Shown here in pieces: positions 1-64,000 of a stretch of DNA of 64,000 nt. The notes below the pieces were generated by a model, which ran no database searches, was not told where the DNA came from, and was given only the letters and a program-made list of their open reading frames with translations. Origin of the DNA: Alphaproteobacteria bacterium (GTDB lineage: Bacteria > Pseudomonadota > Alphaproteobacteria > Micropepsales > Micropepsaceae); contig WGNJ01000027.1 in assembly GCA_016124635.1 (NCBI GenBank), positions 1 to 64,000 on the forward strand. Direction: 5' to 3'. How positions within the stretch are numbered: the stretch's first letter is position 1; each line of letters opens with the position of its first letter. Made by a program: the position numbers and the translations under genes.

Positions 1-293
1 CCGCGAAGCGCAAATGACTCCCCTCCTTTTCAAGGAGGGGTGCCCGAAGGGCGGGGTGGTTTCTTCGCAAGTAGAGTATCACCCACGCACGCAGCAACCC
101 CCTCCCCGCTTCGCGGTACTCCCCCTTGTCAGGGGGAGAGCTTATGTTTCAGCCGCGTATCACCTTAAATCCGCGAAGCGCAAATGACTCCCCTCCTTTT
201 CAAGGAGGGGTGCCCGAAGGGCGGGGTGGTTTCTTCGCAAGTAGAGTATCACCCACGCACGCAGCAACCCCCTCCCCGCTTCGCGGTACTCCC
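1..293. repeat. Direct repeat, two copies of 123 bp
   Basis: Bases 1-123 recur without a mismatch at 171-293, a period of 170 bp. After base 123 the copies diverge. Each copy carries a short hairpin (CCCCTCC, four-base loop, GGAGGGG) followed by a GC-rich tail. The first copy's flank adds a second small palindrome (CCCCCTTGTCAGGGGG) at 121-136. No convincing gene is seen in 1-560. The left copy starts at the window edge, so the array may continue outside. The structure resembles dispersed intergenic palindromic elements rather than a coding repeat; that reading is inference. Confidence 0.85.
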
Positions 294-560
294 ACTTGGC
301 AGTGTAGAGTTTGCGAATGTGGTGTCGCATTCTTTCACGGAGAGCTCCCGAGACAAGCCTGACGAAGCCGCACTCGCAGACAGCGATCGCTTTGGCCAGA
401 TTCCACGATCGAATCGGCATTTCACATCTTGCCTTCAAGTCATTCCGCGATCACCGGCCTGTTCCGGTCGACACCCGTTCGTTCTATACTGGTGGTCGAT
501 CGGTTCGTCACTCACCGACTCTCACACTCGACCACCATTCGCAGCATCCGGGACACGACC

Positions 561-1835
<1,275 letters not shown>

Positions 1836-1843
1836 GCGATTCG

Positions 1844-2368
1844 ATGCGACCGCGATCGATCGTCGAATTTCGAACCGCCGGGCATCGCTTTTGTCCGGCG
1901 GCTCTTGTCCTTCTGGCAATTATGGCTGGAGGCTGCGCGCCCGATTGGTCTGCGGACTATCCAGGGAAGTTTCAGCCGGTCACAGGCAAAATCACGCTGG
2001 ACGGCGAGCCGATTCCGCATGTTTTCGTGAGCTACGTTCCCGAGCGGGAGGGGGCGGTGCTTGGCTCGGGCGTCACGAACGATGCCGGGATCTATCGGAT
2101 CAGCTATCAGTCGGCCGTCGGTGCTCCGGCGGGCGATTATCGTGTGATTCTGTCGTATCGCACCAGCCCGAAAGGCGTGCCGATTTCGAAATCGATGGAT
2201 TCTTCGCTTCTGATGCCGCTGGAGTTGACCCAGGCCATTGAGAGACTTCCCGCGAAATATGCCACGCGCGACACGGTATTGAAAGCCAGGGTCGATAAGG
2301 GCGAGAACGTGATCGATTTCGAACTGGCGGGCCCGCTGCTGGCGGTGCCGGCGGATGCGCCGCGCTGA
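1844..2368 (+). CDS. Lipoprotein with transthyretin-like domain
   Basis: A 174-residue protein with a hydrophobic N-terminal segment ending in a lipobox-like IMAGGC at about residue 31, so probably a lipidated cell-envelope protein. The remainder looks like the small beta-sandwich (transthyretin or carboxypeptidase-regulatory-like) common in planctomycete lipoproteins: PVTGKITLDGEPIPHVFVSY followed by a GDYRVILSY strand. It begins 8 bp after the oxidoreductase stop on the same strand, so co-transcription is likely. Function unknown; a structural or binding role at the envelope is inference. Confidence 0.75.
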   Translation: MRPRSIVEFRTAGHRFCPAALVLLAIMAGGCAPDWSADYPGKFQPVTGKITLDGEPIPHVFVSYVPEREGAVLGSGVTNDAGIYRISYQSAVGAPAGDYRVILSYRTSPKGVPISKSMDSSLLMPLELTQAIERLPAKYATRDTVLKARVDKGENVIDFELAGPLLAVPADAPR

Positions 2369-2553
2369 TCGCAGGCCGTCATCGAGCATGGTCCATCGAA
2401 CGGATTCGAGCTGATGAATCGATTCGAAATCGCTTGAGATCGTGATTCCATCGTGATGGCCGACTTCGTCTGATGCGATCGAACGCGATCACGGGGAATC
2501 ATCGAAGAAACGCGGGGCACAGTGAAATTCGAAATGGACTCGAACGAAATTTC

Positions 2554-3834
2554 ATGAAGATCGAAAAAGGCCGCAAATATCGCCGAATCCTGCCCAAGCT
2601 GGCGCTGGCGATCTTTTCGGCGATACTGAGCGTGATCCTGTTCGACCGGTGCATGGGGCTGGCCGGATTTCCTCGTGATTTCGTGCAGCTCGCCCATCCG
2701 CCCGGGTATCACCGGCCGATCCGAAATCTCGAAGCCAGCTATGAATTCCGCACCAATTCGCAAGGGCTGCGCAATCGCGAGACGCCTCTGGCCAAACCTG
2801 GCGGCTTTTTCCGCGTGTTCGTCTCCGGCGATTCCTTTACGGAAGGCGAGCTGATCGCCGACGGCAATCGCTGGAGTGACTTGCTGCAAGCCCGCTTCGA
2901 AAGGCCCGGCCGGCGTTTCGAAGTCGTCAATGGCGGCATCGCAGGCAGCGGTCCGATGACCTATGCAGGCCTGTTTCGTCAGATCGGAGTGCGTTACGAG
3001 CCCGATTTGTGGCTGATCATGATCTTCCCGAACGACCTGCAGGACACGCCGCTGCGTATCGAAAAACTCTCCAGCGGAATTTATCGCGAAGCTCGCACGG
3101 GCCGAATCTCCCGGCTCGCCAGCCGGTTCGTGCCGCATGTCGTCGCCCAGATCAAGGCGATATTGCATTTCCGTAATCGGAATGAGCAGGCAAGCGTTTC
3201 CGACCTGAAGGCGGCCATGCTTCGGCAGGTCGAAGTCGGAGCGGTGTCACGAGATCGCTTCGAAACCTGGCTGAAAAACGTGCCGCCGGAACTGATCGAG
3301 GCCGCCGACCAGGGCCGGTTCAATGCGTTCACGCTTACCCAGGGGCTGCTTCAGCCTGATTTGTGGGTGAATTCCCTGGACCTGGGAAGCGACGAAGCCC
3401 GTACCCGCCTGGCCAACATGCGGATGATCCTGACCGACGCGCTGCGCGAAGCCCGGACCGAAGGAATCGCCACGGCCGTCGTCTATGCTCCGGTGCGGTT
3501 CCAGTACGATCCGGCATCGACCACGGGCAAAGACCCCTGGAGCCTCGCCGGGGCCGAGATCCGCCCCGAATGGCTGACATCGGACTCGAATCTGCAGCGT
3601 GAGCTGGCGAAGCTGGCTGATGATCTCGACGTGCCGTTTCTGGATCTGACCGCCCGGTTCCGAACGCTGTCGCCCGAAGAAGCCCACGCAACGACGTTTC
3701 GCTACGATTTTCACTGGAGCGATCTGGGCCATCGGCTTGTGGCCGAATGGATCGGACAGTGGCTCCATTCGACTCGATCCATTCCAGGACGTTCGACCGA
3801 GGCTCATTTCGAACCGACCGTGCGCAAAGAATGA
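2554..3834 (+). CDS. Membrane-anchored SGNH/GDSL hydrolase-like protein
   Basis: A 426-residue protein with one N-terminal transmembrane helix (about residues 10-30, LALAIFSAILSVILF) and an exported SGNH domain. Block I is visible as SGDSFTEGE (GDS at 92-94), a block III-like asparagine lies in FPNDLQDTP, and the block V dyad is DFHWSDLGH (Asp385, His388-type). These are the catalytic residues of SGNH esterases and O-acyltransferase partners. The ATG at 2554 places the membrane helix close to the N-terminus; in-frame starts exist from 2473. Substrate unknown; deacetylation or acylation of an envelope glycan is a reasonable guess only. Confidence 0.75.
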   Translation: MKIEKGRKYRRILPKLALAIFSAILSVILFDRCMGLAGFPRDFVQLAHPPGYHRPIRNLEASYEFRTNSQGLRNRETPLAKPGGFFRVFVSGDSFTEGELIADGNRWSDLLQARFERPGRRFEVVNGGIAGSGPMTYAGLFRQIGVRYEPDLWLIMIFPNDLQDTPLRIEKLSSGIYREARTGRISRLASRFVPHVVAQIKAILHFRNRNEQASVSDLKAAMLRQVEVGAVSRDRFETWLKNVPPELIEAADQGRFNAFTLTQGLLQPDLWVNSLDLGSDEARTRLANMRMILTDALREARTEGIATAVVYAPVRFQYDPASTTGKDPWSLAGAEIRPEWLTSDSNLQRELAKLADDLDVPFLDLTARFRTLSPEEAHATTFRYDFHWSDLGHRLVAEWIGQWLHSTRSIPGRSTEAHFEPTVRKE

Positions 3835-4089
3835 TCTTTTTTCGGCAGTGTTCCTGCATGAGAACAAGGAGCCCGTACTGAGTCGAAGCGGACTGCGCGT
3901 CGATCGATAAACGGCAGGACGCATGCCGAACAGGCTTGAAATTATGGACAAGTTCCGCGAGGATCGAGGCGATCGAAGTCGGCGCGAACGCAGCGACGTG
4001 CCTGTGGATCGACTCCGGTTCGCAATCGATCGCGATTCATCGGAATCATTGACGAATTCGAGCCTTGATATCCGGAAACGGAACGTGAC

Positions 4090-5466
4090 GTGCTCCAATA
4101 CGACCTGATCGTTATCGGCGGAGGCAAGGGGGGCAAAACGCTCGCAGTCTCCCAGGCCAGAGCAGGCCGTCGAGTTGCCCTGATCGAAAAGGGCATGATC
4201 GGCGGGTCATGCATCAACGTCGCCTGCATTCCGACCAAAACACTGATTCAATCCGCGAAAGTGGCGGAACTGGTCACCCGTGCGGAAAGATTCGGAATCC
4301 GTCTGGCTTTCGACGGCGTGGAATTCGCCAGCGTCAGGCAACGCAAAGACTCGGTCGTTTCCGAAATGATCGGTCGAAACCGAAAGGTCTTCGATTCCTC
4401 GGGCATGGATTTCGTACTGGGCAGGGCAAGCTTTTCAGGCCTGAAGGAAATCGAAGTCACTTCGGCGGATGGCGAAATCCGCTCAATGACGGCAGATACG
4501 ATCGTCGTCAATACAGGCACGCGTCCAGCGGTGCCCGCGATCCCGGGCCTGGATCCGGTTCGGCCGCTGGATAGCGCTTCGATTCAAAACCTCGACCGGC
4601 TGCCTGAGCATCTCGTGATTCTGGGCGGTGGTGTGATCGGGTGCGAATTCGCGCAGCTTTTCAGACGACTGGGCAGCCGCGTCACGATGATCGACAGAAA
4701 TGCCAGGTTTCTGCCGCGTGAGGAACCGGAGATCGGATCCGCAGCGCTTGGAGTCTTTCAGGAAGAGGGGATCGAAGTCCGTCTCGGTGCTTCATTCGAG
4801 GCGGTCGCGGGTCAATCCGGCGATTCGGTCGAAGTCAGCATCCGTACGGCTTCGGGCGAGGAAACCATCGCCGGCACGCACCTGCTGACCGCACTCGGGC
4901 GCGTGCCGAACACCGGCGAATTGAATGCCCCGGCGACGGGGCTGGAACTTGACGAACGGGGTTATGTGCGTGTCGACGAATTTCTGAGAACGAGCGTTCC
5001 GGGCATTTGGGCCATCGGCGACGTGACGGGCGGTCCGCAATTCACCCACGCCTCGCTCGACGATTATCGCATCGTCGCAGCGAATCTGCGTGGCGAATCC
5101 CGGTCCACGAGAAACCGGCTCATGCCCTACACGATCTTTATCGATCCTGAACTGGGCCGTGTCGGCATGACCGAAGCCCAGGCCCGAAAAGCGGGACACA
5201 CGGTTCGAGTCGCGACGCTACCGGCCGCTGCCGTTCCCCGGGCCGTGACGATGGGCGAAACGCAAGGGCTGCTCAAAGCCGTCGTCGATGAACCGACCGA
5301 CAAGATCCTTGGATTTTCAGGTCTCTGCGCCGCCGGGGGCGAAGTCATGGCCGTGGTTCAGATGGCCATACAGGGCGGCTTGTCGGCATCGCAGGTACGT
5401 GACACAGTCTTTTCCCACCCGACGATGGCCGAAGCCCTGGGCGATCTTTTCTCTCGACTGGATTGA
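4090..5466 (+). CDS. FAD-dependent pyridine nucleotide-disulfide oxidoreductase
   Basis: A 458-residue flavoprotein of the dihydrolipoamide dehydrogenase/mercuric reductase group. It has an N-terminal FAD site (DLIVIGGGKGGKTLA), the redox-active pair C41-x4-C46 in GGSCINVACIPTK, a central NAD(P) site (LGGGVIGCEFAQLFRRLG), a second FAD motif (PGIWAIGDVTGGPQFTH) and the dimerisation-domain dyad HPTMAE (His443, Glu448). All catalytic elements are intact. It starts with GTG at 4090. No E1/E2 dehydrogenase subunits or mer genes are nearby, so the partner (lipoyl protein, small disulfide or metal) cannot be named. Confidence 0.85.
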   Translation: MLQYDLIVIGGGKGGKTLAVSQARAGRRVALIEKGMIGGSCINVACIPTKTLIQSAKVAELVTRAERFGIRLAFDGVEFASVRQRKDSVVSEMIGRNRKVFDSSGMDFVLGRASFSGLKEIEVTSADGEIRSMTADTIVVNTGTRPAVPAIPGLDPVRPLDSASIQNLDRLPEHLVILGGGVIGCEFAQLFRRLGSRVTMIDRNARFLPREEPEIGSAALGVFQEEGIEVRLGASFEAVAGQSGDSVEVSIRTASGEETIAGTHLLTALGRVPNTGELNAPATGLELDERGYVRVDEFLRTSVPGIWAIGDVTGGPQFTHASLDDYRIVAANLRGESRSTRNRLMPYTIFIDPELGRVGMTEAQARKAGHTVRVATLPAAAVPRAVTMGETQGLLKAVVDEPTDKILGFSGLCAAGGEVMAVVQMAIQGGLSASQVRDTVFSHPTMAEALGDLFSRLD

Positions 5467-5530
5467 ACTCGCTTCATCCGGCATACGTCGCAACTCGAGC
5501 GAGTCATGGCCGTTCGGATGAGTGAATCGA

Positions 5531-6985
5531 TCAATTCGTTTCGCCGGGTGTGACTTTCGTCGCTTTGAGCCGGGCGAGCATCAGGGCCATTTCCCGGGGA
5601 ATGTGCCGCGCGCCTGCGAACAGCACGACTCCGGAGAGGAAAACCGCCGGCACGGTGATAAGCAGCCCGGCCGTCAGGTTGCGGAAGCCCTTGCCGTCGG
5701 GCGATGGGGTCGGGGTGGCCCCGATCGACTGAAGCAGCCCGCCGAACGACGTTTTCATGAGTTCCGGATCGCCGAAGGTGTCGGAGAAATAGCCGACGAG
5801 CGGGTTCGACCAGACATCGCCGAGGAAGTGAATCGAAAACAGCGAGATGGCGAATGCGGCCGAACGGAGCGTGGGCGGAATCACGTTGGCGATCACGGCG
5901 TTGCAGGGGCCGATGTTCATGAACAGGAACATTTCGGCGATGAACAGGCTGGCGAGCGTGACTGGCTCGCTTTTGGCGAGCAGGGCTGCGATGAGGAACG
6001 GGATGGCCGCGAACATGGCCGTGCCGGGGATCCAGAAGAGCCACTTCGGGTTCTTCTTGCCGAGCCTGTCACCGAGCCAGCCGCCGATCGACATGCCCAG
6101 AATCGACGAACCCGCCGTGATCAGGCCGAGAGTCGAAGTCGCCCGCACTTTCTCGAAGCCTTTGACTTCGGTCAGGAACGTCGCCGCCCAGAGGCCGAGA
6201 GCACCGATGGCGAACGTGAACATCGCCATGCCGAAGACGGAATACGTGTAAGACGAATTGACGAGCAGGTCGCGATAGTCGGCCCCGCTGGCGCCCTGGC
6301 GTTCGGCGGCCTTGAGTTTGGCGGTGTCGACGCCTTCGCTGGCGCCGCGGATCGGTTCGGGCAGAAACAGGGCGCAAAATGCCGCGATCAGGCCGGGAAT
6401 GCCGGAAATGAGGAACGCGATGCGCCAGCCTTCCATACCGGGAATCAAGCCGCCGCCGTGTTTGGCGATATAACCGCCCAGGGCCATGCCGATCGCCCCG
6501 CCCAGCGGAATCGCCAGCGTGAAGAACGACATCACGCGTGACCGCGAGCCACGTGCGAAGACGTCAGCCAGCAGAGCAGGGGCCAGGACGCCGTAAGTGG
6601 CTTCGCCGATGCCGAGGAAAGCCCGGGCCAGGCCGACATGGCTCGCCGAATCGGCGAAGGCCGTGCCGACTGTCGCCAGACTCCAGACACCCACGCCAAG
6701 AGCCAGCAGATAAGTGCGCCGATAGCGGTCGCCGGCCCAGCCGACGAACGGGCTGAAGGCCGAATAGCTGATCAGGAAATAGGTCGCCAGCAGGCCGCCC
6801 TGCGTGTCGTTCATCGAAAACGTCGACTGGATTTCCGGAAGGACGGCGTTGAGCACGTACCGGTCGACATAGTCGATCAGGTTCATGGCGAACAGAACGC
6901 CGAACATCCGCAGGGCGAATTCGCGAGAGTAGATCCGCGTCGTGTCGTCGGACTCAGGGCCGAGCGTGTCGGTGGCAGGCATCAT
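5531..6985 (-). CDS. MFS transporter, spinster-like
   Basis: A 484-residue polytopic membrane protein with about twelve hydrophobic helices. Signature loops support the major facilitator superfamily: DYVDRYVLNAVLPEI in helix 1 and GWAGDRYRRTYLLALGVGVW between helices 2 and 3. The overall pattern resembles spinster-type (Spns-like) members often annotated as organic solute or hexuronate carriers. An ATG at 6985 is chosen; a TTG at 6997 is an alternative start with a GAAGGA just upstream. It converges with the flavoprotein gene and shares the strand of the two genes to its right. Substrate unknown. Confidence 0.82.
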   Translation of the reverse strand: MMPATDTLGPESDDTTRIYSREFALRMFGVLFAMNLIDYVDRYVLNAVLPEIQSTFSMNDTQGGLLATYFLISYSAFSPFVGWAGDRYRRTYLLALGVGVWSLATVGTAFADSASHVGLARAFLGIGEATYGVLAPALLADVFARGSRSRVMSFFTLAIPLGGAIGMALGGYIAKHGGGLIPGMEGWRIAFLISGIPGLIAAFCALFLPEPIRGASEGVDTAKLKAAERQGASGADYRDLLVNSSYTYSVFGMAMFTFAIGALGLWAATFLTEVKGFEKVRATSTLGLITAGSSILGMSIGGWLGDRLGKKNPKWLFWIPGTAMFAAIPFLIAALLAKSEPVTLASLFIAEMFLFMNIGPCNAVIANVIPPTLRSAAFAISLFSIHFLGDVWSNPLVGYFSDTFGDPELMKTSFGGLLQSIGATPTPSPDGKGFRNLTAGLLITVPAVFLSGVVLFAGARHIPREMALMLARLKATKVTPGETN

Positions 6986-7021
6986 GGCGTGCGACAAGTC
7001 CTTCGTCAGCGAATGAATGGA

Positions 7022-8014
7022 TCAAGGTACGAGCCTGTTGAGAATGGGGTCCAGAATATCACGCCGCCCCAAACCCGTCAGCAGCGATTCGGGAATTCCC
7101 GATTCGCCCCAGCAGGCACCAGCCAGTTGCCCGCACACGGCGCCGGTCGTATCGGCATCGTCGCCCAGATTGACGGCCTTCAGCACGGCCGCTTCGAAAG
7201 TCTTCGAAGTGTCGAACGCCCAAAGGGCCGCTTCAAGACACGCGACGACGTGGCCGCTGCCCCGAATTTCGCTCTCCCGTTTCTTGCGCCATGAGCCCGC
7301 GACGACATCTGCGATCAGCGGATCGAGCTTGTGATACGCCGCAAGTCCTTTCCAGGCCGGCCACTTCGGGTCGAGCACCATGGCTTTCGTTTCGCCCTGG
7401 ATCAGGCCGGCCATGATCAGGGCCATGGCCGCACAGGCCGAAACGCACTGGGAGCTGCCATGGGTGGGCAGACTCGAATCGGCGGCACGGTCGATCAAAG
7501 TGCGCAAATCTTGCGGATAATGATGGGCGAAAGCGATCGGCACCGGTGCCAGCCGCATGATCGACCCGTTGCCGCTGGTGCGTTCGTGAGTCGGCCCGGA
7601 ATTTCTGGGGTCGCCGGTCTCTTCGAACCTGTGCAGGGCACTGCCCGTGGTGAGCCCGATATCGAAACACCGGCCGTTCACGGAATACCGGCCGGTTCGA
7701 TACCAATCGACATAGCGCCGGGCCTGGTCTTCAAGGTCCCAGCCGGCCTCTGCGATGCTGTCGGCCATAGCCAGGGCCATGCTCGTATCGTCGGTCCACT
7801 CACCGGCCTCGATCCGGTGCGGGCCGCCGCCGCGATAGCCCGTGACCGGTTCGAAATAGCCCCGGCTGCGGAACTCCACGGCCGAGCCCAGCGCGTCGCC
7901 GATGGCCAGGCCCAGCAAGGCCCCGCGCTTGCGGTCTCGAACGCTGGCTTCGTCGGGTTTCGAGTTGTCGTCGGCGTTCATCAGCCGCTCTCGTTTCTTT
8001 CGCCACCACATCAT
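7022..8014 (-). CDS. ADP-ribosylglycohydrolase family protein
   Basis: A 330-residue member of the DraG/ARH family, which removes ADP-ribose from proteins or small molecules using two magnesium ions. The metal-binding motifs are visible in order: GDALGSAVEF near the N-terminus, GEWTDDTSMALAMAD, and GDDADTTGAVCGQLAGA near the C-terminus. Its ATG overlaps the stop codon of the upstream dehydrogenase in an ATGA arrangement (8011-8014), so the two are probably translationally coupled. The target is unknown. The first 12 residues are poorly family-like, so translation might begin at a slightly later methionine. Confidence 0.88.
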   Translation of the reverse strand: MMWWRKKRERLMNADDNSKPDEASVRDRKRGALLGLAIGDALGSAVEFRSRGYFEPVTGYRGGGPHRIEAGEWTDDTSMALAMADSIAEAGWDLEDQARRYVDWYRTGRYSVNGRCFDIGLTTGSALHRFEETGDPRNSGPTHERTSGNGSIMRLAPVPIAFAHHYPQDLRTLIDRAADSSLPTHGSSQCVSACAAMALIMAGLIQGETKAMVLDPKWPAWKGLAAYHKLDPLIADVVAGSWRKKRESEIRGSGHVVACLEAALWAFDTSKTFEAAVLKAVNLGDDADTTGAVCGQLAGACWGESGIPESLLTGLGRRDILDPILNRLVP

Positions 8015-11000
8015 TGACCCGCTGCCGGCTTTGCCGGAGAAGTTTCCTTGAGGGTCGCCAGATAGGCCAGAAGGTCGGCGAAGTCCTTCGGCTGAAGGCC
8101 TTCGGCAAGACCATTGGGCATGATCGAAACATCCGCCGGGCGGCGTTCCTCGATGTCGGCCAGAGGGATCCTCACCCGTTTGGCGTCGGCATCCTCGATT
8201 TCGATCGCCTCGGGTGTTTCGGCCTTGAGCACGCCCGTCAGCACGCGGCCGTCGTGGGTCGCGACGATCTGTGACTCATACCCCGATGCGATCTTGGCCG
8301 AGGGATACAGGATCGAAGTGGCGATCTCTTCGGCCGTGTATTTGCCCGCGATGCCGGTCAGGTCGGGGCCGACGGCTCCGCCTGTTCCGCCCACGGCATG
8401 GCACTTCACGCAGGCCAGGCCGTTCACGTCGGCGAAGAGCTTCTGCCCGCGGGCGGCATCGCCCTGGTCGGCCAACGCCTTCTTGCGGAATTCCTCGGCG
8501 TCGAACTGGCCAGGGGCCGGGCCTTCGAGGAACGCGTATTCGCCTGGTTCCGTCACCCCTGCCGAAAACTGCCAGGGGCCGCCCGTGTTGCCGCACTTGA
8601 CGATCACCCGATTCGGCCCGGCTTTCAGCGTCACCTCGATCGTATCGGCATCCGCCTGCCAGCCGCGGTCGCTCTTGTAATCATAGACCTGGGCACCATT
8701 GAGCCAGACGGTCATGGTGTCGTCCGAACCGACTACCAGCTTCGCCTTGCGGGCCGATTCGCTCGTGACGTCAGCGACGGCGATGGCATAGACTTCGCCT
8801 TCCGGGCCAAGCAGCTTCGCCAGGTCGACCATGCCGTCGCTGTGCTCGGTCTTCTCGGCTTTCCATTCGACATTCGCGCCTTTACGGCCCACAAGCGGCT
8901 TCGAAAAGTCGATCGTGGCGGCCGGATCGACAGCGACCGGGTCCGCCTTCGCGAACGGGCCGACAATATGCCAGTCCTTCAGTGGCACGGGCCGTTCGAA
9001 GATCTTCCGCAGCTCCGGCAGGGCATTGCTCGGCAATTCCTTGCGGGCGGCCAGACGTTCCATCACGGGGATCGCGGCCGTTCGGATCCTGGCGAGAGCC
9101 CCGGCGCTGGCCCGCCGCAGTTGCGGGTTCCGTTCGGTGAGCCCGGCCAGATAGACCCTGGCGGCCCGTTCGTCCGGAATTTCCGCAAGTGCTGCCATCG
9201 CTTCGTATTTCGTGTCCTTGTCAGACGATTTTTCGATCAGGGCCGGCACGCTCGATTTGTCCTGGATCCGCCCGATCGCGGCAATCGCGGCCTTGACGAC
9301 AGTCAAAGATGGATCCGACAGCCCTTTGCGAATCGTTTCGGTGGAAACCGCTTCCTTCGGATAATCGGCAAGCAGGTTCAGGGCCGCGATGCGCACATCG
9401 TCATTCTGGTCCGAAGCGACACCGGATATCGCCTGCAGCGAGCTTCTCACCGTCGTCTTGTCTTCCACCTTGCGCAGGGCTTCCAGGGCGGCGCTGACGG
9501 TTTTGGGGAACTGGTCCCGCCATGAGCCCTGAATCGCCCCCAGCAGGGCTTTCGTCGCGGTTTCGTCGCCGATCGCTCCGAGGGCCGCCATCGCCTGCGG
9601 GCCGACTTCCCGGACAGTCGCCAGGTCGGCCAGAGACGGCACGGCGTCCTTGTCCTTAAGAGCCGCCAGGGCCTCGATCACTTTCAGGCGGATCGGTGTT
9701 TCCTTGTAAGTCCGCAAGGCCACCCGCAAGACTTCCATCGCCTTCGCGTCTTTCGTTTCGGACACGGTCGAGATCGCCGCCAGGCGCACTTCGGGCGATG
9801 TGTCCGAAAGACGCTCCCGAAGCTGTTCCAGGACTTCGTTCGTGGCTTCCCACGGCAGCTCGCGCTGGGGGATCTTGCCGCGCGTCGGCCGCGTACCCCA
9901 CCAGGAGCCGTCCCAGGCAGGATATTTTTTGTCGACCTGTGCCAGATAGGTCACAGCCAGAGCCCGTTCGTCGACCGGTTTGGAAGCGTCGGCCGCGTAA
10001 CTGGCCAGGGCCTTGACCGCTTTCGGGTCGTACTGCTGCTCGAGCGTGACGAGCATCCCCTTTCGCACGGCGGCGTCGTTCGATGCCAGCCCAATCTTCG
10101 CGGCGTTTTCGAAATCGCCGATACGCCGCAGGGCCACCCTCGCCGCATAAGCCAGATACGGGTCGGAATCTCCCAGATGGGGTACGATGGCGGCCGAGGC
10201 GGAAGCATCACCCAGCCGGCCCAGGGCGATCAGGGCCTGAAGCCGCACCACTGGCGATTTGTCGCCCAGGGCTTTGATCAGCGGGTCATTCGCAATCGCC
10301 GCCTGCCGCAGGCCCATGGCCCGGGCGGCCTGGGCTCGCACGTCCTCGTCCGGGTCGTTCATCAGGCGGTCCAGAATCGGCATCGTGGCGTCGGGGCCGC
10401 CGCCAGCGATGCCTTCGAGCGTCCAGATCAGGTGTCGTTTCGCCAGTGCCGGCGTTTCGGTCGAAGCCAGGGCCGTCTGCAAGGCACGGACCGTTTCGGG
10501 GCTGTGGCCTTTCGCGATGATCGCATTCTGGGCCCGCATCCTGGCGCTGAAGGCCGGGTGCGACAGCCGCCGGATCGTGTCGGCCAGAGTATCGGTATTG
10601 AAGCCCGTCGGAACGCGCTCGGCCGGGATCTCCTTTGGCGTGATCGCGTAAATCCTGCCAAGCTTTTCGGTCTTGTTGTTCCAGCCGCCCATGGACCAGT
10701 CGGCGACATACATCGTGGTTCCGTCGTAAGACAGGGCCAGGTCGATCGGCCGGAAGCTGTCGACCTTGCCGGGCTTGACGAATTCGATCATTTCGCCGAT
10801 CTCGAACGACGCCCCCTTGGGCACGAACTTGAACCCGCGCACCTCGCGCTTGCCCCACTCGGCCCAGAAGGCCATGTCCCGATACCTCGCCGGCCAGACG
10901 TCGTCTTTGTAAACCACGCCGCCGCAAGGCGATCCGCCACCATATTCGGCGATCCGGTCCAGCATCCGGTGGCGGTTCTTGTGATAGTCATAGGCATAGC

Positions 11001-11769
11001 CGAAATAGGCACCGTCCATGTGGTGGGTGACACGCGTCCACCATCCGTCGCCGTCGTCGGTGTTGTCCCAGGTGAATATGTTATCGCGGCTGTCCAGGTT
11101 CGGTTCCAGGTGGTTGCGGGTGCCGCTGGAGATCACCTCCAGCCCCGTGCCGTCGGGCCGGCAGCGGAGTGTCCCGCCGCCTTTCAGGACGACTTTTTTG
11201 CCGTCCTCCGGGCGTGTCGCGCCGGGCACGCCCTTGTCGCCGGTTGCGATGTAGAGCCAGCCGTCCATGCCGAACTGAAGGCCGCTGACGATATGGTCGT
11301 TGAGTGCGTTGGGGCCAGGGCCGAGATCCTTGAACAAGTCCTTGCGCTGGTCGGCCTTGCCGTCGCCGTCGGTGTCGCGGAAGACGGTCAGATACGGCAT
11401 GTGCATGACGTAAAGGGCGCCGTCGCGCCAGGCCATGCCGAAGACGGCGCGCAGGTTGTCGGCGAAGACGGTCGGGGCATTCGCGGATGGCTTGCCGTCA
11501 GGCCCGGGCCCGAATCGCAGGATTCGTCCATGGTCGGCCTCGAACGGGCCCACCTGGTCCATCGGGTCTTCGGCCACGAACAGGGATCCGTCCGGAGCCG
11601 TACCGACCTGGCACGGGAACGTTGCGGCGGGCACGGCTGCGAAAAGGCGGATTTCGAACCCTTCGGCAACTTCGGGCAGATCGGCACGGGCGGCATTCGC
11701 CAGTAGCGAGACGATGATGCAAGCGAACGACAGTTTGCCGCCGATGGTTCGGAAGCTTGGTGCGGTCAT
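8011..11769 (-). CDS. PVC-type membrane-bound dehydrogenase with HEAT repeats and cytochrome c site
   Basis: A 1252-residue exported protein. A signal peptide (about residues 1-29, ending ANAARAD) leads into a beta-propeller like that of sugar/sorbosone dehydrogenases (about 30-390, with GWLYIATGDKG and YVADWSMGGW). A long run of HEAT-like helical repeats follows (about 400-900), then a jelly-roll-like segment (about 910-1080, GSDDTMTVWLNG), and finally a c-type cytochrome with haem motif CVKCH at 1120-1124 and distal SIMPNGLAEGLQPKD. This architecture is characteristic of planctomycetes and verrucomicrobia. It probably oxidises a sugar-like compound in the periplasm and passes electrons to its own haem. 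Substrate unknown. Confidence 0.9.
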   Translation of the reverse strand: MTAPSFRTIGGKLSFACIIVSLLANAARADLPEVAEGFEIRLFAAVPAATFPCQVGTAPDGSLFVAEDPMDQVGPFEADHGRILRFGPGPDGKPSANAPTVFADNLRAVFGMAWRDGALYVMHMPYLTVFRDTDGDGKADQRKDLFKDLGPGPNALNDHIVSGLQFGMDGWLYIATGDKGVPGATRPEDGKKVVLKGGGTLRCRPDGTGLEVISSGTRNHLEPNLDSRDNIFTWDNTDDGDGWWTRVTHHMDGAYFGYAYDYHKNRHRMLDRIAEYGGGSPCGGVVYKDDVWPARYRDMAFWAEWGKREVRGFKFVPKGASFEIGEMIEFVKPGKVDSFRPIDLALSYDGTTMYVADWSMGGWNNKTEKLGRIYAITPKEIPAERVPTGFNTDTLADTIRRLSHPAFSARMRAQNAIIAKGHSPETVRALQTALASTETPALAKRHLIWTLEGIAGGGPDATMPILDRLMNDPDEDVRAQAARAMGLRQAAIANDPLIKALGDKSPVVRLQALIALGRLGDASASAAIVPHLGDSDPYLAYAARVALRRIGDFENAAKIGLASNDAAVRKGMLVTLEQQYDPKAVKALASYAADASKPVDERALAVTYLAQVDKKYPAWDGSWWGTRPTRGKIPQRELPWEATNEVLEQLRERLSDTSPEVRLAAISTVSETKDAKAMEVLRVALRTYKETPIRLKVIEALAALKDKDAVPSLADLATVREVGPQAMAALGAIGDETATKALLGAIQGSWRDQFPKTVSAALEALRKVEDKTTVRSSLQAISGVASDQNDDVRIAALNLLADYPKEAVSTETIRKGLSDPSLTVVKAAIAAIGRIQDKSSVPALIEKSSDKDTKYEAMAALAEIPDERAARVYLAGLTERNPQLRRASAGALARIRTAAIPVMERLAARKELPSNALPELRKIFERPVPLKDWHIVGPFAKADPVAVDPAATIDFSKPLVGRKGANVEWKAEKTEHSDGMVDLAKLLGPEGEVYAIAVADVTSESARKAKLVVGSDDTMTVWLNGAQVYDYKSDRGWQADADTIEVTLKAGPNRVIVKCGNTGGPWQFSAGVTEPGEYAFLEGPAPGQFDAEEFRKKALADQGDAARGQKLFADVNGLACVKCHAVGGTGGAVGPDLTGIAGKYTAEEIATSILYPSAKIASGYESQIVATHDGRVLTGVLKAETPEAIEIEDADAKRVRIPLADIEERRPADVSIMPNGLAEGLQPKDFADLLAYLATLKETSPAKPAAGQ

Positions 11770-12023
11770 GGTCGATTTCCTGACGGGGCGGAGCGATCGG
11801 TGGGGATTTGCGAGTTCGAATCCGTTGGCGGATCTTGCGTTTCGATTTTTACGATCATAGTGAGACGGCCCGGAACGCTCAATCCGAATCGAGAATACGG
11901 GTAATACGACTCGATGGTTGTTTTTTGGATCAAAAGTTTGACATCAGGCGGGTTATTTATTGTGATGTTTCGGTCGCACATCCAGTTGCGGGAAGATCTC
12001 GAAATGAAATCCGGAGGTGAAGA

Positions 12024-12656
12024 GTGATCAGGATCGTGAAGAAGTACGTGGCAATCGCATTAGCGTCCGCCGCGCTGGCCACTCCGAAAGTGACGGAAGC
12101 TGCGGATATTTTCAATACGACCGGCTCGAGCGGGATAACCTTTGCGCTCTTCACGCCGCCACTCTGGACGGCTTCGCTTTTTCATACGACCGCCACGGAT
12201 TTCAAGATCGAATCGTTTTCGTTCCAGCTCAATAACACGGTCGGCTCGATGTCGGGCAATCTGGTCGCGAAAATTTACACGAACTCAGGATCCAAGCCTG
12301 GTAGCCAGGTCGGCGCGAGTCTCGGCACGATCGACACTTCGACCCTCTCGACGACCGTGAGCCTCACCGGCCTGAATCTCACGCTCTCACCGAGTACGGA
12401 TTACTGGCTCGTCCTCGACAACAATGGCGTCGCCGGCAATATGTTTTACAACTATACGCTGACGCCCAGCGGACCGAGTTCACCATACGCTCAAGCCCAG
12501 ACGAGCGATTCAGGCGTGAATTGGGGCGTCAACAGCGGTATCGCGATGATCGGAGTCATCACAGCGGTACCCGAGCCGGGCACGGTCGTCATGGGCGCAG
12601 CCTGCGTGAGCGTACTGGCGATGGCCGGGTATCGCCGCTCGAAGAAGACTGGCTGA
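12024..12656 (+). CDS. PEP-CTERM sorting-domain protein
   Basis: A 210-residue secreted protein with an N-terminal signal peptide (cleavage near VTEAAD, residue 27) and a C-terminal tripartite sorting signal: VPEPGT, a hydrophobic helix, then basic YRRSKK. Proteins with this tail are processed by exosortase/archaeosortase-like enzymes and typically end up in the envelope or exopolysaccharide matrix. The middle resembles choice-of-anchor or beta-sandwich proteins with Thr/Ser-rich strands. It starts with GTG at 12024, supported by a strong GGAGGT at 12013-12018 with a 5-base spacer. No exosortase gene is in the window. Confidence 0.85.
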   Translation: MIRIVKKYVAIALASAALATPKVTEAADIFNTTGSSGITFALFTPPLWTASLFHTTATDFKIESFSFQLNNTVGSMSGNLVAKIYTNSGSKPGSQVGASLGTIDTSTLSTTVSLTGLNLTLSPSTDYWLVLDNNGVAGNMFYNYTLTPSGPSSPYAQAQTSDSGVNWGVNSGIAMIGVITAVPEPGTVVMGAACVSVLAMAGYRRSKKTG

Positions 12657-12849
12657 AGTATCGGGCTGATCAGGGAGGGTTCCGATGGCCGCGCTGAGAA
12701 CACGGAATTTCAGGTGATCGAATCCGCGGCGAATCGAACTTCATTTCGCGGTCGAAGATATGACCACAAGACAAATAGAAGCAGCCCGGGCGATATCGAA
12801 CAAGCCCGGGCAGCTGGTCTTTGCAGGGTCGCTTGAGAAACGTTCGTTT

Positions 12850-13053
12850 TCAATTCTTCATTTTCGTCAGACCGACGAAAATGCAAATTCCGTCGCCGCC
12901 GGGGTTGCCTTTGATCGCGTCGTCGTTATTCGACTTCCAGTTGTTGATCGCCCAGGCGTTGTCGGCCAGGTCGACGACTTTCGTCAATGTCTTTATGGGC
13001 ATGAAGGCCGGGCTGGAGCCCGGGCCGAAAGGTGGCTTGGCTTCATGCGGCAT
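12850..13053 (-). pseudogene. Small reading frame, possible gene remnant
   Basis: From the ATG at 13053 a 67-codon frame runs to 12850 with strongly GC-rich third positions, unlike the surrounding DNA, which suggests it is or was coding. The peptide (including VVDLADNAWAINNWKSNN and GGDGICIFVGLTKMKN) matches nothing I recognise. There is no good ribosome binding site, and upstream in-frame sequence loses the codon bias. It may be the 3' fragment of an older gene or a genuine small protein. It is the only coding-like signal between 12657 and 13669. Confidence 0.35.
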
Positions 13054-13669
13054 GAGGTTTAAACCGGCATTGGACGAGTTTGTCGCTGGTCGAGTGCGAA
13101 ATCGGGGTGTCATCGGCGGACGTTCGAGGTAAACGCAAAAAGCCAGGACGGCAAAATCGGCTGGAGTCACGAATCTCCGCGAAGTACCAACGCCCTGGGC
13201 CTGCCAAGCTCCAGCTCGGTGGGGCCAGGCGTATCATCCAGCCAGCTTTGCCAGCCTTGAAAAAAACGACTCGAGAGCAGGCCCTCCAAGAAACCACGAA
13301 TCAGGGCGCAAGAATTTTGTCTCGGTTCATTCCCGTAGTCGCAAGAGGATGGATCATTCTGACCAGCAATATCTTGCGACGGTTTTCGCGTTCGTCGTCC
13401 TCTGCTCGCTTGAATCGCCACGTTCGTTATCGTATGATTATCCGTAATACGGTATGTGGTCATGCCGTACCTGTCTGCCTACTTTCCGGCACTTCGTCTC
13501 GGAAATTCCCCCTTCATTCGCTCTGATCCGATTGCGTGATCGCCCCCACGGGGGCTGCGTGTGTGGGTATTTTCGATTTCGCAAGTTGCCGGAGTCATGA
13601 AGCCGGTCGCGTGTCGAACGTGGACAAAGGCGCACGACCCCAATTCGAAGAGGAAACGATCGGAAAGCG
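13054..13669. other. Sparse intergenic region, no supported gene
   Basis: No reading frame in this 0.6-kb stretch shows convincing codon bias or a recognisable motif. It holds the promoter side of coaE, with AT-richer sequence at 13430-13450 (TTATCGTATGATTATCCG). Confidence 0.5.
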
Positions 13670-14590
13670 ATGCGACTGATGAAGCGGCCGCGGGATTCGA
13701 AACGAAGCACCGGACCGGCACGAGGACCGTCCCGCCCGGAGCGTGCGGATAAAAGGACACCGCGGCGGAATCGTCGTAAGGCTCCCACACGACCGATTCG
13801 GGTCGTGGGCATCGTCGGGGGTATCGGTTCCGGAAAAAGTCACGTAGCCAGGCTTCTGGCAGATCGCGGGGCGACGGTGATCGACGCCGATTCGGTCGGC
13901 CACGCCCTGCTCGATCAGGGGCCGGTTCAGGAAACGCTCGTACGCAAGTTCGGCCAGGATATTCTTGGAACGCCTGACGAAGACGGCGTCCGCCGCGTCG
14001 ACCGGCGCACCCTGGGCGCGATCGTTTTCAAGGACGAAGCCTCACGCAAGGTGCTCGAGGAAGCCCTACACCCCCGTATGCGTTCGACGTTCGAGCGGGT
14101 GATCTCACGGCTCGGCCGTCAGCTTTCGCCCAAGCCCGGCGCTCTGAGGCTTCCGGCACCTGTCGTCGTTCTGGATGCCGCCGTACTTTACGAAGCCGGC
14201 TGGAACGACCTTTGCGACCTCGTCGTGTTCGTGGAAGCTCCGAAGAAGGACCGCATCAAGCGAGTTCAGGCGGGCCGGGGCTGGTCGCAGGAAGAGCTGG
14301 AACGCCGCGAAGCTTCTCAGTGGCCCCTGGAACTCAAGAAAAACCAGGCGGATGTGGTTATCCGCAACCCGGAAACCGAAGAAACCGCTCCGCTTGCGCG
14401 GGAGATCGAAAAACTCTGGGTCAGGCTGATTCCGAACCCGCGCCCGGTCGTCAGCCGTCCGAAACCCGACGCGACCAAATTCGATCATCTGATCGAAGAC
14501 GAGATCGACGTGATCGCGACCGAAAGGCCGAAGCGGCGCCGGAAACCCGGCGGCAGGAATTCCGGCCCGTCACGTCACAAAAAAGATTGA
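13670..14590 (+). CDS. coaE: Dephospho-CoA kinase with terminal extensions
   Basis: Catalyses the last step of coenzyme A synthesis, ATP-dependent phosphorylation of dephospho-CoA. The P-loop GGIGSGKS sits near residues 50-57, followed by DADSVGHALL and the family helix motifs (HPRMR, VLDAAVLYEAGW, VVFVEAPKKDRIKRV). At 306 residues it is about 100 longer than typical bacterial CoaE. It has a basic 40-residue N-terminal tail (rich in Arg/Lys/Pro) and a basic C-terminal tail ending KRRRKPGGRNSGPSR. The tails may bind nucleic acid or be disordered; that is inference. rho follows 123 bp downstream on the same strand. Confidence 0.9.
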   Translation: MRLMKRPRDSKRSTGPARGPSRPERADKRTPRRNRRKAPTRPIRVVGIVGGIGSGKSHVARLLADRGATVIDADSVGHALLDQGPVQETLVRKFGQDILGTPDEDGVRRVDRRTLGAIVFKDEASRKVLEEALHPRMRSTFERVISRLGRQLSPKPGALRLPAPVVVLDAAVLYEAGWNDLCDLVVFVEAPKKDRIKRVQAGRGWSQEELERREASQWPLELKKNQADVVIRNPETEETAPLAREIEKLWVRLIPNPRPVVSRPKPDATKFDHLIEDEIDVIATERPKRRRKPGGRNSGPSRHKKD

Positions 14591-14713
14591 CGAACGCCGC
14601 GACCGTCCGCAGAGGAACCTGGTTCTCCGGACTGGTCGGCAACCCGGTGAATTCCGACGCAAAGCGATCTATGGCCAGTCTCAGACGATGATTGCAGAAT
14701 AGAGACACCGCCC

Positions 14714-16486
14714 ATGCCAGATGACTTGTTCGACCGCGACGAACCGAACGAAAATGGGAACCGACGGGAAAATCCTCTCGAATCCGACAGCAAGTCGGGC
14801 TCGGCGGCTTCCCGTTCCGTCAAGTTCCGTGAGCGATCCGTGCCGGAAACCAGCATGGGGCTTCGGGGCAGGATCGGTTCGAAGTCCCGCTCGAAATCGT
14901 CTAAGAACGCTCCGCCGGAACCGCCGCCGACGATCGCCCAGCCACCGTCCGCACATCGGGATCCCGCCGAAGAAACCGTCGCCAGCTACGTGACCGACCC
15001 GGCCGACGTCGTCGCGAAGCAGCCGCAGGCGGATACGGAACCCGCCTCCGCGGCATCGGCCGACCCGCTCGATGAAGACACCCCCGTGCAGACCGTGAAA
15101 CCGGGCATCAAACCTGGAATCACGATTCCGTCCAGCTCGGCCATCATCGGGCTCGACGAGGACGAACTCGACGAAGTCGACTCCCAGTTTCAGGAACGGG
15201 CCGAAGAACTCACCCGCAACGAGTTCCAGCTCGCCGAATTGCAGAAGATGACGATGCCGCAGCTCATCGCGACGGCACGCACCGAGGGCATCGACGACAT
15301 CCTGGGCCTGAAGAAGCAGGACCTGATCTTCAGGATCCTCAAGGAACGCCTCAAGCAGAACGGCCTGATGTTCGGCGAGGGCACGCTGGAAGTGCTGCCG
15401 GACGGCTTCGGCTTCCTCCGTAGCCCGGACTATAACTATCTCCCTTGCCCGGACGATATTTACGTCTCCCCCAGCCAGATCCGCCGCTTCGGCCTGAAGA
15501 CCGGTTCGACCGTGGCCGGGACGATCCGCCCGCCCAAGGAAAATGAGCGTTACTTCGCCCTCCTGCGGGTGGACGCCATCAATTTCGAGCCGGCCGAAAA
15601 GCATGCTGAAATCGTGCCTTTCGAAGAACTTACGCCTCTGCACCCGCAGTCGCGCCTGTTCATGGAGACGCCCAAGGCCCACGACATCAACATGCGTGTC
15701 GTCGACCTCGTCAGCCCGATCGGCAAGGGGCAGCGGGGGATCATCGTCGCTCCGCCGAGGACCGGCAAGACGATCCTGCTCCAGAAGATCGCCAACAGCG
15801 TTCTGACGAATCACCCCGAATGCTACGTGATGGTCCTGCTGATCGACGAACGCCCCGAAGAAGTGACCGACATGGAGCGTTCCGTGCGCGGGCCGACGGC
15901 CGAAGTCATCAGCTCCACGTTCGACGAACCCGCCTCACGCCACATTCAGGTCGCTGAAATGGTGATCGAAAAGGCCAAGCGGATGGTCGAATACGGCAAG
16001 GATGTCGTCATCGTCCTTGACTCCATCACCCGCCTGGCCCGGGCTTACAACACCGAAGCGCCGCACTCGGGCAAGATCCTCACCGGTGGTGTCGACGCCT
16101 CGGCCCTGCAGAAGCCCAAGCGATTCTTCGGCGCCGCCCGGAAAGTCGAAGAGGCCGGCAGCCTGACGATCCTGGCCACGGCCCTGGTCGAAACCGGCAG
16201 CCGGATGGACGACGTCATCTTCGAAGAATTCAAGGGCACGGGCAACATGGAATTGCACCTCGACCGCCGCCTGGTCGAGAAGCGCGTCTGGCCCGCTATC
16301 GACATCAACAAGTCGGGAACCCGGCGCGAAGAGCTGCTGATGGACCCCGAAGAACTGCGCCGGGTGTGGATCCTCCGCCGCGTGCTCAACGACATGAACC
16401 CGGTCGAAGCGATGGAGCTGCTGACCGGCCGCATGAAGAAGACCAAATCCAACGCCGAATTCCTCCTGGCCATGAATCTGTCGTAA
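14714..16486 (+). CDS. rho: Transcription termination factor Rho with long N-terminal extension
   Basis: A hexameric RNA helicase that terminates transcription. The order is: a Pro/Ser/Glu-rich, probably disordered extension (about residues 1-160), the Rho N-terminal helical domain ([19 protein letters not shown]), a cold-shock-like RNA-binding fold ([16 protein letters not shown], near 230-300), then the ATPase core with P-loop APPRTGKT at 346-353, [10 protein letters not shown] and [13 protein letters not shown]. Length is 590 against about 420 in E. coli; the surplus is the N-terminal extension, as in several other phyla. The catalytic core looks complete. It sits between coaE and ribH. 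Confidence 0.96.
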
Positions 16487-16555
16487 AGCCACGCCTGAAG
16501 GGTGGGTCGCCGGAAGCCGGAAATGGAATCGGGATCAAGACTCGCGAGATTCGAA

Positions 16556-17080
16556 ATGAACGTTCTGGAAGGGGATCTTTCGCCGCCCGCGGGCCGTTTC
16601 GCCATCGTGGTGGCCAGGTTCAATTCGATGGTGACCGAAGCCCTGCTTCACGGCTGCTGCGACCGGTTCGTCCGGCTCGGTGTGGCCGAAGACCGGCTTG
16701 ATGTCGCCTGGGTGCCCGGCTCGTTCGAAATTCCGCTGGTCGCCCGCAAGCTGGCCGAAACGGGGCAGTATGCGGCCGTTGTCTGCCTGGGCTGCGTGAT
16801 CCGGGGCGAGACTTCGCACTACGATCACGTCGCTGGCCAGGCTGCCGGTGGTGTCATGCAGGCATCGGTCGCGACCGGAGTGCCCGTGATCTTCGGCATC
16901 CTCACGACCGAATCGGTCGAGCAGGCCCTCAACCGTTCCGGGTTGAAATCGGGCAACAAGGGTGGCGAAGCGGCTGAGGCCGCTGTCGAAATGGTCAACC
17001 TGCTGGCTCAGATCGGTCCCGGCGGCAGCCTCACTTCCGTTCCCGCCGGGTTCGGCGGCGGTCGCATTCCGGCACGCTGA
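16556..17080 (+). CDS. ribH: 6,7-dimethyl-8-ribityllumazine synthase
   Basis: Condenses 5-amino-6-ribitylaminouracil with 3,4-dihydroxy-2-butanone 4-phosphate in riboflavin synthesis. Family motifs are clear: [17 protein letters not shown] (substrate binding), [31 protein letters not shown] with the catalytic His, and [16 protein letters not shown]. The ATG at 16556 gives a 174-residue protein whose start ([11 protein letters not shown]) matches the family; an upstream in-frame ATG at 16523 is possible and has a slightly better ribosome site. It lies 69 bp after rho on the same strand. Confidence 0.94.
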
Positions 17081-17095
17081 TCGGAGATCGCACCT

Positions 17096-17779
17096 GTGAC
17101 CGAGCCTGTGCGAATTCCGCCCGATTTCTATTTCGAAATCGAAAACTTCGCCCGACCGTTCGCACCTCTGCCCGGCGACCTGAACCGGCCGGGGGCGATG
17201 TGCGACCTGCCTCCAACGCACAGGCTCGTCAGTTCTTCCGACCTTGCCGGAATTCCGGACTGGGCCGACGTGCGCTGCGGCTGGTCGCCAAAAGGGCTCG
17301 CCGTAGTCTTCGACCGGCCCGACCCCACGAAGCCCCGTTCCGGCCTTGTGCGGATGGATGTCTGGATCGACACCCGTAACACCCGCAACATTCACCGGGC
17401 CACGCGGTTCTGCCACCAGTTTCGTCTCGAGTTCGACCCGACCGTCACCATCGGCCGCAAACGCAGCCCGAACGAAACCATGGCCCCCGGTGCGGAACTC
17501 AGCCAGATACGGATCAACCGAGCCCTGGCCGACGCCCCCGTTGCCGAGCGTTCGGCCATTTACACCGATCTGGCCAACGGCAGGAACGGCGGGTTTCGGC
17601 TGGCGCTTTTCCTGACGAACGAGGCCCTCAACGGCTTCGACCCTGACGTCAACCGGGCCCTGGGCTTCGCTTACCGACTTTCGGCCCCTTCGCAGGATCT
17701 CCAGCGGCTCGGCCCCGGCTCCGAATTTCCGGTACAGGAAGATCCCAGTCTTTGGACAGTACTGCAGCTGGTGGATTGA
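17096..17779 (+). CDS. Conserved protein of unknown function
   Basis: A 227-residue soluble protein that I cannot assign firmly. It starts with GTG at 17096, with GGAG nine bases upstream, 15 bp after ribH, so it is probably in the same transcript. No signal peptide or membrane segment is seen. The strand-rich core (WADVRCGWSPKGLAVVFDR, then DVWIDTRNTRNIHRATRFCH) recalls the family-9 carbohydrate-binding-like beta-sandwich found at protein termini in planctomycetes, but the resemblance is weak. The coupling to riboflavin synthesis may be positional only. Confidence 0.7.
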   Translation: MTEPVRIPPDFYFEIENFARPFAPLPGDLNRPGAMCDLPPTHRLVSSSDLAGIPDWADVRCGWSPKGLAVVFDRPDPTKPRSGLVRMDVWIDTRNTRNIHRATRFCHQFRLEFDPTVTIGRKRSPNETMAPGAELSQIRINRALADAPVAERSAIYTDLANGRNGGFRLALFLTNEALNGFDPDVNRALGFAYRLSAPSQDLQRLGPGSEFPVQEDPSLWTVLQLVD

Positions 17780-17951
17780 CCGGATCTCCTCCTGGCGAAA
17801 TCAACGTTCCCGACGTCGGTCGCTTTCGTAAGTCGTTTGTGGTGAATTGAATAGGGTCTCCGCTCTTTCTCACGGCCTCCCGGATTGACGGACTCTCTTC
17901 GGGCGTCTACGATAAATTCCGGTGTTTCTTCTGTCCTGATGGAGGCCTTCC

Positions 17952-18710
17952 ATGTCCGGACGATTCCGAATCCGCGTGATCGCTCTGCTGGGCCTGTGTC
18001 CCTTGTCGTGGAACGCTCTGGCCACCGCCGACGAGAAACCGAAAAAACCGGCGACCGCCCCGGCGCAGGAGTCGAAGGAGAAAACCGCCAAAACGGCGAA
18101 GCCGGCCAAATCCGCCGCCAAATTCCCCAAAATGTTACGGTCCGACCGTTACTGGCGGATGAAGCTCGATCCCGGCCAGTATTACGTGACCCGGCGAAAA
18201 GGCACGGAGCAGGCCTTCAGCGGCATGTACTGGAATCATCACGAAGATGGCGTTTATACCTGCATCGGGTGCGGTACGCCCCTGTTCGATTCGGAAGCCA
18301 AATTCGACAGCGGCACGGGCTGGCCGAGCTACTGGCAGGTGATCAGTCGAAGTTATCTGAAATCGCATCCCGATTTCAGCAACGGAATGTTGCGGACGGA
18401 AGTCAATTGCCGCGTCTGCGACGCTCATCTGGGCCACGTCTTCAACGACGGTCCGCGCCCGACCGGCCTTCGTTACTGCATCAATTCGGCCTCGATCGAC
18501 TTCGTCTCACGCGAAGACCTGAAGGATTACATCGACGATTGGCGTAAAGCCATGGGCCTGCCGCCGCTGGAGACTGCCGAAAAACCGGAAGACGGAAAAG
18601 ACGCTTCGGAGTCTACGTCGAATGAAGCCGATCCCGCGGGGCGCACCTCTGGCGATGCAGCCACCTTTTCGAAGTCCGATTCGGAAAAAGAGCCTGTGCC
18701 GAAACCTTGA
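17952..18710 (+). CDS. msrB: Peptide-methionine (R)-S-oxide reductase, exported
   Basis: Repairs oxidised methionine (R epimer) in proteins. After a signal peptide (residues 1 to about 27, ending ALATADE) and a Lys/Ala/Pro-rich linker comes a complete MsrB domain. The zinc cysteine pairs are CIGCG (104/107) and CRVCD (153/156); the fold motif is GTGWPSYW; the catalytic cysteine is in RYCINSAS (Cys176). A C-terminal acidic Ser/Glu-rich tail follows. The signal peptide places repair in the periplasm. GGAGG lies seven bases before the ATG. The gene converges on the polA remnant and polA to the right. Confidence 0.93.
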
Positions 18711-18753
18711 ATGACTTCGAATCTGCTTCGGGCGCATTCCCGAACTTTTCTGG

Positions 18754-18826
18754 GCCCGCCTCACTCCACATCCAGCCAGTTCGGCCCGGCGGCGGCGTCC
18801 ACTTTGACAGGGACTTTCAGGGCGAT
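18754..18826 (-). pseudogene. Decayed duplicate of the polA 3' end
   Basis: These 73 bases align to the true polA terminus at 20097-20169 with five mismatches; the first 46 bases are identical. Read on the minus strand the copy still encodes the last 21 residues of DNA polymerase I plus the stop codon at 18761-18763 (VDAAAGPNWLDVE ending). Four of the five differences are synonymous third-position changes and one changes Glu to Lys, so the two copies appear to have diverged largely as coding DNA. Upstream of base 18826 the similarity stops abruptly. No other part of polA is present here. Confidence 0.9.
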
Positions 18827-19227
18827 CGGAATGTCCTACAGGACGGATGCGAAGTGACTGGATCATGCATTCGACATGGGAGATGCGAATGCCGCCACAT
18901 ATAATCGAATAGTCATGTGTCTTCAAATTCTCACTTGGATGAATCAGCGTTCTGAACTTATGAATTGATAAGAGACTTTCGAGCTGCTCATGAAGCTCTT
19001 TTGCCACATGTTTTCGGAGAAATCGATTCGGAATTCGAAAGGGACTTGCTTGTCAATAACTGCTCTGTTATGTTCCGCAAGTCTCGATTCTCTTCGCTTT
19101 CATTCCGACAACTGTTTTCGACATAAGTGTCGAAGGCTTCGGTGCCCTCGCATAAATCGTCGTGCTCGAAATGAATGCGGAGAATCGTTCTATCGGATTG
19201 AAAGAAAGTATAAGAAAGGGAGTACGA
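18827..19227. other. Intergenic region upstream of PEP-CTERM gene
   Basis: AT-richer than its surroundings (for example 18901-19010) and without a convincing gene. It holds the break point of the polA remnant at about 18826 and presumably the promoter of the PEP-CTERM gene at 19228. No terminator hairpin is evident behind msrB. Confidence 0.5.
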
Positions 19228-19986
19228 ATGCGTACATCGATCGGTTACACACTGGCCGTGCTCGTTGTGCTGACACAGCAAGCTGCGAAGGCGGCGGATT
19301 TCATCTCGTGGGGGGCCGCTACGAATATCTCGGGCGATTCCGACGTGGACACGACCGGTGCTCTGGTTTTAGCCTACAACCTCGGCACGAGCAGCGTCAG
19401 TTCGACGACCGTCAATGGCGTACTGTTTTCGGCATGGGGGTTTCCGGCGAACGGATCGACGAACACCACCACGAACGGATCGGCGACTTTGACCGAGACG
19501 ACGGTAAACTTCAAACTGGTCTCTTTCAGCAATCTCGGGACCGGTACCGGAAGCTTCTCAGGGCTTTCCTCGGACTATCAGACTTTGCTCGGATCAGGTG
19601 GTTCGAGCAATAACCCGACCTCCATCGATTTGACAGTCACGGGTTTGACTGTCGGCGTGTCCTACCGGTTTCAGTGGTGGGCGAACAATAGCTCGCTGGT
19701 GACCAACGGCGGGCCGATGCTGCTGACGTCCTCGAATTCCAGAGAACTCAACGCGAACGTGGGTACCTCGAACGGAAATCTGGGGCAATACACGATCGGG
19801 ACGTTCACGGCTTTCTCGTCCAGCCTTCTGATCCATTTCACAGCCGGAGCCGGTTCGAGTGCCCCGTTGATCAACGCCTTCCAGCTTCGCGTCGTACCTG
19901 AGCCATCCACTTGGGTCATGGGCGGGTTAGCTACGTCTCTGCTTGCCGGAAGCGGTCTTCGGATGCGCCGGCAAAAGAAGAATTGA
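19228..19986 (+). CDS. PEP-CTERM sorting-domain protein
   Basis: A 252-residue secreted protein. A signal peptide ends at about residue 24 (QQAAKAAD). A Ser/Thr/Gly/Asn-rich beta-strand body follows (NGSTNTTTNGSATLTETTVN), then the sorting tail VPEPSTW, a hydrophobic helix and RMRRQKKN. It is the same class as the gene at 12024, with a different body. The ATG at 19228 is chosen because it begins the signal peptide and has AAAGGGA about seven bases upstream. It lies between the polA remnant and polA, so it may have arrived with the rearrangement that duplicated the polA tail. Confidence 0.85.
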   Translation: MRTSIGYTLAVLVVLTQQAAKAADFISWGAATNISGDSDVDTTGALVLAYNLGTSSVSSTTVNGVLFSAWGFPANGSTNTTTNGSATLTETTVNFKLVSFSNLGTGTGSFSGLSSDYQTLLGSGGSSNNPTSIDLTVTGLTVGVSYRFQWWANNSSLVTNGGPMLLTSSNSRELNANVGTSNGNLGQYTIGTFTAFSSSLLIHFTAGAGSSAPLINAFQLRVVPEPSTWVMGGLATSLLAGSGLRMRRQKKN

Positions 19987-20027
19987 TCCCGCGATCGTTC
20001 GACGACTGATCGACCGATCGGAAAATC

Positions 20028-20078
20028 CGAAATCGCCGGTTCGGCTTACCATGTCAAGCCGGGCCGGCGATTTCGTTT
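20028..20078. terminator. Bidirectional intrinsic terminator
   Basis: An almost continuous stem: arms 20028-20047 and 20056-20075, 18 Watson-Crick pairs plus two adjacent G-T pairs, and an eight-base loop (ACCATGTC). The rightward transcript ends in a short T-rich tail (TTTCGTTTCG). It separates the PEP-CTERM gene from convergent polA. Confidence 0.8.
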
Positions 20079-20103
20079 CGTCACGAATCGCCTTTCGCCC
20101 GCC

Positions 20104-22788
20104 TCACTCCACATCCAGCCAGTTCGGCCCGGCGGCGGCGTCAACTTCGACCGGCACCTTCAGGGCGATTGCCGTATTCATCCGCTCGCGGACGAACTCT
20201 TTGACCTTCGCCAGATCGGCCTTCGGAACTTCCAGCACCAGTTCGTCATGGATCTGCAGAATCAGCCGGGATTTGGGCGAGACGCTCGCCAGATCCCGGT
20301 CGATCGAGATCATGGCCATTTTGATCAGGTCCGCGGCCGAGCCCTGAATCACAGTGTTGATCGCCGTTCGCTCGGCCAGATTCTTCTGCCGGCCGGTCGT
20401 CGATTTGATCCCCTGAATCGGCCTGCGCCGACCCAGGATCGTTTTCACGTAGCCGGTCGATTTCGCCTCTTCCAGCACGGAAGTCATCCAGGAATCGATC
20501 CCCGGATAGCGTCCGAAATAGGCTTCGATAAATTCGGCAGCCTCGTGCTGGGATATCCCCAGGCGAGACGACAGCCCATAAGCGCTGAGCCCGTAGATCA
20601 CGCCGAAATTGACGGTTTTCGCCTGCCGCCGCTGATCTTCGGAGACGGCAGACTCCGGCACGCCGAAAATCTGGGCCGCGACGACCGAGTGAATGTCGTG
20701 CCCTGAGGCGAAGGCCTGCATCAGCCCGGCATCCTGGCAGAAGTGGGCCAGCATTCGCAGCTCAATCTGGCTGTAATCGGCCGTCAGCAGTACCCAGTCT
20801 TCGCCGGGGGCGACGAAGGCCTGGCGAATTTGCCGGCCTTGCTCGGTACGCACCGGGATGTTCTGCAGATTCGGGTCGCTGGAACTGAGCCGGCCCGTGG
20901 CGGCGACGGTCTGGTTGAACGAGGCATGCACGCGGCCGTCGGGGCCGACTTCGCCGGGCAGGGCATCCAGATAAGTGCTCTTCAGCTTCGCGAGCTGACG
21001 GTGTTCGATCAGCAACCGGGGCAGGGGGTGCAGCGGGGCCAGTTCTTCGAGCACTTCAGCGGCCGTGGATGGTTCGCCCTTCGGCGTTTTGCCGAGAATC
21101 GGCAGTTTCAGGCGGTCGTAAAGAATGTCCCGAAGTTGCGGCCCACTGGCGATATTGAACGTGCCGCCGGCGTGCGTGTAGATCTCTTTTTCGATCTGCT
21201 CCAGCCGGTCGGCGAATTCGGACGACAGCCGGTTCAGCCTGGGCACGTCGACGACGACACCGGCCTGTTCCATGCGAGCCAGAACGCTCACGAGCGGCCT
21301 TTCGACGGTCTCGTATAGGTCCCAGAGGCCCTGTTCGTGGACGATCGGTTCGAGCTTTTCGGCGATTCGCCAGGTGGCGTCGGCATCTTCGGCCGCATAA
21401 TGTGCGACTCTCGCCACGTCGACTTCGTCCATCCGCTTCTGATTCTTGCCTTTGCCGATCAGGTCGGTGATCGGGATCATCTCGTGATCCAGCAGGCGGC
21501 GGGAGAGTTCGTCCAGGCTGTGATTGCGCTCGCCTGACTCCAGCAGATAGCTCAGGACCATGGTGTCCAGGAGTTGGCCGGCGGGGGGCAGGCCAGCCCG
21601 CGACAGCATGATCCAGTCGTATTTCACGTTCTGGCCGACGATCGTGCGTGCCGGGTCTTCGAAGATCGGGCGGAGTTTTTCCAGCGTTTCGGCCGTGTTC
21701 AAAACGGTGTCGAACATCGGCCCACGAACGGGCAAATAATATGCGACTTCCGGCTGCCAGGCGAACGCCAGGCCCACCAGTTCGGCCCGGTTGGGGTTCG
21801 TGCCGGTCGTTTCGGTGTCGAAGCAGAAGCGTGGCTGTTCGGACAGTTCGGCGACGAAGGCTTCGAGCTTTTCGGGCGTGTCCACGATCCGGTAATCGGC
21901 CCGCCACTCGGCAGCCGTGCCACCCGTGCCGAAAAGCTCAGCGACTTCCTTCTGAAACCTGTGAAAGCCGCACTGGCGGCACAGTTCGTTGACGGCGTTC
22001 ATGTCGGGCGGAGTGAGCTTCAGGTTCTCCCAGGTCGTTTCCAGGGGCAGATCGTCCTGCAGCTTGACGAGTTCACGGGCGGCCAGTGCCGTCGCCGCGT
22101 GGTCGATCAGCTTCTGCTTCTTCGCACCCTTCACTTCCTCGACTCTGGCCAGAAGTGCGTCGAGACTGCCGAACTGCTGCAGCAACTGAGCGCCGGTTTT
22201 CAGCCCGATGCCGGGCACACCAGGAATGTTGTCGGCCGTATCTCCTGTGAGAGAAAGCAGATCGACGATCTGATCGGGCCTCACGCCCCAATCGGCCAGC
22301 AGGGCCGCTTCGTCGATGGCCTCCTGCTTGCGAAGGTTGAAGAGTCGCACATGGGGGCCGATCAACTGGCGGGCGTCCTTGTCGGACGTGCAGACGGTGA
22401 CGTCGAGCCCTTCGCTGGCCGCGCGGCGAACGAGCGTGGCGATGACGTCATCGGCCTCCGCCCCCGTGGCTTCGACGACGGGCACCTGAAACGCTTCGAA
22501 GGCCGACTTGATCACGGGCAACTGCAGGCGGAGATCCGTCGGCATTTCCTCCCGCTGGGCTTTGTAGGTGGGCAGAAGCGATTCGCGAAAGACTGGCCCG
22601 GGGCCGTCCCAGGCGGCTGCCAGATAATCGGGTTTGTGGGTCTTGATCAAGTTGATCAAGTCCCGAATGATTCCGAAGACAGCGTGAGTCGGTTGGCCGG
22701 CCGGACCGGTCATGGCTGGTATTGCGTGGTAAACCTGGTAAATTAGAGAGAATGAGTCGAGGATGAAGAATTGTGGTCGCATGGCCAT
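20104..22788 (-). CDS. polA: DNA polymerase I
   Basis: Repair and Okazaki-fragment processing polymerase, 894 residues. All three domains appear intact: the 5' nuclease (about 1-290, with ATGAEADDVIATL, TSDKDARQL and GVPGIGLKTGAQLL), a 3'-5' exonuclease with acidic motifs (CFDTETTG, GQNVKYDW, HYAAEDADATWRI), and the polymerase domain (about 560-894, with LLTADYSQIELRMLAHF, RRQAKTVNFGVIYGLSAYGL and LQIHDELVLEVP). Unlike many bacteria, proofreading motifs are retained. ATG at 22788 or 22782. The final 21 codons are duplicated at 18754-18826. Confidence 0.96.
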   Translation of the reverse strand: MAMRPQFFILDSFSLIYQVYHAIPAMTGPAGQPTHAVFGIIRDLINLIKTHKPDYLAAAWDGPGPVFRESLLPTYKAQREEMPTDLRLQLPVIKSAFEAFQVPVVEATGAEADDVIATLVRRAASEGLDVTVCTSDKDARQLIGPHVRLFNLRKQEAIDEAALLADWGVRPDQIVDLLSLTGDTADNIPGVPGIGLKTGAQLLQQFGSLDALLARVEEVKGAKKQKLIDHAATALAARELVKLQDDLPLETTWENLKLTPPDMNAVNELCRQCGFHRFQKEVAELFGTGGTAAEWRADYRIVDTPEKLEAFVAELSEQPRFCFDTETTGTNPNRAELVGLAFAWQPEVAYYLPVRGPMFDTVLNTAETLEKLRPIFEDPARTIVGQNVKYDWIMLSRAGLPPAGQLLDTMVLSYLLESGERNHSLDELSRRLLDHEMIPITDLIGKGKNQKRMDEVDVARVAHYAAEDADATWRIAEKLEPIVHEQGLWDLYETVERPLVSVLARMEQAGVVVDVPRLNRLSSEFADRLEQIEKEIYTHAGGTFNIASGPQLRDILYDRLKLPILGKTPKGEPSTAAEVLEELAPLHPLPRLLIEHRQLAKLKSTYLDALPGEVGPDGRVHASFNQTVAATGRLSSSDPNLQNIPVRTEQGRQIRQAFVAPGEDWVLLTADYSQIELRMLAHFCQDAGLMQAFASGHDIHSVVAAQIFGVPESAVSEDQRRQAKTVNFGVIYGLSAYGLSSRLGISQHEAAEFIEAYFGRYPGIDSWMTSVLEEAKSTGYVKTILGRRRPIQGIKSTTGRQKNLAERTAINTVIQGSAADLIKMAMISIDRDLASVSPKSRLILQIHDELVLEVPKADLAKVKEFVRERMNTAIALKVPVEVDAAAGPNWLDVE

Positions 22789-23112
22789 GAGGGAATTTTT
22801 CCGGGACTGCTGGCGTCAGAGTCTGTAGAGGGACAACAACGGGTCGGGGACCTCACGAAGATCAGGATACGGCAAACAGGATGTCGCGGGGTAGGCTGGA
22901 GTACGTCGGAGTTTCCGTCGGGTGGGTGCCTTTGGCGAATCGGCCCTGAAGCGAGGCGATAAAATCGTCACGATACGAATGGCCGTATCAGACTCACAGG
23001 CAAATAGGCGGAATCGTGTGCTCGGCCGGATCATTGCGGATCAGGTATGCCATAATCGGTTGATTGACGGCCTTCCGGCTACAGGGTTCATCCGGTAGGG
23101 AGCCATTGCGCT
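22789..23112. other. Divergent intergenic region, polA and coiled-coil gene
   Basis: 324 bp between two divergent start codons, expected to contain both promoters. GGGAG just before 23113 serves the rightward gene. No gene or strong hairpin is seen. Confidence 0.5.
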
Positions 23113-24711
23113 ATGGCGGCAAGCAACGATAATCAGGGTTTGAAGATTGCGGTGGCCGCACTGGCCACCTTCACGGTGCTCTTCGCGAGTACCACATACT
23201 ATTTCTACAGCGAGTCTTCCAAGGCGCTGAGCCAGGCGGAAAGCGCCAAGAAGGCGGCGACCGAAGCCGCCGGTCAGCAGGCTGCCTCGGAAGCCGCGTT
23301 GAAGGATCTCGGCGTGGCTCTCGGCTACGCTAGCCTCAGGCCAGCCGAAGGCGGCGCGTTTCCGGATCTCGAAGCTCTCAAGGCTTCGATCAACCAGACC
23401 GTGACTGGGCTTCGCGCTTCGGCCGAACAAAAAATTCTGGCCAAAATTCCCGATGCTCCCTCCGTGCGTCAGGAACTCACCAAAAATCAGGAACTCGTCA
23501 CGCTGATGGAAGATCAGCGGGCCGCGGCCAGTCGGTTCCTGGCCAATCCTTCCGCCGATTTGCGTTCGCAAATCGAGAATCTGGCTGATCTTCTGAAGAC
23601 AGCATCCGAAGTCGAGGCGGAATTCTTCGTCGACAACTACAATCTTCGTAAGGCATTGGCCAGCGTCAATTCCGTTCACGAAGAACAGTTGAAGACGACT
23701 CAGACGGAACTTGAGAAGATCAAGGCCGACCTGGCCGCTGTTCAGAAGGGGCACGAAGAAGGCCGCGTCGATCTGACCGAATCGGTCGAAACGGCCCGCC
23801 GGGAAGCCAACCTGAAGGAAACCGAACTGGCGGCGATGCAGGGTACGCTGGCCGAAGCGACGAGCAGGCACAGCACCGAGCGTTCCGAACTGGTCGGTCA
23901 GCTTCGCGAAATTCGCGACAAGACTCAGCGTAAGGAAGACATTCTCGACAATCCGGACGGCAAGGTCACTTTCGTCGACTACGGCACGAAGACCGCCCGC
24001 GTCGACGTGACTCGCAGCATGGGCGTGCGTCCGACGATGCGATTCACGATCTTCGACCGCAAGGCTGTCGGAATTCCGACCGACAAGCCCAAGGGTCAGA
24101 TCGAAATCACCGAAGTCGGCACCCAGTACAGCATCGGCCGGATCATCGAAACCAAGGATCTCGCCAAGCCGATCGTCGCTGGCGACATCCTCTACTCGGC
24201 TGGCTGGAACGCGACCGAACCTCAGCAATTCGCCCTCATCGGCCCACTTGACATCGACCGGGACGGCAAGGACGACCGTAATGACATTCTCCAGATGATC
24301 GCTTCTTCCGGTGGAACCGTCACTTACGATCTTCAGTTGATCTCCGGTGAAGCGATCGAAAAGGGCAAGCTCAGTGCCCGGATCGCCTGGTATGTCGACG
24401 ACGATCGCGACATGTCTCCGGAACAGCTCCGCAGCATGACCGAAGCCCAGCGTGACTTCCTGCAGAGGAAGAACGAAGTGCTTCGCGAAGCCCGGAGCCT
24501 GGGAATCCGGCCGCTGCCGCTGACACGTTTGCCCGGTATGCTCGGCTTCAGCTTCAAGACGCTGCGAACATCGCCCGTCGAAGGCGTCGACGAATCGGCA
24601 ATCCGCAAAATGACGCGACCCTCGGGCAGGGCTCCGCAGGAAAACCCCGGAAGTGGTGAACCGGCCGAACAGCCGGGCACGCCTCCGACCTCGGGCGATC
24701 CCGCTCAATGA
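23113..24711 (+). CDS. Membrane-anchored coiled-coil protein
   Basis: A 532-residue protein I cannot name. One N-terminal transmembrane segment (about residues 10-30, IAVAALATFTVLFASTTYYF) is followed by long Ala/Glu/Lys/Gln-rich heptads (about 35-290, for example LKTTQTELEKIKADLAAVQK). A compact beta-rich region comes next (about 300-440, KVTFVDYGTKTARVDVTRSM and WNATEPQQFALIGPLDIDRD), then a Pro/Gly-rich tail. The layout is that of planctomycete envelope proteins with a periplasmic rod and a small C-terminal domain. A scaffold role is inference. A strong terminator follows at 24749. Confidence 0.7.
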   Translation: MAASNDNQGLKIAVAALATFTVLFASTTYYFYSESSKALSQAESAKKAATEAAGQQAASEAALKDLGVALGYASLRPAEGGAFPDLEALKASINQTVTGLRASAEQKILAKIPDAPSVRQELTKNQELVTLMEDQRAAASRFLANPSADLRSQIENLADLLKTASEVEAEFFVDNYNLRKALASVNSVHEEQLKTTQTELEKIKADLAAVQKGHEEGRVDLTESVETARREANLKETELAAMQGTLAEATSRHSTERSELVGQLREIRDKTQRKEDILDNPDGKVTFVDYGTKTARVDVTRSMGVRPTMRFTIFDRKAVGIPTDKPKGQIEITEVGTQYSIGRIIETKDLAKPIVAGDILYSAGWNATEPQQFALIGPLDIDRDGKDDRNDILQMIASSGGTVTYDLQLISGEAIEKGKLSARIAWYVDDDRDMSPEQLRSMTEAQRDFLQRKNEVLREARSLGIRPLPLTRLPGMLGFSFKTLRTSPVEGVDESAIRKMTRPSGRAPQENPGSGEPAEQPGTPPTSGDPAQ

Positions 24712-24748
24712 TCCGGATCTGACTTCCGGGTCTTCGAAGAACAGTACT

Positions 24749-24790
24749 AAAAGGAAACGCGTGCCGGGATTTCGGCACGCGTTTCCTTTT
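24749..24790. terminator. Strong bidirectional intrinsic terminator
   Basis: Perfect 17-bp stem (arms 24749-24765 and 24774-24790) with an eight-base loop that can close one further pair. The stem ends in AAAAGG/CCTTTT, giving a U-tract in both directions. It lies between the convergent genes at 23113-24711 and 24824-25291. Confidence 0.92.
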
Positions 24791-24823
24791 ATCGAACGAA
24801 CGTATCGTCGGACAGGCCGTCCA

Positions 24824-25291
24824 TCACTCCAGGGCGATGTCGAAGGTGTTGCTTCCGCTTTCGACTTTCTTCGTCAAGCCGCTCGTATCCGGCTTTTCGT
24901 ATTTCTCCGGAATGGTCCGTTCCTGTTTCTTGACCGGTTCGCCGGGAGCCGGAGTGTTCAGGGCGTTCGGATCGACGTCGGAAACGATCACCCGATACTC
25001 ACCTACGACGGCACCGTCATTCGGATTGGTCGTCTGAAGGGAGTAGGATCCATCCGGGCCGATGACGGAATTGGCGTTACTTCCGTCCGGGTTGACCGAA
25101 ATGAATGAGATCGTGCCTTTCGTCAATGGCTTGCCTTGATAGGTGACTTTGCCGCTGACCCTCGCCATTTCCGGACCGCCCGAGCCGCCGCAGCCGACGA
25201 CAAACGCCGACAGCACACAGGAGATAACCAGTTTCAGGCAATTCGCACACTGGATTCGGAACACGTCGATTTCTCCGCAAGTAGTTCGCAT
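24824..25291 (-). CDS. Lipoprotein with transthyretin-like domain
   Basis: A 155-residue protein with a hydrophobic leader ending in the lipobox-like FVVGC (about residue 34), then a Gly/Ser linker and a small beta-sandwich: ARVSGKVTYQGKPLTKGTIS, GPDGSYSLQT, VGEYRVIVSDV and a terminal NTFDIALE strand. It belongs to the same class as the lipoprotein at 1844-2368. It follows the DUF1559 gene on the same strand by 73 bp; such pairs are common in planctomycetes. Function unknown. Confidence 0.8.
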   Translation of the reverse strand: MRTTCGEIDVFRIQCANCLKLVISCVLSAFVVGCGGSGGPEMARVSGKVTYQGKPLTKGTISFISVNPDGSNANSVIGPDGSYSLQTTNPNDGAVVGEYRVIVSDVDPNALNTPAPGEPVKKQERTIPEKYEKPDTSGLTKKVESGSNTFDIALE

Positions 25292-25364
25292 TTCAGATAT
25301 TCGGCCGGCAACGGATTCCGGTCATCTCCGTTTGCCGACCTCCCGGATCGTCCGCCGCGTCGGA

Positions 25365-26375
25365 TCAATAGGCGTCCGCCGAGATGACTTCGCCTTGCCC
25401 GCGGGTGCTCAAACCCTGATAGATCGGGAAGGAGATCTGCTCCTTGATGAACTTCACGGAGCCGTCGCACATGGCGAAGTTCGCTCCGCCAGCATGCTGC
25501 GAGCGGAATGAGTATTGCCTCGTCCAGTTTTCCACGTTGGCGGGCTGGAGCCTGTAGTTCAAGGGAATCGCTGTCGAGCCGATCGTCTGGTTGGCATGCA
25601 CCCAGCAGTTCCAGCGGGTGATGCGCCGGATCTGCTCGCCCATCATGAACGTATTGCTCGTGCCGTCCGTGATTTGCGCCACGCCGACGTTCGATCCCCA
25701 GGCCCAGAAGACGCCGCTGCCGGCGATACCGCCGTTTTCGATATCCTGGCCGCTTGCAGAAGTCCGGTTATGTCCCAGTTGAGGGCCACGACAGAATCGG
25801 CCAGTGTCGGTGCAGAGTACCACCGTGCCAGCCGCGGGTGCACAAGCGAGGCAGTTATCGCCCATGTTCCCCACATATGAAGTTCCCGCGCCTTCCTGAC
25901 CGATGATCTCGTCGGCGTTGGTGTTGTCGATGTTGGGGCTGTTGTCGGAGGGGCAAATCAGCGAGTTCACGATCGTCATCCGGACGGTCATGTTCTGCTG
26001 GCCCATGTAAACGGCCTTGTTCCAGCGCCAGCCGCCGCCGAGCTGATCACCCCACATGATGTTGAAGTTCACGGCGTTGTGACGTGGGGCCTGCTCCATC
26101 TGCGGCAGCAGCAGGACGATCCAGCTCGAATTGTTCCACGCCAGGCCCTGGGGGCCGAATACCGGGTGCAAGTAGAGCCCGGCAGGGAACTTGCCGTTGA
26201 CGTCGTGGTAGTTGTGAGCCGCCAGTGCGAGTTGCTTGATATTGTTCACGCACTGTGCCCGGCGGGCCGCTTCACGAGCGGACTGCACAGCGGGCAGCAA
26301 AAGTGAGATGAGTACAGCGATGATGGCGATGACCACCAACAGCTCGATGAGGGTGAAACCTCGTCGTTTCGTCAT
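25365..26375 (-). CDS. DUF1559 family pseudopilin-like protein
   Basis: A 336-residue protein with a type IV prepilin-like N-terminus ([19 protein letters not shown]), which predicts processing by a prepilin peptidase after the glycine. This is followed by the DUF1559 conserved block ([21 protein letters not shown]). Near the C-terminus it has the H-x9-DG motif ([17 protein letters not shown]) used to recognise this planctomycete-expanded family. ATG at 26375 with GGAG upstream; longer in-frame starts would bury the prepilin signal. Role unknown; probably assembled at the cell surface or in pseudopilus-like structures. Confidence 0.92.
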
Positions 26376-26979
26376 GTGAAATTGCTCCTGATCGTTTGCG
26401 GACGGGGAATGGATAGACAGGGATTCAGTGGCATAAGCTGACACATTGTGACGCTTGAAGCCGCCTATCCGCGGACTTGAGGATGTCGAATTTGCGTGAG
26501 AGGGAGTTCATCAGGGTAAGTCGGTCGACTCCGAAAATATCAGAACCCGAGAGTCGATCTATAGCGAAATCGAAAAATTTTTGGCGTATTACCCGAACGG
26601 CATGGTTAATCAGGCCGAAATCGCTCGCCCCATCATGTCCGGTCATGAATTTTTGTGCCGTAGTTCCGTTCGTTACGATCGTGTTCCGTACGAAGCATCG
26701 AAACCTCCCGACGCACGCCCTGGCATTCGGAGAACGGCGGGTCGGATATCGCAAGTCTATAGAATCAGGAATGTTGTGTTTACGCCCAGGGCTGGCTGGC
26801 ACGATCTTTTTTGTCTCCATCGTTTCTCCAGATCAACAGGATTGTTGAATCCTGGCAGGTCTTTATCGAATTTGTTGGATTTGCTATTTTAAGCGTTACT
26901 CTATGACCTGAACTCAGGGATCCATCCGGCAGGAAGTTCGTTCTCAGGTTTCAGGTCATTCGATTTTCGAAGGACGGGC
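26376..26979. other. AT-richer divergent intergenic region
   Basis: 604 bp between divergent DUF1559 and regulator genes, AT-rich from about 26480 to 26900. No reading frame with planctomycete-like codon bias is seen. Upstream of the regulator, TTGTTG and TATTTT-like hexamers near 26872-26890 could be promoter elements, but the match is weak. Upstream regulatory sequence or decayed DNA are both possible. Confidence 0.5.
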
Positions 26980-27792
26980 TTGATCGTGGCACGCAAGAAA
27001 ACGTCCAACACCAAATCCTTCGTCAAGACTCAAATCTCCGCACGACTTCGTCGAGTTCGCATGGAACTTTTCGGCGAACACGGCGGGCCTGAACTCGCAC
27101 GACGGCTCGAACTTCCGGCACGTACCTGGTACAACTACGAAACCGGCGTGACCGTTCCGGCCGAAGTCATGCTCAGCTTCATCGACCAGACAGGCGTCAA
27201 CCCCGCCTGGCTGCTCACCGGCGACGGCTACGTTTACCGAAATCAGGCGGATGACATCGATTCGGTCAGCGAATCTCCGCTCCTGATGATCCGCCGCGGG
27301 CTCGAACAACTCGAATCCCAGTCCCGCGTCAGCCGTATCGATTCCGCCGGTATCGACGATCGGAACTGGTCCGTGGATTCACGCGCTCATTCCTGCTTCG
27401 TCCGGCTGCCATTGATCGAAATCGCGGAGCTGCAGAATTTTCAGCTCACCAAATTCGCCCAGCGCGACACGTTTCTCACCTACAGCGAATGGGTCCCCAA
27501 CCCGGATCACAGCGTTTGTGTCCGTGTCGAAAACGAAGCCATGAAGCCTCATTTGCCGGAAAACAGCGTGGCGGTCGTCGATTTGAGCCAGAATAAGCCG
27601 GAATTGCTGCACAGCCGCATGGTCGTTGCCCTCGATTCCCGAAACGAACCGGTATTCCGCTGGCTCGAACATTCCGGCGAACACTTTATCCTCAGGGCTG
27701 AAGTCCGGAATTATCCGACGATTCCCTACTCCGTGACCGATTCCCATGGCCGGATCCTCGGATCCGTCGTCGCAGTCAGCTCTCAGTGTTGA
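26980..27792 (+). CDS. CI/LexA-like helix-turn-helix regulator with degenerate S24 domain
   Basis: A 270-residue protein. The N-terminal part (about 20-85, ELARRLELPARTWYNYETGV then VNPAWLLTGDG) looks like a phage CI-type DNA-binding domain. The C-terminal part (about 140-265) resembles the S24 peptidase fold that triggers repressor self-cleavage. The usual G-D/N-S-M catalytic serine is replaced by NEAM (VRVENEAMKPHL), and the expected lysine position reads VFRWL, so autoproteolysis is unlikely. It would then act as a dimerising or sensing domain. Start TTG at 26980 (AAGGA five bases upstream) or GTG at 26986. No phage genes adjoin. Confidence 0.75.
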   Translation: MIVARKKTSNTKSFVKTQISARLRRVRMELFGEHGGPELARRLELPARTWYNYETGVTVPAEVMLSFIDQTGVNPAWLLTGDGYVYRNQADDIDSVSESPLLMIRRGLEQLESQSRVSRIDSAGIDDRNWSVDSRAHSCFVRLPLIEIAELQNFQLTKFAQRDTFLTYSEWVPNPDHSVCVRVENEAMKPHLPENSVAVVDLSQNKPELLHSRMVVALDSRNEPVFRWLEHSGEHFILRAEVRNYPTIPYSVTDSHGRILGSVVAVSSQC

Positions 27793-27865
27793 TTCCCTGA
27801 ACAGGCAACGACTTGAGCGGGGTTCTGGGCGATCCGGCAAAAGACTTCACCCGGGTTTTCGCAGC

Positions 27866-28888
27866 TCATTGCATCGCTTTCGCCCACTGGCCGATCCGCA
27901 CAGCACCGACGGCGGCCGCCGACTGGATGACCGCGGTATCGATCGGACGAACGCGATTCCCCAGGGTTTTGCTCAGTAAGCAATAATAAGCCGACTGGCG
28001 TGACGGCTCGCCTCCGATTAAGATACTTGCGAACCGGGGCTGGCAGAGCCATGGGTGCTCCAGCATGCATCGCACGTCTTCGGCGGTCACGATTGCCGAT
28101 AGCCACTGGCCACGTTCCTGGACGCTCAGGCTGCACGAAATATCGGCCACGCGTGTCCAGAAAGCCGCACGCATCAGGCCGGTCGAATTGACGGCTCGAG
28201 CGGCCTTTTCCAGAATCGGTTCATCGATCTGCCGGGTCGGTTCGTCCGGAACGCTCCGTTTCAGCAGGGTGGCCGACTTCAGCGCAGAATAGGTTTCGCC
28301 TGCCAGTGTCGTGAAGCTGCCGATGATCGTGCCGTCCGCCTCGACGGCGATCAGCTTCGTGTGCGAGCCTGGCCAGAGAAGTAACCAGGGGCGGTTCATC
28401 GATTCGGGTTCGGTCGCCGAGAGAATTTCGCGTATTCCCCAGACCTGCGTCTCTTCGCCACGCATGATGTCCTGAGCCAGCGACCCCGCGAATTCGTCCG
28501 GATTCGCCTTTTCCGGGCCCGTTCGCACTCCCGGCAGAATGCGAATCGGAACGCCCGGATTGAGCGGATCTCGCCAGACGATCGACCCCTTCGCGAGATC
28601 TTCAGCCCGAGCTGGCGCAAAAACATGGGGCAGGTTCACCAGGCCAGCATCGGAACCCAGCATTCCGGAAGCGACACATTCGACCGAAGCCGGGTCCTGG
28701 CCGAGCGGGCCGATCAGTTTGTCCATGCACGCCCGCACCGCGGCTTTGACGGGGTTATCCCCGTCGCCATGGGTATCGCGCACGCCGACGTCGAATTTCA
28801 CGGTTTCGGTGACTTTGCCGTTCAGGACGACGCTGGCACGTGTGTTGGTCGTACCGCCATCGAGGGCGATCCACAATTCAGAGTTCAT
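27866..28888 (-). CDS. dgoK: 2-dehydro-3-deoxygalactonokinase
   Basis: A 340-residue sugar kinase that phosphorylates 2-keto-3-deoxygalactonate in the De Ley-Doudoroff route of galactonate breakdown. Motifs fit the DgoK family: IALDGGTTNTRASVV (phosphate loop), ASGMLGSDAGL, LPGVRTG, MRGEETQVWG and LLWPGSHTKLI. ATG at 28888. No other dgo genes (dehydratase, aldolase) are nearby. It diverges from the regulator at 29038 across 149 bp, so that regulator could control it; this is inferred from position only. Confidence 0.88.
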   Translation of the reverse strand: MNSELWIALDGGTTNTRASVVLNGKVTETVKFDVGVRDTHGDGDNPVKAAVRACMDKLIGPLGQDPASVECVASGMLGSDAGLVNLPHVFAPARAEDLAKGSIVWRDPLNPGVPIRILPGVRTGPEKANPDEFAGSLAQDIMRGEETQVWGIREILSATEPESMNRPWLLLWPGSHTKLIAVEADGTIIGSFTTLAGETYSALKSATLLKRSVPDEPTRQIDEPILEKAARAVNSTGLMRAAFWTRVADISCSLSVQERGQWLSAIVTAEDVRCMLEHPWLCQPRFASILIGGEPSRQSAYYCLLSKTLGNRVRPIDTAVIQSAAAVGAVRIGQWAKAMQ

Positions 28889-29037
28889 GGGAGAGCTAAG
28901 ACGACTCCAACTGCGGGGTGTCGACCGGGTGATGAAGTGGTGGCGGGATCCTGCCGGATCGGTATCATGAACATAATCGAACCGCTCTTCCCTGGCCAAG
29001 CCCCAACCATCCGATCGCCCAACGGCGAATTTACGAG

Positions 29038-30402
29038 ATGCCTCGACGCCCCCGACTCTCCGTACCATCCTTTTTTCTGGGCTCTCCCGACGCATTCGCC
29101 GTTTGGGATGCCGCCGGGCGGATCGTCGATCGGAATGAAGCGTTCCTCAGGCTATTCACCACTACCGAAGACACCGCCCCCGCGAATTCCGTGCCGTCGA
29201 TTGTCCTGCCTTCTCTCGACGAATCACGGATCTGTCCGCCTGAAAGCGTTTTTCGTGGTCAATCCTGCAGCCTTCTCGTCAGTGATCCGGTCGAAGCATC
29301 GCGTCTTTTCCGCTTCGAAGCCTGGCCCATTCACGGCGAATCGGAATCGGTCGTCGGAATTCTGGGCCGAGTCACGCCGGCTTCCGATCGAGAAATCTCC
29401 GAATCGGTCGATCCTGCAAGAGCCTGGGGGGTGGCTCTTCAAGAGGAATTGACGAAACGCCGCGCACGACAGAAGCCTTTGGGGCTCGAATCTTTCGTCG
29501 GCTTCGGCCCGGAACATGAAGCGAAATTGAAGCTCATCGAAGCGGCCGCGCGAGCCGATTGCCCTGTCGTGATCGTGGGCGAAGCCGCCACGGGTCGCCA
29601 TCACCTGGCCAGAATTCTCCACCTGAAACATCAGTCTCAGCAAGGGACACGCCTGCCGCTGATTCCGATCGATCCGGCCAGCCTTCCTGCGGAACTCCTG
29701 GCACGTGACTTTCTCGGCATCGATTTCACCGTCGGCCCACGTGATGCCGCCCAGTCTCAGCCCGCCTGGCGTGTTCCGCCGGGGGCCACGATCCTGATCG
29801 AAAGTCTCGCGGAACTCGACAGCAGGCTTCAGGATGGGATCGCCCGGGCCACCGGTTCGGTGCGTCTCGTCAGTCTGGCGCACACACGCGAAGAAATCGA
29901 CCGGCTTGACCCCTGGTTCCGTGCCCGATCCGCGACGATCGTCATCGAATTGACACCTTTGAGATCCCGCATCGAAGAAATTCCGATCCTGTCGCAATCG
30001 ATCCTCAACCGGATTCAGGCCGGCACGAAACCACGCATCGAAGGCTTCAGCCCTGAAGCGCTCGAACGTCTCAAAATGTACGACTGGCCCGGCAACTGGC
30101 GGGAACTGGAACGCGTCGTACGGAAAATTCACGCAACAGCCGTCGGCCCGATCGTTCTTGCCGATGACATCCCGGCAGATATCCAGGGGGCCTTCGGCGG
30201 AGCCTGGGCGAAACCGGTGAATCCGGACCCATCGGCCGCAGGCAATCGGCTGGAATCCGCCCTTCAGGATGCAAGCCGGGCAACGGTGCTTCAGGCGCTT
30301 GAGCGTTATGGCTCGAACAAGGCCGCCGTGGCACGTGCCCTGGGAATCTCCCGGCCCAAGCTCTACCGTTTGCTGGCCGAGCTGGGCCTGGAATCCGAAT
30401 AA
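29038..30402 (+). CDS. NtrC-like regulator with degenerate AAA+ domain and Fis HTH
   Basis: A 454-residue protein with an N-terminal PAS-like sensor (about 15-115, PDAFAVWDAAGRIVDRNEAF), a central domain resembling sigma-54 activators, and a C-terminal Fis-type helix-turn-helix (LERYGSNKAAVARALGISRP). The central domain is degraded: Walker A reads GEAATGRHH, with Arg where Lys is expected; Walker B reads TILIESLAELD instead of the DE pair; and I find no GAFTGA loop. The family-like YDWPGNWRELERVV remains. It therefore probably cannot drive sigma-54 open-complex formation and may act by DNA binding alone. Confidence 0.82.
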   Translation: MPRRPRLSVPSFFLGSPDAFAVWDAAGRIVDRNEAFLRLFTTTEDTAPANSVPSIVLPSLDESRICPPESVFRGQSCSLLVSDPVEASRLFRFEAWPIHGESESVVGILGRVTPASDREISESVDPARAWGVALQEELTKRRARQKPLGLESFVGFGPEHEAKLKLIEAAARADCPVVIVGEAATGRHHLARILHLKHQSQQGTRLPLIPIDPASLPAELLARDFLGIDFTVGPRDAAQSQPAWRVPPGATILIESLAELDSRLQDGIARATGSVRLVSLAHTREEIDRLDPWFRARSATIVIELTPLRSRIEEIPILSQSILNRIQAGTKPRIEGFSPEALERLKMYDWPGNWRELERVVRKIHATAVGPIVLADDIPADIQGAFGGAWAKPVNPDPSAAGNRLESALQDASRATVLQALERYGSNKAAVARALGISRPKLYRLLAELGLESE

Positions 30403-30439
30403 GTCGAGAAGTCGATCGCTCCGCCGGATATGACCAGGT

Positions 30440-30468
30440 CGCAGGCCAGACGGATCGACAGGCCTGCG
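30440..30468. terminator. Possible terminator hairpin
   Basis: Inverted repeat CGCAGGCC (30440-30447) and GGCCTGCG (30461-30468), 13-base loop, in the short gap between convergent genes. There is no clear U-tract on either side, so the call is weak. Confidence 0.4.
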
Positions 30469-30891
30469 TCACTTCTTGCGGGTCAGCTCGAAATTGAAGG
30501 CCGAGAAGTCGTCCTTCGTCGTGAATTCGGTCGGCCGGGCCTGGGTGCCGAAGCAGATCGAAACCTTGTCGTCGCCTTCGAACTTGTAAATCGCCGGGCC
30601 ATCGAAATTCTTGGCGTTCGGCGAATCTTCGTCCACCTTCATTTCCATCGTCTTGTGCGGTTTGGCGCCGGCGTCAAGCTTCACCGTGATCTTATAGGTA
30701 CGCCCGGGAGCTTCCAGCTTCAGCTTGCCCTTTTCGAACGTCCAGGTGGCGTCGCCCGTGTTCGGATCCTTGCTGATCCAGGCTCCATCGAGCTTCTTCA
30801 GATCGTCACCGCTTTCGTCGGCACGAACGGCAACGGGAGCGATCGCCAGCGACCAGGCGATGGTTTTGAGGAAATGACGGCGCAGGGGCAT
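30469..30891 (-). CDS. TIGR03067-type planctomycete protein, exported
   Basis: A 140-residue protein starting with a twin-arginine-like leader (RRHFLKTIAWSLAIAPVAVRAD) and continuing with a small lipocalin-like strand pattern typical of TIGR03067: LKKLDGAWI, TWTFEKGKLKLE, YKITVKLDAGAKPHKTMEM, KVSICFGTQARPTEF. Function of the family is unknown. The ATG at 30891 begins the leader, with AAAGG nine bases before it; longer in-frame extensions upstream lack coding character. Confidence 0.85.
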   Translation of the reverse strand: MPLRRHFLKTIAWSLAIAPVAVRADESGDDLKKLDGAWISKDPNTGDATWTFEKGKLKLEAPGRTYKITVKLDAGAKPHKTMEMKVDEDSPNAKNFDGPAIYKFEGDDKVSICFGTQARPTEFTTKDDFSAFNFELTRKK

Positions 30892-31131
30892 GGAAAGAGA
30901 CCTTTCGGAATCGGACTGGAGCGAATCGATCGCGATCGAAGAAAAACGATCGTCGGACGTTCGCAAGTATAGGCACATGTGGATCGATCGGAAAGGCCGG
31001 TTGCCGTCGTCACTCTTGACCCGGTTCGGCAAATTCGCGATTTTTGTGTAGGTCATCCTCGACCTCGGTCTTCCGGTCGTGCGGTCGTCGCGATCCCGAA
31101 GCACCATCCCGCCACAGGAGAACTATCGCCC

Positions 31132-31530
31132 ATGCTTCGCCGCTCGTTTTTCCTCGCACCCGTCGTCGCTGGCCTCGCCGCCCGCAATCTCGCCGCCGCC
31201 GATGATGCCCAACTCGCCCACATGGTCTTCTTCACCCTGAAGGACCGGACAGACGCGAACCGCGATGCCCTCGTCGCCGGATGCAAAAAATACCTGGACG
31301 GGCACGAAGGCACCGTCTATTTCTCCGTGGGCACCCGCGGCAAGGAATTCGACCGCGACGTGAACGCCACCGACTGGGATGTCGCCCTGCACCTTGTCTT
31401 CAAGAACAAGACCGCCCACGACACCTATCAGGAACACCCGCGACACCTGAAGTTCATCGAAGAAAACAAGCAATACTGGGGCAAGGTTCAGGTCTTCGAT
31501 TCGTACCTGACCCCGGCCGCTTCGAAGTGA
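31132..31530 (+). CDS. Dabb (stress-responsive alpha/beta barrel) domain protein, exported
   Basis: A 132-residue protein: a signal peptide (about residues 1-24, MLRRSFFLAPVVAGLAARN) followed by a Dabb-like ferredoxin fold (LAHMVFFTLKDRTDANRDAL, then VALHLVFKNKTAHDTYQEHP and KFIEENKQYW). The domain forms dimeric alpha/beta barrels whose ligands are mostly unknown. ATG at 31132 with CAGGAG upstream. It diverges from the TIGR03067 gene across 240 bp. Confidence 0.82.
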   Translation: MLRRSFFLAPVVAGLAARNLAAADDAQLAHMVFFTLKDRTDANRDALVAGCKKYLDGHEGTVYFSVGTRGKEFDRDVNATDWDVALHLVFKNKTAHDTYQEHPRHLKFIEENKQYWGKVQVFDSYLTPAASK

Positions 31531-31557
31531 ATTCGAACCAGGCCGGTTGAGCCCTCT

Positions 31558-31586
31558 GGCGTCCTGGCGTCCGCCGTCAGGACGCC
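31558..31586 (+). terminator. Intrinsic hairpin behind Dabb gene
   Basis: Arms GGCGTCCTG (31558-31566) and CAGGACGCC (31578-31586), perfect 9-bp stem, 11-base loop. The T-content after the stem is modest (GTATTCGTTTC). Its position supports beginning the NUDIX gene downstream of it. Confidence 0.6.
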
Positions 31587-31606
31587 GTATTCGTTTCGAG
31601 GCGTCC

Positions 31607-32173
31607 GTGAACGATTCGAGCCCCGAATTCACCGGAAAATATGGCCCCTGGACGATCCTCAAACGGCACGAAGTTTATCGTGATCCGTGGCTGAAGGTCA
31701 CCAGGGACGACGTGCTTCGGCCTGACGGAAACCCTGGCACCTACAGCGTTTCGTGCATGAAGCCGGGCGTGTGCGTTCTCGCGGTCGACTCGGCCGGAAT
31801 CTGCCACCTGACCGAAGAATTTCATTACGCGGTGGGCAGGGTTACGCTCGAATGCGTATCGGGCGGCATCGACCCCGGCGAAGACGCCCTGGCCACAGCC
31901 CGGCGCGAACTTGCTGAAGAACTTGGCCTGAAGGCCAGTCGCTGGACGAGCCTGGGAGTGGTCGACCCGTTCACGGCCATCGCGGTTTCGCCGACGCAAC
32001 TCTGGCTGGCTCAGGATCTTGAGGAAATCGCCTCGAACCCGGAGCCGACCGAGACGATTCGCCATGTGCGCATGCCGTTTATGGAAGTGATCGAACGGGT
32101 CATGGATTCGGAAATTACCCACGCGCCGAGTGTCGCGGCGATTCTGAAAGCTATCCGCATGATGCGGCAATGA
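31607..32173 (+). CDS. NUDIX hydrolase, ADP-ribose pyrophosphatase-like
   Basis: A 188-residue cytosolic hydrolase for nucleoside diphosphates linked to another moiety. The complete Nudix box reads GGIDPGEDALATARRELAEELG, with catalytic acids in REL and EEL. The upstream strand pattern (YRDPWLKVTRDDVLRPDG, then YAVGRVTLECVSGGI) resembles ADP-ribose pyrophosphatases. A GTG at 31607 is preferred; a TTG at 31547 would place a terminator-like hairpin inside the gene. Substrate assignment to ADP-ribose is tentative. Confidence 0.85.
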   Translation: MNDSSPEFTGKYGPWTILKRHEVYRDPWLKVTRDDVLRPDGNPGTYSVSCMKPGVCVLAVDSAGICHLTEEFHYAVGRVTLECVSGGIDPGEDALATARRELAEELGLKASRWTSLGVVDPFTAIAVSPTQLWLAQDLEEIASNPEPTETIRHVRMPFMEVIERVMDSEITHAPSVAAILKAIRMMRQ

Positions 32174-32175
32174 AG

Positions 32176-32212
32176 AAGCCGGCCAGCACCCGCAAGGATG
32201 AAGGCCGGCTTT
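32176..32212. terminator. Terminator between convergent NUDIX and suf operon
   Basis: Perfect 9-bp stem AAGCCGGCC (32176-32184) with GGCCGGCTT (32203-32211) and an 18-base loop, followed by TTCG rightwards and an A/T-containing tail leftwards. It probably ends both transcripts. Confidence 0.7.
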
Positions 32213-32239
32213 CGAATCGATCGGGCTGAGCTTGGTTAC

Positions 32240-32944
32240 TCAGAAAATGCCGAGGATGTCGCGAGCGTCGTCGGTCATGCGGGCCGGTGACCAGGGCGGG
32301 CTCATCACCAGCTTGACGTTCGCCTTGCTGACCCCGGCGATGGTTTCGATCGCCTTGACGCTGTTCCGCAGGATCTCAGGCCCGGCAGGGCATGCGGGGG
32401 TGGTCAGCGTCATTTCGACATCCACCTCGCTGCCACGGGTCTGAACCGTGTAGACCAGGCCAAGATCGACGACGTTGACGTTCAGTTCCGGGTCGATCAC
32501 CGTTTTCAGGGCAGCCACAATATCATCCTGACCCACGGGCGGGCCGACAGGAGTTTCGGCGGCTGGTTTCGACTCGCCTGCCGGTTTCGAAGCCGGGCTA
32601 GGCGGAGCTTCCTTGGGCAGGTCGCCGGTGTCGTTGATGGCGACATAAATCGTTTCGCCGTCGACTTTCACGTGGTGGGCTCGAACATTTTCGACAGCCG
32701 GCATGGTGAGGGCCGAACCGGTGCGGATGTCGAACCGGGCACCATGGCGGTCGCACTCGATCTCGAAGCCGCAGAGCTTGCCGTCGGCCAGCGGGCCGCC
32801 GTCGTGAGTGCAGACGTCGTCGATGGCAAAAACCTGGCCTTCGACGCGGAACAGGGCGACGGGCTGGTCGTCCACCTCCACGAAAAGGTTCGAGCCTTCT
32901 GGCAGTTCGCTGAGCGTCGCGACTTTGCGGTATTCGATCGCCAT
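32240..32944 (-). CDS. Rieske ferredoxin-SufT (DUF59/MIP18) fusion
   Basis: A 234-residue two-domain protein ending the suf operon. Residues about 1-105 form a Rieske-type ferredoxin with [2Fe-2S] ligands CTH (in DVCTHDGGPL) and CDRH. A Pro/Ala/Lys/Ser-rich linker (about 108-138) joins it to a MIP18/SufT-like domain (about 140-234): ALKTVIDPELNVNVVDLGLV, then MTLTTPACPAGPEI with the conserved cysteine, and PPWSPARMTDDAR. SufT-type proteins assist Fe-S cluster assembly or transfer. The fusion suggests an electron donor or cluster acceptor tethered to the maturation factor; that is inference. Confidence 0.88.
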   Translation of the reverse strand: MAIEYRKVATLSELPEGSNLFVEVDDQPVALFRVEGQVFAIDDVCTHDGGPLADGKLCGFEIECDRHGARFDIRTGSALTMPAVENVRAHHVKVDGETIYVAINDTGDLPKEAPPSPASKPAGESKPAAETPVGPPVGQDDIVAALKTVIDPELNVNVVDLGLVYTVQTRGSEVDVEMTLTTPACPAGPEILRNSVKAIETIAGVSKANVKLVMSPPWSPARMTDDARDILGIF

Positions 32945-33011
32945 CGTGTTCGAGAATCCCCTGTCTGTCGATTGCGTAAAGCTTGCGTGTCCCGGTTTCG
33001 GGATACGTCCG

Positions 33012-33437
33012 TCAGTTCGCAGCCGTTTCGGCCACGATCCTTTTCAGCCGCCGGAGCACTCCCGTGAGCCCGTGCGTGCGCTGCATTCCCAGGATTTCCT
33101 TCAGGCCGCCTTTGGAGATCACGTCGAACGAAATGTCGGCGTAATCGGCCGGGCTGGCGCCACGGGTCCCTTCCCAGAGAAGTGAGACGAAGCCGCGAAC
33201 GGTGGGCGCTTCCATCGGAATATCGGCGAACCAGTCGACGCCCTGACCAGTCTTCTCTGCGAAAAGGAACACCGGCGACTGGCACTCTTCGACCTTGTGG
33301 TCCGGGTCCTTCAGGGCTTCGAACCGTTCGGGCAGGGGCGGCAGCGACCGTGCGTAATCGAGGAGCATCTCGATCCGTTCCTTGGGGTCGCAGTCCGAGA
33401 GTTCGTCGAGGAGTTCGTCGAGTTTCGTCAGTGTCAT
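33012..33437 (-). CDS. sufE: SufE-like sulfur acceptor
   Basis: A 141-residue SufE/CsdE family protein. It would accept persulfide sulfur from a cysteine desulfurase and pass it to SufBCD. Motifs: YARSLPPLPERFEALKDPDH, then the acceptor cysteine in VEECQSPVFLFAE (usually preceded by Gly rather than Glu), and VRGFVSLLWEG. The ATG at 33437 gives the family-like start MTLTKLDELLDELSD; a longer in-frame start reaches 33485. It sits between the sulfurtransferase and the Rieske-SufT gene in the operon. Confidence 0.9.
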   Translation of the reverse strand: MTLTKLDELLDELSDCDPKERIEMLLDYARSLPPLPERFEALKDPDHKVEECQSPVFLFAEKTGQGVDWFADIPMEAPTVRGFVSLLWEGTRGASPADYADISFDVISKGGLKEILGMQRTHGLTGVLRRLKRIVAETAAN

Positions 33438-33534
33438 TCTGATGTTTTCGAAGTGGCTTTCAGGTATCGGGCAAGGAGCGGACAAGGCGCTCGGCCCGAA
33501 CGTGTTCCGTCCGGGCCGATTACGGGATGCCGGC

Positions 33535-34404
33535 TCAGGGTTGCGCGCCCTTGCGGATCGGCATGCCGACGATGTTGCCCCACTCGGTCCACGAGCCGTC
33601 GTAGTTGCGGACCTTCGAGAAGCCGAGCAGATACTTCAGCACGAACCAGGTCAGGCTGGAGCGTTCGCCGATGCGGCAATAAGCCACGACGTCGTCCGTG
33701 GGCTTGAGCTTGAGTTCGCCCTCGTAGATGGCCTTGAGTTCGTCGGCCGACTTGAAGCGGCCGTCTTCAGCCACGGCCCTGGCCCACGGGCAGTGCAGGG
33801 CACCCGGAATGTGGCCGCCACGCAGGACGCCTTCTTCCGGATAGCCTTCCATGTGGGTCCGTTCGCCGGTGTATTCCTTGGGGCTGCGCACGTCGACCAT
33901 CGGCAGGCCGGCGTTGCAGTGATCCAGCACCTGGTCTCGCAGGGCCCGCAGGCTCGCCCGGTCGACGTTCGCCGGAACCTTGTAATCGCCCTTGGGGTAC
34001 GACGGCACTTCGGCCGTGGTCGGGTACTTCAGGGTTTCGATCCAGTAGCGCCGGCCGCCGTCGAGCATCCGGCAGTCCTTATGCCCCTTGAGCTTGAAGG
34101 CCCAGAAGGCGTAACAGGCCCACCAGTTGTTGTCGTCGCCGTAGAAGACGACGGTCGTGTCGTTCGAAATGCCGTTGTCGCGGCAGATCTTTTCGAAGGC
34201 CTCGTCCGAAACGTATTCGCGGACGGTCTGATCCTGCAGATCGTTATGCCAGTCGATCTTCACCGCACCGGGGATGTGAGCCATCGGATAGAGCAGGGCA
34301 TCGCCACTGGATTCCACGATCCGGACTTTCGGATCGCCGGCGTGTTCCTTCACCCAATCGGCACTGACGACGACTTCCGGAACGGCATATTGTGAGGCGG
34401 ACAT
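33535..34404 (-). CDS. Two-domain sulfurtransferase (rhodanese)
   Basis: A 289-residue thiosulfate or 3-mercaptopyruvate sulfurtransferase-like protein with tandem rhodanese domains. The N-terminal one (about 10-125) is the inactive type; the C-terminal one carries the persulfide-forming loop [11 protein letters not shown]2A/B-like elements ([10 protein letters not shown] and [12 protein letters not shown]) appear in each half. It lies inside the suf operon, where a cysteine desulfurase gene (sufS) is often found, so it may feed sulfur to SufE or SufBCD. That role is inferred from context. ATG at 34404. Confidence 0.88.
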
Positions 34405-34489
34405 CGGAACGGAAACTCCTGGCGATATGGCTCGGTACGTTTCGATTGCTGAGCAGTCCAAAACTCAGACCATCGTATCAGATTTTGGG

Positions 34490-35824
34490 TCAACCCAGCG
34501 ACAGTTTTTTGGCGACCGCCAGCCGCAGTGACTCACGGACCGGTTCGACGGAAATGCGGTCGTAGACGTTCGCGAAGAAGCCTTCGACGATCAGCCGCTT
34601 GGCCGTCTCGGCCGGGATGCCGCGAGCCTCGGCATAGAACACCATTTCCGGATCGACCGGACCCGCGGTGGCCCCGTGGGTGCAGCGCACGTCGTTGGCC
34701 TCGATCTCCAGTCCCGGGATCGAATCGGCCCGGGCCGACTGGGTCAGGATCAGGCTGTCGTTCTTCTGGTAGGCGTCGGTCTTCTGGGCACCCGGCTCGA
34801 CACGGATCATGCCCTTCCACACCGTGCGGCTCTTGCCCGTCAGGCCGCCCTTGTAAAGCAGGTCGCTGGTGGTGTTTTCGGCCTGGTGATCCTGACGCGT
34901 GAAATAGGCCAGGTGCTGTTTGCCGGTCGTGAACATGACGCCATTGACCTGGGCCGAAGCCTTCGGGCCGGCCAAGGCTGTTTCCTGGTTGACCTTCGAA
35001 AGCCGTGAGCCGAGGCCGCCGATCGTCCACTGGATCGATCCGCCGGCATCCACGGTCGCCCGTTCGCGGCTGAAGTGCCACGTCTGGTCGTCCCAGTTCT
35101 GAATCCGGACATACTTCAGATTCGCGTCCTTGCCCACGACGATTTCGACCGCTCCCAGGTGCAGGCCGGGGGTCGCGGATTCGCCGGAAGCCGTGGAAAC
35201 GAGGTCGTGCACCAGGGTCGCTTCGGCGCCGTCTTCCAGGACGATCAGCGTGTGCGAGGTGTCGATCCGCTGCCGGGCCGTCATCGCGGAAAGCGCGTAA
35301 AGCGGATCCGCGACCTTTACGCCTTTCGGGACGTAAAGCACGATGCCGCCGCGGAACATCGCCGCGTGCAGGGCGGCCAGGGCGTCTTCGCTGGTGCCGA
35401 CGGTTCCGAAGAGATATTTCTCGAGAATTTCGGGGTTCGACTCGGCGAACGTGCGGAAGTCGGTCAGCGTGGCCTTGCCCAGCTTGATCAGGTCCGCCGG
35501 CTGTGTCGTCTGTCCGCCGATCTGCACGATGCCCGTGCCATAGGCTGAGGCAAGTGCGTCGCGGGCCGGGGCGATCTCGTCGAGATCTTCCAGGGTGGCC
35601 GCCGCGGGCGAGTGGACGAGGTCGAACGCGTTCAGGCGAAAGGCCCGGATGTCCGTCCGACGCCATTCTTCGTCGCGGGAAGTCGGCCAGGGGGTCGCGG
35701 CGAACGATTCGAAGGCCGCGCGGCGTTTTTCGGTCAGCCAGGCGGGTTCGTTCGGCACGGAATTGAGAAATTCGCCGAATTCGAGGGATGCGATCGCGTG
35801 AGATGACGCCACAGCGGTACTCAT
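34490..35824 (-). CDS. sufD: Fe-S cluster assembly scaffold SufD
   Basis: A 444-residue SufB/SufD family protein, the partner of SufB in the SufBC2D scaffold. The right-handed beta-helix region carries FRGGIVLYVPKGVKVADPLY, and the C-terminus has the family block SIPGLEIEANDVRCTHGATA with the conserved Cys/His, followed by EARGIPAETAKRLIVEGFF. The N-terminal helical part (WLTEKRRAAFESFAATPWP) is usual for SufD. It is 176 bp downstream of sufB in the leftward operon. Confidence 0.93.
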   Translation of the reverse strand: MSTAVASSHAIASLEFGEFLNSVPNEPAWLTEKRRAAFESFAATPWPTSRDEEWRRTDIRAFRLNAFDLVHSPAAATLEDLDEIAPARDALASAYGTGIVQIGGQTTQPADLIKLGKATLTDFRTFAESNPEILEKYLFGTVGTSEDALAALHAAMFRGGIVLYVPKGVKVADPLYALSAMTARQRIDTSHTLIVLEDGAEATLVHDLVSTASGESATPGLHLGAVEIVVGKDANLKYVRIQNWDDQTWHFSRERATVDAGGSIQWTIGGLGSRLSKVNQETALAGPKASAQVNGVMFTTGKQHLAYFTRQDHQAENTTSDLLYKGGLTGKSRTVWKGMIRVEPGAQKTDAYQKNDSLILTQSARADSIPGLEIEANDVRCTHGATAGPVDPEMVFYAEARGIPAETAKRLIVEGFFANVYDRISVEPVRESLRLAVAKKLSLG

Positions 35825-36000
35825 GTGAGGTTCAGGCCCTGGTTACGTTGAATGATGTGTCTGATGGGAGATTTTCCGGTTCGGTCGTGACCGCTCCGCA
35901 GGTTCGTATTCGAAAAACGTCGCCACCGGCCACCCGACCCCCGAGAAATAGTCGCGAGACGCGGCGGCGACGTCGTACCTGCGGAATTCGCCCTGTCGGG

Positions 36001-37416
36001 TCAGCCGACCGAGCCTTCCATCTGCAATTCGATGAGCTTGTTCATTTCCACGGCGTATTCCATCGGCAGCTCCTTCACCAGGGGCTCGATGAATCCGTTG
36101 ACGATCAGGGTCGCGGCCTCGGCCTCGCTCAGGCCCCGGCTCCGCAGATAGAACAGCTGCTCTTCGCCGATCTTCGAAACCGATGCCTCGTGGCCGATCT
36201 TGACGTCGTCCTCGTCGATCTCGATGTAAGGATAAGTGTCCGAACGGCTTTGCGGGTCAAGAATCAGTGCGTCGCACACGACGTTCGACTTCGAGCCGTA
36301 GGCACCGTCGGCCACCTTCAGCAGGCCCCGATAGCTCGAACGGCCGCCGTGCTTCGAAATCGATTTCGAAATGATCCGGCTCGTCGTGTAGGGGGCCGCG
36401 TGAACGACCTTGCCGCCGGCGTCCTGATGCTGGCCCTTGCCGGCGAAGGCGATCGAAAGAATCTCGGCCCGGGCGCCCTTGCCGACCATGTAAACGGCCG
36501 GGTATTTCATCGTCAGGCGGCTGCCGAGGTTGCCATCGACCCATTCCATCAGGGCGTCTTCGTGTGCGACAGCCCGCTTGGTGACGAGGTTGTAAATGTT
36601 GTTGGCCCAGTTCTGGATCGTCGTGTAACGGCAACGGCCGCCCTTCTTCACGATGATTTCGACCACGGCCGAGTGCAGGCTCTCCGAAGTGTAGATCGGC
36701 GCCGTGCAGCCTTCCACATAGTGAACCTGGGCGCCCTCTTCGACGATGATGAGCGTCCGTTCGAACTGGCCCATGTTCTCGGCGTTGATCCGGAAATAGG
36801 CCTGCAGGGGGATGTCGACTTTCACGCCCGCCGGAATGTAAACGAACGATCCGCCCGACCATACGGCCGAGTTCAGGGCCGCGAACTTGTTGTCATTGAT
36901 CGGGATGACCGTGCCGAAGTATTCCTTCACCAGGTCGGGGTAGTCCCGCAGGGCCGAGTCCATGTCGGTGAAGATCACGCCCTTGGCGGCAAGGTCTTCA
37001 CGCAGCGAGTGATAGACCACTTCCGACTCGTACTGGGCTCCCACGCCGGCCAGGAATTTCTTCTCGGCTTCGGGGATGCCCAGCTTGTCGAACGTCCTCT
37101 TGATCTCGGCCGGCACGTCGTCCCAGGACTTGCCCTGACGGTCCGTGGCGCGAACGAAGTAGTGAATGTCCTGAAAGTCGAGATCGTTCAGGTTCCCGCC
37201 CCACTGCGGCAGCGGCTTCTGCTGAAACGTTTCCAGACCCTTGAGACGGAACTCGCGCATCCACTGCGGTTCGTTCTTCATCTCCGAGATCTCTTCGACG
37301 GTGTGTCGATTCAATCCCTTACCGGACTTGTAGTTATAGTTCGCGTCGGATTCCCGGAAGCCGTACTTGTAGTCTTCCTTGATTCCCGCGACCTGGGCGC
37401 CAAGATCGGTCGACAT
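36001..37416 (-). CDS. sufB: Fe-S cluster assembly scaffold SufB
   Basis: A 471-residue protein of normal SufB length, the main scaffold on which SufBCD builds the cluster. Diagnostic pieces: [56 protein letters not shown] (with the key cysteine), [12 protein letters not shown] and [20 protein letters not shown]. The N-terminus (about residues 1-45) is hydrophilic. It lies between sufC and sufD. Confidence 0.96.
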
Positions 37417-37511
37417 CGTTCGCTACCTCTGAATTTCTGACTTCGATGAATCGGTTCGGGGCGGAAGAACGGTCCGGCGTCGAGCCGGACCGCTTCGAGT
37501 GCGTTTTCCGG

Positions 37512-38336
37512 TCAGACGACAGCCGAGGCCGAAGCTTCCAGCTCGTCTTCCACGCGGGCTTCTTGCGGATACTTGGCACGAATCCAGTCGTAGCCTTCCC
37601 GCTCCAGGGTCGTGACCAGCTCAGGCCCGCCGTTTTCGACGATCCGGCCCCCGTACAGGATGTGCACGAACTGGGGCTGGATGTAGTTGAGGATCCGCTG
37701 GTAGTGGGTGATTACCAGAACGCCGGTGCCCTGGGCCTTGGCGACCCGGTTCACGCCTTCGGAGACCACGCGGACGGCGTCGATATCCAGGCCCGAGTCG
37801 GTTTCGTCGAGAATGGCGAAGGCCGGTTGCAGCATGGCCAGTTGCAGAACTTCGGCCCGCTTCTTCTCACCGCCGGAGAAACCTTCGTTCAGGTAGCGAC
37901 GGGCAAAGTCGCCGTCCATGCCCAGCTCGTCCATCTTCTGCTTGAGTTCCTTGCGGAAATCACGCATGGAGATCAGGTCTTCGCCTTCCTTGCGGTCCGG
38001 CATTCTGACGTTCGTCACGGCATGGCGAAGGAAGTTCGCCATCGTCACGCCGGGGATGGATGTCGGGTACTGGAACGCCAGAAACAGGCCGGCCTTGGCC
38101 CGTTCGTCGGCTTCCAGCTCAAGCAGGTTGACGTCACCGAGATAGGCCGTGCCGTCGGTGATCTCGTAGTTCGGATGGCCCATGAGAGCGTACGAAAGCG
38201 TGCTTTTGCCGGATCCGTTGGGACCCATCAGGGCGTGGGTTTCGCCCTGATTGATCGTCAGGTTCACGCCCCGCAGAATCGGCTTGCCTTCCACCGAGAC
38301 GTGCAGGTTTTCGATACGCAGCGTTTTCGTGCTCAC
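37512..38336 (-). CDS. sufC: Fe-S assembly ATPase SufC
   Basis: A 274-residue ABC-type ATPase that drives SufBCD. Walker A is MGPNGSGKSTLSYALMGH, the ABC signature FSGGEKKRAEVLQLAML, Walker B PAFAILDETDSGLDID, and the switch His occurs in VLVITHYQRI. The GTG at 38336 is chosen, with GGAG nine bases upstream; the first residues then read MSTKTLRIENLHVSVEG, as in the family. 95 bp upstream of sufB and 76 bp after sufR in the operon. Confidence 0.96.
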   Translation of the reverse strand: MSTKTLRIENLHVSVEGKPILRGVNLTINQGETHALMGPNGSGKSTLSYALMGHPNYEITDGTAYLGDVNLLELEADERAKAGLFLAFQYPTSIPGVTMANFLRHAVTNVRMPDRKEGEDLISMRDFRKELKQKMDELGMDGDFARRYLNEGFSGGEKKRAEVLQLAMLQPAFAILDETDSGLDIDAVRVVSEGVNRVAKAQGTGVLVITHYQRILNYIQPQFVHILYGGRIVENGGPELVTTLEREGYDWIRAKYPQEARVEDELEASASAVV

Positions 38337-38412
38337 TCTCGCGATCTCCAAGTAGAATCCAGGGGTCACTGACTTGTGTTTCGTGGTTTCGTCGCCGGAA
38401 TGGCGATTCGCT

Positions 38413-39078
38413 TCAGCCGGCTTTCGAGTCGGTCTCGCCCTCTGTCGCTCGTGCCGGTTCGAAGTCGCAGGAGCGGTCGCCGTCGAGCCGGCAGTGGCTC
38501 AGCGTCAGCCCGTGGCCGACGACTTTTTCGAACATTCGACGCTCAAGGGCACAAATGTCCCGGTCCACCTCGGCCAGTTCGAAAAACGGGCAGGAGAGCT
38601 GCCGCAGGATCGTCTGGCCTTCGTCGCCCGAAGCGACTTCGGCCTCCACGCCCCGCTCGTGCAGCAGGCCGCCGAGCTGAACCATGCGGCTGGACCATTC
38701 CTCGCCCCGGACCTGGCTGCGGTAAGAGTCCGCCAGCCGATCGGTGATGCGGGCGAACAGGTCGCGGCGGATTTTCGGGTCTTCCACCGTCCGCATGACC
38801 TCGTCCCAGAGCACCAGCGCCAGATCGGCGTAATTCTGGCCAAGCTTCTTCTGGGCCAGGGTGCTGGCCTGGTAGAAATACCTGGGACGTCCCCGGCCCG
38901 CCGATTCCTGAATCCGTTCGACCAGGCCGCTCTCCACCAGCCGATTCAGACGGACGCGAACCGCTGTGGGCGTCACATCCATCCGCTCCGCAAGGTCTTC
39001 GACAGAAATCGGTCCGATGCGACGGATCAAGTCCATCAACGGCCGGTCCGAACTCTGGGTGAGAGATTCCGCGGACAT
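38413..39078 (-). CDS. sufR: SufR-like Fe-S sensing repressor
   Basis: A 221-residue winged-helix regulator. The DNA-binding part is residues about 12-75 (IGPISVEDLAERMDVTPTAV). The C-terminal part has four cysteines spaced C-x12-C-x19-C-x7-C in LSCPFFELAEVDRDIC and HCRLDGDRSC, closely resembling the cluster-binding region of cyanobacterial SufR, which represses suf when it carries an Fe-S cluster. As the first gene of the operon it probably autoregulates. A candidate operator lies about 100 bp upstream at 39173-39207. Confidence 0.9.
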   Translation of the reverse strand: MSAESLTQSSDRPLMDLIRRIGPISVEDLAERMDVTPTAVRVRLNRLVESGLVERIQESAGRGRPRYFYQASTLAQKKLGQNYADLALVLWDEVMRTVEDPKIRRDLFARITDRLADSYRSQVRGEEWSSRMVQLGGLLHERGVEAEVASGDEGQTILRQLSCPFFELAEVDRDICALERRMFEKVVGHGLTLSHCRLDGDRSCDFEPARATEGETDSKAG

Positions 39079-39172
39079 AAACGGCTTGACCTCGACATTC
39101 CTGCCAATCGTCCGCTTCGAACATCGAAGCCGACCAATTCAGCATAGGCGATGGCCAGGACGCTTTCCAGTC

Positions 39173-39207
39173 TTTTTCGCAATAAAAACAAAAAAAATTG
39201 CGTAAAA
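39173..39207. promoter_or_regulatory. Candidate operator, inverted repeat upstream of sufR
   Basis: Arms CGCAAT (39178-39183) and ATTGCG (39197-39202) are separated by 13 bases of A-rich sequence. With flanking T and A runs they extend to roughly TTTTCGCAAT and ATTGCGTAAA. The centre-to-centre spacing of 19 bp fits a dimeric regulator on one DNA face. It does not match the published cyanobacterial SufR operator, so assignment to SufR is inference. Confidence 0.4.
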
Positions 39208-39223
39208 CAATATTCCCCGAAAT

Positions 39224-39259
39224 GAAAAGGTCTCAGGCGGGTTCGTAACCACCTGAGAC
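39224..39259 (-). terminator. Intrinsic terminator behind small basic gene
   Basis: On the minus strand GTCTCAGG and CCTGAGAC form an 8-bp stem (39259 to 39230), with further partly paired bases inside, followed by CTTTT (39229-39224). It ends the transcript of the 39289-39429 gene before the suf operon begins. Confidence 0.7.
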
Positions 39260-39288
39260 GCATAGATTTCGGAACACCCGGGCAGCTC

Positions 39289-39429
39289 TTACAGGCCGCG
39301 GCCGCCGATGTGCTTCATCTTGCCCGGATTACGGCCCTTACGCTTGGCGCGGCGGCCTTTGGCGATCGGCGAGCTGTTGGCTTTACGCTTCCAGGTGGAA
39401 GACTTCTTGTGGCGTGTCTTGGTTTTCAT
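39289..39429 (-). CDS. Very small, highly basic protein
   Basis: A 46-residue protein of which nearly half the residues are Lys or Arg (KTKTRHKKSSTWKRKANS, then KGRRAKRKGRNPGKMKHIG). It lacks hydrophobic segments. The size and charge resemble small ribosomal proteins or nucleic-acid binders, but I cannot match it to a named one. The ATG at 39429 is preceded by GGAA, and a terminator follows 30 bp after the stop, supporting an independent gene. Sequence upstream in the same frame is poorly coding. The tRNA-Lys gene lies 127 bp upstream on the same strand. Confidence 0.7.
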   Translation of the reverse strand: MKTKTRHKKSSTWKRKANSSPIAKGRRAKRKGRNPGKMKHIGGRGL

Positions 39430-39555
39430 GCGATTCGTTCCGAAATGAGGACCGTGACTGCTGCGGAAATCGAGACCGATGCGTTCGCCGAAACCGGATC
39501 GTCCCTGTCCATGAGACGCATCGCCTGTTTCGGATGCCTGGGCGATCTCGGGCAA

Positions 39556-39946
39556 TGACCGGGGAGGGACTCGAACCCTCGACCCACGGATTAACCTACC
39601 TCACCGGCTTTCGCCGGCCCGAATCGACAGAAACGCATTACGCTTCGGAAGATTCCCGGTTGAGAGTCTGGACTATACCATCACCGTTTCAGGTGTGCCG
39701 CGCCTAGTCTCTGAAGCCGATTCCCATGAATCCACGGGAACCTCGCCTGCTGATTGTCCAATCCACGCCGCTTTTCATGCCTTCGCGCTCACCGTTACCG
39801 GTCACGCTGTGGCGGACGTGGCTCTCAGGACGTTCCAGCAATTCGCGACATGCACATTCCGCGGTTGTTTTGTTCCCGCGAAAGGCTCCTGGAACGAACG
39901 TGCCGTTCCTTGAAGTCCGATGCTCTACCGACTGAGCTACCCGGTC
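39556..39946 (-). tRNA. tRNA-Lys(UUU), interrupted by a group I intron
   Basis: Joining 39946-39913 (34 nt) to 39594-39556 (39 nt) gives a perfect 73-nt tRNA. The acceptor stem GACCGGG/CCCGGTC has 7 of 7 pairs with discriminator A. The D arm is GCTC-AGTCGGTA-GAGC, the anticodon loop CTTTTAA (anticodon UUU), the variable loop GGGTC and the T arm GAGGG-TTCGAGT-CCCTC. CCA is not encoded. The exons resemble ordinary bacterial tRNA-Lys, including the T27/T43 non-pair. Without removing 318 nt the two halves cannot form a tRNA. The interruption falls between positions 34 and 35, inside the anticodon. Confidence 0.93.
39595..39912 (-). ncRNA. Group I self-splicing intron in tRNA-Lys
   Basis: 318 nt with group I hallmarks, read on the minus strand. 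The 5' exon ends in U and the intron ends in G. P1 can form between exon CUU and intron GAG with a U-G pair at the splice site, above a GGAACG/CGTTCC stem. Core elements follow in the correct order: P (AATTGCTGGAA, near 39843-39833), Q (AATCAGCAGG, near 39755), a P6-like TTCCC/GGGAA hairpin, R (TTCAGAGACTAGGCG, near 39715), a P8-like CACC/GGTG hairpin and S (TATAGTCC, near 39677). No homing endonuclease gene is inside. Insertion at 34/35 matches the position of the cyanobacterial tRNA-Leu(UAA) intron. Confidence 0.9.
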
Positions 39947-40255
39947 ATTCGACACGATTCCGACAAGTTGACTTCCTCGCGTCGACGTAGGGCATTTATA
40001 TCCGCTTTCGTGGCGAATGTCCAGCGCAAGCATTGCGGGCACATGCGAAGGCGGATGTCGTATTCGGATCGTAAGCCAATAATCTTCAACATGTTGAATG
40101 GGTTCGTGCTTTTTCGTTCGAACCTGACGGATCTTTCGGTTCTGGACTTGTTTCGGCGCACTTCCGGGGATATGGTTAAAGAGAAGATCCCGCCCGCGGC
40201 ATTCGGACCATCCCATGCCGCGATCCGTCCCCGCCACCTGCTCTCGGTGAGTGCG

Positions 40256-42736
40256 ATGATTCGACTGACACTTGCGGTGCTCCTGGTTTTTGCTGGCTCG
40301 ACCGCATCTTCGCCAGGTGCTCCCGCTGACGCCGCTCCATCCCCGGCTCCTCCTGTTTCCGGCTTCATCGTCAAGCCGGCCGCAGTCAAGCTTGTCGGGC
40401 CGGATGCACTTCAGCAGCTCGCCGTCGATGCGACGCTCGACAAATCTGCGAAAGTGTCGGACCGTACGCTTCAGGCGAAATTCGAGTCCGCGAATCCCGC
40501 AGTCGTTCGTGTGGACGACCGCGGCGGCATCGTGGCCGTCAGCGACGGCAAGACCGAAGTGCGTGTGACCCTCGGCGACAAAACGAAGACCGTTCCCGTG
40601 GAAGTCAGCCAGCTGGCATCGCCCCCGCCGATCAACTTCACCAACCGGATCGTCCCGATCTTCACCAAGCAGGGCTGCAACGGTGGCGGATGTCACGGCA
40701 AGTCAGGTGGGCAGAACGGGTTCCGGCTCAGCCTTCTGGGCTTCGAACCGGATGTCGATTACGAAACCCTGATCTTCGAAAGCCGCGGCCGCAGGCTGTT
40801 CCCAGCTAAGCCCCAGGAAAGTCTCCTGCTGCTCAAGGCGATCGGCGAATCGCCTCATGGCGGCGGCAAGAAGATCGAAAAGGACAGTCGCGAATATCGC
40901 GAAGTCGAACGCTGGATCGCCACGGGTATGCCTTTCGGGCGAGCCGAAGATCCGAAAATCAAGCAGCTCCGGATCGAGCCGGAACTTCGTCTGCTCGATC
41001 GTAACTCCACTCAACAGCTTCTGGTTACGGCGATTTACGACGACGGCCACACTGAGGACGTTACCCGCTGGGCCCAGTTTCAGTCGAACGACACGGAAGT
41101 GGCCGAAGTCGAAGATGGCGGCATGGTCCGCACCAGGGATCTCTCCGGCCAGGCCGCGGTGATGGCCCGCTATCAGGGGCTCGTCACGGTCTTTACGGCC
41201 AAGGTGCCGCTCGGCCTGCCGATCGCCCAGAAGCCGGAATTTCCGACCGATAACCCAGTCGATCGTCTCGCCCTGAAGCATTGGGATTCGCTCGGGCTGA
41301 TCCCCAGCCAGCCCGCGACCGATGCCGAGTTCATCCGCCGCGTCAGTCTCGACCTTACCGGCACCCTGCCTACAGCCGAAGAGTCTCGTGCCTATGTGGC
41401 CGACAAAGACCCGCAGAAGCGGGACAAACTGGTCGAACGCTTGCTCGAACGCCCTGAATATGCCTCGTGGTTCGCCCTGAAGTGGGCCGATATCCTGCGC
41501 AACAAGCGGGGCAACGATCCTTATCTCTCCTACGGCTTCCATGCCTGGATTCGGCGGCAGATCGCCGCAAATGTGCCCTATGACCAGTTCGTGCGGGATA
41601 TTCTCGCCGCCAGCGGATCGGCCCGGACTTCCCCGCCGGTGATGTGGTACAAACAGCTCCGCACGCCCGACGCGTTCGTCGATGACACCGCCCAGGTGTT
41701 CCTCGGCATGCGTCTGCAATGTGCCAAATGCCACCACCACCCGTTCGAAAAGTGGAGCCAGGACGACTATTACGGCTTCGCTGCCTACTTCGGACGAGTC
41801 GGCCGCAAGCCGGATCTCGACGCCGAACGCCTCGGCCGACGTGAAGAGATGATCTTCAACGCCCCCGGCGGTGCCGTGAGTCACCCCAAGACGGGCCAGG
41901 CCATGGCTCCGAAAGGCTTGGGCGACGAGGCACCGACGAGCATCGCCACGGCCGAGGATCCGCGGGAGAAACTGGTCGACTGGCTGGCAAACCCGGCCAA
42001 CCCGTTCTTCGCTCCGGCAATCGTCAACCGTTACTGGGCCCATTTCTTCGACCGTGGCCTGACCGAGCCGATCGACGATATGCGGGACACCAACCCTGCA
42101 TCGAATCCCGAACTGCTCGCTGGCTTGGGCAAGCTGTTCGTCGAATCTGGCTACGACCTGAAACAGCTCGTCCGAACGATCGCGACCAGCAGGACTTACG
42201 CCCTGTCGAGCATGCCTAACGAATTCAACCGCTCGGACCGCCAGTCGTTCGCGCGTCACTATCCCAAACGGATGAGTGCCGAAGTGCTGCTGGACGCTGT
42301 CTCGCAAGTCACCGGCGTGCCGACGGCCTTTGCCGGTTTCCCGGCCGGAACGCGGGCGATCGACCTGCCGGACGACGCCGTTGGCTCTTCATTCCTCGAC
42401 ACCTTCGGCAAGCCGAAGCGGGATACCTCGTGCGAGTGCGAGCGCATCGGCGACTCCAGCCTGGGGCAAAGCCTCATGCTGCTCAATTCCGCCGAAGTTC
42501 AGGCCAAGCTCACAGCCGACAATGGCCGTGCCGCCGCATACGCCAAAGACGCCCGGCCCGATGCCGACAAGCTCAAGGAACTGTTCTGGGCCGCCTATGC
42601 CCGCGAACCGGAGCAGGACGAAATCGACACGGCCGTGAAGTTCCTGGCGTCGCGCCCCGCCGAAAAGAAGAAAGAAGCGTGGGAGGACATCATCTGGGCC
42701 CTCGTCAACGCCAAGGAATTCCAGTTCATCGACTGA
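40256..42736 (+). CDS. DUF1549/DUF1553 planctomycete cytochrome-like protein
   Basis: An 826-residue exported protein. A signal peptide (about residues 1-22) is followed by an Ig-like domain (about 35-125), then a cytochrome-like motif CNGGGCH at 141-147 (PSCyt1 type). A second Ig-like stretch (about 240-310) leads to the DUF1549 domain (about 330-530) containing CAKCHHHPFEKW (CAKCH at 489-493). DUF1553 closes the protein (about 560-815, ANPFFAPAIVNRYWAHFFDR). Such proteins usually pair with DUF1501 proteins and are proposed to act in extracytoplasmic degradation; no DUF1501 gene adjoins. The ATG at 40256 directly precedes the signal peptide. Confidence 0.92.
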   Translation: MIRLTLAVLLVFAGSTASSPGAPADAAPSPAPPVSGFIVKPAAVKLVGPDALQQLAVDATLDKSAKVSDRTLQAKFESANPAVVRVDDRGGIVAVSDGKTEVRVTLGDKTKTVPVEVSQLASPPPINFTNRIVPIFTKQGCNGGGCHGKSGGQNGFRLSLLGFEPDVDYETLIFESRGRRLFPAKPQESLLLLKAIGESPHGGGKKIEKDSREYREVERWIATGMPFGRAEDPKIKQLRIEPELRLLDRNSTQQLLVTAIYDDGHTEDVTRWAQFQSNDTEVAEVEDGGMVRTRDLSGQAAVMARYQGLVTVFTAKVPLGLPIAQKPEFPTDNPVDRLALKHWDSLGLIPSQPATDAEFIRRVSLDLTGTLPTAEESRAYVADKDPQKRDKLVERLLERPEYASWFALKWADILRNKRGNDPYLSYGFHAWIRRQIAANVPYDQFVRDILAASGSARTSPPVMWYKQLRTPDAFVDDTAQVFLGMRLQCAKCHHHPFEKWSQDDYYGFAAYFGRVGRKPDLDAERLGRREEMIFNAPGGAVSHPKTGQAMAPKGLGDEAPTSIATAEDPREKLVDWLANPANPFFAPAIVNRYWAHFFDRGLTEPIDDMRDTNPASNPELLAGLGKLFVESGYDLKQLVRTIATSRTYALSSMPNEFNRSDRQSFARHYPKRMSAEVLLDAVSQVTGVPTAFAGFPAGTRAIDLPDDAVGSSFLDTFGKPKRDTSCECERIGDSSLGQSLMLLNSAEVQAKLTADNGRAAAYAKDARPDADKLKELFWAAYAREPEQDEIDTAVKFLASRPAEKKKEAWEDIIWALVNAKEFQFID

Positions 42737-42794
42737 CCAGCTGCCGGGCATGTGAAGTCATGTCCCTGTAAGCTCTCCGGTGCCATATCGGAAG

Positions 42795-42832
42795 AAGGCT
42801 GGCTCTTGGCGATTTGCCAAGCCAGCCTTTTT
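42795..42832. terminator. Bidirectional intrinsic terminator
   Basis: Stem of AAGGCTGGC plus TTGGC (42795-42810, with a TC bulge) pairing with GCCAA plus GCCAGCCTT (42816-42829), five-base loop, then TTTTT. It separates the convergent DUF1549 and TPR genes. Confidence 0.88.
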
Positions 42833-42878
42833 CGTTCGTACGCCGGATCGGCAGCGTAACTTTCTCTATAATCAGGCT

Positions 42879-43799
42879 TTAACGATTCAACCGTTCCTCG
42901 AGTTCCCGTGCCCCGACGAGTTCCGGCGAACGGTCGAGGACATCGCGAACGAGCTTGCGTGCTTCCTGCTTCTGGTCAGTCGATTCCATCAGCAGGGCCA
43001 GTTCCAGCTTGATGTCGTCGCGTTCAGGGGCAAGTTCCGAGGCTTTTCGCAAATCTTTCGCCGCCAGAGCGTTCTGGCCCTGGTCCCGATGGGCCAGGCC
43101 CCGTTCCAGGTAAGCCGCGGCATTATCTGGCGTGAGTTCGAGGACCCTGTCCAGCCGCACCACGGCCTGTGTGAACTGACCCCGTGCACGCTGCAGGCAG
43201 GCGACACGCATCAGGGCCTCAGGATGGTCGTTTTCGATGTTCAGGCAGTTCATGTAGGACTGCATCGCCAGTTGCGGTTCGCCCCTGGCTTCGTACAGTT
43301 CGGCGAGATGGATGTGGGGCTCAGCCTTTTGTGGGGCCAGATCGATCGCGATTTGCAGATGTTTCAGAGCGGATTCGTATTCGCCGAGCGCGATTTCGGC
43401 TTCGGCCAGGCCGCTCCAGCCGCCTGGCTCATCGGGGTCAAGTTCCGTGGCCCGCTTCCAGGCGGCCATGGCCCCGGTCCAGTCCTGTCGCTGGTTGCGG
43501 ATTTTCCCGAGCCGGATCTGGCATTCCACCATGCGTGGATGCATTTCGGCGGCACGAGTCAGGTGAGCCTCCGCCGTGGCCAGGTCGCCCACGTTCGTGG
43601 CACCTTCGGCCAGGTCCAGTTCCTGCCGCGCGCGGGCTTGAAGAGCAGCTTCGGCCTTCCGGTTCCACAAAAGCGGAAACTGGGCGCAGCCAGCCAGACA
43701 CAAGAGCGGCGCGATTGACAAACAGATTGTGAGCAATTGCCGGCGCCATCCTGGCATGGCTTTGCGATAGATCCGTCCGGACATGGGCTTGAGCCTCAT
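42879..43799 (-). CDS. TPR-repeat lipoprotein
   Basis: A 306-residue protein with a basic, hydrophobic leader ending in lipobox LAGC (about residue 38) and then at least six tetratricopeptide repeats (about 70-300, for example WKRATELDPDEPGGWSGLAE, ALKHLQIAIDLAPQKAEPHI and VRLDRVLELTPDNAAAYLER). TPR arrays mediate protein-protein contacts; the lipid anchor places it in the envelope. Partners unknown. An in-frame start a few codons downstream (MSGRIYRKAMPGWRRQ) is equally possible. Confidence 0.85.
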   Translation of the reverse strand: MRLKPMSGRIYRKAMPGWRRQLLTICLSIAPLLCLAGCAQFPLLWNRKAEAALQARARQELDLAEGATNVGDLATAEAHLTRAAEMHPRMVECQIRLGKIRNQRQDWTGAMAAWKRATELDPDEPGGWSGLAEAEIALGEYESALKHLQIAIDLAPQKAEPHIHLAELYEARGEPQLAMQSYMNCLNIENDHPEALMRVACLQRARGQFTQAVVRLDRVLELTPDNAAAYLERGLAHRDQGQNALAAKDLRKASELAPERDDIKLELALLMESTDQKQEARKLVRDVLDRSPELVGARELEERLNR

Positions 43800-43935
43800 T
43801 ACCGATGCAAGTCTATCGGAAACCGGAATTTTGGATAGAGCAGAATGACCGGATCGCGAACATCCCTCATCCGATTTCGCAAACTCGCCCGAACATCAGA
43901 ATATAGTGGGAGTTGCGAGATGCCAACGGCGGCCT

Positions 43936-44310
43936 TCAATGATCCGGGCATAACCGGTTTTTCAGATCGCCGATGACGCGCTTCAATTCTTCCAGCGGAT
44001 CGCGCTTAAGATCTTCCTGCGAAGCCAATCCCGCATCGATCGCGAATTGGCTCGGGCCGTAACGAAAGCAGCGATTCATATCCGGCGGATATGCGAACTC
44101 GGCCATAACTTCCTGAATCTTATCGACTTTGGCTTCCCAGTCGAGGGGCTCGGCAATTAGCGCGATCAGGAACACGAGCCGCCACTTGTCCTTTCCGATC
44201 GCCGTTTTCCGTTCGAACGAATCCCGAATCAGACTCTCCAGAAGTGCCTTGATATCAAGGTGATCCAGCTTTTCCGGTTCCGCGGGAGCCAGGCTCATCA
44301 CCGTGTTCAT
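43936..44310 (-). CDS. DUF2247-like protein, C-terminal part of a split locus
   Basis: A 124-residue frame from the ATG at 44310, whose first bases overlap the stop of the 52-residue frame upstream (ATGA). Its content (ALLESLIRDSFERKTAIGKD, KVDKIQEVMAEFAYPPDMNR) resembles the later part of DUF2247 proteins, a family seen among bacterial immunity-like genes. The upstream frame supplies what looks like the family's N-terminus. Either a one-base deletion near 44325-44335 split one gene, or two coupled subunits are made. It ends a run of sugar-metabolism genes on this strand. The family assignment is from memory and moderately sure. Confidence 0.6.
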   Translation of the reverse strand: MNTVMSLAPAEPEKLDHLDIKALLESLIRDSFERKTAIGKDKWRLVFLIALIAEPLDWEAKVDKIQEVMAEFAYPPDMNRCFRYGPSQFAIDAGLASQEDLKRDPLEELKRVIGDLKNRLCPDH

Positions 44311-44465
44311 GTCGTCCGAACCGACGGCTTCGGCAACAATCGATCGAGTGCGTAACGGCTGACATCCTCGCGCGTCACCCAGCCGCGATCCCACCCGACC
44401 ACAAGGACATCCCAGCCCATCAGACCCAATCGATCGATCGATTCCAGGAGCCCGGAGTGCTTCAT
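44307..44465 (-). CDS. DUF2247-like N-terminal fragment, 52 residues
   Basis: A short frame from an ATG at 44465 with AAGGGG about eight bases upstream. The peptide includes LGLMGWDVLVVGWDRGWVTR and EDVSRYALDRLLPK, which resembles the start of DUF2247 proteins, then runs out of frame after LLPK and stops at 44307-44309. Shifting the reading by one base near the CCGAAGCC at about 44330 gives continuous sequence into the downstream frame. Only the combined product would have normal family length. Confidence 0.6.
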   Translation of the reverse strand: MKHSGLLESIDRLGLMGWDVLVVGWDRGWVTREDVSRYALDRLLPKPSVRTT

Positions 44466-44567
44466 AGCCCGCCCCTTGTTTCTCTGAGTCGAAAAGCGGA
44501 AATGAGGATCTCATTCGCTATTTGTTAACAGTCTGCAATATCGAAAATTGCGTCCCGGCGTTTCGGA

Positions 44568-45716
44568 TCAGATCCGCCGCCGGTCGATTACGTTACCGAA
44601 AAACCGCACGAACCGCTCCGCCACGATCCGCCAGTCGAAGCGTCGGCGCACATGGGCCAGCCCGGTTTCGGAGTATTGTGTCCGAAGCCCAGCGTCGTCG
44701 ATCAGGCGGTTGAGTGCCCCGGCCCAGGCCGTGACGTCCGACTCGCCGCAGATGACGCCGGCGTTTTCGACGACATACGGAATCTCGCCCGAATCGCTGG
44801 CCACCACCGGCACGCCCGTCGCCATGAATTCGATCAGAATCCGCCCGAGCTGCTCTTTCCACTTCGGCGTCGTGCGGGATGGCACCACGCCGATGTCGAT
44901 GCCGTTGAGAATCGCCGGAACTCGTGCATGAAGAACGCCCGTGAGCACCCGGCCGGCCTCAGGGCCGCGAAGTCGGCACCAGCGCTCGAGCTTGTCCTCC
45001 ATCGGGCCGCCACCTACGAACAGCACTCGCCAGCGCTGGCCGGGGCCGTCGAGCCGTTCGAGAGCTTCCAGCAACAGGTCGATTCCTTTCTCCGGCACGA
45101 ACCGGCCCACGAAACCGATCACCGGCGGGCCTTCTGCCGCCCAGCCGATTTCGCGGGCGACCTCGGCACGCAATTCAGGGCTCGGTCGAAACGCGCCGAG
45201 ATCGACCCCCAGCGGGATCTCGGCCCACGGGCGATCGGCGTAAATGTCTCGACTGCAAAGGTTATCGGCGATCGTTCGGCCGAAGGCCGTCCACCCCGCA
45301 GCCTTGCTCATCGCGTGCCGCTCCATCCACGAGAAGGGCGGCGGGTAGCGCTTCGGCAAGTTCTGAAACGTCGAATAGATCAGGCTCGACGTTCGGGGCG
45401 TCCAGCGGGCGATCTGATAACCGGAGTAAATGTAAGGCTCTTCCCAGGCATGAACGACGTCGAACCGGCCACGATCCATCAGTCGCTTCAGAGCCCGGCC
45501 GTATCGGAAAACGTGCACCTTGCGCGAGAATCGCACGGGGATTCGCTCCAGGGCGAACCCTTCGCTCTCACCCGTTTCGCATTCCAGCGGCCGCAGATCT
45601 GCATGATAGAACGCCGGGGCGGCCACGGTTACATCGTGCCCTGCCAGCGCCCATTCCTGGGGCAGCCGGCGGTTCATGGCGACGACGTAAGAATGCCCGA
45701 TGGTGAGTATTCGCAT
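44568..45716 (-). CDS. Glycosyltransferase, GT4 family
   Basis: A 382-residue GT-B fold enzyme that would transfer a sugar from an activated donor. The N-terminal half begins MRILTIGHSYVVAMNRRLPQ; the C-terminal donor-binding half has GFVGRFVPEKGIDLLLEALE, VLFVGGGPMEDKLE and the retaining-enzyme motif EFMATGVPVVASDSGEIPYV. It lies 43 bp after galE on the same strand, which suggests use of a UDP-hexose in glycan or polysaccharide assembly. Acceptor unknown. Confidence 0.88.
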   Translation of the reverse strand: MRILTIGHSYVVAMNRRLPQEWALAGHDVTVAAPAFYHADLRPLECETGESEGFALERIPVRFSRKVHVFRYGRALKRLMDRGRFDVVHAWEEPYIYSGYQIARWTPRTSSLIYSTFQNLPKRYPPPFSWMERHAMSKAAGWTAFGRTIADNLCSRDIYADRPWAEIPLGVDLGAFRPSPELRAEVAREIGWAAEGPPVIGFVGRFVPEKGIDLLLEALERLDGPGQRWRVLFVGGGPMEDKLERWCRLRGPEAGRVLTGVLHARVPAILNGIDIGVVPSRTTPKWKEQLGRILIEFMATGVPVVASDSGEIPYVVENAGVICGESDVTAWAGALNRLIDDAGLRTQYSETGLAHVRRRFDWRIVAERFVRFFGNVIDRRRI

Positions 45717-45759
45717 GGCGTTCCGTTGCGTTCAGAACCTCGGGAGCCTCATGGCCGGT

Positions 45760-46740
45760 TCAATCGGCGAACCCGCGAGGATGGGCATGATGCCAGGCCC
45801 AGGCGGAGCGGATCACGGCCTCGATATCCGTGAATTTCGCCTTCCATCCAAGTTCACGCTCGGCCTTGGCCGGATTGCCCATCAGCCGTGCCGGGTCGCC
45901 TGGCCTGCGGGCATCCTCGACCGCCTCGATCGGCAAGCCTGTCACGCGTCTGGCCGCTTCGATCACCTGGCGGACACTCACACCCACGCCGGTGCCCAGA
46001 TTGTAATCGACCATCCTGCCCGGTACGGTGTGGTTCAGTACACGCAGGTGGGCATCGGCCAGGTCATCCACATGCACGTAATCACGAATGCATGTGCCAT
46101 CGGGCGTCGGGTAATCCGTGCCGAAAATGCGGATGTTGGGGCGTTGGCCCAGAGCGACCTGCAGCACCAGCGGGATCAGGTGCGATTCCGGGTCGTGATC
46201 TTCGCCGATCGTAGCGTCATCGGCCGCGCCGCAGGCGTTGAAATAACGCAGCACGGCCACTTCCAGGCCGAATGCGGCGGCGTAATCGGTCAGGGCCCGC
46301 TCGATGACCAGCTTGGTGAAGCCGTACGGATTGATCGGATTCTTGGGCAGGTCTTCGGAAATCGGCGACTCGACGACTCCGAAAACCGCGCAGGTGCTCG
46401 AAAAAACGATCTTGCGGACACCGGTCGCGACCATCGAATCGAGCAGGTCGAGCGTGCCCGTCACGTTGGTTCGATAGTAAATGTCGGGCCGGGCGACACT
46501 TTCGCCCACCAGCGCCCGCGCCGCGAAATGGAAAACGGCTTCGATCCCGTTCTGCTTCAACACAGATTTGAGTTTGTCCGTGTCGTGCAAGTCGCCTTCG
46601 ATCAGAAGACCTTCCGGCACGGCACCCGTGTGACCTTGCGAGAGATTGTCGTAAATCTTGACTTCATGGCCGTTTCGGAGAAGGTGTCTGACGCAGTGGC
46701 TGCCGACGTAGCCGGCCCCGCCGACAACGAGAATTCTCAT
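45760..46740 (-). CDS. galE: UDP-glucose 4-epimerase
   Basis: A 326-residue short-chain dehydrogenase-type epimerase interconverting UDP-glucose and UDP-galactose. It has the NAD motif GGAGYVGSHCVRHLL at the N-terminus, the SSTCAVFG serine segment, the YGFTKLVIE catalytic Tyr-x3-Lys, and GTCIRDYVHVDDLADAHL typical of GalE. Length is slightly under the E. coli enzyme (338). It lies 12 bp after the HAL2-type gene and 43 bp before the glycosyltransferase, all reading leftwards. Confidence 0.93.
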   Translation of the reverse strand: MRILVVGGAGYVGSHCVRHLLRNGHEVKIYDNLSQGHTGAVPEGLLIEGDLHDTDKLKSVLKQNGIEAVFHFAARALVGESVARPDIYYRTNVTGTLDLLDSMVATGVRKIVFSSTCAVFGVVESPISEDLPKNPINPYGFTKLVIERALTDYAAAFGLEVAVLRYFNACGAADDATIGEDHDPESHLIPLVLQVALGQRPNIRIFGTDYPTPDGTCIRDYVHVDDLADAHLRVLNHTVPGRMVDYNLGTGVGVSVRQVIEAARRVTGLPIEAVEDARRPGDPARLMGNPAKAERELGWKAKFTDIEAVIRSAWAWHHAHPRGFAD

Positions 46741-46752
46741 CGGGTTCGATCC

Positions 46753-47775
46753 TCAAGCGTTCGTACGTACCGTTTCGGAGATCACGGCCAGAATCCGGTC
46801 ATGCAGCTTGCCGTCGGAAACGACGACCCCTCGGCCTGAGGCGAATCGATGGTTCGCATCCCAGTCGCGTGCGTCGGACCAGACCAGTGGCTGGCCGTCC
46901 ATATCCGTAACCCGGCCGCCGGCTTCTTCCACCACGATCACGCCCGCCGCGTGATCCCACACGGCTTCACGATAAGTCGCCGAAGTGGGCAGTCGCAGGT
47001 AAAAATCAGCATCGCCGCAAGCCACGGCCGCATACTTGGCCTGGCTGTCCATCTTGCGAATCCGGTCTTCGCCGATCCCCAGCCGCCCTGCGACCTGGCC
47101 ACTCAGCCCATGCGGGCTGTGGTTCAGCGATTCGCACATGATCGTGTCCGACCGCGACTCGCCCGGACCGACGCTCAAGCGCACCGGCTCGGCCTGCCCA
47201 TCCAGCGGAATCGCCCAGGCGCCCTGCCCGCGGGCCGAGAAGAAGATCGAGCCGGTCGTCGATGGAGAGCCGGGCAGGGGATATTCCGGGCAAGCCAGGG
47301 CCCCGAAGCGAACCTGGCCCTCTTCGATCAGTGCCAGTGCGATCGCGTACTGGCCGCCCTTGAGATAGCCCTTCGTGCCGTCGATCGGGTCGATGACCCA
47401 GTAGCGCGACCGCCACGAGGAGTCGGCCACGTCGCCCGATGCCGGCCGAATGCGGTTGATCGCATGCACCAGGGCTTCCACGTTCGCGAAATCAGCGCCT
47501 GCTGTCTTGAGATCCGCGATCAGTTCGTCCGTGAAAGCGGCGTCGCTGGAAAAGTCGGCCAGTTCCGCGGTCTCTTCCGCCATGATCGGATCACTGGCGA
47601 AGAACGTTCGCAAACGCTGAACCAGCAACGCCTGGCTGCCGAAGTCGGCATTCGTCACCGGGCTGCCGTCGGCTTTCGTCAACGGCCTGATCCGGCCTTC
47701 CTGGCGAATGCGGCGGCAGAATCGAGCGGCTATGCCAACGGCATCGATAGCATGTGCGAATTCGGAATTGAGCAT
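46753..47775 (-). CDS. 3'(2'),5'-bisphosphate nucleotidase, HAL2-like
   Basis: A 340-residue inositol monophosphatase-superfamily enzyme that probably hydrolyses 3'-phosphoadenosine 5'-phosphate (PAP), a by-product of sulfation and sulfate assimilation. Lithium-sensitive family motifs are present: MAEETAELAD, VIDPIDGTKGYLKGGQYAIALAL (first metal site) and the second metal site AVWDHAAGVIVVEEAGG. It is the first gene of the leftward run with galE and the glycosyltransferase. PAP disposal next to a glycosyltransferase could point to a sulfated glycan, but no sulfotransferase is seen here. Confidence 0.88.
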   Translation of the reverse strand: MLNSEFAHAIDAVGIAARFCRRIRQEGRIRPLTKADGSPVTNADFGSQALLVQRLRTFFASDPIMAEETAELADFSSDAAFTDELIADLKTAGADFANVEALVHAINRIRPASGDVADSSWRSRYWVIDPIDGTKGYLKGGQYAIALALIEEGQVRFGALACPEYPLPGSPSTTGSIFFSARGQGAWAIPLDGQAEPVRLSVGPGESRSDTIMCESLNHSPHGLSGQVAGRLGIGEDRIRKMDSQAKYAAVACGDADFYLRLPTSATYREAVWDHAAGVIVVEEAGGRVTDMDGQPLVWSDARDWDANHRFASGRGVVVSDGKLHDRILAVISETVRTNA

Positions 47776-48340
47776 TGGCTGGACCTGAGAAATCCCTTCC
47801 CCGCGAATGTCCCTGGAGCGGATCGCATGCCCCGGTCATTCCGTACCGGTGGCCTTGCGATCACATGAGGACGATGTCGCGAATGTGTTCGAATCGCCCC
47901 AGAATAGCGAATCGGGCGTTCCCGGAACAGTGTCGTTCGCTGAAGGTATCAGTGATTCGAACCGGGCTGGAACCGACGCCATGACTGGGACACATGATCG
48001 CCTGACGTTGCCCCTCGAAATCGATGCCCGGGACCACTGGATCTTCCTGGCTCGGGTTCTGATTTGACGATTCGATCGAAAGTGAAGATCTGACGATCGA
48101 TACGATGAGGCGGAAATCAGAAGAAAGACTGCGACAAAACCGGTCCGAAATGCTTGGATTGTGCCCGGAATTATGCTAACAATGATCTCGCGAATCTGCG
48201 CGAACGATATCGAGCTTCCCTTTTCCTGATTCTCCAGCTTCGACGGGAACGAGCCGTTCCGGGCTGACTGTCGTGCTTGGCTCTGCTTCGAAGCTCATCG
48301 GTGCGGATTTCTGATCACACCTGTATCGGAATCGTCTTCC
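47776..48340. other. Divergent intergenic region
   Basis: 565 bp between the HAL2-like gene and the kinase. No reading frame with convincing bias is seen. AT-richer stretches near 48060-48180 may hold the kinase promoter. Confidence 0.5.
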
Positions 48341-49825
48341 ATGAGTTCGAACGCCGGGGAAAACGAAAATTCCGACAACCGCGGCAAATCCCCCGCTTCG
48401 GGGCGATTGAAGTCTACGCCTTCGATCATTTTGAAGCGTGAGGCAGGTACGCTCGACCGCCCCGAGGCTCCCGGCGAACTTGGCCGCCTGCGCGAATATC
48501 GCGTCAGCAGAATCCTTGGCGAAGGCGGCATGGGTGTCGTCTACCTCGCCTGGGATTCGAACCTGCACCGGTCCGTGGCCCTCAAGGTCATGAAACGCGC
48601 GATCGCCGAAAACGAGCAATCCCGCCAGCGGTTCGTTCTGGAAGCCCGGGCGACCGCCGCGATCGACCACGACTACATCGTCACCATCTTTCAGGTCGGC
48701 GACCATAACGGTGTGCCCTACCTGGTGATGAAGCATCTTGAGGGGCAGACGCTCGAAGATCGCCTGCGCGTCGACAAGATCATCCCCCTGGCTGACTCGG
48801 TACGCATCGCCCGGCAAGTCGCCGAAGGGCTGCAGGCCGCCCATTCCTGTAACCTGATCCACCGCGACATCAAGCCTTCGAACATCTGGCTGGAAAAGAA
48901 CCGTAACCGTGTCAAAATTCTCGACTTCGGCCTGGCCCGGGTCGCGGATTCGTCAGACCCGAACATCACCCAGACCGGCGTCATCCTCGGCACGCCGGCC
49001 TACATGTCTCCCGAACAGGCCGCCGGGACGGAACTCGATCCCCGCACGGATCTGTTCTCACTCGGCACCGTGCTTTACCGCATGGTCGTCGGCAAGTCGC
49101 CGTTTCGGGGCACGAACAATCTTGCGATCCTCCGCAGCCTGTCCGTCGACTCCCCCGTGCCACCGCGCGACATCAACCCCGGAGTTCCGGATCGTCTCAA
49201 TCGCCTGATCCTCAAACTCCTCGAAAAAGAGCGGGACGACCGTCCCTCTTCAGCCTCGTCCGTCGCGATGGTTCTGGAATCGATCGAGGAAGACCTGGGC
49301 CAGACAGGTTCTTCCGAATTCGCAGTGCCCGCGGCTACGCAAAAACCGGCTTCGTCCGCCGCGCCGAAAGCGGTATCCGCACCGGGAGGAAAGTCTTACG
49401 ACGTACCGCCCTATGAAGTTCCCCAGGTCGCATCCGCCCTTGCGGAAGTGGACCTGGAGGAAATCTCCCTCGAACCCGTCGACGAGGACGCACCGCCAGC
49501 CAAAGACGGCAAGCCTGCCCAGGCGCCCGCGGCGGCCGTTGCTTCGGCCGAGACGAAAGACAAGCCGAAGAGCAGGGCGGAAGTCAGCCCCCTGCTGAAA
49601 AAGCTCGCCCAGCAGGCGGCTCTCCAGGACGAAATCGAGGAAGAGCCCACATACATCATCGATTCGCGTTCGGCTGTGATCGACGAATGGCGCAGGCAGC
49701 AATTCTGGGCCAACTTCCCCTGGCGGCCGATCCTGTACGTCTTTGCCCTTCTCGCCGGTGTGATCCTGATCGCAGTCGGGGCCTACGAACTCTGGCCCAT
49801 GGTTCTCGAACAGTTCGGCGAATGA
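48341..49825 (+). CDS. Membrane-anchored Ser/Thr protein kinase
   Basis: A 494-residue Hanks-type kinase. The glycine loop GEGGMGVVY is at 60-68, the ATP lysine is Lys82 (VALKVMKR), the catalytic loop HRDIKPSN includes Asp176, DFG is at 195-197, and GTPAYMSPEQ marks the activation segment. After the kinase domain (about 52-315) comes a low-complexity Pro/Ala/Glu linker, then one transmembrane helix near the C-terminus (about 465-487, YVFALLAGVILIAVGAYELW) with almost no extracellular part. It therefore lacks the external sensor domain many such kinases have; signal input is unknown. Planctomycetes encode many of these. Confidence 0.92.
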   Translation: MSSNAGENENSDNRGKSPASGRLKSTPSIILKREAGTLDRPEAPGELGRLREYRVSRILGEGGMGVVYLAWDSNLHRSVALKVMKRAIAENEQSRQRFVLEARATAAIDHDYIVTIFQVGDHNGVPYLVMKHLEGQTLEDRLRVDKIIPLADSVRIARQVAEGLQAAHSCNLIHRDIKPSNIWLEKNRNRVKILDFGLARVADSSDPNITQTGVILGTPAYMSPEQAAGTELDPRTDLFSLGTVLYRMVVGKSPFRGTNNLAILRSLSVDSPVPPRDINPGVPDRLNRLILKLLEKERDDRPSSASSVAMVLESIEEDLGQTGSSEFAVPAATQKPASSAAPKAVSAPGGKSYDVPPYEVPQVASALAEVDLEEISLEPVDEDAPPAKDGKPAQAPAAAVASAETKDKPKSRAEVSPLLKKLAQQAALQDEIEEEPTYIIDSRSAVIDEWRRQQFWANFPWRPILYVFALLAGVILIAVGAYELWPMVLEQFGE

Positions 49826-49994
49826 CCTTGCGGTGCCCCGCTTCGCCAACCAGGCGAACATGGCTGGCCTGACGAACCACCGGGAAAGATCGCGAGCCGG
49901 CCCGTTGGTCCGTAATATTTTGGTGGGTATTGAGATGCGTTAATCTGTGCGTCTCGTTCGTCGATTGCGGATTTTCTCGCCCAGGCGAAAAAGG

Positions 49995-50023
49995 TTGACA
50001 AATCGCTCATCTTTGACGATAAA
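49995..50023 (+). promoter_or_regulatory. Sigma-70-type promoter of tRNA-Pro
   Basis: TTGACA (49995-50000), a 17-bp spacer and GATAAA (50018-50023) lie 9 bases before the tRNA 5' end at 50033. The -35 hexamer is a perfect consensus. Confidence 0.8.
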
Positions 50024-50032
50024 TGCACGTAT

Positions 50033-50107
50033 CGGGGCGTAGCTCAGCCTGGCTAGAGCGCACGGTTCGGGTCCGTGAGGCCGGAGGTTCGAATCCTCTC
50101 GCCCCGA
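50033..50107 (+). tRNA. tRNA-Pro(CGG)
   Basis: 75 nt: acceptor CGGGGCG/CGCCCCG with discriminator A, D arm GCTC-AGCCTGGCTA-GAGC, anticodon arm CACGG-TTCGGGT-CCGTG (anticodon CGG), variable AGGCC, T arm GGAGG-TTCGAAT-CCTCT. CCA is not encoded. The integrase gene begins 89 bp downstream on the same strand, so the tRNA 3' half is the likely integration site and appears to have been preserved on integration. Confidence 0.96.
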
Positions 50108-50196
50108 CTACTACTGGATAAGGACTTGCGACGACACTAGACTGGATCAGATCGGGTTCTTGCAGAGTTTCGCTGCAGAGTTCGGGAGGTCCAGCG

Positions 50197-51414
50197 GTGC
50201 GTCGGCGTCATCCTCAACCGTTCTGGCGCGAGTTCACTCGCTGCTGGTACGTGCAGATCGGCAAGCAACAAGTTCGTCTCTCTCCCGACCGGGAAGAGGC
50301 GTTCAAGATGTATCACGACCTGATGAAGCGGACGCTCGAGGGTCTCCCCTCACCTCCTCCGACTTCGCTGGGTACGCGATCGCCCTACGTCGTGGAAGTG
50401 CTCGACGCGTTCCTCGACTGGTGCCTTCGGAACAAAGCTCAGCCCACGTTCGTCTATTACCGGGACAACATCCAGCGTTTCGTAAGTCGCATTCCGTCAA
50501 CGCTTTTGGTTTCGGACCTGAAGCCCTTTCACGTCACCCAGGCGATGTCCGACTTTCCCAACTGGGGCAACAACACCAAGAACGACTTCATCAGTTCGGT
50601 GAAGCGGGCCCTCAACTGGGCCGTCGACGAAGAGCTCATCGACCGGAACCCGATCGAGCGGATGAAGAAACCTGCTCGTGAAGCGAGAGAGACAGCGGTC
50701 TCGCCGGAAGAGTACGCCAGGGTCGTGGCCATGGTCGACGAACCTAAGTTCCTTGACCTCATCGAGTTGGCCTGGGAAACCGGGGCCCGGGTGCAGGAGC
50801 TTCGGCAGTTCGAAGCCCGGTTCGTCGACCTGGCGAACGGCCGGATCGTGTTGCCCCCGAGCAAGGCGAAGGGGAAGAAGTACCACCGGGTCATCTATCT
50901 CACCGAACGGGCGAAAGCGATCGTCGAACGGTTGATGCAGGAATCGCCGACGGGGGCGCTGCTCCGGAACACGGAAGGCAATGCCTGGTCGAAGAACGCC
51001 ATCAACTCTGCATTTTGCAGACTTGAGCTCGCCTTCGGGCGTAAGGCACTTAAGGAGCTTGGGATCGAGCCTCAAGTCCCACCCCGCTTCCGTGCCGACG
51101 GCATTCCGTCCGAAAGACTGGCCCAGGCTCGTGCGAGTCACCGGGCTCTCGTTCGCAAAATACGTAAAGAAGACGAAGCCCTCGCGAAGCAGCATGGCGT
51201 GAAGTACCACCTGGGGGCATTCCGAAAAGGCTACGCGACGGAAGCTCTGAAGAACGGAGTGGATACGGCGACTCTGGCCCACCTCCTGGGCCACTCTGAC
51301 ACCAGCATGGTCAGCCGGGTGTACGCCAAAGTGCAGCAGGATCCGAAGTTCATGGCGGAGGCGGCACGGCGGGCGAAGGGGCTTGGGAGCGGAAACAAGC
51401 ACGATGCCGAGTAG
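50197..51414 (+). CDS. Tyrosine recombinase (integrase)
   Basis: A 405-residue phage-integrase family protein that would insert and excise the element at tRNA-Pro. The core-binding domain (about 65-160) is followed by the catalytic domain with the first Arg in ETGARVQELRQFE, a Lys in KAKGKKYHRVIYL, the box II region KYHLGAFRKGYATEAL, and AHLLGHSDTSMVSRVYAKV ending in the nucleophile Tyr. Box II lacks the usual H-x-x-R spacing. It starts with GTG at 50197 with GGGAGGT six bases upstream. Direct repeats of GCAGAGTT at about 50162 and 50174, between tRNA and integrase, could be arm-type binding sites. Confidence 0.92.
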   Translation: MRRRHPQPFWREFTRCWYVQIGKQQVRLSPDREEAFKMYHDLMKRTLEGLPSPPPTSLGTRSPYVVEVLDAFLDWCLRNKAQPTFVYYRDNIQRFVSRIPSTLLVSDLKPFHVTQAMSDFPNWGNNTKNDFISSVKRALNWAVDEELIDRNPIERMKKPAREARETAVSPEEYARVVAMVDEPKFLDLIELAWETGARVQELRQFEARFVDLANGRIVLPPSKAKGKKYHRVIYLTERAKAIVERLMQESPTGALLRNTEGNAWSKNAINSAFCRLELAFGRKALKELGIEPQVPPRFRADGIPSERLAQARASHRALVRKIRKEDEALAKQHGVKYHLGAFRKGYATEALKNGVDTATLAHLLGHSDTSMVSRVYAKVQQDPKFMAEAARRAKGLGSGNKHDAE

Positions 51415-51706
51415 ATGCGGCTGCTTAACCCGCCGTCCCCGTTTCTCGATCACTTGGAAAAGGCTTCACTTCTGGATCGAGGGTTGCCTTGCTTTCGAGC
51501 GTATCCGTGTCGGCAAGCTGGACGCGGGCGGCATCAGGAGCCTATTTTTGAATTCTTCGGCGAGGGTTGCGAGATCGAACGGGCCTTGACGAGTGTCATA
51601 TAATCCCGAGGATTCGAGAAAACCTAGGGAGAAAACTCGGGAGAAAAATATTCGGTCCACCCGGACCGTCAGGATCCGACAGGGTTCCGCTCATGCGAAG
51701 GCGACC

Positions 51707-52798
51707 TTACTCTTCCTGCGTGAAAGGAATCGCGAGACCGTACTTCCGGCTCTTCTTCGCCGGATCGACGATCACCAGAAATCCGTCGGCGACCCAGTCG
51801 GCCAGAAGGACGCGAGCCATGCGTTGCGAAATTCCGAAGAGCTCTTCGAGATCGCGGCTCGTGATCGTGGTGCTCGACCGGAATGATTCCAGGGCTTTTC
51901 GCTGCCGTGGGTCGAGACGTCGAATCGCATCGGCCTGATCCGGCTGCACCCGTTTGGCTGCGGCCTCCGCCTGCCTTCTCACGCTCTCGAAGCTGTCGGT
52001 CATCCCGTGGCAGAAATACTCGAGCCAGGCGGTCAAATCGGCCGATTCCCTGCCCATGTAGTAATTGTGTGACGGCCCGACCGTCAGAGCCTCGTAATAT
52101 GCTCCAAGATTCCGAGCGTAATAGGCTTCCAGCGAATAGAGTCCTTTGAGGTCGTAACCGCCCAGGTGCAGAATGAGCGTGGTGAGCAGCCTCGCAGTTC
52201 GCCCGTTGCCATCGAAATAGGGATGAATCGTGGCGAACTGATAGTGAGCCAGGCCTGCGACGATCGGACAGGGCAACTCTTCTGCCATCGAGCGATTGAT
52301 CCACCCTACCAGGTCGCTCATGAGGCCAGGCACGTCCGAGGCCTCGGGCGGCATGTACACGATCGTTTTGCTACGGCTATCGCGAATCACGTTCTGACCG
52401 TCCCGATACGGCGAGGGTTTCGGCTTCCTTTTCGACCCGCCCGACATCACGAGAGCGTGGATTGTCTTGATCTGGGCTTCGGACAAACTTCGACGATCCG
52501 CTACCAGCCTTTCGACATATTCCAGAGCTCCGTAGTATCCCAGGACTTCCTTCTCGTCTCGCTCCCGGCCAGGGAAATGCTCATGCTTGGCGATCACCTG
52601 GCTGACCTCTTCCTGAGTCAGCAGGTTGCCTTCGATCATCGTGGAATAGTGTGTGGAATCGAGTCGGGCCGACTCCCGGAGGCTGGCGAGAACGGCCGGG
52701 TTGATCGGCAAATGGATCATCGCCTCTCGCGCCGCCTCAATGCGAATCAGACTGTTGGCGATTCGGGTCGTGATCCGGAAGCTGGGGGTGAACGGCAT
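51707..52798 (-). CDS. Fic domain protein (AMP transferase-like)
   Basis: A 363-residue Fido-family enzyme that would transfer AMP, or another nucleotide moiety, to target proteins. The active motif HPYFDGNGR is at 192-200 with the catalytic His192. An N-terminal inhibitory helix motif STMIEGN (52-58) marks it as class II, self-inhibited. The C-terminal 70 residues look like a winged helix (ITSRDLEELFGISQRMARVL), which could bind DNA or autoregulate. Three 11-bp-spaced repeats lie just upstream of the start (52831-52860). It may stabilise the element or regulate its genes; that is inference. No separate antitoxin is seen. Confidence 0.93.
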   Translation of the reverse strand: MPFTPSFRITTRIANSLIRIEAAREAMIHLPINPAVLASLRESARLDSTHYSTMIEGNLLTQEEVSQVIAKHEHFPGRERDEKEVLGYYGALEYVERLVADRRSLSEAQIKTIHALVMSGGSKRKPKPSPYRDGQNVIRDSRSKTIVYMPPEASDVPGLMSDLVGWINRSMAEELPCPIVAGLAHYQFATIHPYFDGNGRTARLLTTLILHLGGYDLKGLYSLEAYYARNLGAYYEALTVGPSHNYYMGRESADLTAWLEYFCHGMTDSFESVRRQAEAAAKRVQPDQADAIRRLDPRQRKALESFRSSTTITSRDLEELFGISQRMARVLLADWVADGFLVIVDPAKKSRKYGLAIPFTQEE

Positions 52799-52830
52799 GG
52801 CGTTGTCGGCAATTTCTCGGAAACGGGCGT

Positions 52831-52860
52831 TGCCGTTATTATGCCGTTAAATTGCCGTTA
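52831..52860. repeat. Three phased TGCCGTTA repeats upstream of fic
   Basis: TGCCGTTA occurs at 52831, 52842 and 52853, an exact 11-bp pitch (one helical turn), 33-62 bp upstream of the fic start. The last copy runs into the palindrome GTTAAC. Such phasing fits side-by-side binding of a regulator, possibly the Fic protein's own C-terminal winged helix. The rest of the gap to 53211 holds no supported gene. Confidence 0.75.
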
Positions 52861-53211
52861 ACGCAAGTGGGAGCTCGTTCCACTGCTCACACTTTGGCTG
52901 GAAACAGAGAAGCGAAGCACAGGGCCTACGCTTTATTTTAGACATCCGTTCCGTCCGTGTTTCTAAAAAATCGCCTCAGCACTGCAACTCGACAGGCCAT
53001 GCCGAGTCGTTCATGGAATACCGGCCGCGTCCTCGCCTGTACTTTCGGAGGAACTCTTGGCGGAGGGAATGCAGTTCAGACTCGCTGAAATCAGAACGCG
53101 AGTACCTCCTCTGAAGAAAACTCGATGCTCTGTTCATTTCGATCGATTGATGAGCCCGGAATCGACCCTCTGTCGTTTGAGTAACGGCTCGACAGGTGCT
53201 ATCCCCTTCTC

Positions 53212-54021
53212 ATGGTCGATCTTGGAAATGGAAAATCAGCCCCGGAAATCGACTCCGAACAAGCCGAAAAGCAGGTCACCGCTACTTCCGGACCTATGCC
53301 CGATTCTCGAATCGGTTGTGGCTCGACCGTAGATGATCAAGACGAATTGACGTTTGGAGAGACGTTGCTTGAAGTGGTCAAGCTACGGGCGTTTCTCGAT
53401 AACGTGCTAGGCGACGATGAGTCCCGTGAGGAACCAAAGCGGTCTCCAGGGCTTAGACAGGATTCGTCGATTGAAGACGCACCCTCACGTCTCCGGCGCT
53501 CTCTGGATATTGATGACGCGATCCGGTCTGCTCACGCGATCGATGCTCGGCTCGAATTACTCAATGATTTTTCGCGCTCGATATTCCAAGGGTGGTTGGA
53601 CTCTCTCGCCGGGCAGGCTTGCCCTCGTCGCGCTGATAACGAGCGACTCGTCGAACTCATCATGGATCGCGCTTCGCAGTTCGGACTGCATCTGTACGCT
53701 CAGTTCAAGGGCAGTACGGTTCGGGTCAAGCTCATCGCTGGTCCTCCAACATCGCCGATGCTCCTCGCTCCCGACTCCCCGGCCGCCATTGCAGGCTCGT
53801 TCGTACTCAACAACATCAAAGACCCAAGTGCTCCGACAAGTACTTTGTCCGGAAAGCTCACGGCGAAGGCGAAGCTACCCAGGCTGATAGTCGCCCGTAC
53901 GCTGGAGCAGGCCGAGCAGCTCTTCGAATCATCCCAAAAGTCTGGTTCGAACACAGTAGAAGTATCGCGACCGTTAGACCCCCCTCGACCGGACCTGGAT
54001 TCGTGGAGTCTCTCGTGCTAG
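53212..54021 (+). CDS. Unrecognised protein on the mobile element
   Basis: A 269-residue soluble, hydrophilic protein I do not recognise. The first 100 residues are acidic and probably disordered. A more folded segment follows (about 120-220), with DARLELLNDFSRSIFQGWLD and FGLHLYAQFKGSTVRVKLIA, the latter resembling beta strands. No signal peptide, transmembrane helix or catalytic motif is seen. The next gene on the same strand starts 79 bp later, so the two may form a small operon. Codon bias is weaker than in the chromosomal part of the window, consistent with acquisition. Confidence 0.6.
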   Translation: MVDLGNGKSAPEIDSEQAEKQVTATSGPMPDSRIGCGSTVDDQDELTFGETLLEVVKLRAFLDNVLGDDESREEPKRSPGLRQDSSIEDAPSRLRRSLDIDDAIRSAHAIDARLELLNDFSRSIFQGWLDSLAGQACPRRADNERLVELIMDRASQFGLHLYAQFKGSTVRVKLIAGPPTSPMLLAPDSPAAIAGSFVLNNIKDPSAPTSTLSGKLTAKAKLPRLIVARTLEQAEQLFESSQKSGSNTVEVSRPLDPPRPDLDSWSLSC

Positions 54022-54099
54022 CCGCTCCAATACAGGTGCCCGAAGAATAGTGCTTCCGGCCGAGCTAGTGCACGTTCACTGGGATTCCCGCATAACACG

Positions 54100-55305
54100 G
54101 TGAAGCAAAGAGGCTTCTTCAGTACTGAGTCGCATATGTTCACAAATCGACAAGCTACCGATATCGTGGCCAAGGCTCTTGAGACTCACAAGGGACCGGA
54201 AGCGGCCCAAGAATTTCGCCAGCAGTTCGGCCGCTACGGTAGCGATGTCGTTCCCCCACCCGCTGGTACGTTCGATCCTTTCTTCCAGCATGCCGGCGCT
54301 CAGATTACGTATCTCACGCACATGGGAGTGCCGCACGTCATGGACGTCCTCGGTCAATCGGCACGCGCGGGTGACCGGGACGCGCTCGACCTGTTGATCA
54401 ACATCGCCGACAACCGTCACGGAGAGAGTGCCCACCGGTTGGATGCACTCTCGGTTCTAGCCACTGCCGCACCATCAAAGGCGTACGATTTGGCCGTTCT
54501 GATGATGCACGATAAAGATGTGAATTCCCACTTGGGAGAAGCCCTCATTAGACACACTCGTTCGCCGGATCTCATTCCTGCCCTCACGAAGATTGCTTTG
54601 AGCCCCAATTACGAGGTTCGTGAAAGTGCCATGAGTGCGTTGGTGGAGCTTGGAGAGCGAGGCTGCGAGGCCCTTGTCGGGCTACTTTTCTCGGAGTCAT
54701 CCGAAGTACGACATACCGCTGGCGGCGCCCTCAGCAGACAGAAGCTCGCGACACCGCTGGTCCGTGATGCGGTCGAACGATTTTCGCGATCGTATCCGCA
54801 AGAGAACATTCATCTCCGCGATACCATTGAGCGGAGCGGTTTCAAATGGACAGTCGACGCCGTCATCCAAGAGGCTCGGAACCGACTCAATGAAATCGAC
54901 GAGCGTCCCGACCCCATGGGGCAACGATCCCCTTCGGCACCAAGGAAGTCGTTTTTCGCGAGAAACTTTCGATCGGATCCTTCCCCTGAGGCAGTCAACG
55001 GGATTCAGGATGGTTTGTTGTGTCGTCATCGCGAATTGGAGGGCACTCCTCTGACCAAGCCCGAACGAGTGGCCGAGTCGCTCGTGAAGCTTGCCGTCCT
55101 ACGTCCACAAGTCATGTACGAACTCGCTCGCGCGAGTGCTGACGCGGCAGGTCCGAACAGCCACGAATACTTTCGCAAGATCCATGATCTCGAGATCTGG
55201 AGACCGGAACAGCGGGACTCAAAACTCTTCTGCCCTCTCGCCAAGCAACTCGCCTCCAGCGATTACTTTCGCGAACGCGTCCGACGGCTGCTCGATACGA
55301 TTTAA
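54100..55305 (+). CDS. HEAT-repeat protein of unknown function on the mobile element
   Basis: A 401-residue (GTG at 54100) or 389-residue (ATG at 54136) protein. The middle (about 95-240) contains HEAT-like helical repeats (LDLLINIADNRHGESAHRLD, LIPALTKIALSPNYEVRESA, CEALVGLLFSESSEVRHTAG). The N-terminal 60 residues and the C-terminal third (DPMGQRSPSAPRKSFFARNF, then ERVAESLVKLAVLRPQVMYE) match nothing I know. No signal peptide. HEAT arrays commonly act as binding platforms. Its position beside the other unknown gene and between fic and par suggests an accessory or defence-like role, without direct evidence. Confidence 0.65.
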   Translation: MKQRGFFSTESHMFTNRQATDIVAKALETHKGPEAAQEFRQQFGRYGSDVVPPPAGTFDPFFQHAGAQITYLTHMGVPHVMDVLGQSARAGDRDALDLLINIADNRHGESAHRLDALSVLATAAPSKAYDLAVLMMHDKDVNSHLGEALIRHTRSPDLIPALTKIALSPNYEVRESAMSALVELGERGCEALVGLLFSESSEVRHTAGGALSRQKLATPLVRDAVERFSRSYPQENIHLRDTIERSGFKWTVDAVIQEARNRLNEIDERPDPMGQRSPSAPRKSFFARNFRSDPSPEAVNGIQDGLLCRHRELEGTPLTKPERVAESLVKLAVLRPQVMYELARASADAAGPNSHEYFRKIHDLEIWRPEQRDSKLFCPLAKQLASSDYFRERVRRLLDTI

Positions 55306-55383
55306 GAATGATTCCGCATCGAACGGGATGTAAGAAACAGTGCCGGTTCGATGCGAAGAGACTCTTGAATACCCGTAAAAGTC

Positions 55384-56034
55384 TTAAGCCGCGTCATTCA
55401 CGGAATAAGGTGCGTTTCCTCCGCCGTACTTCCGGAGGAGCGCTCGAAGGAACGCATTTTTGAGTTCCAGCGGATACGCTCGAGCCGTCGGCGTTCCCCA
55501 TCGACCACGTTTCGGAATCCCATGCGGGTCGATCTCGTCCATCGCTTCATGCACCAGAAGGACCAGGGCATGAAAAAGCTCGTTGGCCTTCGTGTCCCGC
55601 TGGCCTGAGCCGCTTCGGATGAGATCGAGGAGCTCGTCCGACATGCGGAGCGTCTCCGGCGTCATGCTGATCTCTCGCCTTGGTGCTTTTGGCTTCGGTG
55701 CGACGTCTTCGTTGATCGGTTGGGTCGGTCGAGTCGGTTCGTCCACGACAGTCTGAGGGACCGGGCGCTCGATGATCCGTTCGACTGGTGTTGACGGGGC
55801 GATGAACGCTGGTTTGGTGACGACAGGTTCGGGCTGCACCGTAGGCGTCGGCGTCGCTTCCACCATCGAAGGCTGTGGTGTTGCGGGAGCTTCCTCTCCC
55901 CTCACCTCTTGTTCTTGAGGCTTCGGTCTTCGCTGCGGCGTCGGGCTCGGTTCGTCCAGATAATCGCCCAGGTCACGGACCGGTTCGACGTTCAGTGTAA
56001 AGCTGTCAGGAATTCCCGGTTTGAACTTAGCCAT
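55384..56034 (-). CDS. Putative ParA partner (partition adaptor)
   Basis: A 216-residue protein whose start overlaps the parA stop by 8 bp, so the two are translationally coupled. Residues about 25-125 are a Pro/Thr/Val/Glu-rich, probably disordered linker (TPTPTVQPEPVVTKPAFIA). A folded C-terminal part (about 128-216) follows: SMTPETLRMSDELLDLIR then TKANELFHALVLLVHEAMDE. There is no ParB nuclease-like motif. The layout suggests a non-canonical centromere-binding adaptor partnered with ParA. The likely binding site is the CCGG array at 57033-57942. Function is inferred from position. Confidence 0.6.
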   Translation of the reverse strand: MAKFKPGIPDSFTLNVEPVRDLGDYLDEPSPTPQRRPKPQEQEVRGEEAPATPQPSMVEATPTPTVQPEPVVTKPAFIAPSTPVERIIERPVPQTVVDEPTRPTQPINEDVAPKPKAPRREISMTPETLRMSDELLDLIRSGSGQRDTKANELFHALVLLVHEAMDEIDPHGIPKRGRWGTPTARAYPLELKNAFLRALLRKYGGGNAPYSVNDAA

Positions 56035-56983
56035 TCGCCACCTCCATCGTCTTCGGCTCGTCGCCGATCACTTGCTCGACGGTCTTTACGTCCGGCAGCG
56101 GATTCAGGGTGGCTCCGAAAGCGCCTTTCGCTCCCCGGTTGATCATCTCTTTGACCAGCTGGGTGTATTGCGCAGCCTGCTCCTTACCTTCCGGATGCTC
56201 GAAGATGGTGATTCGCGCCATGGTCGCTTCGCGGTACCGGACGCTTCGTGCGATCGTGGTCGAGAAGACGAGTGCCGGCGTGAAGCGTTGCTTCAGGAGA
56301 TCGTGAACTTGGCGGTCGAGCGATGTGGTGCGGTCATAGTTGCCGAGCAGCACACCGGCCAGGTTCAGCTTCGGGTTGTACTGCTTCCTTACCTTGTCGA
56401 TGGTGCGAGTGAGGACTTCGAGGCCCTTTAAGTCGTAGCCGCTCGGGAAAGCCGGGACGACGTACCAGTCGGCGGCAATCAATGCTGACGTCATAAGGAA
56501 GTCGAGATTCGGCGGCGTGTCGATCAGGACGACGTCATAGTGGCCACGCAGGGAGTCGATCGACTTCTTGAGACGCATGCGGTGCTCGCGTCGTAAGTCT
56601 TCGCCGTCCAGGTCGCTGTTGTTTTCGTCGGTAAGGAACGAGAGGACTTCGTTTTCGAGCCTGGCCGAGACCGACGAGAGTGCCCGGTGCCCCGGTACGA
56701 CCGCGATCCGGCCCTCGAAGCGGCCTTCGGGCTCGATCGCGATGCGGGAGGCCGGAACTTTGTTGAGATATGCGTCGGCGAGCGTGTATCTCCCCTGCCG
56801 AAGCGTTTCGTCCGGGTCGATGCCCAAGTTATCGGTCGAGTTGCACTGCGGGTCGGTGTCGACCACGCACGCGGAGTAACCGAGCGCAGCGAACGCAGCG
56901 GCCGTCGAGATGGTGCTCGACGTTTTCCCGCAGCCGCCCTTCTGATTTGCGAAGACGATGACCTGTGTTTCTCGGAATCTCAT
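56027..56983 (-). CDS. parA: ParA-type partition ATPase
   Basis: A 318-residue deviant Walker ATPase for plasmid segregation. Motifs: the deviant Walker A ANQKGGCGKTSSTISTAAAF with its signature Lys, VVDTDPQCNSTDNLG, and Walker B DVVLIDTPPNLDFL. It lacks an N-terminal helix-turn-helix, so it is of the short, non-autoregulatory class. The ATG at 56983 is chosen; upstream in-frame sequence is part of the repeat region and not coding. It is the leftward gene flanking the repeat array, with repA on the other side. Confidence 0.92.
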   Translation of the reverse strand: MRFRETQVIVFANQKGGCGKTSSTISTAAAFAALGYSACVVDTDPQCNSTDNLGIDPDETLRQGRYTLADAYLNKVPASRIAIEPEGRFEGRIAVVPGHRALSSVSARLENEVLSFLTDENNSDLDGEDLRREHRMRLKKSIDSLRGHYDVVLIDTPPNLDFLMTSALIAADWYVVPAFPSGYDLKGLEVLTRTIDKVRKQYNPKLNLAGVLLGNYDRTTSLDRQVHDLLKQRFTPALVFSTTIARSVRYREATMARITIFEHPEGKEQAAQYTQLVKEMINRGAKGAFGATLNPLPDVKTVEQVIGDEPKTMEVANG

Positions 56984-57032
56984 GGCAAAAACGCGTTTCC
57001 AAAAAAATCGAACCGTTGTGGTTCCGAGTATT

Positions 57033-57942
57033 CCGGAACACCGGAATTCCGGGCAAGACGGAAAATGCATCCCGTTGCGTTCTGCTCCGGTACTCCGGAA
57101 CTCCGGAGGTTTGAGAGACTGGTCTCGAAGCGACCGCTCAGCGCCTTCGTAATTCCGGAATTCCGGAACTCCGGAAGAGACAGAACGCTTTCGACGTGAG
57201 CGAGCTCCGGAACTCCGGATCACTCCTGCGTTCGAGCGAGGCGATCGACTCGGTTCGTATTCCGGTGCTCCGGAACACTCCGTGCGGATCGATCGCGCGA
57301 AGCACTTCGCATCCGCACTCCTCCGGTATTCCGGAGGAGTCTTCGACGGATCGATCGAAGCGAACTCGATACCGGGATTTGGAGCACCCGCGTAAACGCA
57401 TTCAGAGAGTCGTAACTTGTGCGGCCTCCCCTCAGGTCGTCCTGACGCCGATCGGTCGAACAGGTGGCGAGCTAGCGGCCTTCATGACGTCGCGGGCGAG
57501 GCGATTCGCCTTCGATCGAGAAACTTCTTAAGACTCGAACCGGTCGTGTCCCCTCGCCTGCCCAAAATTCGTTCCGGCCTCGCTCTGAATCGAGCCTGTA
57601 CTCCGGAGTACCGGAGAAGAGCCGCAAAGATCCTCCGGTGTTCTGGAACACTCGAAACCCAAGGGCGTGAGTTGCTGCCGAGAGTTCCGGAGCTCCGGGG
57701 GACTTCGTCATCACCTTGAAGGCGATTGTCGCGCGACACCCTCTTGTTCTCCGGAGTACCGGACCTCCGGAACACAGAAGACCCAGGCCACTGGCCTGAT
57801 CGACGAGAGTCTCCTCCGGAATTCCGGATGTCCGGAGCACTGGTCGATATCTGCATCGCCCTCGGGAGGCCTGGTTTCGTCCGGTATTCCGGAACACTCG
57901 TCACATGGGCCCTGGGTGTTCTCCGGTACTCCGGAACACCGG
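57033..57942. repeat. Array of 8-bp-phased CCGG boxes, candidate partition or origin site
   Basis: Thirteen clusters, each of two or three CCGG boxes spaced exactly 8 bp, lie between parA and repA. Cluster starts: 57033, 57087, 57155, 57207, 57262 and 57323, then after a 280-bp break 57603, 57635, 57687, 57751, 57816, 57881 and 57923. There are 32 boxes in all, one a CTGG variant (57643). The four bases between boxes vary (AACA, AATT, TACT, AGTA, TATT), often giving local palindromes such as TTCCGGAATTCCGG. Clusters recur every 50-68 bp in most places. Bracketed by parA and repA, the array is best read as a multi-site centromere or replication-control locus. Confidence 0.85.
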
Positions 57943-58123
57943 AATACCCAAGCATCTTTTCCCATGACAGCTGCTGCGAGTGCTGCTAGATGGTGAAAGT
58001 GAGTTAAACCAACCAGCAGCCTTTACGTGATCTGCAAACCGATGCCGATTCGAGTGCTTCAGCCCGGTTCTCGCCGAGAATGCGAGAGAGGGGAGCTGTG
58101 CGTTTTCGGTCAGGCCCAGAGAG

Positions 58124-58370
58124 TACCGGGATTTAAGGCATATCCGCCAGTCGACCTTGTCGATGTCCGAACTCTGGCCATACCGGGATTTGAGACACGT
58201 TCGTACCGGGATTTCGGGCATAGGGTAGGTTCGATGGGTGCCTGGCCGGCTACCGGGATTTCGGGCACGACGTCACCGGGAAGCGAGGCACACGAGTACC
58301 GGGATTCCAGGCATGCGCTTGCCGGGATTCGAGACACGTTCAGGGGCCCACGTACCGGGATTACGGGCAC
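58124..58370 (+). repeat. Eight iterons upstream of repA (replication origin)
   Basis: Direct copies of an 18-bp motif, consensus TACCGGGATTYNRGGCAY, start at 58124, 58181, 58204, 58251, 58274, 58297, 58320 and 58353. Most start-to-start distances are 23 bp (one is 47, close to two units). The copies at 58274 and 58320 vary at the first base or in the core. A lone copy is at 57370. An AT-rich stretch with GTAAAAACACATCA follows at about 58420-58475, then repA starts at 58497. The arrangement is that of an iteron-controlled plasmid origin bound by RepA. Confidence 0.9.
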
Positions 58371-58496
58371 GAATCGGGCGATTAAGTGCCTGAGGGTCTT
58401 GGGTTTCCGGCAAGATAACTCTGTTCCTAATAACTTCTGTAAAAACACATCAACTCAAGTTGGCGTTTTTTCTGGTGGGGGGAGGTGAGGGGAGAG

Positions 58497-59909
58497 ATGT
58501 CACGTGAAGGCATAGCCGAAATCCTTCCGACTCGTACCGGTACCCAACAACGGTATCGTGACGAGCTCAATTTCGCGGAGTTCCCGATCGCGTCCGTGTC
58601 GGACACCATCGCCGACAACCAGAAGACGCTCGAGTTCTCCGACGAGATCTTCGATCCTTCGACCGGAAGCACGGTCACTCGAACCCTTTCCATCACGGCG
58701 GCGGACAAGTTCGGTCTTCCCACCGCACTCGACGACGAGGTTTTGCTCGGCCTCATGCAGCTCTCGTGCGAGCAGGGATTCACCGATCGCAAAGTGCACT
58801 TTTCCCGCTACGAGCTCATCAAGCTTCTCGGGTGGCGTGACGAGTCGAAGTCGTACAAGCGGATCGAGGACTCGCTCAATCGCTGGACGGGCGTGACGCT
58901 CCAGTACCGTAAAGCCTGGTGGTCGAAAGAAGAGCAGTGCTGGGTGAACGAGACGTTTCACGTCATCGACCAGGTCACCGTCTTCGACCGCGAACGGATC
59001 GCCCGTCGAAGGAAAATGGCGAAGGGCTCACCTGAGAAGGCCCTTTCGTCGTTCGTCTGGAACGAGACGGTCTTTCAGAGTTTCAAGGCCGGTTACATCA
59101 AGAGCCTCGACTTCGATTTCTTCAAGAGTCTCGATTCGGCCATCTCCAAGCGGATGTTCCGTTTCCTCGACAAGCGGTTCTATCACAAGGCCCGTTGGGA
59201 ATTCGATTTGAGGGTCTTCGCGTGCGAGCACGTGGGTCTCTCGAAGAACTATTCGAACTCAGAGCTCAAGAGAAAGCTGCTCCCGGCAGTTCGCGAACTC
59301 GAACATCGTGGGTTTCTGGAACGACTTTCGGATTCGGATCGTTTCGTGCAGGTGAGGGTAGGTGAGTGGAAGGTCGTGTTCGTGAAGGCCGGCAAGCGCG
59401 TCATGAACCTGCCGCGTGAAGAAGACGATTCTCTGGTTCGTGAACTGACGGCCCGGGGCATCACCGAACGAAGCGCCAGGAAGCTCGTTTCGCAGTATGA
59501 GCGTCCGCGAATCGAGGAGAAGCTCAAACTCTTCGATGCGCTCCGAACGCGGGGAGGCGAGGGCGGCATTCGGAATCGAGCCGGGTGGCTCTACGCGGCG
59601 ATCGTTCACGATTACTCGGATGGCGAAAAGACGAATGTCGTTTCGAAGCCGATCGTCGCCAAACCGGCAGCGAAGAGCCAAGCCGCCAAAACGGAAGAGA
59701 AGCTTCCTGAAGTCGAGGCCTTCGATCGTTACTGGGAGAGTCTGGACGAAGCGGCTCGCGATTCTTTCGAGCGGGAGGCGTTCGCTGCCGCCCCGATGTT
59801 CCTTCAGAAGCAGTACCTGGAAGGTGTCGACCTGAAGGGCTCCCTCTGGAAGGTGACTCGCCGACGAATCCTGGTCGGCCATTTCGCGGCGACCGTCGCG
59901 AAAGCCTGA
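58497..59909 (+). CDS. repA: Replication initiator protein, RepA/RPA family
   Basis: A 470-residue plasmid initiator-like protein. The conserved block runs from about residue 85 (LMQLSCEQGFTDRKVHFSR, then YKRIEDSLNRWTGVTLQYRK) through FVWNETVFQSFKAGYIKSLD and SKRMFRFLDKRFYHKARWEF, the pattern of the RPA (replication initiator protein A) family. A hydrophilic linker and a C-terminal helical part follow. The ATG at 58497 is chosen, with a purine-rich GGAGGTGAGGGGAGAG directly upstream; an in-frame GTG at 58485 is less likely. It probably binds the iterons at 58124-58370. Confidence 0.88.
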   Translation: MSREGIAEILPTRTGTQQRYRDELNFAEFPIASVSDTIADNQKTLEFSDEIFDPSTGSTVTRTLSITAADKFGLPTALDDEVLLGLMQLSCEQGFTDRKVHFSRYELIKLLGWRDESKSYKRIEDSLNRWTGVTLQYRKAWWSKEEQCWVNETFHVIDQVTVFDRERIARRRKMAKGSPEKALSSFVWNETVFQSFKAGYIKSLDFDFFKSLDSAISKRMFRFLDKRFYHKARWEFDLRVFACEHVGLSKNYSNSELKRKLLPAVRELEHRGFLERLSDSDRFVQVRVGEWKVVFVKAGKRVMNLPREEDDSLVRELTARGITERSARKLVSQYERPRIEEKLKLFDALRTRGGEGGIRNRAGWLYAAIVHDYSDGEKTNVVSKPIVAKPAAKSQAAKTEEKLPEVEAFDRYWESLDEAARDSFEREAFAAAPMFLQKQYLEGVDLKGSLWKVTRRRILVGHFAATVAKA

Positions 59910-60287
59910 AGCTCAATTTGGATCCGTCGAACGCTTTACCCGGACACTTCATGGAAGTGGACGGGTGTGCCGTGTCTGAGGGGGAGCGTAGCTCGCGTCG
60001 ATGGAGGCTGTCGTGGGCTTGGGCCGCTGGTGCCCGCTGAGGGGCGTGACGGCGTCGCCAGGGCTGAGTGGCGGACGGGGCACGAGGTGTGGGGCTCGTG
60101 AGAGTGAGGGGTCGGGCCGGGAGCCGAGCGGAGGCGACGAGGGTTGGAGGATGGAGAGGAGAGAGCGCGGGCCAGGGTGAGGGACGAGGATAGGAGAAGA
60201 AGTGAGCGGAGCCATCGAGGGGATGCGGGGGCAGACGAGAGGGGCTAGGAAGAGTGGCTCTGGGGCGTTTGTGGGGAGCCTCTCGAT
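59910..60287. other. Purine-rich intergenic region
   Basis: 378 bp between convergent repA and alcohol dehydrogenase genes. The plus strand from about 60100 to 60260 is almost continuously G and A (for example GGAGGATGGAGAGGAGAGAG), an unusual composition bias. No gene or hairpin terminator is convincing. It could be a replication-pause or single-strand-forming element. Confidence 0.6.
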
Positions 60288-61316
60288 TCAGCAGACCTTC
60301 AAGACCTTCGCTCCCCGGATGCTTTTCGACCGAAGGTCCATCAAGGCCTGGTTGGCATCCTCCAGCGCATACTCCTGAAGTTCTGGCCTGATCGGAATTT
60401 CGGCCGCGATTTTCAAAAAATCCCGAACGTCGTTTCGCGTGACGTTCGCTACGCTTTTGATCTCCTTCTCGCTCCAGAGGTGGCCAGGGTAGTCCAGATC
60501 GAGGAGCGATTTCTTGTCGGACTCTTCTTTCCGGATGGCGTTCACGACGAGCCGTCCGCCACGTTCGAGGTTTCTCAAAGCCGACACGATCGGAGTCCAG
60601 GCCGGTGTCGTGTCGATGATGGCGTCCAGCTTCTTCGGTGCTTCGTCGTTCGTATCTCCGGCCCAGTCCGCCCCCAGTTCACGGGCGAAGGTTCGTTCGC
60701 TCTCCGAACGTGCGAAGACGAAGATCTGCGTTCGAGGGTAAACGTGCCGCACCAGCGGCAGAACAAGATGGGCCGAAGCGCCGAAACCGGTCAGCCCCAG
60801 GCGTTGGCCGTCCTTGATTCCGGTCAGGCGGAGCGACCGGTATCCGATGGCTCCGGCACAGAGAAGCGGGGCCGCTTCCGAATCACTGAACGGAGCAGGT
60901 ATCGGGTAGGCGAATGCAGCGGGGACAGTCATGTACTCAGCGTACCCGCCGGGCACGTCCCGACCGGTCGCCCGGAAATCGAGGCAGAGGTTTTCCCGGC
61001 CGCTCTTGCAGAAGTCGCACTGCCCGCACGCAGAATGAATCCAGGCGACGCCGACCCGGTCGTCGATTCGGAACCCTTCGACCCGTTCGCCCAAGGATGC
61101 GACGTGACCTACGACCTGATGTCCGAGGATGGCCGATAACTTGGGCGGTGGAGTCCGTCCCTCGATCTCGTCCAGCTCGGTATGGCAGACGCCGCAGACA
61201 CGGACACGGATCAGAATCTCGTCCGGCCCTGGGACGGGCTGGGGAACTTCCGCCAGTCTGAGCGGAGTCGGGTTGTCCTTCAGGAGCCCGATCTTTTCCA
61301 GAATCATCGCACGCAT
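60288..61316 (-). CDS. Zinc-dependent alcohol dehydrogenase
   Basis: A 342-residue medium-chain dehydrogenase oxidising alcohols with NAD(P). The catalytic zinc site is visible (CGVCHTELDEIEG, GHQVVGHV with the conserved His), and the structural zinc loop is complete (CGQCDFCKSGRENLC). The nucleotide site reads GLTGFGASAHLVLP, unlike the usual G-x-G-x-x-G, as in the subgroup annotated zinc-binding alcohol dehydrogenase family protein. It is the only metabolic gene on the element, so a cargo gene. It ends 115 bp from the relaxase stop, both reading leftwards. Confidence 0.9.
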   Translation of the reverse strand: MRAMILEKIGLLKDNPTPLRLAEVPQPVPGPDEILIRVRVCGVCHTELDEIEGRTPPPKLSAILGHQVVGHVASLGERVEGFRIDDRVGVAWIHSACGQCDFCKSGRENLCLDFRATGRDVPGGYAEYMTVPAAFAYPIPAPFSDSEAAPLLCAGAIGYRSLRLTGIKDGQRLGLTGFGASAHLVLPLVRHVYPRTQIFVFARSESERTFARELGADWAGDTNDEAPKKLDAIIDTTPAWTPIVSALRNLERGGRLVVNAIRKEESDKKSLLDLDYPGHLWSEKEIKSVANVTRNDVRDFLKIAAEIPIRPELQEYALEDANQALMDLRSKSIRGAKVLKVC

Positions 61317-61430
61317 CGCGAAAGTCCTTCGACGGGGAGCCTGGTCGGAATGGTTTCACATGACCGGTATGACGGAGCCTGTCGCAGATTCTCCCGCACC
61401 AGCTTCGGGAGTGCCACCGGCAGTCGCCCT

Positions 61431-63956
61431 TTATGCGGCGATCGAAGGACCGAGCGGCCGAGGTGAGGGCGTACGATCGGTGATTTCCTGAGCGAGCGTC
61501 TTTTGTCGCTCCCGGCCGAGTGCCCTGACCAGTTCCTTTAGCTCCAGCCCAGCGGTCTCCCTATCGCAGAAGATGTGAGTGCCCTTTTGACTGCGGGACG
61601 CCTGCACGTAGCCCATGTGAAGATCGGTGAGCGGTCCTCCCATCAGCACGTGGACGAACGGAATGCTCGCCCCCTGGGCCTTGTGGGTCGTGCTGCCGTA
61701 ACCCAGTCGGAGATTTTTGGATGAGTATCGTTTGAGGCTTACGGCAATCTCCCGTTCGCCCTGGTCGAGCCGGACGGTGAGTCGTTCCCGCTTCGGGTCG
61801 ACGGAGAGAACCGTGCCGGTATCGGAGTTGAGCACCCCGAGTTCGCGGGAGTTCTTCTGGAACTGGATGCGGTCTCCGGGGTGAAAGTCGTAGCCGTTCA
61901 CGTGCAACACGGTATTGGCGTCGACGTGGCCTGAGCGGATACGTTCGGCTTGGGCTTTCAGATTCAGCTCTTTCACTTCGCTGTTGAGGCTCGCCAGCAT
62001 GAAGACGTTTTCGGGTTGGGCGATACCGCCGTCTGCTTTCCATTGATCGATCAGTTGCGAGATCGCTTGCGGCCGATTATTCGCCAGGTGAAGTCGATCG
62101 TGCTGGACGTAAGCCGCGAGCGCTTCGCTCGAGCGGCCTCGTTCGAAGTCTCTGACGGCTTCTCTAGCCCAGAGCTCCTCTTGTCGACGGATGTTGTCGA
62201 GTCGGACTTCCCCCAGGATCTCCGACAGATACTTGAAAGGCCCGCCTGCCGTGATGGGCTGAAGCTGTTTCGAGTCACCGACGAGGATGATACGGGCACC
62301 GGGAGCGTTGGCGACGTGCTCGACGAGGCGAGCGATCTGCTTGGTGCCGACCATGCCGGCTTCGTCCACCACGATGACCGAATGGGCATGGAGCCTAACG
62401 GAATCGGCGTCGAGAAGGCGTAAGAGTCGGTCGATCGTTTGAGATTCGATGCCGGTGCCCTCTTGGAGCCGTTTCGCTGCCGCTGCGGCGACGGCACATC
62501 CCCAAACGTCCCGCCCTTCGTTTCTCCAGACGTCATGGCAGGCTTTGAGCGTGTAGGTTTTGCCGGTTCCCGCGAGACCGCTCATCAGTCGGATGCCGGG
62601 TCCTGAGCAGAGCCACTCGACGGCCCGCTTCTGTTCGTCGTCCAGAGTTCTTCCCGGTGCGTGCACGGCTTCTCGGATGATGTCATGGCCTGTACCGCTC
62701 TGGGGGCCACGAACGATCCGTTCGACGTGTCTCAAGAGCTGCTGCTCCAGCCGCTGGACTTCCGGCGTCGTGTAGCGGACTTCGGTGCGGTCGACGTAAC
62801 GGTTGGAATGGCTGTTCCTGCCTTCGGTGGTGAGGATGCCCAGGCGAATGAGGTCGGGGCCGTCGAGTTCCCGTTTGACGAGCTTTCGGATCTCGTCGCT
62901 CGAAAGTCGGCCCACGGCCAGTTCGGCGACCGTCTTCAAGAGTTCCGCTTCGTTCCAGTGGGCGTGCTGCTCGGAGAGTTTCGAAAGGGCTTCACGGAAG
63001 ATCGAACGCTTGGTGGCTTCGAGCTCCTCCGGCATGAGTCTCCGGTAGTCGTATCTCAAGCTTTGCAAGATTTCGGCGTCGATTCCGAAGCTTTTGCCCA
63101 CTTCCTTCCATTCGGCCAGAAGCTCCTGGCGGGGCTTTTCGGAATCTTTGCGGCGGCGGGTTTCTTTCGCGATGAGCTCGGCGTAGCGGGGGGAAGCTGC
63201 GTCGAGGCCTCCGGCCCGGAGGGTGAGTTCCCGTTCGATTTCGGCTCTTCGTTTGGAGAATTCCTCGACGAGTGCGAGCGGGATGTCGGCGAGCTCGAAT
63301 CCGAGGCTCGCGCCCACTTGCCGCTGTTCGACCATGAAACCCAGTTCCTGCAGACCGCGAGCGAGCGCTGCCCGGTAGATGGCACCGGCCGACATTTTCC
63401 AGTGATAGAGGTGGGTGGAATCGATGGCGGTGATGCGGCCGTCCGGATGGACCGTGAGATTGATGCAGAGGGCGTGCGTATGGAGCTGCGGGTCCGATGC
63501 CCGGCTCGTGCCATGCTCGAACAGAGCGAAGAGGAGAGGGGACTTCACCAGTTCCTGACCCTGCTTGCCGACACGTGCGAATCCGGCCTGGGCTTCGATG
63601 AAGTCCAGGGCTTCCCGCACAGCGTAGAGGTGCTGAACTTCGATGGCCTTCCTGAGTGCGGTGTCGGCCATGGCCCAGGCGACGGAGACCGATTTGGGGC
63701 AGCTGAAGGTGAGATCGTGGCCGGGATTTCGGTGCGGGGTTCCGGCGTTGCGTACGAGAGGCCGCTGCGTTTCGTGATGGTAGCCCGCACAGAGCCGTTC
63801 GACGTGATGTCGCTCGGCGATGCCGGATAGTCCGAATTCTTGAGCGGCGGTGCCGTACCAGAGAGGGACCGGTTCTCCTCCTTCGGCGTAGTAGTTGATG
63901 TTGGCCAGCTCCAGGTAGTAGCCGGGCCCTTGGGTAAGGGATGCGACGGATAACAT
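61431..63956 (-). CDS. MobF-type relaxase-helicase (TrwC/TraA-like)
   Basis: An 841-residue conjugative relaxase that would nick at oriT and unwind the transferred strand. The N-terminal relaxase domain (about 1-300) has Tyr pairs in GPGYYLELANINYYAEGGEP and the three-His motif in HGTSRASDPQLHTHALCIN. The C-terminal RecD-like helicase (about 435-820) has Walker A GLAGTGKT near 458-465, VIVVDEAGMVG (Walker B) and ILVGDSKQLQPI. It is shorter than TrwC (966), mostly through a shorter C-terminus. The start codon is near the window edge; oriT, usually upstream, would be beyond 64000. Confidence 0.93.
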   Translation of the reverse strand: MLSVASLTQGPGYYLELANINYYAEGGEPVPLWYGTAAQEFGLSGIAERHHVERLCAGYHHETQRPLVRNAGTPHRNPGHDLTFSCPKSVSVAWAMADTALRKAIEVQHLYAVREALDFIEAQAGFARVGKQGQELVKSPLLFALFEHGTSRASDPQLHTHALCINLTVHPDGRITAIDSTHLYHWKMSAGAIYRAALARGLQELGFMVEQRQVGASLGFELADIPLALVEEFSKRRAEIERELTLRAGGLDAASPRYAELIAKETRRRKDSEKPRQELLAEWKEVGKSFGIDAEILQSLRYDYRRLMPEELEATKRSIFREALSKLSEQHAHWNEAELLKTVAELAVGRLSSDEIRKLVKRELDGPDLIRLGILTTEGRNSHSNRYVDRTEVRYTTPEVQRLEQQLLRHVERIVRGPQSGTGHDIIREAVHAPGRTLDDEQKRAVEWLCSGPGIRLMSGLAGTGKTYTLKACHDVWRNEGRDVWGCAVAAAAAKRLQEGTGIESQTIDRLLRLLDADSVRLHAHSVIVVDEAGMVGTKQIARLVEHVANAPGARIILVGDSKQLQPITAGGPFKYLSEILGEVRLDNIRRQEELWAREAVRDFERGRSSEALAAYVQHDRLHLANNRPQAISQLIDQWKADGGIAQPENVFMLASLNSEVKELNLKAQAERIRSGHVDANTVLHVNGYDFHPGDRIQFQKNSRELGVLNSDTGTVLSVDPKRERLTVRLDQGEREIAVSLKRYSSKNLRLGYGSTTHKAQGASIPFVHVLMGGPLTDLHMGYVQASRSQKGTHIFCDRETAGLELKELVRALGRERQKTLAQEITDRTPSPRPLGPSIAA

Positions 63957-64000
63957 GGTGCGTTCGTAGGTTTAAGTCACTTGAAGCACCTATTCCATAA

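What the first reader, a model, noticed from the sequence alone, without database searches (positions are those of the whole stretch)
39556..39946. tRNA-Lys(UUU) split inside its anticodon by a 318-nt group I intron
Seen: the two halves at 39946-39913 and 39594-39556 join into a perfect 73-nt tRNA-Lys, and the 318 nt between carry P, Q, R and S core sequences in order, a U at the 5' splice site and a terminal G. Established: bacterial tRNA group I introns are best known from tRNA-Leu(UAA), tRNA-Arg(CCU), tRNA-Ile(CAU) and initiator tRNA. I do not know of a described tRNA-Lys(UUU) case in planctomycetes. Inference: if this is the only tRNA-Lys(UUU) gene, splicing is essential for growth. The 34/35 position equals that of the cyanobacterial tRNA-Leu intron, raising a question of intron transfer between tRNAs that share a CUU 5' exon end.
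Basis: partly seen in the sequence, partly recalled or inferred. Interest (0 to 1): 0.9.

Follow-up and report, generated by a model that had tools for sequence, protein, structure and literature searches.

The report
Group I intron splitting planctomycete tRNA-Lys
A planctomycete tRNA gene that reads lysine AAA codons is cut inside its anticodon by a ribozyme-type intron that most sequenced members of the same bacterial order also carry, apparently inherited from a common ancestor, so these bacteria probably need RNA splicing to make a basic part of their translation machinery.

Summary
On the minus strand, 39946-39913 and 39594-39556 join into a 73-nt tRNA-Lys(UUU). The 318 nt between fold as a group I intron (RF00028 E 5.7e-8; 36.9 bits, below the curated cut-off of 50). 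In 37 homologous pre-tRNAs the proposed fold is 94.2% paired (31.8-41.1% when slid), 35 pairs changing on both sides; U34.G59 and the terminal G never vary. The contig looks mis-binned: its assembly appears alphaproteobacterial, but the window's DNA polymerase I belongs with the order of Tautonia (Isosphaerales, Planctomycetota). In that order 36 of 45 held genomes carry the intron, 4 have an uninterrupted gene at the exact site, and none was found in 5. Intron and host distances correlate (Mantel r 0.81, n = 30), as vertical inheritance predicts. No other tRNA-Lys(UUU) was found in Tautonia sociabilis. Five further planctomycete genomes share the site. Actinobacterial and alphaproteobacterial introns there belong to another group I lineage; one origin for all is rejected (p-AU 0.0165, small alignment). 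The intron has a P5a/P5b extension and groups with planctomycete 23S rRNA introns, not tRNA-Leu introns. Splicing is inferred, not shown. My searches of openly licensed papers found no planctomycete tRNA intron.

The parts
39913..39946 (-). 5' exon of tRNA-Lys(UUU), 34 nt, ending ...GGACUU
   Evidence: nearly identical in 37 pre-tRNAs
39595..39912 (-). 318-nt group I intron
   Evidence: RF00028 E 5.7e-8; R1 208.2 bits, though the window is one of the six sequences R1 was built from; covariation
39556..39594 (-). 3' exon of tRNA-Lys(UUU), 39 nt, UUAAUCCG...; CCA not encoded
39886..39888 (-). internal guide: G59 A60 G61 pair with U34, U33, C32 of the 5' exon (P1, U.G at the splice site)
   Evidence: 37 of 37 invariant
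39857..39883 (-). P2 stem-loop
   Evidence: 81.3% of cells paired; two outer pairs fail in 28 and 21 of 37
39844..39850 (-). P3 5' strand (3' strand 39696-39702)
   Evidence: the last pair as drawn holds in only 3 of 37
39836..39841 (-). P4 5' strand (3' strand 39747-39752)
   Evidence: the first pair as drawn fails in 19 of 37, the other five never vary
39756..39831 (-). P5 with P5a/P5b extension: GNRA loop on P5b in 36 of 37, and an A-rich bulge (GAAAAG type)
39716..39746 (-). P6/P6a
   Evidence: 91.6% of cells paired; one P6a pair fails in 22 of 37
39671..39709 (-). P7 (39705-39709 with 39671-39675, crossing P3) around P8 (39682-39695)
   Evidence: P7 100% paired in 37, its last pair A-U in 27 and C-G in 10
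39600..39664 (-). P9 region with P9b hairpin (39604-39617); loop GAAA in 34 and GAGA in 3 of 37
39595..39595 (-). terminal intron G (omega G)
   Evidence: invariant in 37

Best explanation
This is a self-splicing-type group I intron in the tRNA-Lys(UUU) gene of a planctomycete related to Isosphaerales. The pre-tRNA folds so that the two anticodon-stem strands bring the exons together. The last bases of the 5' exon (CUU) pair with the guide GAG, and U34.G59 marks the 5' splice site. A guanosine bound in P7 attacks after U34, the freed U34 attacks after the terminal G, and the exons join to give tRNA-Lys(UUU). Shown by sequence: exons, boundaries, conserved fold, an exact natural empty site, order-wide distribution and host-like divergence. 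Inferred: catalysis, guanosine dependence, splicing in the cell, and the need for splicing for growth. No homing endonuclease frame fits in the intron; it behaves as a vertically inherited resident that a minority of relatives lack.
For: RF00028 match, E 5.7e-8. 37 pre-tRNAs: 94.2% of cells paired, 35 pairs with double changes; slid controls 31.8-41.1% and 8-17 pairs; shuffles 88.4% and 19.4 pairs, none of 500 reaching the observed values. U34.G59 and terminal G invariant in 37 of 37. All 37 spliced in silico give Lys(ttt). Four uninterrupted alleles at the exact site. In the order of Tautonia 36 of 45 genomes match R1 at 154.9-209.4 bits; among the 327 genomes sampled from the class none outside those 36 scores above 76.2. 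Intron and DNA polymerase I distances: Mantel r 0.81, p 0.0002, n = 30. No intact Lys(UUU) among 66 distinct tRNA sequences of Tautonia sociabilis plus one found later, or among 42 of G779.
Against: The Rfam score is under the gathering score (36.9 against 50), and the class-wide RF00028 scan with stricter filters missed the window. No RNA data and no splicing test. P10 is short: U35 can pair with base 58 in 37 of 37 rows (35 as U.G), U36 with base 57 in 28, a third pair in 17. The three P9 pairs fail in 6, 7 and 9 of 37 rows, P2 is only 81.3% paired, and single pairs at the ends of P3 and P4 fail in most or half of the rows. No promoter was found by the simple scan. A first Mantel run gave r 0.14 because wrong reading frames were taken for DNA polymerase I; one search corrected this. 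Of 45 order genomes, 4 lack the intron and no gene was found in 5.
Confidence: 0.92

Rival explanations
1. The intron belongs to the IC3-type bacterial tRNA introns and reached tRNA-Lys from tRNA-Leu(UAA), which shares the CUU exon end and the 34/35 position.
For: Same exon end and position as the alphaproteobacterial tRNA-Leu(UAA) introns; Lys introns from Nesterenkonia, Sphingomonadales and G046 sit in the Leu-containing group, as does a planctomycete tRNA(CAU) intron, so that lineage does reach planctomycetes.
Against: The planctomycete Lys introns separate from these (100/99 branch) and group with 23S rRNA introns; one clade of all Lys 34/35 introns is rejected, p-AU 0.0165; the window intron has a P5a/P5b extension, which PMC11835236 describes as absent from IC3 (passages seen). 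Limits: 105 columns, an alignment fitted to a model of the planctomycete introns, an unsettled bootstrap, and 9 of 67 sources without a match and so not in the tree.
Confidence: 0.08
2. The boundary lies one base earlier and the product is tRNA-Asn(GUU).
For: ARAGORN in intron mode prefers it for the window.
Against: The intron would then end in C, A or T in 22 of 37 homologues; the splice-site pair would be U33-A60 instead of the invariant U34.G59; empty alleles read GGACTT+TTAATCC; G779 has a separate intact Asn(GUU) and no intact Lys(UUU).
Confidence: 0.02
3. The split gene is a remnant left by an integrated element and is not expressed.
For: Tyrosine integrase sequence lies beside the gene in several genomes; copies of the 3' half without a 5' half exist in Rhizobium and other loci.
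Against: Both halves are intact with a covarying intron in 37 sequences; no second copy of the 5' half was found except G1249's, itself interrupted.
Confidence: 0.02
4. The intron is a group I intron but is removed only with a protein helper rather than by itself.
For: Some group I introns need protein cofactors (PMC3984707 and PMC7717549, passages seen).
Against: The core elements and GNRA-type loops on P5b and P9b are kept; PMC7717549 reports that the Bartonella tRNA-Arg intron self-splices in vitro (passages).
Confidence: 0.25

Closest known systems
[quoted passage not shown]
   Same: Group I intron in the anticodon loop after CUU, largely vertical inheritance (recalled)
   Different: Different tRNA and phylum, P5a/P5b extension here, and no grouping with alphaproteobacterial Leu(UAA) introns; the cyanobacterial sequences themselves were not compared
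tRNA-Arg(CCU) intron of alphaproteobacteria (e.g. BbgpI, PMC7717549)
   Same: Group I intron hidden in a tRNA gene that a standard scanner missed; BbgpI reported to splice in vivo and self-splice in vitro (passages)
   Different: Position 37/38 in the Arg genes seen here; 'sporadic distribution' per the title of a cited paper; the two Arg introns that could be aligned fall in the other clade
Azoarcus-like introns in tRNA-Lys(UUU) of Nesterenkonia alba, a Sphingomonadales MAG and Baikal-deep-G43
   Same: Same tRNA, same 34/35 site, same GAG guide by eye
   Different: 217-226 nt, no P5 extension by inspection, other side of the deepest branch; the name Azoarcus-like rests on recall
Planctomycete 23S rRNA group I introns (L302-L309)
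   Same: In the same clade as the planctomycete Lys introns; R1 scores of 45-65 bits, overlapping at the low end with other tRNA introns
   Different: Different host gene; two carry what looks by eye like a LAGLIDADG reading frame

Membership tests
Group I intron (RF00028) | P, Q, R, S core with P3-P8 including the P3/P7 crossing | tested here: met
   RF00028 alignment; covariation including P7
Group I intron (RF00028) | U.G pair at the 5' splice site and G at the intron end | tested here: met
   37 of 37
Group I intron (RF00028) | Rfam curated score cut-off of 50 bits | tested here: not met
   36.9 bits, E 5.7e-8. This is a curator's threshold rather than a biochemical feature; several alphaproteobacterial Leu and Arg introns also score below it
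Group I intron (RF00028) | P10 between guide and 3' exon | tested here: inconclusive
   One pair possible in 37 of 37 rows, two in 28, three in 17
Group I intron (RF00028) | Guanosine-initiated self-splicing | not testable with these tools
   needs RNA
Subgroup IC3 (usual bacterial tRNA introns) | No P5a-d extension | tested here: not met
   P5a/P5b helices 90.8-100% paired, 13 of 16 pairs with a change on both sides; absence in IC3 from passages of PMC11835236
Subgroup IC3 (usual bacterial tRNA introns) | Groups with alphaproteobacterial tRNA introns | tested here: not met
   100/99 branch apart from the 25 rows on that side; that those are IC3 rests on recall
tRNA-Lys(UUU) | Cloverleaf with UUU anticodon after splicing | tested here: met
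Mobile intron with homing endonuclease gene | Endonuclease reading frame in the intron | tested here: not met
   Longest stop-free stretch 105 codons on the opposite strand and 68 on the sense strand; no family search of these was run

The most novel reading that the evidence does not exclude
In the planctomycete order Isosphaerales an essential tRNA has depended on a ribozyme since near the order's origin, and this intron stems from the rRNA-intron lineage of planctomycetes. The same bond of tRNA-Lys(UUU) was invaded independently by a second, IC3-type lineage in Actinobacteria and Alphaproteobacteria, which makes the 34/35 site of CUU-ending anticodon arms a convergent target for unrelated group I introns.
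Probability: 0.5. Interest if true: 0.66.

Novelty: new variant of a known kind. Interest (0 to 1): 0.57.

Why it matters
Bacterial tRNA introns are usually described in a few tRNAs of cyanobacteria and proteobacteria (PMC4033280, passages), as small IC3 elements (recalled). Here a larger intron with a P5 extension sits in what looks like the only tRNA for AAA codons across most of a bacterial order, with natural intron-free alleles in four relatives. That gives a clean system for asking why an intron persists in an essential gene, how exact loss occurs, and whether unrelated introns converge on one tRNA site. It also shows that a common tRNA finder without intron mode misses an essential tRNA in these genomes.

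Tried and rejected
The Asn(GUU) boundary was rejected. An att-site remnant was rejected as the explanation, although integrases do flank the site. The own-genome tRNA count (no intact Lys) was set aside once the contig proved to be mis-binned. The thought that intron-free alleles are those with an adjacent integrase was dropped: with the L359 integrase as query, 6 intron-bearing loci also show it (L265, L270, L279, L280, L294, L297), against 3 of 4 intron-free ones, two of them weakly; only flanks inside the fetched loci, of unequal length, were searched.

The loose 3'-half pattern over the phylum of G779 matched 96 of 392 genomes, mostly ordinary Lys(CUU), Lys(UUU) and Asn genes, with an intron-like prefix only in G779. 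It excludes the GAGCCC variant common in the order, so the R1 model replaced it. The same idea over the phylum of G000 matched 2 of 398 genomes: the window and a Rhizobium-like copy. The first Mantel test (r 0.14) used wrong reading frames in some rows and was replaced. Of the 40 contigs matched, 10 carry a real split gene, L148 is cut off at the contig end, and the rest have no 5' half within 3 kb upstream, or one at most 54 nt away that was not pursued; of the 10 viral loci none is a split gene. In one search the unconstrained tree split the Isosphaerales introns in two; a tree holding them together is no worse (p-AU 0.78).

On recheck I found that two tRNA matches of Tautonia had not been fetched. 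One is tRNA-Glu(ttc), the other a further intron-split tRNA that is not Lys.

Literature: searches listed no planctomycete tRNA intron; I saw listings and, for the papers named, passages. PMC5733544 (passages) claims group I introns of 22-49 nt in cyanobacterial Arg, Gly and Lys(CTT) genes; these are too short for a group I core in my judgement. Most subscription papers are not in that library.

Full report
Observation. On the minus strand the window reads a 34-nt 5' tRNA half (39946-39913), 318 nt, then a 39-nt 3' half (39594-39556). Joined, ARAGORN calls tRNA-Lys(ttt). The 318 nt match RF00028 with E 5.7e-8 and 36.9 bits, below its gathering score of 50, and none of 100 shuffles folds as well (z -3.25). 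At lower sensitivity the match is lost.

Which organism. The assembly holding the window (G000) looks alphaproteobacterial. A same-class genome, G046, carries a contig of the same length (10,355 bases) as SHVR01000078.1, titled Alphaproteobacteria, with an identical intron-bearing gene. Another same-class genome, G449, carries a 3'-half copy of the kind seen in Rhizobium loci. G000 has its own DNA polymerase I on contig C23. The window's polymerase is 44% identical to that one, but 76% to G779 and 63% to Tautonia sociabilis and two other genomes titled planctomycete. The window also encodes a PSCyt2/PSD1 protein beside the tRNA, a domain pair I recall as typical of planctomycetes. I conclude that the contig is planctomycete and mis-binned. 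The absence of an intact tRNA-Lys elsewhere in G000 therefore says nothing about the window's organism.

Relatives. A pattern for a 3' half preceded by a G matched 40 contigs of a collection of 84,980 species genomes. Ten have a 5' half 218-337 nt upstream, with introns of 217-336 nt: Isosphaeraceae, Tautonia sociabilis, Gemmataceae, Planctomycetaceae, two MAGs titled Kuenenia, Poribacteria, Nesterenkonia alba, Sphingomonadales and Baikal-deep-G43. A covariance model (R1) of P3-P8 was built from the window and five of them. Over 327 genomes sampled from the class of Tautonia, 50 match at E<=0.001. Of these, 36 score 154.9-209.4 bits; the next scores 76.2. The 36 are the same 36 found among all 45 held genomes of the tool's order of Tautonia (NCBI places Tautonia in Isosphaerales). 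I read 35 of the 36 in full: 34 genomes and Tautonia. In each, tRNA-Lys(UUU) is split at 34/35, with introns of 281-338 nt. The 36th (G1257) is cut off at a contig end but has the 5' half. Five more genomes, scoring 68-76 bits, one of them titled Gemmataceae, have a 223-280 nt intron at the same place. The remaining nine are seven genomes with introns in 23S rRNA genes and two with a tRNA(CAU) intron.

Structure. In a plain MAFFT alignment of 37 pre-tRNAs the proposed 93 pairs are 94.2% paired, with 35 pairs changed on both sides; shuffles give 88.4% and 19.4, slid versions 31.8-41.1% and 8-17. The structure was drawn from the window and the first six homologues, which favours it over slid versions. 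P7 is fully paired and its last pair switches between A-U (27) and C-G (10). P5a/P5b has 13 of 16 pairs with double changes. The P5b loop is GNRA in 36 of 37 and the P9b loop is GAAA or GAGA in 37 of 37. The weak spots are P2 (81.3%), P9 (80.2%) and end pairs of P3 and P4. The splice-site pairs U34.G59, U33-A60 and C32-G61 and the terminal G are invariant. P10 can form one pair in 37 rows, two in 28, three in 17.

Boundary. ARAGORN alone would give Asn(GUU) by sliding one base. That would end the intron in C, A or T in 22 of 37 homologues. Four genomes of the order carry an uninterrupted gene with GGACTT directly followed by TTAATCC, which fixes the product as Lys(UUU).

Is it the only copy? 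With up to 3 mismatches the 5' half occurs in 40 of 45 order genomes: once in 39 and twice in G1249, where both copies are interrupted. Five genomes show none; one of them, G1189, also lacks a DNA polymerase I match, so incomplete assembly is likely at least there. Tautonia sociabilis has 66 distinct tRNA sequences, two of them Lys(CUU) (one in a tRNA array), plus Glu(ttc) found on recheck, and no intact Lys(UUU). G779 has 42, one of them Lys(CUU), and no intact Lys(UUU); there 150 of 265 first-look candidates were scored. A CUU anticodon is not expected to read AAA (established knowledge), so splicing is probably essential in these relatives.

History. The 36 intron-bearing genomes of the order have 58-79% DNA polymerase I identity to the window. 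Of 20 R1-negative genomes of the class, 19 gave a match, at 44-54%; the five lower-scoring Lys genomes gave 52-55% (best stretch each). The four intron-free genomes of the order were not in that test. Among 30 sequences with both genes, intron and polymerase distances correlate (r 0.81, p 0.0002; 20 of 30 share the nearest neighbour). This is what vertical inheritance predicts.

Intron tree. Of 67 sources given, 58 aligned to R1; the nine dropped are all from the alphaproteobacterial scan and include Leu and Arg introns. On 105 columns, the planctomycete Lys, Poribacteria Lys and planctomycete 23S introns (33 rows) separate from 25 rows: alphaproteobacterial Leu, Arg and Lys introns, Nesterenkonia Lys, and one planctomycete tRNA(CAU) intron (100/99). 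Holding all Lys 34/35 introns together is rejected (p-AU 0.0165); one clade of the planctomycete and Poribacteria Lys introns is not (p-AU 0.60), nor one clade of the Isosphaerales introns (0.78), although the free tree split them. The alignment was fitted to a model of the Isosphaerales introns, has few columns, and the bootstrap had not settled. I therefore take two colonisations of the site as likely and the rRNA-lineage origin as a lead.

Mechanism. Inferred from anatomy: the exons are held by the anticodon stem (a requirement named in the title of the Anabaena paper in the reference list seen), the guide GAG selects U34, guanosine attacks, and the exons join. Nothing here tests catalysis. 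Introns in tRNA-Arg(CCU) are reported to splice in vivo and in vitro (PMC7717549, passages).

Novelty. tRNA group I introns in bacteria are known. I found no report of a planctomycete tRNA intron in the searches; only openly licensed papers were covered. tRNAscan-SE 2.0's authors note 36 genomes whose fMet or Ile2 gene is missed because of group I introns (passages). The new points are the isotype and phylum, the P5-extended architecture, order-wide retention, natural empty alleles, and evidence for a second independent invasion of the same site.

Noticed in passing
window 1-64000: The contig looks like planctomycete DNA inside an alphaproteobacterial assembly; it also carries a TrwC relaxase (61431-63956 -) and an RPA-type replication initiator (58485-59909 +), which suggests a plasmid or integrated element.
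   Followed up: partly
L374 151-496 (Tautonia sociabilis, G777 contig C11): A second intron-split tRNA in Tautonia: an RF00028 match of 52.0 bits (above the cut-off) between two halves that by eye make a tRNA with a CAU anticodon; exact boundaries not settled.
   Followed up: partly
L086, L092, L094, L104 (alphaproteobacterial genomes): Read by hand, these introns split tRNA-Lys(CUU) or tRNA-Lys(UUU) at 35/36, although ARAGORN names other tRNAs. In that class 30 of 385 genomes match RF00028, and 27 of 30 loci examined give an intron-split tRNA call.
   Followed up: partly
L302-L309: Group I introns in planctomycete 23S rRNA genes at more than one site; L308 and L309 seem by eye to encode a LAGLIDADG-like protein.
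   Followed up: partly
L310, L311: A 248-nt intron in a planctomycete tRNA with a CAU anticodon, with the same exons and intron ends in two genomes; L310 sits on the alphaproteobacterial side of the intron tree.
   Followed up: partly
L225 1983-4733 (Tautonia sociabilis contig C100): An array of 23 tRNA genes on one strand within 2.8 kb, several of them scoring low. It may belong to a mobile element.
   Followed up: no
L265, L270, L279, L280, L294, L297, L357-L359: Tyrosine integrase sequence lies beside tRNA-Lys(UUU), with or without the intron, so the gene may be an integration hot spot.
   Followed up: partly
L082: An RF00028 match of 73.8 bits inside what looks by eye like a protein-coding gene of an alphaproteobacterial genome.
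   Followed up: no
L139, L144, L148: Records titled Candidatus Kuenenia stuttgartiensis hold introns of the Isosphaerales type; G779 (from L139) and a genome whose match has the L144 coordinates fall in the order of Tautonia, so the titles look wrong.
   Followed up: partly
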